30,385 bases of DNA, from the IMG/VR virus record IMGVR_UViG_3300020462_000029, positions 1-30,385 of that record; one strand, written 5' to 3'. A program made the translations under genes and the position numbers. This DNA comes from a virus. Positions 1-30,385 of this stretch are shown here, piece after piece. Position 1 is the stretch's first letter, and the number at the start of each line of letters is the position of its first letter. Below the pieces are notes generated by a model. It had not been told where the DNA came from. It did not search any database and was given only the letters and a program-made list of their open reading frames with translations.

Positions 1-3000
1 TATTTGATGTAACAAATGATACATTTACTATACAATGTCTAGAGACTATTCCATCGTCTAACCAGACTACACATAGCTTTGTATCTGCTGTAGCAAATGG
101 TATTAAACAGGCACAGGATGTTATTACGATCAAAGAGAATGGATTGGTATTTACTTGTGAAATGGACGCTAGATCAACGCTACATTCTTATCCAAGAGCA
201 ACTGATCCTGCCAACGGTGCACCATTGGGTATATACTCCGTTACAAGCGACACAGTAACAACTTTTGTAGGCAAGTCTCCTTTAGTAACTAAGACCCCTA
301 CAAACGCCATATACGACCCATCTAACGGTGAAATGGAGTTGGTTATTGGATCACATGATTTCTATGCTGGCCAGACAATTAAACTTGCTGATGGAGCAGT
401 TTCATTCACTTGCAATAGAGATAATTATAGAACTGTTCACAGTTATCCACGTACTGCATTTACTGGTCATGAACTAACAACTGTATACTATAATCCTAAT
501 AATGGGGTTATGACAGTTACATCACCGTCACATGGTTTCTCAAATAATGATTGGGTTAAATTCAAACCTGAAGCATTAGCAATGACTTGTGATCAAGATA
601 ATAATGTTTCTACAAAACTGTATCCACGTGCTACAGATTATGCCTATGATAGGTGGTTAAAGGTATCAAATGTTACAACTAATACATTTGACGTAACTGT
701 CCTTGATATTATACCTTCTACTAATATAAGTGCTCATACCTTTATTGCTGCACCTCAGATATCTCCATCTACAGCTGCATACAATGCAACTTCAGGTATA
801 ATGACAATCACTGATCAAAAGTACACTGTTAACACAGGAACTACCTATGATCCACAAACAGGATTGTTAGTAATGAATATTGGTGCACATAATTTAACTA
901 CAAAGAATAGTATTAGAATTGTAACAGATTCACTAACCTTTACATGTACATTAGATGGTGGTAGTGCACAGAAGACATATCCTCGTGCTAGTGGAACTGG
1001 TGTCAATGCTGGCGTTGCTGATTATGCATATCAAAGAAATCTCCCAATCACTGCATTTACTGCAAATACAATTAGTGTAAATGTAAACAATGGTGGCAAT
1101 CCTATCTCAGATTTATCTACACATACATTTGTATCTTCAACAACTAACTGTATTGAAGTTTGTCATGGATTGAGTAATGGTAATTTTGTCAAGATTAAAG
1201 ATAACTCACTATCATTTAACTGTACTCAAGGAGTTGGTACTAAAACATATCCAAGGCCATCCGTAAGAACTCTGAGTGCATCTGCACCCGCAAGTAAAAG
1301 TGTTACTTCTGCAACTTATGATCCTGCAACTGGACTTGTTGTATTAACCACTCCACAAGCAAATACTTGGGCATCAGCTCCGACTCAACATCAGGTGACT
1401 GGTGCAACATATGTACCATCAACAGGTATCATGACATTGACTATTGTAAATCATGGATTTACAGAATTAGAGTTGATTAAAATTGATGACGATGCTCTAA
1501 CATTCAAATGTGATGAGGACAGTCAAGCATCCGATCACACATATCCTCGTTCTACAGATCCTATCAGTGGTAAATGGATAGAAATATTTAATGTAACAAA
1601 TGATACATTTGATGTACAGGTTCTTGATATCATTCCATCTACTAATGTAACAACTCACGTATTCCAGTCAGCAACTGCAACAGGTCTAAGTCATGCAACA
1701 AGTAGTATAAGATTTTATCCTAATGCACTGAGCTTTACTTGTGCAATGGATGGCAATACTGCTACTAAGACATACCCAAGAGTAAAAGATCCATACTACG
1801 GTAGGAAGGTAGCAGTTACAGCAGTTAACAGTACAACTGCAACAGTATACGTTGGTAAATCTCCTATCGTAAATCATACTGGTACAGATGGTACATATGA
1901 TCCTGGCACAGGTACTTTAATAGTAGAAATAGGTGCACATACCTTAACTGTTGGCACAACTGTCAAACTTGCAAATAATGGATTTAACTTCCAGTGTGCT
2001 ACAGACAGTTATGGAAGTGACCACACATATCCTCGTGCAACTGCTGGTGATGGTAATCCTGATCCTGCATACGATACTGCTGTAACAATCTTAGCGGTAA
2101 CTGATACCACAATTACATTGAATGTTGGTATATCTCAAGATCTATCAACTCATAGATGGAAGCCTGGTTTCGTTGCAACTAATGCTATACAAAGTGGTGG
2201 TGGATATACTCATACTTGGACTGGTGGTGGTGAAGCTTACGCTTTAAATGCATCGAATTCAACATTAGGAAACTCAACTGGAACTCAATACTATCCAGAG
2301 ACAGGTATTTTACATATTACTACAAGTGTTGCTCATGGAATGAGAGAGAATGATTACGTTAAACTTGCAGACAACTCTATAACATTTGTATGTGAGCAAG
2401 ACAACTACAATACAACTCATTCATATCCACGTTCTACTGATTATGCTAGTGGTAAGTGGTTAAAGATATTCAATGTAACTGCATGGGAGTTTGATGTTAA
2501 GATTTTGGATAGTGTTCCATCAACTAACGTCAGCAAGCATGTATTCTCATCTTCAGTTCCTGATGGTATTACACATAAAGATCCTGCAAGTGGTAACTTT
2601 ATTGAAGTATCAAATGTTACACACAACACATTCGACGTACAGGTATTAACTAAAACACCTTCTACAAATACAACAACTCATACATTTGTTGGTGCTGATG
2701 CTGATGCAGTTTATGTTGCTCCATTCTTTAAGAAGAAAGATCCATTCTATGATACTGCATTAGAGATTATTTCTACATCTCCTGACTCAATTACAGTTGA
2801 TGTTCTGACCACTGATCAATCAACTAGTGTGTATAAACATAAGTTCCAATCTGCACTTTCTAACTCTGTAATTACGGGTGGTAATTATACACATAAATTT
2901 AAGTCTGCTGATGCAGGTTGTGTTAATACAGGAGACAGGCATACATTCATCTCTGCTGGCTCTAACTCAGTTACAAGAGCAATCGTATCTCATGGTTATC

Positions 3001-5057
3001 ACAATTATGATAAGGGTGCTGATGCTGCATCATTAATTAGAAAAAATCTTAACTTTATTGCAACTACTGCCTATGGTAGAATGCAAGCAAATAATCCATC
3101 CTTCTCTACTGTATATCAAACCAAGTGTCTTCGTGATACTAGACTACTTACTGATGCTGTAGCTGACAACGTTGAGTTTGGTGGTAATGATGCAACTTAT
3201 GATGCTGCTAAGTTCTATGTTGGATCTGCTCACTTGACTGGTGAGGAAGATGAATCAGTACAGGTATTCAACCATGCTAGAGATATATGTAACCAAATCA
3301 TGCGTAACATTACAGTTACCACAAATGCTGGCACTAAGGGTAAACAGATCAAGGATCTTACTATTACTAATGATAGTGGAAACAATGTATATGATACTAG
3401 TGACTGCACAGATATTGCATCTACAATAACAACATTATGGGGAATAGTCACGACTGCTGTTGGTACAACTGCAGGTGGATCTGGCAATCTTAACAGTGTC
3501 ACTAGAACTAGATCTAGCACACCTGACTTCCAAATCAATGTAGGTAGTGTAACCTTTGACGGAACTGATACAACATTTACTACATTATCTGGTGGTAGTA
3601 CACAGGTACTACCTGCATCAGATAACTTCTTGATATTCCTCAATGGTACATTGCAGATAAAAGGAACTACAGATGCATACACATATACTGGTAGTACAAT
3701 AACATTCACTGAACCACCTTTACCTGGCATGGACTTCTATGGATATTACTTTGGTAAATTAGTACTACTGGATGAGTTAGCTCCTTACTTTGATAGTAGC
3801 AGAACAACATTTGTGATGAAGAGTGATAATGAACCATTCTCTCTAGAGAGTGACAATAGTGCTGTTAATCCAGCAAACAACTTAATGATCTTTATTAATG
3901 GTATATTCCAAGAATCTGGTGTTGCATATACATTGAGAGGATCAGTTATTGAATTTACTGAAGCTCCAAGAGCTTCATCTGATTGTGTTATGTTCATATA
4001 CACTGGATCTGCAAATGATATTCTAGTTTCAAATACATTCAACTCTCTTGATCCTAATGACAGATTGCAAGTTGTTAGTGAAGGATCAGATCGTAGGATT
4101 GCAACTGTATCCAGTTCTAGTTCTGTGGATACATATGAATATATTGGGTTGAGACCAACTGTTGCTGAGTTCCAAGCTATCATTACAGGTGGTGAGGTGA
4201 CACAAGTTAATATTACAAATGCAGGTTCTAATTATGAAAATCCTCCTATATTACTTTTCACAGGTGGAGAAGGAAGTGGGGCAAGTGCTGAAACAATTAT
4301 TGAAGAAGGAAGTGGTAAAGTATTATCTGTCACTAACCTAAAAGGTGGTAGTGGATATACATCAACTCCAACAGTTATAGCTACACATCCAGTACACCTA
4401 GAAAGGTCTGAAAGAAACAGAATTGTATCTGATTCTAATTTACTTGGTGTTTCTTATCTTACATCATCTGTCAATGATAGTGCGACTACATTGAACTTGA
4501 GAAACGTTTGGTATAACACTTCTCAGAAATATGGTTTCCCAGATCAAGGTGAAGTTCTTATTCCTTACTACAATCCCGCAACAGATAGTTCTGGTAATGT
4601 AATAGGATGGAGAAATGAAAGAATTCTGTTTGGTGCAAAAGACATGTCTGCCAATACTTTAACTGTCGCAACAGGAGGTAGAGGATATTTTGGAACAACT
4701 GCTTTTGCACATAATGTGATTACTGGAACATACTCAGTAAATCAAAGCTCCAGAATTGTGACAATCACAACTGCTAGTGATCATAATATGCAAACAGGTG
4801 AGAATAGAATATTCCTAGATTTCACTTCTGGAACTAACATAAATCAATCAGATGCAGTTAACTACATTACCTATATTCCACCAGACGGAGTATATGATAT
4901 AACTAGGACTGGAAGTACAACTTTCACAATTCAACTTACGAAAGAATTGCGTAGAGATAATCCAGCTTCCGCAGGAAATTATTTGGACACAGGATATCCT
5001 GGCACAATTTCTGGAAACGTCTCGTTACTTCCAGAAGTTCGTCTGAGATCATTATAA
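1..5057 (+). CDS. Giant repeat-containing virion structural protein, 3' part (5' end outside the window)
   Basis: The frame is open from the first bases of the window (codons from position 3), so the gene starts upstream; the TTG near 144 lies inside a repeat and is not a start. At least 1,684 residues are present. From N to C they show: an array of nine Cys...YPR beta repeats (to about 2990); a helical Cys/GGND module (3009-3308) and a following helical segment (to about 3500); two copies of an NG-x-x-Q...FTE-x-P beta unit (3621-4010); two GSGY-type units (about 4190-4390); and a C-terminal FP-x-x-GE...GRGYFGT...H segment of a kind often seen in phage baseplate proteins. It lies directly upstream of gp8, where T4 has gene 7, so a baseplate-wedge or peripheral role is inferred. 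I cannot align it to T4 gp7 itself. It shares architecture with the gene at 23733. Cell location is the virion; function beyond structure is unknown. Confidence 0.85.
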   Translation, partial: FDVTNDTFTIQCLETIPSSNQTTHSFVSAVANGIKQAQDVITIKENGLVFTCEMDARSTLHSYPRATDPANGAPLGIYSVTSDTVTTFVGKSPLVTKTPTNAIYDPSNGEMELVIGSHDFYAGQTIKLADGAVSFTCNRDNYRTVHSYPRTAFTGHELTTVYYNPNNGVMTVTSPSHGFSNNDWVKFKPEALAMTCDQDNNVSTKLYPRATDYAYDRWLKVSNVTTNTFDVTVLDIIPSTNISAHTFIAAPQISPSTAAYNATSGIMTITDQKYTVNTGTTYDPQTGLLVMNIGAHNLTTKNSIRIVTDSLTFTCTLDGGSAQKTYPRASGTGVNAGVADYAYQRNLPITAFTANTISVNVNNGGNPISDLSTHTFVSSTTNCIEVCHGLSNGNFVKIKDNSLSFNCTQGVGTKTYPRPSVRTLSASAPASKSVTSATYDPATGLVVLTTPQANTWASAPTQHQVTGATYVPSTGIMTLTIVNHGFTELELIKIDDDALTFKCDEDSQASDHTYPRSTDPISGKWIEIFNVTNDTFDVQVLDIIPSTNVTTHVFQSATATGLSHATSSIRFYPNALSFTCAMDGNTATKTYPRVKDPYYGRKVAVTAVNSTTATVYVGKSPIVNHTGTDGTYDPGTGTLIVEIGAHTLTVGTTVKLANNGFNFQCATDSYGSDHTYPRATAGDGNPDPAYDTAVTILAVTDTTITLNVGISQDLSTHRWKPGFVATNAIQSGGGYTHTWTGGGEAYALNASNSTLGNSTGTQYYPETGILHITTSVAHGMRENDYVKLADNSITFVCEQDNYNTTHSYPRSTDYASGKWLKIFNVTAWEFDVKILDSVPSTNVSKHVFSSSVPDGITHKDPASGNFIEVSNVTHNTFDVQVLTKTPSTNTTTHTFVGADADAVYVAPFFKKKDPFYDTALEIISTSPDSITVDVLTTDQSTSVYKHKFQSALSNSVITGGNYTHKFKSADAGCVNTGDRHTFISAGSNSVTRAIVSHGYHNYDKGADAASLIRKNLNFIATTAYGRMQANNPSFSTVYQTKCLRDTRLLTDAVADNVEFGGNDATYDAAKFYVGSAHLTGEEDESVQVFNHARDICNQIMRNITVTTNAGTKGKQIKDLTITNDSGNNVYDTSDCTDIASTITTLWGIVTTAVGTTAGGSGNLNSVTRTRSSTPDFQINVGSVTFDGTDTTFTTLSGGSTQVLPASDNFLIFLNGTLQIKGTTDAYTYTGSTITFTEPPLPGMDFYGYYFGKLVLLDELAPYFDSSRTTFVMKSDNEPFSLESDNSAVNPANNLMIFINGIFQESGVAYTLRGSVIEFTEAPRASSDCVMFIYTGSANDILVSNTFNSLDPNDRLQVVSEGSDRRIATVSSSSSVDTYEYIGLRPTVAEFQAIITGGEVTQVNITNAGSNYENPPILLFTGGEGSGASAETIIEEGSGKVLSVTNLKGGSGYTSTPTVIATHPVHLERSERNRIVSDSNLLGVSYLTSSVNDSATTLNLRNVWYNTSQKYGFPDQGEVLIPYYNPATDSSGNVIGWRNERILFGAKDMSANTLTVATGGRGYFGTTAFAHNVITGTYSVNQSSRIVTITTASDHNMQTGENRIFLDFTSGTNINQSDAVNYITYIPPDGVYDITRTGSTTFTIQLTKELRRDNPASAGNYLDTGYPGTISGNVSLLPEVRLRSL
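3..2996 (+). repeat. Array of nine Cys...YPR protein repeats (array 1)
   Basis: Nine degenerate in-frame units, with YPR codons near 187, 441, 620, 977, 1248, 1541, 1773, 2027 and 2425. A full unit reads: YDP-x-[TS]G-x-[ML], a beta strand, HGF or AHTL, V/IK[IL]AD, then F-x-C-x-x-D...[TH]xYPR[AS]TD, then GKWL-x-[IV]-x-NVT-x-[ND]TFDVQVL...PSTN-x-x-THxF-x-SA. Each unit carries one cysteine, 11 to 12 residues before the Tyr of YPR. Units are diverged in DNA as well as protein, so this is a protein repeat rather than a recent DNA duplication. Some copies replace the PSTN tail with a VGKSP tail. Confidence 0.85.
3009..3308 (+). repeat. Helical Cys/GGND module, copy A
   Basis: About 100 residues of predicted helix inside an otherwise beta-rich protein. 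It starts with a DxAxxIxxNxxFIAxxA helix, followed by CLRDT, then GGNDATYDAAKFYV, and ends in an amphipathic helix closing on RN. Matching copies occur in the gene at 23733 (at 26979, 29361 and 29850). I do not recognise a named family. Confidence 0.75.
3621..4010 (+). repeat. Two copies of an NG-x-x-Q beta unit
   Basis: Unit 1 (about 3621-3755) and unit 2 (about 3876-4008) both read N-x-[LF]-[IM]-[IF]-x-NG-x-[LF]-Q-x-x-G-x-x-YT-x-x-GS-x-I-x-FTE-[PA]-P, ending in an aromatic-rich strand. Similar units recur widely in phage fibre and baseplate proteins. They probably act as spacer or contact domains. Confidence 0.7.
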
Positions 5058-5060
5058 ATA
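5053..5060 (+). promoter_or_regulatory. T4-type late promoter TATAAATA upstream of gp8
   Basis: An exact TATAAATA octamer overlaps the TAA stop of the upstream giant gene and ends 20 bases before the gp8 ATG. In T4 this octamer is the late promoter -10 element read by the phage sigma factor gp55. Placed that way, transcription would begin near 5066 and leave a leader of about 14 bases. Confidence 0.75.
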
Positions 5061-5079
5061 ACAACAAAAGCTTAATGGC

Positions 5080-6594
5080 ATGGCATTAGTCACTGATAAA
5101 TTTAGAATATACGCTGCTGAAAGCTTCAGAGATACTCTGCAGAGCACTAATAAAGTGTATATGTTCGTCGGTAGGTCTAAGACTTGGGGTAGTACAGATG
5201 TACCACCATCAGGTGAACCTATTGATAGTTTTGAGTACGCACGTGGTGTGTACGCTGATTCCGTGGGCTTCAAGAGAGTTGATATATCTGATACAGCATT
5301 AGTAGTTCCTAGGGTTGATTGGATTGATCCTACAAAAACAACTGGTGGAGTTGGACGTACATATTCAATGTACAAACCTGATTACGCTCCTACTAAGACG
5401 ACTGCTAATGGAGCATCGAGATTATATGACAGTAATTTCTATGTAATGAACTCAGCATTTAATGTTTATAAGTGTCTTTATAATGGGCAGTCTCCAGACT
5501 ATCCAAGGGGTAGACCCTCTTTGGTAGAACCGACTGGTACATCAACTACTATTATTGAAACATCAGATAGTCCTGGCGTATATTCCTATAGATGGAAATA
5601 TATGTATACTATTGATGCTGATAATATCCTAAAGTTTGTTACCTCAGAGTTTATCCCAGTTATTTCTAATACATTAGTTACGGCTGCAGCTAACTCTGGT
5701 TCAGTTGACACTATAGTTATTGAGAATGCTGGTTCTGGATATAATAATAAAGATTATACTAATGTCCCTATTAGGGGAGATTGGGAAATCAATGGTGGTA
5801 CTCAAGCATTTTGTACAGTAAAAGTAGAATCATCTAAGATTACTTCAGTAACAATTACATCTGCAGGATCTGGATATTCATTTGGTACTATTGATGTTGC
5901 TTTGATATCTGGTATAGGTAGTGGACTGAATGCGTCTCTTGACGTTGTTATCCCACCTAACTTAGGTCATGGTGCTGATGTTGTGAGAGAATTTGGCTCT
6001 TATCGTTTAATGTTTGCTAGTAAGTTAGAAACTACTAGTGCATTCGTTGATTTTCCAAATGATTTGTCATATAGAAGGGTAGGTCTTGTGCTTAACCCAT
6101 TTGATTACAACACTACAACAGTTTGTAGTCAAAATACTAGATCTGCTGTGAAGGCAATTATCTTCCCTCAGACTGGTACTGGTGCTCCTAGTGGAAACTT
6201 CGCTACAGGAGAAACTATCACACAAGCAACAACAAATGCAAAAGGATTTGTAGTTTCATATGATGCTACAACTAAAGTATTGAAATACTATCAGGATTCT
6301 ACTGATGGTGTTGTTAATGGCAATGTACTTTCATTCTCTGGTGAAAATCAGATAACAGGTGGTACTAGTGGATTTGTAGGCACTCCTGATGCTAACTTTG
6401 GAACATCTTCTGTTCCACTAGCACAGATAACTATTGGTGTTTCTGTGTATGAGTTAGGTCTTTCATTCGTCATTGGTTATGCTAATGAGGAGATTGATTT
6501 AAACTCTGGTGAAATACTCTATATTGATAACAGAATACCAATCACAAGATCTGCGGATCAAAACGAAGAGCTCAAAGTAGTAATTGAATTCTAA
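5080..6594 (+). CDS. 8: Baseplate wedge protein gp8, with two inserted beta modules
   Basis: gp8 is a baseplate wedge subunit. Residues 4-80 follow T4 gp8: VTDKFR, then FVGRSKTW, then VVPRVDW (T4: VTSKFR, FGRSEPW, VIPRRDW). Residues 168-176 (YSYRWKYMY) match the T4 YVWEYLF region. Residues 308-343 (YRLMFASKL...NPFDY) match the T4 IRFKAYL...NPLEA block, and the end GEILYIDNRIPI...DQNEEL matches T4 GEMIYMENRPPI...DQTEEI. The protein has 504 residues against 334 in T4. The excess falls in two places: about residues 200-292, with two GSGY repeats, and about 362-445, with a GETITQATT...GENQITGGTSG module. The chosen ATG gives MALVTDKFR. An earlier ATG at 5075 is out of frame and stops after four codons. 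No strong Shine-Dalgarno is visible. The next gene starts directly after the stop codon. Confidence 0.9.
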   Translation: MALVTDKFRIYAAESFRDTLQSTNKVYMFVGRSKTWGSTDVPPSGEPIDSFEYARGVYADSVGFKRVDISDTALVVPRVDWIDPTKTTGGVGRTYSMYKPDYAPTKTTANGASRLYDSNFYVMNSAFNVYKCLYNGQSPDYPRGRPSLVEPTGTSTTIIETSDSPGVYSYRWKYMYTIDADNILKFVTSEFIPVISNTLVTAAANSGSVDTIVIENAGSGYNNKDYTNVPIRGDWEINGGTQAFCTVKVESSKITSVTITSAGSGYSFGTIDVALISGIGSGLNASLDVVIPPNLGHGADVVREFGSYRLMFASKLETTSAFVDFPNDLSYRRVGLVLNPFDYNTTTVCSQNTRSAVKAIIFPQTGTGAPSGNFATGETITQATTNAKGFVVSYDATTKVLKYYQDSTDGVVNGNVLSFSGENQITGGTSGFVGTPDANFGTSSVPLAQITIGVSVYELGLSFVIGYANEEIDLNSGEILYIDNRIPITRSADQNEELKVVIEF

Positions 6595-9500
6595 ATGGCA
6601 CAAAATACAAATCTGAATATAGCTCCCTATTACGACGACTTTGATTCTAGTAAGGGCTTCCTAAAAGTACTTTTCAAGCCTGGCTACCCAGTCCAAGCGA
6701 GAGAACTTACTACGCTTCAGAGCTTGCTGCAAAATCAGATAGACACATTTGGTCAAGGTGTGTATAAAGAAGGTGCCATGGTAATTCCTGGTGGTACTAC
6801 TCTTAATAAATCTGTTCCTTGTGTCATAATTCAAAATACTTATCTTAACCTTGATGTAGAAAACTATAGAACTGCACTTGATGGTCAGGTTATTAAAGGA
6901 TCTACATCTGGAGTACGTGCACGTATATTATTTTCAATAAGTGCTACGACATCAACAAGAAACAATATTTCATTTTACATAAACTATATTCAGAAAGCTA
7001 ACGATAATACCACCACTACATTTACTGATGGTGAGACATTCACCTGTGAAAGTGATATTACTTATGCTTCTACAACGATTACAGCTGGAACTCCTCTTGC
7101 ACAACTCTTAAATTCTAGTGCAAACTCATATGGATCAACTGCTAACGTTGGTTCTGGTACATATTATGTCAGAGGATACTTTGCTCCTGTTACTGAACAG
7201 ACTATTATATTAGACCAATATGACACTAATCCATCATACAAGGTAGGATTGAAGGTAGAAGAAAGGATAATAACTGCTGATGAGGATGCAACGCTATATG
7301 ATAATGCTATAGGAAGTACAAACTTCTCAGCACCTGGTGCAGATAGGTTTAAGATTACACTAACATTAGTTAAAAAATTACTTACTGATCCAAACTCTGC
7401 TGACTTTATTGAACTCTTACGTACCAATGCAGGTAAATTAGAGAAAAAGGTAGAACGTAGTGAGTTAGGATTTATCAATGATATCCTTGCAACAAGGACT
7501 AAAGAGGAGTCTGGTGATTACTATGTCAAGAAATTTAAGCTTGATGTACGAGAAAACCTTAATGATGGTTTTAATAATGGAGTATATTCTACAGGTACTA
7601 CGACATCTGGAGGAGTAACAGCAAGTGAATCTAATATATCTGTTCAATTATCTTCTGGACAAGCATATGTTCAAGGTTATAGAACAGAAAGATTATCTAC
7701 AACATATAAAGATGTAGAAAAACCAAGAACTTTTGAGACAGAAACTAATAAATCTATATCCGCAAACTTTGGTAATTTTATTTTACTCACAAATGTACAT
7801 GTAACACCTAACATATATGAGACTGTTGAAATTAGAAATGTAGTAACATCAACACCAGGCACACCTGCGGGTACTGTTATTGGTAGAACTAGAGTGATTG
7901 ACGTGGATCAGAACTCTGGATCTGCTGGTTTTGCAACTGCGAATACCTACAAAGCAAATGTTGTTGACACGGATTTCTATACACAGGTTGATCTTGGATC
8001 AGGATCAGGTGTATCTTGGACTCCCGAAAGACTTGTTGTAGGTAGAACATCTGGTGCTACTGCTATTCTTGTTAGTGGATCTAGTACAACTGGGTATCTT
8101 ACTAATATTACTGGTGATTTCCTTGTAGGTGAGAAGTTAGACTACGACGTTGCAGCTGCAAGTGGAAATGGTGGACTTAGTGGAAGTAGAAGTATTTCTG
8201 TAATTACCAAGTTTGGTATGGGTGATGTTAAGTCATATGCATATAATGGTGGTGCAGGTACTGCTGATGCAGTATTAGATGTTCAGGTAGCATTACCTGG
8301 TTCAGGTACTATTTTATCTGCAGCGTCTGGTTCTGGAGTTGGATCTACTGCTACTATAACCTCAACACTTTCAAACTATAATAGTCAGTTAAGAGTTGGA
8401 GATATTGTTGAATTTGGAAACAATGGTGTGGCACACAGAGCAAGAGTAACTGTTGTAAGTAGTGCTTATGCTTTCAATGTAACTAAAATCAATACAGGTA
8501 ACGTTTCCAACGGTGGTGTCAATGGTGCTATTGTCAGAACTCGTCCTGAGATTAAAGAAGCACAAAATAAAGCATTAATATCATATCTTGGATACGATGC
8601 AGTTAAGAATACTAATAATAACAATACTCAAAATCCTGCAGGTTACTTTAGAAAGAGTGTTACTGGACAAGTCGTTAGTTCTGGCAATGTAAGTATTGAT
8701 GCAGGTGCTGGCCTTGTGTGGAGAGATGCTGGTGATGCAGATGACTTTAGAGTTATTGTTACTGCTGGTACAGGTGATGGTAATGTATTAACTTCAGGTA
8801 ATGGATTTACTATCAATGGTACTTCATCAAATATTCAGAGTGTTCAACTTCAAGGTCTTAGTGGTGTTACCAGTGTAAATGTTATTGGTACTGTTTATAG
8901 TTCTAATAGATCCTCTAAAGCAAAGACTGTTGAAAGGATGAAGATCCTTAAAGTAGATAAGACCTTTGGATCTGCTGTAAATGGACTAACACAGTCTCTA
9001 GTTGGTTATGGTCATAGAATTGGTGATGCTCGTATATCTCTTGGTACTGGTGATGCATATAAAATAAAAGCAATATTGGAATCTCAAGATTCAAATGCTC
9101 CTGTAATACCTAACTTTACACAGACCAATTTAGTTGGAAGTCTTTCTGTAGATGAGGTTATTACTGGAGATAACTCTGGTGCTAGAGCTAGAATAGTTGC
9201 AGAAAATGGAAACACTGTTTACTACCTTCCAGTTGATGATGATAGATTTACTGACAACGAAACAATAACAGCTGATGGAGGTGCAACTCTTAAGATTTCA
9301 GGTTCTCCTACATTAGGATCTAAAGACATTACTGATAGTTACACTCTTGATGATGGTCAGAGAGAGCAATTCTATGACTATTCATCTATTATTAGAAAAG
9401 CTGGTTATGCAGAACCAACTCATCAGATCTTTATAATATTTGATCGTTTCTTAACTACAGCAGGTGTTAATCCATATACTGTAGACTCATATCCTACTGA

Positions 9501-12500
9501 AGATTACAAAATAATCCCAACATTCGGTGACAACCCTCTTAGAAACGTAATTGATTATAGACCAATAGTTACAGAATCATTGACCAATGCTGGATCTGTA
9601 ACCTCTCCATATGTTTTAAGTGCAACTAAGTATTTTGATTTTGCTAATAGAGCATTTACCAGTAACTTAACTGGTATACCTGGTCAAGGAGATACTACTA
9701 TTCTAAGTTTACAATACTATCTTGGAAGAGTAGATAAGGTCTTCATGAGTAAAAATAGTGTCATTCAGGTAGTTAAAGGTGCACCTGCACCTAATCCAGT
9801 ATCTCCTGATGACCTTGATGATGCGATGTTGTTAGGAACATTGACATACGAACCATATGTTTTTAATGTCGAAGAAGATATTGAAATTAAAGAAACAAAT
9901 TATAAGAGATATACCTTTAGAGATATTCAAGTACTTGAAGATAGAATTAAAACTCTAGAATACTATACTCAGTTATCATTACTTGAAAGTGAAACTGCAA
10001 GTATGGAAATTAGAGACACTAGTGGTCTTAGCAGATTTAAGAATGGATTTATGGTAGACAACTTTGCAAGTCTTTCTTCTAGTGATACCTTACATCCAGA
10101 TTATAGAGTTTCTCTTGACTTTGAAGAAGGTCAACTCAGACCAGCTCATTACACTACATCAGTACCTTTAACATACAGTACATCATCTACTAGTGTCACT
10201 ACTAGCGTTGATGATGTGGTTACACTTCCATATACAGATTCTGTTCTAATTGATCAACCTTATGCATCTGCTGTAGAGAACGTCAACCCATTTAACGTAT
10301 TCACATACATGGGAGATGTTCAACTATATCCAGAATCAGATAACTGGGTAGATACAACATCATTAAATCCAATTCAAGGTCCTGTTGTAGAGGGTAACTT
10401 CTTAACAACAGTCAGACAATATAATGCAGACCAAAATGGTTTCGCACCTATTCAATGGAATTCATGGAAAACTACATGGACTGGAACTGATGTTTCTAAG
10501 AAAACTGGTGGATGGAGAACTGATGCTGGTAAAGGAAGGAGATTAGAGCGTAGAACAATTACTACAACCACTACAACTACTACAAAACAAACAAGAACTG
10601 GTATTAGATATAGAGTTACTCCTATTATTGAACAACAATCACTTGGTAGTAAAGTTGTATCAGTAGAGCATATTCAGTTTATGCGTTCAAGAAATATTGA
10701 ATTTAGTTGTGAGAAGTTGAAGCCTAGAACTAAGTTCTATCCATTCTTTGATGGTATTGCATTAACGCAGAAACTTATTACTCCTAAGATAATGGGAGTT
10801 ATTAAAGATACATCTACTGATGCAAAAACTAATAGTATTCCTTTCCAGATTGGTGAGACTGTAGTTGTAAGTATGGGTGTAGGTACTGGTACTAAAGGAA
10901 TTAGATTTAAAGGAAAGGTATCTGCACCTAATGATGGATTTGCAATCAACCCATTAGACGGTACAGACATTTCATCTACAACTGATTATACATCAAACCT
11001 AGCATTCATTAATATTGATACTAGATCTCTTGGTGATCAGGCAAAGGGTACTTACTATGGTTCTCCTAAAATCAATGATTATCTTGTAGGGGAAACTTCT
11101 GGTGCTATTGCAAAGGTATCTAATAAGGATTTAATTACTGATAAGAAAGGAAAACTTAAAGGATCATTCTTTATTGATCGTCCTAAGAAAGCAGGTGTAC
11201 AGAAATTTAAGACTGGTACTAAACTGTTTAGATTGAGTGATTCTTCTAGTGATAGTAAAGTACCTGGCATATCAGATAGTAGTGGTGAGGTAGAATTTAC
11301 TTCATCTGGTATTTTACAGACTACACAGGAGACTATTATATCTGTAAGAAATGCTAAGGTAACATCTGAACAGATGAAAGATGCTAGAACACTTACAAGT
11401 GTTAGTGAGACAGCTGCAGAAGAGACAAGATGGCATGACCCTCTTGCACAGACTTTCCTTGTTGATGATTCTGCACTTAAAGGTGGAGTATTCTTAACTA
11501 AGATTGATCTATTCTTCTTCACTAAGGATCCAGAGATTCCAGTTTCTATTGATATTAGAACTGTTGAAAATGGTACTCCAACACAAACAGTACTACCATT
11601 CTCAAAGGTTGTATTAGATGCAGAAGATGTCTTTACATCAACTGATGCTTCCAAGCCTACTACATTCACATTCAAGTCTCCAGTATTCATACAAGAGAGA
11701 AAAGAACATTCTATTGTTGTCACATCTGACTCCAATCAGTATAAGGTATTCATATCACTTCTTGGTAAGGACGCTATTGACGCTGCACATGTTGGGGAGA
11801 AGATATCTGAGCAACCATATATCGGTGTACTATTCAAGTCACAGAACGCATCTACATGGACACCTTCTCAGTATGAAGATTTGATGTTCAAGATCTATAG
11901 AGCAGAGTTTACAATTCCGACTGCAGCTTCACCTTCTAGATTAGTATTGGAGAATGCTACACTTGGAGAAAGTAATGGTGGTTTCTTAAATCTTGCACCT
12001 AACGCCCTGAAATTAACTTCAGGTAGCGATGAGATTAGAGTATTCCATAGTAACCATGGTATGCAATCTGCACTTAACTACGTTAAAACTGAGGGTATTA
12101 TATCTGAAGTTCCAGATACTGTCATATCTTCATCTGGTGGACTGTCATCCACAGCGACTGGTGCAATTTTAGTGGTTTCTGATGCGTCTCAATTCCATAC
12201 AACTATAGGTGGATCTGCAGTAAGTAACTCCAATCCTGGTTTTATTAAAATATTAGGAACTGCTGAAGACGGTAGTGGTGATGAGATTATCGCATATGAC
12301 GCGATCAATGGTAATACTATTACTATTAATTCTTCTGGTAGAAACTATACTAATGGTTCAGGAACGGGTACTGGTAAAACTCATTTACAAAATGCTGTAG
12401 TCCAGTGCTATAACATTGCAGGTATTCCACTAACATTACTCAATACAACTCATAGTAGTACAACTGGTGGTATCATTTCCATCAATAGTCCACATTCTTA

Positions 12501-13311
12501 TAACTTAAAGATTAGTGGTAAGAATGCAGGTAAGAGTATTCAGGCTGGTGGACCTAACATTCTTGCATCACAAAACATTCCTTGGGATGTTCTTACTCCA
12601 CAGGTACAGACTCAAATAGAACCTCAAACAGGAATTGCTGTTAGAGTTCAAGGAACCAGTGGAACATCTTGTGGTCCTTTCGGTACTTCTAGTGCAGAAA
12701 CATCATTTGTTAAAGACACTGTGTATACTGATGTTACTATTGGTGAGGAAAATTACTTCCCTGCAACCAAGGTAATTGCAAATCAACTAAATGAAATCAA
12801 TAGAATGAATAACGTTAAGTCATTTAGTATGGAATGTGACCTTACTACAGAGGTAAGTCATCTAACACCTGTGGTTGACCTTACTAGATGTTCTATTATT
12901 ACAACAGGTAATGTATACAATAACATAGAACCTACCAGTAATATTGGTGGGGAATGTGCTGCTAACTATGTTACCAAGGTTGCCAAAATGGAGAAAAGTG
13001 CAACTGGCTTAAAGGTTATGTGTGCAGCAAATACATGGACTGATTCTAAGATTGTAGTAATGTACAAGTTAGTTCCTGTTGGTTACGCTGGTAGTCTTGA
13101 TGATTTAGAATTTAGATTCTTTAATACTACAGGTGTACCAGATAACGGTGCTTTAATTCCTCAAAATGATCTTAGTACATTCACTGACTATGAATATACT
13201 ATTGAAGATAGTGATGAATTTGATGGTTTCCAAGTTAAAATTGCTTTATTAGGACGTAACCAACCATACATACCAAGGGTAAAAGACTTTAGAGCAATAG
13301 CCTTAGCATAA
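6595..13311 (+). CDS. DUF4815-type giant baseplate or tail-fibre-base protein
   Basis: A 2238-residue structural protein. The N-terminus (APYYDDF..., LFKPGYPVQARELTTLQ, NQIDTFGQGVYKEG, VIPGG), the YVRGYF stretch and AYVQGYRTE...KPR are typical of DUF4815 phage proteins as I remember them. Residues about 420-900 hold GE-x-x-x-G-x-[TN]SGA units. Residues about 1105-1190 contain a coiled-coil-like DIQVLEDRIKTLEYYTQLSL, followed by RFKNGFMVD and LRPAHY. A Thr-rich linker follows, then FMRSRNIEF...FYPFFDG (about 1355-1385). From residue 1614, DPLAQTFLVDD...FLTKIDLFFFTKD and the downstream strands match a domain widespread in phage fibre-base proteins. The C-terminus (about 2050-2238) begins NYFPATKVIANQLNE. 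No signal or membrane segment is seen. The ATG abuts the gp8 stop. Its place after gp8 suggests a gp9/gp10-like role, but this is an inference from position. Confidence 0.85.
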   Translation: MAQNTNLNIAPYYDDFDSSKGFLKVLFKPGYPVQARELTTLQSLLQNQIDTFGQGVYKEGAMVIPGGTTLNKSVPCVIIQNTYLNLDVENYRTALDGQVIKGSTSGVRARILFSISATTSTRNNISFYINYIQKANDNTTTTFTDGETFTCESDITYASTTITAGTPLAQLLNSSANSYGSTANVGSGTYYVRGYFAPVTEQTIILDQYDTNPSYKVGLKVEERIITADEDATLYDNAIGSTNFSAPGADRFKITLTLVKKLLTDPNSADFIELLRTNAGKLEKKVERSELGFINDILATRTKEESGDYYVKKFKLDVRENLNDGFNNGVYSTGTTTSGGVTASESNISVQLSSGQAYVQGYRTERLSTTYKDVEKPRTFETETNKSISANFGNFILLTNVHVTPNIYETVEIRNVVTSTPGTPAGTVIGRTRVIDVDQNSGSAGFATANTYKANVVDTDFYTQVDLGSGSGVSWTPERLVVGRTSGATAILVSGSSTTGYLTNITGDFLVGEKLDYDVAAASGNGGLSGSRSISVITKFGMGDVKSYAYNGGAGTADAVLDVQVALPGSGTILSAASGSGVGSTATITSTLSNYNSQLRVGDIVEFGNNGVAHRARVTVVSSAYAFNVTKINTGNVSNGGVNGAIVRTRPEIKEAQNKALISYLGYDAVKNTNNNNTQNPAGYFRKSVTGQVVSSGNVSIDAGAGLVWRDAGDADDFRVIVTAGTGDGNVLTSGNGFTINGTSSNIQSVQLQGLSGVTSVNVIGTVYSSNRSSKAKTVERMKILKVDKTFGSAVNGLTQSLVGYGHRIGDARISLGTGDAYKIKAILESQDSNAPVIPNFTQTNLVGSLSVDEVITGDNSGARARIVAENGNTVYYLPVDDDRFTDNETITADGGATLKISGSPTLGSKDITDSYTLDDGQREQFYDYSSIIRKAGYAEPTHQIFIIFDRFLTTAGVNPYTVDSYPTEDYKIIPTFGDNPLRNVIDYRPIVTESLTNAGSVTSPYVLSATKYFDFANRAFTSNLTGIPGQGDTTILSLQYYLGRVDKVFMSKNSVIQVVKGAPAPNPVSPDDLDDAMLLGTLTYEPYVFNVEEDIEIKETNYKRYTFRDIQVLEDRIKTLEYYTQLSLLESETASMEIRDTSGLSRFKNGFMVDNFASLSSSDTLHPDYRVSLDFEEGQLRPAHYTTSVPLTYSTSSTSVTTSVDDVVTLPYTDSVLIDQPYASAVENVNPFNVFTYMGDVQLYPESDNWVDTTSLNPIQGPVVEGNFLTTVRQYNADQNGFAPIQWNSWKTTWTGTDVSKKTGGWRTDAGKGRRLERRTITTTTTTTTKQTRTGIRYRVTPIIEQQSLGSKVVSVEHIQFMRSRNIEFSCEKLKPRTKFYPFFDGIALTQKLITPKIMGVIKDTSTDAKTNSIPFQIGETVVVSMGVGTGTKGIRFKGKVSAPNDGFAINPLDGTDISSTTDYTSNLAFINIDTRSLGDQAKGTYYGSPKINDYLVGETSGAIAKVSNKDLITDKKGKLKGSFFIDRPKKAGVQKFKTGTKLFRLSDSSSDSKVPGISDSSGEVEFTSSGILQTTQETIISVRNAKVTSEQMKDARTLTSVSETAAEETRWHDPLAQTFLVDDSALKGGVFLTKIDLFFFTKDPEIPVSIDIRTVENGTPTQTVLPFSKVVLDAEDVFTSTDASKPTTFTFKSPVFIQERKEHSIVVTSDSNQYKVFISLLGKDAIDAAHVGEKISEQPYIGVLFKSQNASTWTPSQYEDLMFKIYRAEFTIPTAASPSRLVLENATLGESNGGFLNLAPNALKLTSGSDEIRVFHSNHGMQSALNYVKTEGIISEVPDTVISSSGGLSSTATGAILVVSDASQFHTTIGGSAVSNSNPGFIKILGTAEDGSGDEIIAYDAINGNTITINSSGRNYTNGSGTGTGKTHLQNAVVQCYNIAGIPLTLLNTTHSSTTGGIISINSPHSYNLKISGKNAGKSIQAGGPNILASQNIPWDVLTPQVQTQIEPQTGIAVRVQGTSGTSCGPFGTSSAETSFVKDTVYTDVTIGEENYFPATKVIANQLNEINRMNNVKSFSMECDLTTEVSHLTPVVDLTRCSIITTGNVYNNIEPTSNIGGECAANYVTKVAKMEKSATGLKVMCAANTWTDSKIVVMYKLVPVGYAGSLDDLEFRFFNTTGVPDNGALIPQNDLSTFTDYEYTIEDSDEFDGFQVKIALLGRNQPYIPRVKDFRAIALA

Positions 13312-13529
13312 TGGAAAACATTGAACTAATCCCAGTCGAGGGTCATAACGCCCTAGGCAGAGATCCACAATCTAATGCAATTTTGAATACGGATATGTCT
13401 GGTTACGAGGCATATAAGAAAGCACGTCAAAATGCACGGAAAAAAGATAGAGACATGCAAATTTTACGAAATGAAATTGATGAATTGAAGTCTCTTGTAA
13501 ATACTTTAGTCCAGAAAGAGGATAAATAG
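13311..13529 (+). CDS. Small coiled-coil virion-associated protein
   Basis: 72 residues, starting in a TAATG overlap with the stop of the DUF4815-type gene, which suggests translational coupling. The N-terminal half contains NALGRDPQSNAILNTD and GYEAYKKAR. The C-terminal half is Lys/Arg/Glu rich with a heptad-like pattern (MQILRNEIDELKSLVNTLV), consistent with a short coiled coil. Short proteins of this kind are common between the baseplate and fibre genes of marine T4-like phages; the function is unknown. A connector or fibre-assembly role is only an inference from position. Confidence 0.8.
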   Translation: MENIELIPVEGHNALGRDPQSNAILNTDMSGYEAYKKARQNARKKDRDMQILRNEIDELKSLVNTLVQKEDK

Positions 13530-13561
13530 GTTTAAGCTAAATAATATAGGGAAATTATTAG
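13521..13561 (+). promoter_or_regulatory. Late promoter region before the BppU-like gene, overlapping an AT hairpin
   Basis: CTAAATA (13537-13543) is the variant late motif I recall for T4-like cyanophages. It ends 22 bases before the ATG at 13565, the same spacing as the TATAAATA sites near 5053 and 23160. A second near-match, GATAAATA (13521-13528), overlaps the upstream stop codon. An 8-bp AT-rich stem with one bulged A can form between 13537-13545 and 13554-13561, with an 8-base loop. It would involve the promoter and the weak AGAG ribosome binding site in read-through RNA. Confidence 0.55.
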
Positions 13562-13564
13562 AGA

Positions 13565-13903
13565 ATGGCTAGTGCTGTATCAAACTTATTGATTTACCAA
13601 GGTGCAGATTTCACCATTGATTTTACAGTGGAGAATGATAATGGTACTGCTTTTAACCTTACTGGTTATACAGTAGCTTGTAAAATCAAAAAGCACTATA
13701 CAAGTAGTTCGTCTCAGACTGTAACTGCAGCAGTTTTATCACCTGCTACTTCTGGTCAGATACAGTTATCTCTAACTAATGGCCAAACGACCGCAATGAA
13801 GTCAGGTCGTTTTGTATATGATGTCGTTATTACTGCAGCATCTGGAACAAAATCCAGAGTGCTCGAAGGTTCTGTAAGTGTACTTGAGGGGGTAACACTC
13901 TAA
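13565..13903 (+). CDS. BppU-N-like beta-sandwich tail protein
   Basis: 112 residues, wholly beta-rich. It begins LLIYQGADFTIDFTV, followed by NLTGYTVACKIK, then a strand-turn pattern ending GRFVYDVVI...VLEGSVSVLEGV. The order Q-G-D/A-[FT]-x-[LI]-x-F-x-V, LTGYT, and Y-D-[VI] resembles the N-terminal domain of phage baseplate upper proteins (BppU family), which anchors receptor-binding proteins to the baseplate. This is a fold-level resemblance from pattern only. It follows the only intergenic gap over 30 bases in the window, and its last codons carry the G-rich ribosome binding site for the next gene. Confidence 0.7.
   Translation: MASAVSNLLIYQGADFTIDFTVENDNGTAFNLTGYTVACKIKKHYTSSSSQTVTAAVLSPATSGQIQLSLTNGQTTAMKSGRFVYDVVITAASGTKSRVLEGSVSVLEGVTL
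13886..13892 (+). promoter_or_regulatory. Strong ribosome binding site GAGGGGG inside the end of the BppU-like gene
   Basis: GAGGGGG lies 10 bases before the ATG at 13903 and encodes the Glu-Gly of the upstream C-terminus. It supports that start and the TAATG coupling. Confidence 0.65.
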
Positions 13904-14124
13904 TGGCAAGATTAAGATTTGGAGATCAATCCGTACCTAAGGTGACAAGAGTCGCCACAGGTGGTGGAGGAGGTACGATCGGAGGAATGTCCGATGTAGA
14001 CCTAACCGATACATCACAGGGTGGATTGGCTGATGGTTCTGTTCTTGTGTACTCTGCTACAGATACAAAATTTGTACCAACAAACGTCTTAAATAACATC
14101 ACTATCAACGGGGGTAGCTTCTGA
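13903..14124 (+). CDS. Short fibre-like peptide with a C-terminal INGGSF motif
   Basis: 73 residues. After a basic N-terminus and a Gly-rich stretch (VATGGGGGTIGG) it carries MSDVDLTDTS...DGSVLVYSATDTKFVP. This resembles the [LM]-[ST]-DVD...DG-x-VLVY...[WF]VP unit common in phage tail-fibre proteins. It ends NNITINGGSF, close to the end of the following 558-residue fibre (TNTIDGGTF). Start and stop overlap the neighbours by one base each (TAATG, TGATG), suggesting coupled translation. It could be a separately encoded adaptor segment of the fibre. The function is inferred from motif and position. Confidence 0.75.
   Translation: MARLRFGDQSVPKVTRVATGGGGGTIGGMSDVDLTDTSQGGLADGSVLVYSATDTKFVPTNVLNNITINGGSF
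14110..14114 (+). promoter_or_regulatory. G5 ribosome binding site inside the end of the short fibre peptide
   Basis: GGGGG lies 9 bases before the ATG at 14124. It is made by the Gly-Gly codons of the upstream NGGSF terminus, in a genome where G runs are rare. Confidence 0.55.
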
Positions 14125-15800
14125 TGGCATCAAATATACTCATTAAAAGGAGTACTGGGGCAACCGCACCAGGATCCATTACTTACGGTGAATTAGCCGT
14201 AACTATTGGTGGTAACGGAACGCAAGCAAACGCGGATGACCGTCTGTTTGTTGGTGATAATAACGGTGCTGCCCAAATAGTTGGTGGTAAATACTTCACA
14301 GACATGCTTGATCATGTTGCAGGTACTCTTACTGCTAGTTCTGCAGTCGTTGTAGATAGCAACTCAAAGATAGATAACTGGAACGTAGATGATATAAACT
14401 TAAATGGTAATACTATTACAACTGGTACTGCAGATACAGATATAATCTTAGCTGCAAATGGTACTGGTAAGGTCGTCATACAAGACGGTCAAGAATTAGA
14501 ATTTGGAACCACAGGTGATCTTGAATTTGTATTCAATGATTCTGACGCTGTTCTCGACATCCAACGTGCTGCAGGTACCCCCGACTTGCGTATCGCTGAT
14601 GATTTACGTTTATACTTTGGTACTAATAAGGATGGTGGTATTCGTTATGATGAGACTTCTTTAGATAAAGTACGAGTTGATGGTGCTGATTGGGAGTTTG
14701 ACAATCAGGTTGCTGTCAAAATTGCAGACTCTACTGCATCCACTAACTCAACATCTGGTGCACTACAAGTTGTTGGTGGTGTTGGTGTAGGAGGAAAAGT
14801 CTCTGCTGGATCTCTTCTAGTTGAAGGTGATGCTCAAATTGGTGATGCACCTGGTGATGCGTTGACTGTTAATTCAACAACAACATTCCAAAACGGAGTT
14901 ACTTTCAATGGAACAACTACCATTCAAGGTAACATAGGTCAAACTGGTGAGTTCACTATTGACCAGTTAAAGATGGATGGTAATGTCATCTCTACCACTG
15001 CTGGTACTGAGATGATCATTGACCCATATCCTGCAGGTGGAGACGCAGCTGGATTGGTTATCATCAAAGGTGACTTACAGATTGACGGTACTACAACTAC
15101 TGTTAACTCTGCCGAGATGAGTGTTAATGATCCTACTATTGCATTAGGTGATCCTACTACAGTACTTACTAACACATCAAGTTCTGCCAGTGGACAGGCA
15201 GATGTTGTTGTTGATAAGGTAACAGGCATAAGTGCAGGTGACTCAATCACCTCTGCTAGTGGCGTTCCTGGCTCAACTACAATTGCTAGTATTAATACTG
15301 GAACTAAAACACTTACATTGTCCGCAAACTTGACAGGCACACTTGCTGCTGGTACATCATTTACTGTCACAAGATCAGCAAATGATGCATTAGATCGTGG
15401 TGTTAAAATTCATTATTATGATGGTTCAAACTCTAAGTTTGGTTTCTTCGGTTTTGATAGATCTGGAGGTGCTGATGGATTAGGTGCTTGGACATTCATT
15501 GAAAATGCTAGTGACACTGGTGGAGTATTTGGCGTAACAGGTCAACGTGGTACAGTTGTACTAGGTGATCTAGAGTTAGATACTGACCTTGAAGTTCAGT
15601 TTGGTGGTACTGGTGTAAGTACCTTTACCGAAAAAGGTATTGTATATGGTAACGCTGCGGGTGCAATGCAAGTTACTGCTGCAGCAAACATAGCATCTCC
15701 TGGTACAGGAACTGATGCTACAACATCCTATCAAATACTTACCGTAACCTCTGCTGGTGTTCCCGTATGGACGAACACAATCGACGGGGGCACGTTTTAA
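14124..15800 (+). CDS. Tail fibre protein (558 residues)
   Basis: The N-terminus ILIKRSTGATAPGSITYGELAV...DRLFVGDN is of the short N-terminal fibre domain type also found in Mtd-like receptor-binding proteins (an IKRST...GELA...LYVG pattern). The body has repeated short strands typical of trimeric fibres: LNGNTITTGTADTDIILAAN, GTGKVVI, SGALQVVGGVGVGGKVSAGS, LLVEGDAQIG, GDLQIDGTTTTVNS and SVNDPTIALGD. A stretch near residues 420-470 (KFGFFGFDRSGG...GAWTFIENA) resembles the fibre unit that reads FFGWD...TFIP in other phages. It ends in VWTNTIDGGTF. No intramolecular chaperone or lysozyme-like domain is seen. It probably forms part of a trimeric fibre shaft with the neighbouring proteins. Confidence 0.85.
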   Translation: MASNILIKRSTGATAPGSITYGELAVTIGGNGTQANADDRLFVGDNNGAAQIVGGKYFTDMLDHVAGTLTASSAVVVDSNSKIDNWNVDDINLNGNTITTGTADTDIILAANGTGKVVIQDGQELEFGTTGDLEFVFNDSDAVLDIQRAAGTPDLRIADDLRLYFGTNKDGGIRYDETSLDKVRVDGADWEFDNQVAVKIADSTASTNSTSGALQVVGGVGVGGKVSAGSLLVEGDAQIGDAPGDALTVNSTTTFQNGVTFNGTTTIQGNIGQTGEFTIDQLKMDGNVISTTAGTEMIIDPYPAGGDAAGLVIIKGDLQIDGTTTTVNSAEMSVNDPTIALGDPTTVLTNTSSSASGQADVVVDKVTGISAGDSITSASGVPGSTTIASINTGTKTLTLSANLTGTLAAGTSFTVTRSANDALDRGVKIHYYDGSNSKFGFFGFDRSGGADGLGAWTFIENASDTGGVFGVTGQRGTVVLGDLELDTDLEVQFGGTGVSTFTEKGIVYGNAAGAMQVTAAANIASPGTGTDATTSYQILTVTSAGVPVWTNTIDGGTF

Positions 15801-15810
15801 CACATGAATT

Positions 15811-16014
15811 ATGAATGCACAAATCGTTATAGCTACATTACAGAAAAAACTTTCTGAAGCGACACTGATAAATGTTATGTTGGAAGCTCAAATCCAAGAT
15901 TTACAAAATCAGTTAAATAGTATCAAAGAACAACAATCTGAGAATGACTTAGATGGCAGCGGAATCGACCAGAATCAAGCTAAAGAGATCAACGACAGCA
16001 TCAGTAGTACCTAG
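15811..16014 (+). CDS. Small coiled-coil protein overlapping the large fibre gene
   Basis: 67 residues. Residues 1-45 are a continuous helix with hydrophobic heptad spacing (IVIATLQKKLSEATLINVML, then EAQIQDLQNQLNSI), giving a likely coiled coil. The last 20 residues are polar and unstructured in appearance. Its 3' end overlaps the 2403-residue fibre gene by 62 bases in another frame, so the tail sequence is constrained by the start of that gene. Coiled-coil pattern and position support a real gene. An ATG at 15804 opens only 17 codons. It may trimerise a fibre or act as an assembly factor; this is inference. Confidence 0.75.
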   Translation: MNAQIVIATLQKKLSEATLINVMLEAQIQDLQNQLNSIKEQQSENDLDGSGIDQNQAKEINDSISST

Positions 16015-19000
16015 TACTTCTGATTTAACTGACGGTGAAGTAGCTCTTAATATTGCTGATCGCAAATTATACGTAAATAACAACGGAGCAGTTGTTGAAG
16101 TAGCAAACCAGAAACCCAATACGGGTGAGGTTACTACTACGATGCTTGCCACGGGCATTACTAATGGTCCTGGTAATACTTACTACGTTGCAAAAAATGG
16201 TGCTGACACTACTACCTTAGCTAATGGTGGCGGTGGTGGACTGCACTGGGATACCGCATTCTTAACACTAAAAAAAGCACTTTTAACAGCAACTGCTGGT
16301 GATACAATTCTTATTGCACCAGGTACTTACGAAGAAGTATGTCCACTAACAATACCTGATGGTGTAGCCATTCGTGGAACAGATCAAAGAAATACAATAA
16401 TTCAAAACACTAACGCAACAAGAACAAATAATATATTCTTTATGGGTGGGGATACTCGCCTTTCTGATGTACAGTTACAGGGATGGAAGTTTCCAAACTA
16501 TGCAATTAAAGTTCTTAATGGAACAAACGCAGCTAGAATTCCTATAGTAGAGAGAGTTACTTTATATTCTACTGGAACTGTATCTGGAAGTGATCCATAT
16601 GGATATGACTCTGTTGGATCAGGTACTAAAGCAGGTGGTGGTGCATACTTAGACGCTGCTGATATTTCCTCTTCTTCTCCTAAGTTAGGTTTCTCATTCA
16701 ATGAATGTACTTTCATAGTACCAAACAGTCAAGGTATAGTTGCTACCAATGGTATGAGGGTAGAGGTAAGTAATTGTTATTTCTACTTTAATGCGACTGG
16801 TATAACTGCTATTGAGGGTTCAACTGGTACATATGGCACTGGTAAGACACGTGTAAAACTTAATGGTACATCTGGTACATTCTCTACATCTGAAATACTC
16901 TATCAGTTAGAAGATAGTTTCAAATCAGGTACATATTCTAGATCTGGAACCACAGTAACAGTCACTGCTACTGCACATGGTATGTTAACCGCTGATGTCA
17001 TCTATGCAGATGCTATCACTGGTGGTCTTACAGATGGATTTTATGCAATTACAAAAATTGATGATAACAGCTATTCATTTACTGATTCTGCATCTGGATC
17101 AAGCACAGGTAACGTAACTTATAAAAAAGCATCTGGATATGGAACCGTTTCAAGTAACGACGGTACATATGTTTATATTACAGGTAAAGGTACTGGATTA
17201 TTCTCAACAGGACTTCCAACTCCTATACCCCTTGTAGGTGTTGCTGATGCTCAATTAGATACAGCTCAGCAAAAATTTGGTTCTGCATCTCTATTATTAG
17301 ATGGTACTGGTGACTATGTTCAATTACCAACAACTGAAGACAATGGTTTAGGTACTACTAACTTTGCTATTGAATGTTGGATACGTCCTTCAAGTGTATC
17401 TGGCACACAACATATAATTGATTTCAGAAGTGCATCTGCTACAGATACTGCACCTAAGTTGTATTTGAGTGGAACCACTGTACACTTTGGTTCAGGTAAT
17501 ACATCTCATGCAAGTGGCGGTACTGTTTCTACAGGAACTTGGTATCACGTTGCTGTCTCCCGTTTTGGTGGAGTTACAAAATTATTCCTAGATGGTACTC
17601 AAATAGGTAGTAATTATACAGATACAAATGACTATGGTTCTACAAAACCAGTAATTATTGGTGCATCATATACTTCAGGACTAGAAGCATTTGCAGGTCA
17701 TATAGACGAAGTAAGAATAAGTAAAGCGGCTCATAGATATACAACAAACTTTACATCACCTACTTCAGAATTTACAACTGATTTATATACATCTACTCTC
17801 CTCCATTTCAATGGAGATGATGGTGCTACAACATACAGCAATGTAGGTAAAGGTATAAAAGATATTCGTTCAAGTGGTGGTGATTCTGCAACATCATTTG
17901 CTACTGTAGACTACACAGCTTTTGGTGCAGAAATTCATGTATCCGCATCTTCTAACATCTACGGTAATAAAGGTGTCGCTTCAAGTGGTAAAGGATGTAT
18001 TGTCAATCTGGTAGGTCATAGTTTTAGATATATTGGTTCTGGTAAAGATTTTACAAATGATCCATCATTAGCAACACAAGCAAATGAGGTAGAAGAAACT
18101 AACGATGGTAAAGTTTATTATGAATCAGTTGACCAAGAAGGTGACTATAGAGTAGGACCTGCGTTAACTGTAAACCAAAGAACAGGAACTGTTAACTTCC
18201 AATCTACTTCTACCACATCAGAAGCTGCAAGTATCACATTATCTGATGCTACAGGTACAACAAACATTTATCCTGCATATATTGAGACAGGTAATTTAAG
18301 ATTAGCTGGTAACTCTCTTAGTTCTACATCGGGTAATATTATTATTGACCCTGCATCTGCAACAGATATAGAATTAACTGGTGAGACAATTATCACCAAC
18401 AAAGTATATTATGACACTGCAAAAGTATTTGGACAGATAGGTAATAACAATACCTCTGTAGCATACGAGTTATCAAATATTGAAATTCAGTCATTAAGTT
18501 CAGCTGGATTAAACAACTATTCAAACATTACTCTAAAGCAAACTGAACTAACAACTCTTACAGTCAGTACTGAAGGTAACGGTTATCCAGGTGGATCTTT
18601 TAATGCAAACGTTACTAGTGAACCATTTGATCCAGCTACTGCAACTGCAACCTTAGAAACTGAAGGTCAAATAAAAACTGTAACTATAACCAATCCTGGT
18701 TCTGGATTTACACTTGATCCTGCAATTACTCTTAGTTCTGCTGCTAATAATAGTGGTAATGATCCCACATTTACTGTAACAAGAGCAACAGGAGGTAAAG
18801 TAGTAGCCACCACAATTCAAGTTGGAGGTACTGCATATACTGCAGGAGCAGCTACAGTAGACGCACCTTCTGAGAATTCATTTGGAACAACCGCTATTTC
18901 TGGAAATGCAATTCAAATTGGAGGTATTCCTTTTGCGGTAAACGATAGGGTTGTTTATGACAATGATGGTGGATCTGAAAATATTGGATTAACAAATGGA

Positions 19001-22000
19001 ACCACTTACTATGTTATAGAGGTAACACAAAACCCTTCTACAGTAAAACTTGCTACATCACAAGGTGGATCAGCATTAACTCTTACAGCTGGAACTAGCG
19101 AAACTCATAAACTTAAAGGTGTTCAGGCAATTATAACAGCAGCTGTTGATGGAACAGGATCAGTTACTGGATTTACTATCACTGAAGCTGGAACTGGATA
19201 TGCAACAGCACCAAGCATAACACCAGCTGGTGGTGGAAATTCATTTGTTGGTTCAAGTACTATTGGTAGTGGTGTGGTTGAAATTGCTGCATCAGGTGGT
19301 GGTAAATGGACATCAGCACCTACAGTTACTATTACTAGAGATACTACTGACGCTGCATATGCTGTCAATGGTTCAGGTACATCTACTCTAGGATATATTG
19401 TTGCTTCTATTACCATGGGTAACAATGGTGGTAGAGGATACGTTAAGTTACCTCAAATTACTTTCACTGGTGGAACTCCTGATGTTGATGCATCTGGAAC
19501 TGCAGTTCTCAATGAATCTACTGGTGTATTGACTGGTATAACATTAGACAACGGTGGTGAGAAATATTCAACAGCTCCAACTGTAACAATAGAAGGTGGT
19601 TCTGGTAGTGATGGAGCTATTGGATTAAGTATACAATCATTAGATGGAACTATATCAAACGCAGGTAGTGGATATTCACCAGGCACATATGTTGGAAAAA
19701 ACTTTACTGGGGGAAGTGCTAGTGTAACTGCAACTGCAGACTTTACTGTTATAGGTTTAGGTGGAGCTATCACTGCAGGTTCTGGATATTTTGATGGATC
19801 TTATACTGGTACACTTGTCAGAAACCAACCTACTGCAACCTATACAGTTACTGTTGCAGCTAGAATTAGAGTTGAGGCAGATGTTAATACCGTTACTGGA
19901 ACGTTTAACATTGGTGATACTGTAACTGGTGCGGGTGGTGCAAATGGTGTTCTCACTGGTGTCAATATAGAAAGTACTAATTACAATATTGCTCATTTAT
20001 ATTTTGCTACTGTAACTAGCGGACCTTTTGCGGATGGAGAAGCAGTCACAAGTAGTAGTGGTGGTGGTGCAACTCTACAAGCAACTGGTGCACAAAGCAG
20101 CGTTAACAGATTTTTAATCGGTGGAGTTGAGACTCCAACTATTGCACTTACAAGAGGTAATACTTATAAGTTTGATCAATCAGATGCAACAAACGCATCT
20201 CATGTATTCACATTGCTCAATGTCCCACAGAATAACCAAGGTGGAAATGATATAGAGTTTACTGCAATTGGTACTGCAGGTTCAGCTGGAGCATACACTG
20301 AAGTTATCGTTAAAACATTTGCTGATGAAGCAGGATATGATTATGCTTGTGTAGCTCATGGCATTACAATGGGACGCATTGGTGGTATAACAGCATCTGC
20401 TGGTGCTGCAGGCACACATGGACACGGTGCCACTGCTGATGTTACAGTTGCTGGTGGTGCTGTAACTGCATTTACTTTAGTAAACCAAGGAAGTGACTAC
20501 GCTACTGGAATGGTCATGACTGTGGACATGTTCCAGATTGGTGATCAAGGTGGTGGTACTTTTGCAGGTTCTGGGTTCTTATATACAATTAATAGTAATT
20601 CCACTGGAATATCAAGTGTTACTAACATCTCATTAACTGGTACTGGATATCAGGCAGGTAACTCTCTTAGTGTTGCTGACTCTGATGTTGGTGGTGGAGG
20701 TGGTAGTAGTTTTGCTTTCAACGTAACCAAGGCTGGTTTCCTTAAAGAAGTTACAGTATCTAATGCAGGTAGAAACTTTAAGGTGGGGGATACTATTAGT
20801 GTACCTACTACAGTTGTTGATAACGGTGGTGGAACTGATTTTGTAATAAACGTTGGAACAGTTACTGAGAAAGATGTAACTAAACTAAAATATGATGGAT
20901 CACTTACTTCTGAGAACTGGTCATTCAGTAAGGAAGGAAATCTTACAATCAATCAGAATAAGTTCCTTGTTAACGCAACCTCTGGTAATACAACTATTGG
21001 TGGAACTGGTACACTTAACGTTGGTGGTAATACAGTTATTGGTGGAACCTTAAATGTAGTTGGTAATGCTACATTCCCAAATAACATTGTTGCTACTGGA
21101 TCAGATAATGATATTGATAATGCCAACATAAAGTTGCAGGATGGAACTGCACTTCTTCCTACACTATCTCTACAGAATAGTTCTACAACTGGTTTCTATA
21201 GACATAGTGCAGACAATATTGGTATTACTGTTGCAGGTACTGCAATTGGTACAATCGGTACATTTGGTGTTGATGTCAATAAACTACAGGTAGATGCTAC
21301 TGGAGCAAATGCTAACCCATTCTTCAAGGTAGATTCATCTACTACTAAAGTAGAGATTGGTACACAGGCTGCTAAGATCAGTATTGATAATACAAATACT
21401 ATCGGAACTGATGGTACAGATTTAAACGTTCCACTTAACTTTGATACCAAAGGACAAGGAAACTTTACCTTCAAGGGTGGTGCTTCGGTAAACTTTGAAA
21501 TCACTGATGGAACATCTAATATAGTAGATATTAACACTGAGACAGGTGTTTCTACATTCTCAGGTAATCTTGATGCTGGCATTTTACGTATTGCTGACAA
21601 TGTAATTAAGAATAATAGTACTTCTGGTACAAGATCATTTGGTCAAATTTTAGGAGTAACAGTTACTGGATCTGGAACTGGATATACAGACGGAACTTAT
21701 ACTGCATCTGCTACAACCTCTAGTGGATTAGGTACTGGATGTACACTTACAGTTACTGTTGCTAGTGGAGACTTCTCTGCTGTTACCATCGTAGCCCAAG
21801 GTCAAAATTATAAAGTAGGAGATACAATTGACATCACTGCAGCTGGCGGTGGGTCTGGCAGAACAATTACAGTTAATGATATAGATGGTCTTGGTGTTTC
21901 TATAGAACCAAGTACAGGATATGATATCCTATGCCAAAGCACTGGATCGTTAGTTGTACCTTCAGGTACTACAAACCAACGTCCTAATGTTTTAGATCGT

Positions 22001-23164
22001 TTACCAGGTGCAATTAGATATAACACAACACAGTTACAGTTTGAAGGATTTAACGGAACTGACTTTGTTTCTCTTGGTGGAGTACGTGACGTTGACCAAG
22101 ATACTTACATATTAACTGAAGCATCACCTGGTTCCGACGAAGATACATTTGAGTTCTTTGCACAAGGTACTAACTGCCTAGCGATTGATAAAGACAAAAT
22201 GATCGTTAGGACATCAAAATTAATTGAAGTTCCTGGCACTCTTGTTTTAAATGGTACTTCTACTGTAGATCCATTAGACACTCAACTTGGTGGAAGTTCT
22301 ATATTCAAGATAACAGCTAGAAAAGATATAGAAGTTACTGGTGGATTAAGATTAAGAGCTGTTCCTATTCAGGGTAGTGTTGCTACTATTGGTACAGTAA
22401 CATCAGTTGCTGGTAATTACGGAACTGCAACATATACTGCAGTAGACTCCTCAGGAGGTTTAGAAGGTATTGGAGCAACATTTACAGTTGTAAGTAATCT
22501 TGGAAATATAGTATCGGTAACTCCAGTTGCAGGAGGTAGTGGATTTGAAATAGGTGAAGTAATTAAAATTACTGGTAACTTGATTGGTGGTTCAACACCT
22601 GCTCATGATATCACTTTCCCAGTTGCTAGTATCGGAAATCTTGTACCTGCATTTACTCGTGCAGATGTTCTAAACCAAGATTATGTTACTCAATTAGATA
22701 GCAAACAATTTATATCTCTAGATGGTAATGCAGCTCAGGCCGCATGGAAGATTAATAGAGGATGGAATGGTGGTACAAATAATTACCTAACAGTATTTGA
22801 CTCCACTGCAACATTCATGGAGTTAGATTCTACCAGAGTAGAAGGTGGTCAACTAACCTCATACACTACAACTGCTACTATTGTACAATTTGATAAGACA
22901 GCATATAAAGGTGCTAAGACATTAATTACTATTGAGAGTAATGATGGTAAGGTACACATGTTAGAAGTTACATCTATATGTGGAGCTTCAGGTACAGTAG
23001 CACATGCCACCATCACTAACTCTATCACCTCAGATAATGATTTGATGGATGCTACAATTGGGGTAGTTGGTAACAACGTTAACATTTCATTAGCGAAGTC
23101 ATCAGCAGCCACATCTTCCACAACTTTCACTGGTAGGTTCACAACTACCAAAGTCAAGGTATAA
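15953..23164 (+). CDS. Giant mosaic tail fibre (Mtd-type N-terminus, LamG-like and cupredoxin-like domains)
   Basis: 2403 residues. Domains by sequence pattern: residues 7-52, an IKLKRSTT...LTDGEVALNIADRKLYVNN domain as at the N-terminus of Mtd-type fibres; about 75-300, a right-handed beta-helix of pectin-lyase type (TYYVAKNG...LKKAL...GDTILIAPGTYEE...GVAIRG); about 431-630, a LamG/concanavalin-A-like lectin domain (SLLLDGTGDYVQLP, FAIECWIRP, WYHVAVSR, LFLDGTQIG, GHIDEVRISK); about 860-1640, GSGY repeats; 1386-1480, a cupredoxin-like domain; about 1670-1880, fibre repeats (LNVGGNTVIGGTLNVVG); about 2240-2403, a C-terminal region with AFTRADVLNQDYVTQLD and GKVHMLEVTSICG. The carbohydrate-binding type of domain points to host surface recognition. 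The start fits because the N-terminal domain begins immediately. The stop lies inside the next late promoter. Confidence 0.88.
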   Translation: MAAESTRIKLKRSTTASVVPSTSDLTDGEVALNIADRKLYVNNNGAVVEVANQKPNTGEVTTTMLATGITNGPGNTYYVAKNGADTTTLANGGGGGLHWDTAFLTLKKALLTATAGDTILIAPGTYEEVCPLTIPDGVAIRGTDQRNTIIQNTNATRTNNIFFMGGDTRLSDVQLQGWKFPNYAIKVLNGTNAARIPIVERVTLYSTGTVSGSDPYGYDSVGSGTKAGGGAYLDAADISSSSPKLGFSFNECTFIVPNSQGIVATNGMRVEVSNCYFYFNATGITAIEGSTGTYGTGKTRVKLNGTSGTFSTSEILYQLEDSFKSGTYSRSGTTVTVTATAHGMLTADVIYADAITGGLTDGFYAITKIDDNSYSFTDSASGSSTGNVTYKKASGYGTVSSNDGTYVYITGKGTGLFSTGLPTPIPLVGVADAQLDTAQQKFGSASLLLDGTGDYVQLPTTEDNGLGTTNFAIECWIRPSSVSGTQHIIDFRSASATDTAPKLYLSGTTVHFGSGNTSHASGGTVSTGTWYHVAVSRFGGVTKLFLDGTQIGSNYTDTNDYGSTKPVIIGASYTSGLEAFAGHIDEVRISKAAHRYTTNFTSPTSEFTTDLYTSTLLHFNGDDGATTYSNVGKGIKDIRSSGGDSATSFATVDYTAFGAEIHVSASSNIYGNKGVASSGKGCIVNLVGHSFRYIGSGKDFTNDPSLATQANEVEETNDGKVYYESVDQEGDYRVGPALTVNQRTGTVNFQSTSTTSEAASITLSDATGTTNIYPAYIETGNLRLAGNSLSSTSGNIIIDPASATDIELTGETIITNKVYYDTAKVFGQIGNNNTSVAYELSNIEIQSLSSAGLNNYSNITLKQTELTTLTVSTEGNGYPGGSFNANVTSEPFDPATATATLETEGQIKTVTITNPGSGFTLDPAITLSSAANNSGNDPTFTVTRATGGKVVATTIQVGGTAYTAGAATVDAPSENSFGTTAISGNAIQIGGIPFAVNDRVVYDNDGGSENIGLTNGTTYYVIEVTQNPSTVKLATSQGGSALTLTAGTSETHKLKGVQAIITAAVDGTGSVTGFTITEAGTGYATAPSITPAGGGNSFVGSSTIGSGVVEIAASGGGKWTSAPTVTITRDTTDAAYAVNGSGTSTLGYIVASITMGNNGGRGYVKLPQITFTGGTPDVDASGTAVLNESTGVLTGITLDNGGEKYSTAPTVTIEGGSGSDGAIGLSIQSLDGTISNAGSGYSPGTYVGKNFTGGSASVTATADFTVIGLGGAITAGSGYFDGSYTGTLVRNQPTATYTVTVAARIRVEADVNTVTGTFNIGDTVTGAGGANGVLTGVNIESTNYNIAHLYFATVTSGPFADGEAVTSSSGGGATLQATGAQSSVNRFLIGGVETPTIALTRGNTYKFDQSDATNASHVFTLLNVPQNNQGGNDIEFTAIGTAGSAGAYTEVIVKTFADEAGYDYACVAHGITMGRIGGITASAGAAGTHGHGATADVTVAGGAVTAFTLVNQGSDYATGMVMTVDMFQIGDQGGGTFAGSGFLYTINSNSTGISSVTNISLTGTGYQAGNSLSVADSDVGGGGGSSFAFNVTKAGFLKEVTVSNAGRNFKVGDTISVPTTVVDNGGGTDFVINVGTVTEKDVTKLKYDGSLTSENWSFSKEGNLTINQNKFLVNATSGNTTIGGTGTLNVGGNTVIGGTLNVVGNATFPNNIVATGSDNDIDNANIKLQDGTALLPTLSLQNSSTTGFYRHSADNIGITVAGTAIGTIGTFGVDVNKLQVDATGANANPFFKVDSSTTKVEIGTQAAKISIDNTNTIGTDGTDLNVPLNFDTKGQGNFTFKGGASVNFEITDGTSNIVDINTETGVSTFSGNLDAGILRIADNVIKNNSTSGTRSFGQILGVTVTGSGTGYTDGTYTASATTSSGLGTGCTLTVTVASGDFSAVTIVAQGQNYKVGDTIDITAAGGGSGRTITVNDIDGLGVSIEPSTGYDILCQSTGSLVVPSGTTNQRPNVLDRLPGAIRYNTTQLQFEGFNGTDFVSLGGVRDVDQDTYILTEASPGSDEDTFEFFAQGTNCLAIDKDKMIVRTSKLIEVPGTLVLNGTSTVDPLDTQLGGSSIFKITARKDIEVTGGLRLRAVPIQGSVATIGTVTSVAGNYGTATYTAVDSSGGLEGIGATFTVVSNLGNIVSVTPVAGGSGFEIGEVIKITGNLIGGSTPAHDITFPVASIGNLVPAFTRADVLNQDYVTQLDSKQFISLDGNAAQAAWKINRGWNGGTNNYLTVFDSTATFMELDSTRVEGGQLTSYTTTATIVQFDKTAYKGAKTLITIESNDGKVHMLEVTSICGASGTVAHATITNSITSDNDLMDATIGVVGNNVNISLAKSSAATSSTTFTGRFTTTKVKV
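18540..20870 (+). repeat. GSGY beta-repeat array in the giant fibre
   Basis: About ten or more degenerate units of pattern [LV]-x-x-[VI]-T-[IV]-x-x-x-G-[ST]-G-Y-x-x-x-P-x-[VI]-x-[IL], some with GxG[FN]. Clear examples: TITEAGTGYATAPSITP, NAGSGYSPGTYVG, TAGSGYFDGSY and LTGTGYQAGNSL. The array is interrupted by the cupredoxin-like domain. The same unit recurs later in this gene (about 21650 and 22540), in gp8 and in the gene ending at 5057. Confidence 0.75.
20108..20390 (+). other. Cupredoxin-like domain within the giant fibre
   Basis: Residues 1386-1480 of the 2403-residue protein. TIALTRGNTYKFDQSD, a His at 1417 in NASHVF, then GSAGAYTEVIV and YDYACVAHGITMG fit a plastocyanin-type Greek-key domain. 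Possible type-1 copper ligands His1417, Cys1466, His1469 and Met1473 are present, but the His-to-Met gap is one residue shorter than in plastocyanin. Copper binding is unproven and the domain may be only structural. Confidence 0.65.
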
Positions 23165-23167
23165 ATA
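23160..23167 (+). promoter_or_regulatory. T4-type late promoter TATAAATA
   Basis: An exact TATAAATA overlaps the TAA stop of the giant fibre gene (23162-23164) and ends 22 bases before the ATG at 23189. A TGAGGT ribosome binding site (23172-23177) lies 11 bases before that ATG. The layout copies that at 5053. Confidence 0.75.
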
Positions 23168-23188
23168 AACCTGAGGTAATATAACGTC

Positions 23189-23722
23189 ATGCCAACAAAG
23201 AATTTTTCATCAGTCGGAGGATACTCAGTAGGTGCTAAAGAAGTTCTTAACACAAGTTTAGAACTAAAGAACATCTCTGCTATTCATATGACCAGTGATA
23301 ATTTCACTGATGCATCACATGACAAGTATATCGTCAAAAGAGTAACAGATAGTGCTAATAACACATTACAGTTAACTCTTGATGGTGCTACTGCCATAGC
23401 AGGTAACAGTGCAGCATTAGCTGCAAACACAGTTGCTTTTGTAAAGGCAAGGGTATTTGGACAAGATACAGCAAATAACATTTATGTTTATGCAAGTGTA
23501 TATGATCTTATAGTATCAACCACAGCTGGAGGAGTTCCTACAGTAGCAGCAGTATATGAAAACATTATTAGAAATAATCCACCTGGCCAAGAACTTTGGA
23601 GTGTAACTCCAGATGCCTTCCAGATTGGAAATGCTCCATATTTCACTTTTGAAGTTAAATCTGTAACAACCAGTTCCACAGTTAAGTGGATTGGTATCTT
23701 AGACATTACACTCGTATCGTAA
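23189..23722 (+). CDS. Beta-rich virion structural protein of unknown function
   Basis: 177 residues, no signal or membrane segment, predominantly short beta strands. Recognisable stretches are ISAIHMTSDNFTDASHDKYI, LQLTLDGATAI, NTVAFVKARVFGQD, YVYASVYDLIVST, PPGQELWSVTPDAFQ and VKWIGILDITLV. The strand pattern suggests a compact beta-sandwich or jelly-roll domain, perhaps a fibre tip or collar subunit. I do not recognise a named family. It has its own late promoter and lies between two giant fibre-type genes; its stop is 10 bases before the next ATG, with AAGGA between. Confidence 0.75.
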   Translation: MPTKNFSSVGGYSVGAKEVLNTSLELKNISAIHMTSDNFTDASHDKYIVKRVTDSANNTLQLTLDGATAIAGNSAALAANTVAFVKARVFGQDTANNIYVYASVYDLIVSTTAGGVPTVAAVYENIIRNNPPGQELWSVTPDAFQIGNAPYFTFEVKSVTTSSTVKWIGILDITLVS

Positions 23723-23732
23723 GGATTGTTAA

Positions 23733-26700
23733 ATGAGTCTCAAGTTTAATTCTGATCAACAGAGAATTGAAGCTTCTGGTGTAAAGGCAACAGGAAACTG
23801 GACAAATGCCACATACAGCAGAACAGCCGCAGGTGTTGTAAACATCGTGACGGTTGCCCATGGAATTATAGGCAGCGAAAAATTATATCTTGATTTCACT
23901 TCAGGCGGTGAGGTAGATGGCACATATACAGTATCAAAAGTAGATGATGATAATTTAACTTTTACAAGCACTAATTTAGGAGCAATTGCTGCAGGTAATA
24001 CAGTTTCATATAAGAGAGTACGTTCGTTAAGTATACAGGGTGATGAGAGTGTAGAATTTTCTATTGGTGCAGGTAATAATGAGAAAGATGCTTTATTCCT
24101 TAACCAAAACGCACAGAATAACGTTCGTATAGGTGTCAATACTACCGATCCCCAGTATGAGCTAGACGTTGAGGGACAGATTAGAACAACTCGTTCTATC
24201 ATTTCTGATACTGCACAGGTTGTTAACTTAGATATTCAGACAATTATAAACCCTGCACTGGCTCTTCGTGCACCAAACTTAATAAACTATGAAGATACAG
24301 ATGTAACTAGTCCTACTTTTGGAACTACATTCTATCCTACTGCTGACACTCCTCCTATAACTGATCAGTCTAGAAGGGTTGCTACTACTGACTTTGTATA
24401 TAAAGTTGCTACTAATGACACTGGTGGTCGTGTTTATGTATCTGCAACCATTGGTTCAGATCTAAATGATGGTCGTTCAGCTGCAAGACCAGTTCAAACA
24501 GTTAAGAAAGCAGCACAAATTGCTTACGGATTACAGAAAGCAGTTCCAGATGCTAGTGATGAATATGTTTCACTTATTGTATCTGGTGGTGAGTATCTAG
24601 AAGATAACCCAATCTCACTCCCTAGGAACTGTTCACTAATTGGTGACAACCTACGTCGTGTGGTTATAAGACCTGCGAACCAAGATCGCCACATGATCAA
24701 AGCGTCTAACGAAACATACATCTTTGGTGTTGTGTTCAGAGACGCACTACAAAACTCATCAGACCCACAAAGTTCAGTAATTCATACTTGGAAGTATGCC
24801 TTTGTGTTTGATGACAAACAAAGATTATACTACGAACCAGAGCTCAAGCAAATACCTGCAGTTCCTGGTGACAAGTTCCGTGGTGATAACATATTCAGTA
24901 TTACTTTTACTAACCACACAGGTAATAACACAACTCTAGAAGTTGGAGACTTTGTACAAGGTGGATCATCTGGTACACTTGGTACAATTCAGACTGTTAC
25001 ATTTACAGGTCCTGTAGCATCACCATACTCAACTGGTAGTGTAACGATATTAATTACATCAGGTGTTAACGACGTATTCCAAGACGCTGAAAAAGTATTC
25101 TATGATGATGTTGCAGCAAATATTATTACTGACATTAATAATGCAGGTGTATCAAATAGATTTGACGTTGCTGATGCTGAATCATTAAGACCAGAATTAG
25201 AAACAATCTCTAACCAGATCTATCAGCACACAATTAATTCTGAAAGAGAGACAATTGCTTTTTCTGCTGATGCTACTAAAGTTAATACAACTACAGATAG
25301 AATTACAATTACTGGTCACACCATAAAAACTGGTGATCAACTATACTATCAGAAAGATGAAAACACTGCTGCTCTAGGCGGTTTAATCGACAGTACAGCG
25401 TACTATGCAAGGTTTGTCGATGCCAATACAATTGAACTATATGACACTTGGGCAAACGCTAATGCAACCGTTACGGTTACCACAGGTAGAAAAGATATAA
25501 CAGCTGTATCTCCAGACGATAAACTTCATCTGTTTACTACTGGTAAGATAATGCCAGAGAGTAACAATATCTTTATTGATACTCATGGATTCCAAACTGG
25601 AGATGGTGTAATATATCGCTCAGGTAAAATGGGTGATGTAACTGGTCTTACTAATGGTACTACTTACTATGTCTATGTTGAGAATGTTAACTGGATAAGA
25701 CTTGCTGCGTCTGCTGCTAATGCAACTCAAAAAACTGCAGCTGGCCTTGATGATCCAATCACTCTTCCTATAACTGGAACTGGTTTAGGATATCAAAGAT
25801 TTGATCTTGCAACTAAGTTGCTATCAGTTACAACTATTGATACTTCGCTCGCTACTCAAGCAACCTATAATGGTCCTATTATCAATACTGCATCTAATAA
25901 TTATCATGACTATGAAGTAGGTCAAGAAGTTATTCTTTATGGTTTCCAAAGTTCTGCTATTAACTTTGGTGCTAGTACTAATGTATCATGGTCTTTAGCT
26001 AGTGGTAAAGTTACGGTTACTGTAAGTAGTGTAGATAATAGTTTAACTACTGCACTGTTCGGTAATTATCAAACTCTTGGGCAATGTGGAATTAAGTTTA
26101 ACTTTAGTGGATCTGGATCGGAAGCATTAAGTAAAACATACTTAATTGGTGAATTTACCAATGGTTCTGGAGCTCCTACTCTACCTAGTAACACTGCACT
26201 AGGTATGGGTTATGCAAGATATAATAGTTCTAACACTACTATTACTTTTGTACTTAAAGTAGCAGATATTCAATCTACAACAAATACTGCAACTGCAACA
26301 GGATCAACTGTTAGTATCTTAGATAATACTTCAGATTTAAATGGACGTAAGTACATTACACATCGTATTGAACGTGCTGATGGTTACTCTACTCAGTTTG
26401 TTGTTAGAGGTGAGTTTAGTAATGTTGGTGCTTCTATAAACCCAACTGGTGACCAATCAGTCATTGCATCTAATAACTATGTTCTAGCTTCCTTAAGGAA
26501 CTCTCCTTATGGATTTACCAAGATATCTCAGACAGATAGATTTAGAGATGGTGCAGAATCTATTAGAGCAAACCAAGAATTTATTGCACAAGAAGCATAT
26601 GGTTATGTTAAGTCATACCATGAAAAATCTTCTACTAGTGGAAGTAGTTTAGTAATAGGACCTACTACATTCAGTAGTTTAGGTATGAGGATGTCTAGTC

Positions 26701-29700
26701 CAATTACTAAGTGGTCTGTTTCATATAATAAACTTATCGTTAAGGTCAAGACTGGTCATAACCTAACACCAGCATACACAGTCACAATAGCTGGTAGTGC
26801 TACTGCTGCAATTAATGGAACTTGGCCTATAGATGACATCTATGATCATAGAGAATTTACATTAGATCTAGGAACTACTGCTTCAGATCTTAACGGATCT
26901 ACTGGAACAGATGGTACATACGAAGACGTAAGAAAACCATTTAGGACTCCAAATAGTTTCCCAGTTAATAACAAGCAATCTGACGCTGCTGATGCTATTG
27001 CAAGAAACGCTACATTGATCGCTGAAGTAGCCGTCAAGAAGATGATTGCTGACACTGGTTACAGTGTACCTACTGGAACTCAAGCATGTCTTGATGATGT
27101 TCAAGATTTCCTTAGCAAATCTCTTTACCATAACCTTAAATGGGGTGGTAATGACAGAGTATATGATGCTGCTAATTATTTTCTCAAAGAGGTAACTACA
27201 AGTAGTCAGAGTAAGTATATTACTGCATTTAATTATGCTAGAGATTATGCTATTAAGGTTCTTAGAAATCTACCAATTCTTAGACATCCACATAGTACTG
27301 TTGCTCAACAGTATGAGTTAACAACTCAAGATAATCCTGTAAACAATCAAGTTATAGATGGTGCTAACTTAATTAATGCAAACAATCTATTCATTGCAGA
27401 AGAAGCAGTTGAACGTTTTGTTTCTAAATTAATTGATGTTCCTGTCATAGCTACAGGTGGGTCTGGTGCATCTTCAACAATCACCATCAATGCCTTAAAT
27501 GGTACAACTCCAACCAATACTACAACCCATACATGGCAAGGTCTAGCAACCTATCAGTTTACACCAACTGGTGCTGTCTACAATCCTATTACAGGATTTA
27601 TGGATCTAACCATTACTGGTCATCCATTTGTAGATGGAGATAGAATTAAGATAGCGGCTAACTCCTTAACATTTAAGTGTGGTAAAGATGGAAATACTGC
27701 TAACAAAACTTATCCTCGTACAACTGATCCATATTATGATAAGTGGATTGGTGTTCAGAAAGTAGATGCTAATACTATTAAAGTTAATGTAGGACCTGCA
27801 CTAACTGATGCAACAACTCATACATTCCAGTCTGCAACTGCGAATGCTATAGAAAGAGCTACAGTCTTCAATGATGTTGGATTTACACAACACACAGTAA
27901 CTGGTGCTAACTATGAACCAGTAACAGGTAAATTAACCATTACTATTCCTAGTCATGGATTTACTGATGGTGAAAAAGTTCAGATAGCAAATAGTTCTAT
28001 CACATTCAAATGTGATATGGATGACAATTATTCTCTACACCCATATCCTAGAGCAACAGATCCAGCTGCAAACAGTTGGTTAACAGTTTCTAACAAGACT
28101 GATAATACATTTGAAGTTAATGTTGGAACTTCATTACCAGTAACCTTTACTCCTACAGGAGCAACTTATGATCCTACTACAGGATTGATGGAAGTTACTA
28201 TTGGTAATCATACTCTGGATGTAGGAACCAGTGTTAAATTATCAACTGGTGCGATTACATTTAAGTGTAATGAAGACAACTATGCAACAGAGCATCCATA
28301 TCCTCGTACATTAATAGACGTTCATAGTGCAACAACTGGTACAACATATGATCCTAATACAGGTATCATGAATATTACCACAACCGCTGCTCATGGAATG
28401 AGAACTGGCGATTGGGTTAAGATTGCAGATGATACATTAACATTTGAATGTGGATACAATGGTGCTACAGGTGCTGCTGCACAGAAAACATATCCAAGAT
28501 CTACTGACCCTATTTCTGGTCAGTGGCAAAAGGTAACTGTTGTAGACGGAACAAACTTTACTTTACAAGTTCTTGATACTGTACCATCTACTAACCTTGA
28601 TGCTCATACATTTATATCTGCTGTTGCTAACAGTATTACACAAAAACGTGATAGATCAAATGATACTGCTATTCCAATAACAGCTAAGACAGGAACAACA
28701 ATCACTCTTGATGTTGGTAAATCATCTAATACTACAAATCATACATTCCAGTCTGCTCTAAACAACTCAGTTGTTACTGGTGGTAACTATGCACATACAT
28801 TCATATCTGCAACTACAAACGGACTGAAGAGAGCAACATCATCAACCATCAATAGTTACAGTAGTGCTATAACTGCTGGTGGAGCGTCCAACACATATAA
28901 TCCTACTACTGGAGATATGGTCTTGGTAGTTGGTGCTAATACTTTATCTGCTCCTACAACACATACTCCTACTAATGGTGCGTACAACCCAACATTGGGT
29001 ATCTTAACATTAACAATTGCTAATCATGGTTTCTCAGCAGGTGATAAAATTAAGATGGGATCAGGTGCTGTTACATTCAACAATGGTACTTTACCAGGTG
29101 CATCTTATCAAAATAAATGGATCAATATATTCAATGTAACTCAGAATACATTTGATGTTAAAATTGGTACAGGTTCTGGTACATGGTCATTTAGTTCTGC
29201 TGCAACTAATGGTGTAAGTTACGCAACTTCTACAGTTAGAATTTCACAAGAATCATTACAGTGGAGTTGTACACATGGAGATGGAAGTACTAAGAAGTAT
29301 CCAAGATCTACTGACCCACTACTCACTCCTGGCTTTACAATTCCTAATCATAATCAAGATTGTAAGGATGACGTTTCTGATGTTTGTAGAGCTGTTGCTT
29401 ACAACTTAGGTCATGGTGGTAATGATGCTGTTTATGATCATGCAGGTTACTTTGTAGGAACTCCTCATGTAGATGGAGAAGAATTTGAAGCACGTGCAGT
29501 ATTTGAATTAGCAAGTAATATCACACAACAAATTATTTCTAATGAAACTGTTAATATTATAGGATGGCATGGATATACACAGAGTAAAGATTTAACTATT
29601 ACAGTTAGTGGAGACGGATGTGCTTCTCACAAATCAACAGTAGATACGTTATTCTCTATCGTTGAACAAGCAATTGTTAATGATAGTCTAAGTCATGCTA

Positions 29701-30385
29701 CTGATACAACTGCAACTAATCCAACTTGTGCTAACGTAGTATCTGCTGTCACAACATTCTTCAGCACCTTAACAACTGCTTTAGGATCAGATGGTGCATA
29801 TGGAAACTTAGATGGTGTAACAAGAACATTCTCACCTGGTGATCAGCAATGTCTTGATGATATATTACATATTCTTAGATCATTCCAATTCGATTTAAGG
29901 TATGGTGGCAACTCTTCTGTTGTTGAAGCCGCTAACAAATATATTAGTAGTGGTGCTATTGCACATGTCACTGAGGAAGTAGAATATACTCGTGCTATTT
30001 TTGCATACGCTAAAGAATTATCAATCAAAGCACTCAGAAATGATTTAGAACCAGGTTTCTATTCACAGATTGCTCCTGTTTCTCTCGGATCAACTACAGT
30101 AGACCCAAGTGCTCCTGAGTGTGCTAACGTTGTATCAGCATTGACTACAAACTGGGGTATCCTTGATAACGTATTGTCAAGTGCTACTCTTTATACTGGT
30201 ACTATTACAGCTCCTGATCCTGTAGTTACAGAACAGGATGGTTCCAAATATAGTTTCCCACTTGGAAATGTATTCCTAGATCTTCCAGTTATTGAAGCAT
30301 CTCCTTACATTCAGAACTCTTCACTTATATCATTCCTTGGTGGTTCTGGTTGTGAAATTGATGGTGCTAAAGTTGCTACACCTAA
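23733..30385 (+). CDS. Giant beta-helix/repeat tail fibre protein, 5' part (3' end outside the window)
   Basis: ATG at 23733 preceded by AAGGA (23721-23725). The frame was read to the right edge with no stop, giving 2217 complete codons. Residues about 35-85 form an AHG...LDFTSG...DGTYTVSKVDDDNLTFT unit. Residues 133-150 (IGVNTTDPQYELDVEGQI) are the fibre motif often seen near S74-type fibre ends. From residue 231, RVYVSATIGSDLNDG...VQTVKKA...SLIGDNLRRVVIRP...YAFVFDD is a pectin-lyase-like beta-helix. Then follow HGF-x-TGD units, helical modules (26547 and 26979-27269), five YPR repeats (about 27560-29340) and two further Cys/GGND modules. Near the edge, SPYIQNSSLISFLGGSG looks like return of the beta-helix. 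It shares repeats with the gene ending at 5057. Probably a host-binding fibre. Confidence 0.85.
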   Translation, partial: MSLKFNSDQQRIEASGVKATGNWTNATYSRTAAGVVNIVTVAHGIIGSEKLYLDFTSGGEVDGTYTVSKVDDDNLTFTSTNLGAIAAGNTVSYKRVRSLSIQGDESVEFSIGAGNNEKDALFLNQNAQNNVRIGVNTTDPQYELDVEGQIRTTRSIISDTAQVVNLDIQTIINPALALRAPNLINYEDTDVTSPTFGTTFYPTADTPPITDQSRRVATTDFVYKVATNDTGGRVYVSATIGSDLNDGRSAARPVQTVKKAAQIAYGLQKAVPDASDEYVSLIVSGGEYLEDNPISLPRNCSLIGDNLRRVVIRPANQDRHMIKASNETYIFGVVFRDALQNSSDPQSSVIHTWKYAFVFDDKQRLYYEPELKQIPAVPGDKFRGDNIFSITFTNHTGNNTTLEVGDFVQGGSSGTLGTIQTVTFTGPVASPYSTGSVTILITSGVNDVFQDAEKVFYDDVAANIITDINNAGVSNRFDVADAESLRPELETISNQIYQHTINSERETIAFSADATKVNTTTDRITITGHTIKTGDQLYYQKDENTAALGGLIDSTAYYARFVDANTIELYDTWANANATVTVTTGRKDITAVSPDDKLHLFTTGKIMPESNNIFIDTHGFQTGDGVIYRSGKMGDVTGLTNGTTYYVYVENVNWIRLAASAANATQKTAAGLDDPITLPITGTGLGYQRFDLATKLLSVTTIDTSLATQATYNGPIINTASNNYHDYEVGQEVILYGFQSSAINFGASTNVSWSLASGKVTVTVSSVDNSLTTALFGNYQTLGQCGIKFNFSGSGSEALSKTYLIGEFTNGSGAPTLPSNTALGMGYARYNSSNTTITFVLKVADIQSTTNTATATGSTVSILDNTSDLNGRKYITHRIERADGYSTQFVVRGEFSNVGASINPTGDQSVIASNNYVLASLRNSPYGFTKISQTDRFRDGAESIRANQEFIAQEAYGYVKSYHEKSSTSGSSLVIGPTTFSSLGMRMSSPITKWSVSYNKLIVKVKTGHNLTPAYTVTIAGSATAAINGTWPIDDIYDHREFTLDLGTTASDLNGSTGTDGTYEDVRKPFRTPNSFPVNNKQSDAADAIARNATLIAEVAVKKMIADTGYSVPTGTQACLDDVQDFLSKSLYHNLKWGGNDRVYDAANYFLKEVTTSSQSKYITAFNYARDYAIKVLRNLPILRHPHSTVAQQYELTTQDNPVNNQVIDGANLINANNLFIAEEAVERFVSKLIDVPVIATGGSGASSTITINALNGTTPTNTTTHTWQGLATYQFTPTGAVYNPITGFMDLTITGHPFVDGDRIKIAANSLTFKCGKDGNTANKTYPRTTDPYYDKWIGVQKVDANTIKVNVGPALTDATTHTFQSATANAIERATVFNDVGFTQHTVTGANYEPVTGKLTITIPSHGFTDGEKVQIANSSITFKCDMDDNYSLHPYPRATDPAANSWLTVSNKTDNTFEVNVGTSLPVTFTPTGATYDPTTGLMEVTIGNHTLDVGTSVKLSTGAITFKCNEDNYATEHPYPRTLIDVHSATTGTTYDPNTGIMNITTTAAHGMRTGDWVKIADDTLTFECGYNGATGAAAQKTYPRSTDPISGQWQKVTVVDGTNFTLQVLDTVPSTNLDAHTFISAVANSITQKRDRSNDTAIPITAKTGTTITLDVGKSSNTTNHTFQSALNNSVVTGGNYAHTFISATTNGLKRATSSTINSYSSAITAGGASNTYNPTTGDMVLVVGANTLSAPTTHTPTNGAYNPTLGILTLTIANHGFSAGDKIKMGSGAVTFNNGTLPGASYQNKWINIFNVTQNTFDVKIGTGSGTWSFSSAATNGVSYATSTVRISQESLQWSCTHGDGSTKKYPRSTDPLLTPGFTIPNHNQDCKDDVSDVCRAVAYNLGHGGNDAVYDHAGYFVGTPHVDGEEFEARAVFELASNITQQIISNETVNIIGWHGYTQSKDLTITVSGDGCASHKSTVDTLFSIVEQAIVNDSLSHATDTTATNPTCANVVSAVTTFFSTLTTALGSDGAYGNLDGVTRTFSPGDQQCLDDILHILRSFQFDLRYGGNSSVVEAANKYISSGAIAHVTEEVEYTRAIFAYAKELSIKALRNDLEPGFYSQIAPVSLGSTTVDPSAPECANVVSALTTNWGILDNVLSSATLYTGTITAPDPVVTEQDGSKYSFPLGNVFLDLPVIEASPYIQNSSLISFLGGSGCEIDGAKVATP
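26547..26630 (+). repeat. First helix of the helical module, isolated copy
   Basis: DGAESIRANQEFIAQEAYGY matches the opening helix of copy A (DxAxxIxxNxxFIAxxAYG), but no Cys/GGND part follows directly. Confidence 0.6.
26979..27269 (+). repeat. Helical Cys/GGND module, copy B (complete)
   Basis: 97 residues with the whole module: SDAADAIARNATLIAEVAV, then ACLDDVQDFL, then WGGNDRVYDAANYFL, ending in an ARDYAIKVLRN helix. Collinear with copy A at 3009 in the other giant gene, including the closing RN. Confidence 0.75.
27357..27434 (+). repeat. First helix of a split helical module (copy C)
   Basis: DGANLINANNLFIAEEAVER matches the opening helix of the module, but the Cys/GGND half appears only at 29361, after the YPR array. 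Confidence 0.6.
27560..29340 (+). repeat. Array of five Cys...YPR protein repeats (array 2)
   Basis: YPR codons near 27710, 28046, 28299, 28490 and 29298, with the same F-x-C-x-x-[DG]...YPR core, the YDP-x-TG opening and HTF-x-SA endings as array 1. The KTYPRSTDPISG stretch near 28490 is nearly identical in protein to HTYPRSTDPISG near 1541, showing a common origin of the two arrays. Confidence 0.85.
29361..29543 (+). repeat. Helical Cys/GGND module, second half of split copy C
   Basis: CKDDVSDVCRAVAYNLGHGG followed by NDAVYDHAGYFVGTPHVDGEE and a closing amphipathic helix ending QQIISN. It is close to copy A, including the GxxHxxGEE stretch. The following KDLTIT segment and the Cys-containing helices to about 29810 also have counterparts after copy A (about 3345-3510). 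Confidence 0.75.
29850..30041 (+). repeat. Helical Cys/GGND module, copy D (diverged)
   Basis: CLDDILHILRSFQFDLRYGG, then NSSVVEAANKYI, and a closing AKELSIKALRN helix. The GGND is changed to GGNS and YDAA to VEAA. It is followed by a CANVVSALTT helix like that near 3403. Confidence 0.65.

Follow-up and report, generated by a model that had tools for sequence, protein, structure and literature searches.

Predicted phycobiliprotein-fold modules in a long insert within the beta-helix of a cyanophage tail fibre

Introduction

Functional genes for bilin synthesis and bilin lyases occur in marine T4-like cyanophages; their role has been called a mystery, since Prochlorococcus has no intact phycobilisomes (PMC3037559, PMC2984593). 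These phage bilin genes have been described previously (PMC3037559, PMC13198022), as have the hypervariable host-recognition clusters of the same phages (PMC7029224). The phycobiliproteins, pigmented light-harvesting proteins of the host, frequently contain a CXRD motif, in which the Cys bonds covalently and the remaining two residues by hydrogen bonds (PMC10151467), and in beta-phycocyanin Cys153, located shortly before the last helix, is the site of T-type lyases (PMC10452541). The BBAGs are divergent bilin-binding globins outside light harvesting, some of them with CXRD; in this they are like the phage modules described here, but they are free cellular proteins of bacteria and not modules of a phage tail (PMC10151467). 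In a literature search that left many journals uncovered, no account of phage virion proteins homologous to phycobiliproteins came up.

The DNA analysed here (the window) is an entire IMG/VR entry of 30,385 bases, and the gene at its end encodes the giant tail fibre of a cyanophage of the eurybiavirus type. The same gene is known from the Prochlorococcus phages P-HM1, P-HM2, and MED4-213 (YapH or tail fiber protein; T4-GC 513, phrog_5342), whose fibres share with that of the window the position after gp7, the two beta-helix halves, and the kinds of module between them. The window fibre differs in having an insert about 200–310 residues longer and in the order of its modules: in the window the array of HGF/YPR (Y) modules comes after a helical module, in P-HM2 before one. 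A second described type, the short P-SSM2_293-type fibre (phrog_17885), is homologous to the window fibre in its beta-helix and C-terminal part; P-SSM2_293, with 617 aa in total, has no beta-helix insert, and the P-SSM2 genome has no helical (H) modules.

Results

The fibre open reading frame encodes 2217 aa, contains GGRVYVSATIGSDLNDG, and is still open at the 3′ end of the record (Table 1). The genes upstream of it, gp7 and that of a small virion protein, are arranged as in P-HM2 and P-HM1. The cyanophage tail fibre profile phrog_5342 matches it with 1196 bits over 9 stretches, and the fibre region is conserved in P-HM1, P-HM2, and MED4-213 with 58–61% identity. Pfam had nothing above its cut-off for the fibre, and no PDB sequence matched the full-length protein. 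The fibre ORF of another phage, S-B43 (L011 12125-14641), has only 838 aa, the last ~60 of which are without similarity, as if a frameshift or sequencing error had occurred.

Table 1. Features of the window (nucleotide positions; residues refer to the fibre protein)
Feature	Position	Strand	Remarks
Giant tail fibre gene (P0001)	23733..30383	+	aa 1-2217; 3′ end beyond record
Beta-helix, first half	24378..24821	+	aa 216-363; ends YAFVFDDKQ
Whole beta-helix insert	24822..30296	+	aa 364-2188; boundaries ±~10 residues, from empty homologues
Conserved beta-rich stem of insert	24822..26597	+	aa 364-955
Variable core	26598..29840	+	aa 956-2036
Module H1 (helical, phycobiliprotein-like)	26916..27392	+	CLDD at nt 27087
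HGF/YPR (Y) module array	27534..29348	+	between H2 first helices (aa 1213-1240) and H2 CxxD helix
Module H2, helices E-H	29346..29702	+	CKDD at nt 29361
Outer module H3, helices E-H	29841..30227	+	CLDD at nt 29850; first helices at stem end
Beta-helix, second half (start)	30300..30383	+	SPYIQNSSLISFLGGSG
Phycobiliprotein-like module in ORF1	2994..3497	+	CLRD at nt 3126; module folded with AF2

The beta-helix is divided by a long insert

Two motifs of one beta-helix domain, YAFVFDD (aa 355, nt 24795) and SPYIQNSS (within SPYIQNSSLISFLGGSG; aa 2190, nt 30300), are 1,835 residues apart in the window fibre. The original prediction, made from the letters of the window, had noted a stretch of about 1,800 residues here and had read it as a large insertion, modular in build, into a loop of the beta-helix, containing HGF units, helical modules, and five YPR repeats. 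All of these are present, with the YPR repeats at aa 1327, 1438, 1523, 1587, and 1856; the identity of the helical modules had not been recognised.

Natural empty sites and profile comparison of both halves support the insertion. In P-SSM2_293, S-SRM01, S-CAM9, SynMITS9220M01, and 22 IMG/VR loci, the counterpart of YAFVFDD is followed within ~10–15 residues by that of SPYIQN, giving an uninterrupted beta-helix such as VIAFDPDKIQYVNQSPYIRFCTN. It is because such uninterrupted homologues exist (P-SSM2, S-SRM01, S-CAM9) that we call the ~1,825 residues after YAFVFDDKQ an insertion. A profile built from 14 uninterrupted domains was compared with filled fibres by HHalign: profile residues 5–101 matched the N half (E 1.9e-19) and residues 134–219 the C half (E 1.3e-18), so that both halves match a single domain, in order. 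Downstream of the beta-helix, filled and empty fibres have SSHxxEYxGSG...GGxVxYTSxTxxxGxFxxG in common. In the 59 environmental loci that include both ends, these are 754 to 2,425 residues apart, the spacing in Synechococcus phage isolates is shorter than in the window fibre, and S-T4 has an intermediate insert of ~290 residues with the same module types at the same site. The outcome that would have refuted the original prediction, an invariable presence of the same 1,800 residues, was thus not encountered, and the alignment with marine T4-like phage fibres that it had called for yielded some without the insert (P-SSM2_293, S-SRM01, S-CAM9, SynMITS9220M01).

It could be argued that nothing was inserted, the halves being separate domains and the short proteins deletions or unrelated. 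The direction of change, gain or loss, has not been reconstructed on a tree, and AF2 built no continuous beta-helix for the minimal natural form (L066 aa 215-1410), in which the stem was predicted with a pLDDT of ~85–90 and the beta-helix halves without confidence (pLDDT mostly 30–65). Since the model is not confident there, the statement that the halves form one continuous helix rests on sequence. We nevertheless consider the absence of an insertion improbable, given that the halves correspond to successive stretches of a single 222-residue domain with E ~1e-18 each, that the uninterrupted domain is seen in 22 IMG/VR and several isolate proteins, and that S-T4 has its intermediate insert at the same place. 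The beta-helix of the window fibre is, as judged from these alignments, interrupted by an insert; the empty state has not been reconstructed as the ancestor.

Y modules also occur after the beta-helix, in the short fibres of S-CAM9 and P-SSM2 (L107 aa 300-625, L017 aa 297-373), and the beta-helix loop is therefore not their sole acceptor site.

The insert is layered and varies by whole modules

In the relative L066 (spacing 754), the N and C flanks have 726 and 456 residues, respectively, and only 14 residues stand between them. These flanks align with the window fibre over 740 (aa 216-955) and 181 residues (aa 2037-2217), leaving a variable core of 1,081 residues in the window. The relatives of this group have both flanks as well, aligning end to end, and an intervening 286 to 1,652 residues. 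Because the flanks align with L066 and the region is kept in P-HM1, P-HM2, and MED4-213, the pattern of the fibre is not due to chance. The stem ends in the first helices (FIAQEA, ~aa 933-960) of an outer phycobiliprotein-like domain, and the variable site lies inside this helical domain, with FIAxEA on one side and the CxxD helix on the other. The insert is layered: a conserved beta-rich stem is followed by a helical domain, and the helical domain contains a variable array of further H modules and of Y modules.

Core lengths differ between fibres by ~107 residues, the size of one Y module, or by twice that number (547 to 764, 764 to 872, 1081 to 1186, 1309 to 1527, and 1442 to 1652). The array is the same, at 93% identity, in the closest relative, L030; L041, with a flank 85% identical, has an array one module longer. 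The DNA of the window array contains no long or near-identical tandem repeat, only matches of 67–84%, some of them common to ORF1. Expansion by near-identical DNA repeats was dropped as an explanation for lack of any long tandem repeat, and module turnover within this genome is therefore not recent.

We somewhat favour the inference that the insert works as an arm on the fibre. It would leave the side of the fibre through the conserved stem and display phycobiliprotein-fold and Y modules; gain, loss, and re-ordering of whole modules would alter the reach, tip, and surface of the arm and leave the fibre axis untouched, and the arm may contact the host or neighbouring tail parts.

The helical modules resemble phycobiliproteins in sequence and predicted fold

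A first AF2 model gave many phycobiliproteins in Foldseek for the helical domain. A profile of 16 H modules searched against all PDB sequences gave 69 matches at E ≤ 10 (best E 7.2e-4), the best 60 of which were all phycobiliproteins or named relatives; the alignments span helices A/B–E and place the phage Cys on the chromophore Cys. In Pfam, the phycobiliprotein family PF00502 matches 5 of the 16 modules (best E 1.2e-4), and other families match no more than one module each. Searched against phage genomes, PF00502 exceeds its curated cut-off in S-WAM2 (26.6 bits) and S-RSM4 (22.5 bits), reaches it (22.2 bits) in the S-WAM2 gene homologous to the window fibre, and is above it in only one of 14 control genomes. 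The window's own modules have no match to PF00502, and for this reason we call them homologues and not members of the family. HHalign of the H modules against a phycocyanin profile of 19 non-redundant cyanobacterial chains gave a probability of 94.6, an E of 6.8e-8, and a score of 51.7, with maxima of 21.1 for 200 column permutations and 17.6 for the reversed profile. In the reverse search of a Thermosynechococcus genome with the phage profile, CpcB was first (E 4.6e-4) and CpcA, assigned by its position in the locus fetched with CpcB, was second.

The ORF1 module of the window was modelled by AF2 with 42 natural relatives (pLDDT 87.9, pTM 0.86), giving helices at 2–17, 19–33, 39–62, 66–76, 85–103, and 139–161. 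The best 50 matches to this model were all phycobiliproteins, both in Foldseek (probability 1.00) and in VIA (Z 17.8, 2.2 Å over 145 residues with phycoerythrin beta), and the globin-like helices A-B-E-F-G-H are predicted in it. The module alignments begin at phycobiliprotein residue 28, and the sequence upstream of the module lay outside the model. The N-terminal X/Y helices, by which phycobiliproteins form alpha-beta pairs, have no counterpart in the modelled module.

Helical bundles often score moderately in structure searches, and the identity with phycobiliproteins (C-phycocyanin, phycoerythrin beta) is only ~20%, as would be expected had the helical arrangement been reached independently. 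Such an origin is strongly disfavoured, and we consider it very improbable: sequence profiles alone match phycobiliproteins in the PDB and Pfam and the reverse search agrees, two phage genomes exceed the curated PF00502 cut-off, and the Z of 17.8 is higher than the ~14 typical of helical models without a clear match, with one family taking all of the best 50 places. In our judgement it is established, from profiles and predicted structure, that the H modules are homologous to phycobiliproteins, though divergent, and have the bilin-binding globin fold; their precise alignment past helix E is not established. That the fibre has both a ~1,825-residue insert in its beta-helix and phycobiliprotein homology in its H modules is a conclusion we hold with high confidence.

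Cys and Asp of the chromophore motif are conserved

H modules share with phycobiliproteins the Cys and Asp of the chromophore motif. Among 381 phage module matches, those covering the site have the Asp in 100% and the Cys in 98.6% of cases; in 183 non-redundant modules the CxxD Asp is invariant and the Cys is present in ~97%. The +2 position is often Asp and not the Arg of phycobiliproteins (Arg 45%, Asp 43% of the 183). All four modules of the window retain Cys and Asp (CLDD, CKDD, and CLDD in the fibre), and Arg occurs only in that of ORF1 (CLRD). A second Cys, 91% conserved, directly precedes helix H (Cys138 in the model, helix 139–161); it takes the place of the beta-153/155 Cys of phycobiliproteins in topology only, without residue-by-residue alignment.

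Two of the three fibre H modules are split by inserted arrays between their first helices and helix E, and arrays beside the pocket could disturb it. This, together with the spread of residues at +2, would suit modules that descend from phycobiliproteins and have lost the chromophore, serving only as a stable helical scaffold in which the two conserved residues, Cys and Asp, would have the task of capping helix E or would contribute to packing or a disulfide; we give such a loss an even chance. It has to be set against Cys, Asp, and N61 being the most conserved positions of the module and the second conserved Cys standing at the topological place of the beta-153/155 Cys (PMC10452541).

Phage lyase genes co-occur with the modules

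Bilin genes were surveyed in 22 phage genomes, 15 with and 7 without H modules. CpeT (PF06206) was found in 12 of the 15 and in none of the 7 (Fisher 7e-4; 3e-3 without two near-duplicates). The p value overstates the case, given the relatedness of the phages and their non-random choice. In five Synechococcus phages (Syn1, S-RSM4, S-PM2, S-WAM2, and S-CAM3), a giant module-rich tail gene follows cpeT on the same strand at a distance of 0.7–1.4 kb; in P-HM2, the gene 2.7 kb downstream of cpeT has a similar start, but no modules were detected in it. Despite their modules, G003, S-T4, and P-SSM7 gave no CpeT. Bilin reductase (PF05996) was over the cut-off in 7–8 of the 15 genomes with modules vs. 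3 of the 7 without (P-SSM2, S-SSM7, and pelagiphage Mosig), showing no association (p 1.0). The missing link with bilin reductases and the module-bearing genomes with no detected lyase speak for a loss of the chromophore; the co-occurrence of cpeT with the modules speaks against it. In 2017, Gasper et al. reportedly found that a phage CpeT bound PEB without transferring it to a host phycobiliprotein.

Published counts give pebS or pcyA in 6 of 6 Prochlorococcus phages vs. 1 of 10 Synechococcus phages (Table 3 of PMC3037559), a contrast for which we obtain a Fisher p of 9e-4. The bias would be expected if the phage of a bilin-poor host brings its own synthesis, and other reasons are possible. 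All of these bilin-gene associations are leads and not proof, as they rest on small sets of related phages that we selected in part ourselves.

Three single observations concern the survey. Syn1 (W04 19950-20462) has a full CpeT match (E 1.5e-35), and none is given for it in Table 3 of PMC3037559; that table lists CpeT for P-SSM7, yet no match was obtained in our analysis. Mosig EXVC030M (W12 39713-40231), whose host is not a cyanobacterium, has a bilin reductase but no H module.

Possible pigmentation of the tail

The H modules may still bind bilin, attached by a CpeT-type phage lyase or by host lyases. Site conservation, lyase co-occurrence, and gene adjacency favour this; the reductase result, the lyase-free genomes, and the arrays near the pockets count against it. 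With no data on bound bilin, the inference that the fibre H modules carry it is possible, somewhat short of an even bet. The wider proposal, that cyanophage virions are pigmented by phage or host bilins placed on their own tail phycobiliprotein-fold modules via CpeT among others, is advanced more tentatively still. Were it true, pebS, pcyA, ho1, and cpeT of Prochlorococcus phages would have in the tail modules the substrate that has been missing. Phycobiliprotein homologues of the phage tail that keep the attachment residues are, in any case, a candidate substrate for the phage bilin enzymes, and this makes the question of the phage bilin genes directly testable. The uses of a pigmented tail are not known; light- or redox-dependent adsorption, stability, and attachment are candidates.

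The findings also point to a fold of host photosynthesis reused as a repeating building block of the virion, situated in what may be an arm, nested within another domain, that lengthens by entire modules.

Modules in other proteins

Searches of 50,697 phage records found module matches only in Synechococcus and Prochlorococcus phages and in one marine single-cell virus. None of 292 cyanobacterial genomes had an H module at E ≤ 1e-5, which shows merely that none is close. Within the giant virion proteins that carry them, and unlike in phycobiliproteins, the H modules occur as repeats. ORF1 of the window (3..5057), a second giant virion protein truncated at its 5′ end, has ten Y-module matches and one H module, and modules are therefore common to more than one tail gene. 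The P-HM2 stretch that matches ORF1 is annotated as gp7 baseplate wedge initiator.

Very long proteins consisting almost wholly of tandem CxRD modules occur in L153 and L154 (IMG/VR 3300051212_000254 and 3300022752_000020; G003), in which CpeT and bilin reductase were not found. A single record of 159,920 bases contains 34 module matches.
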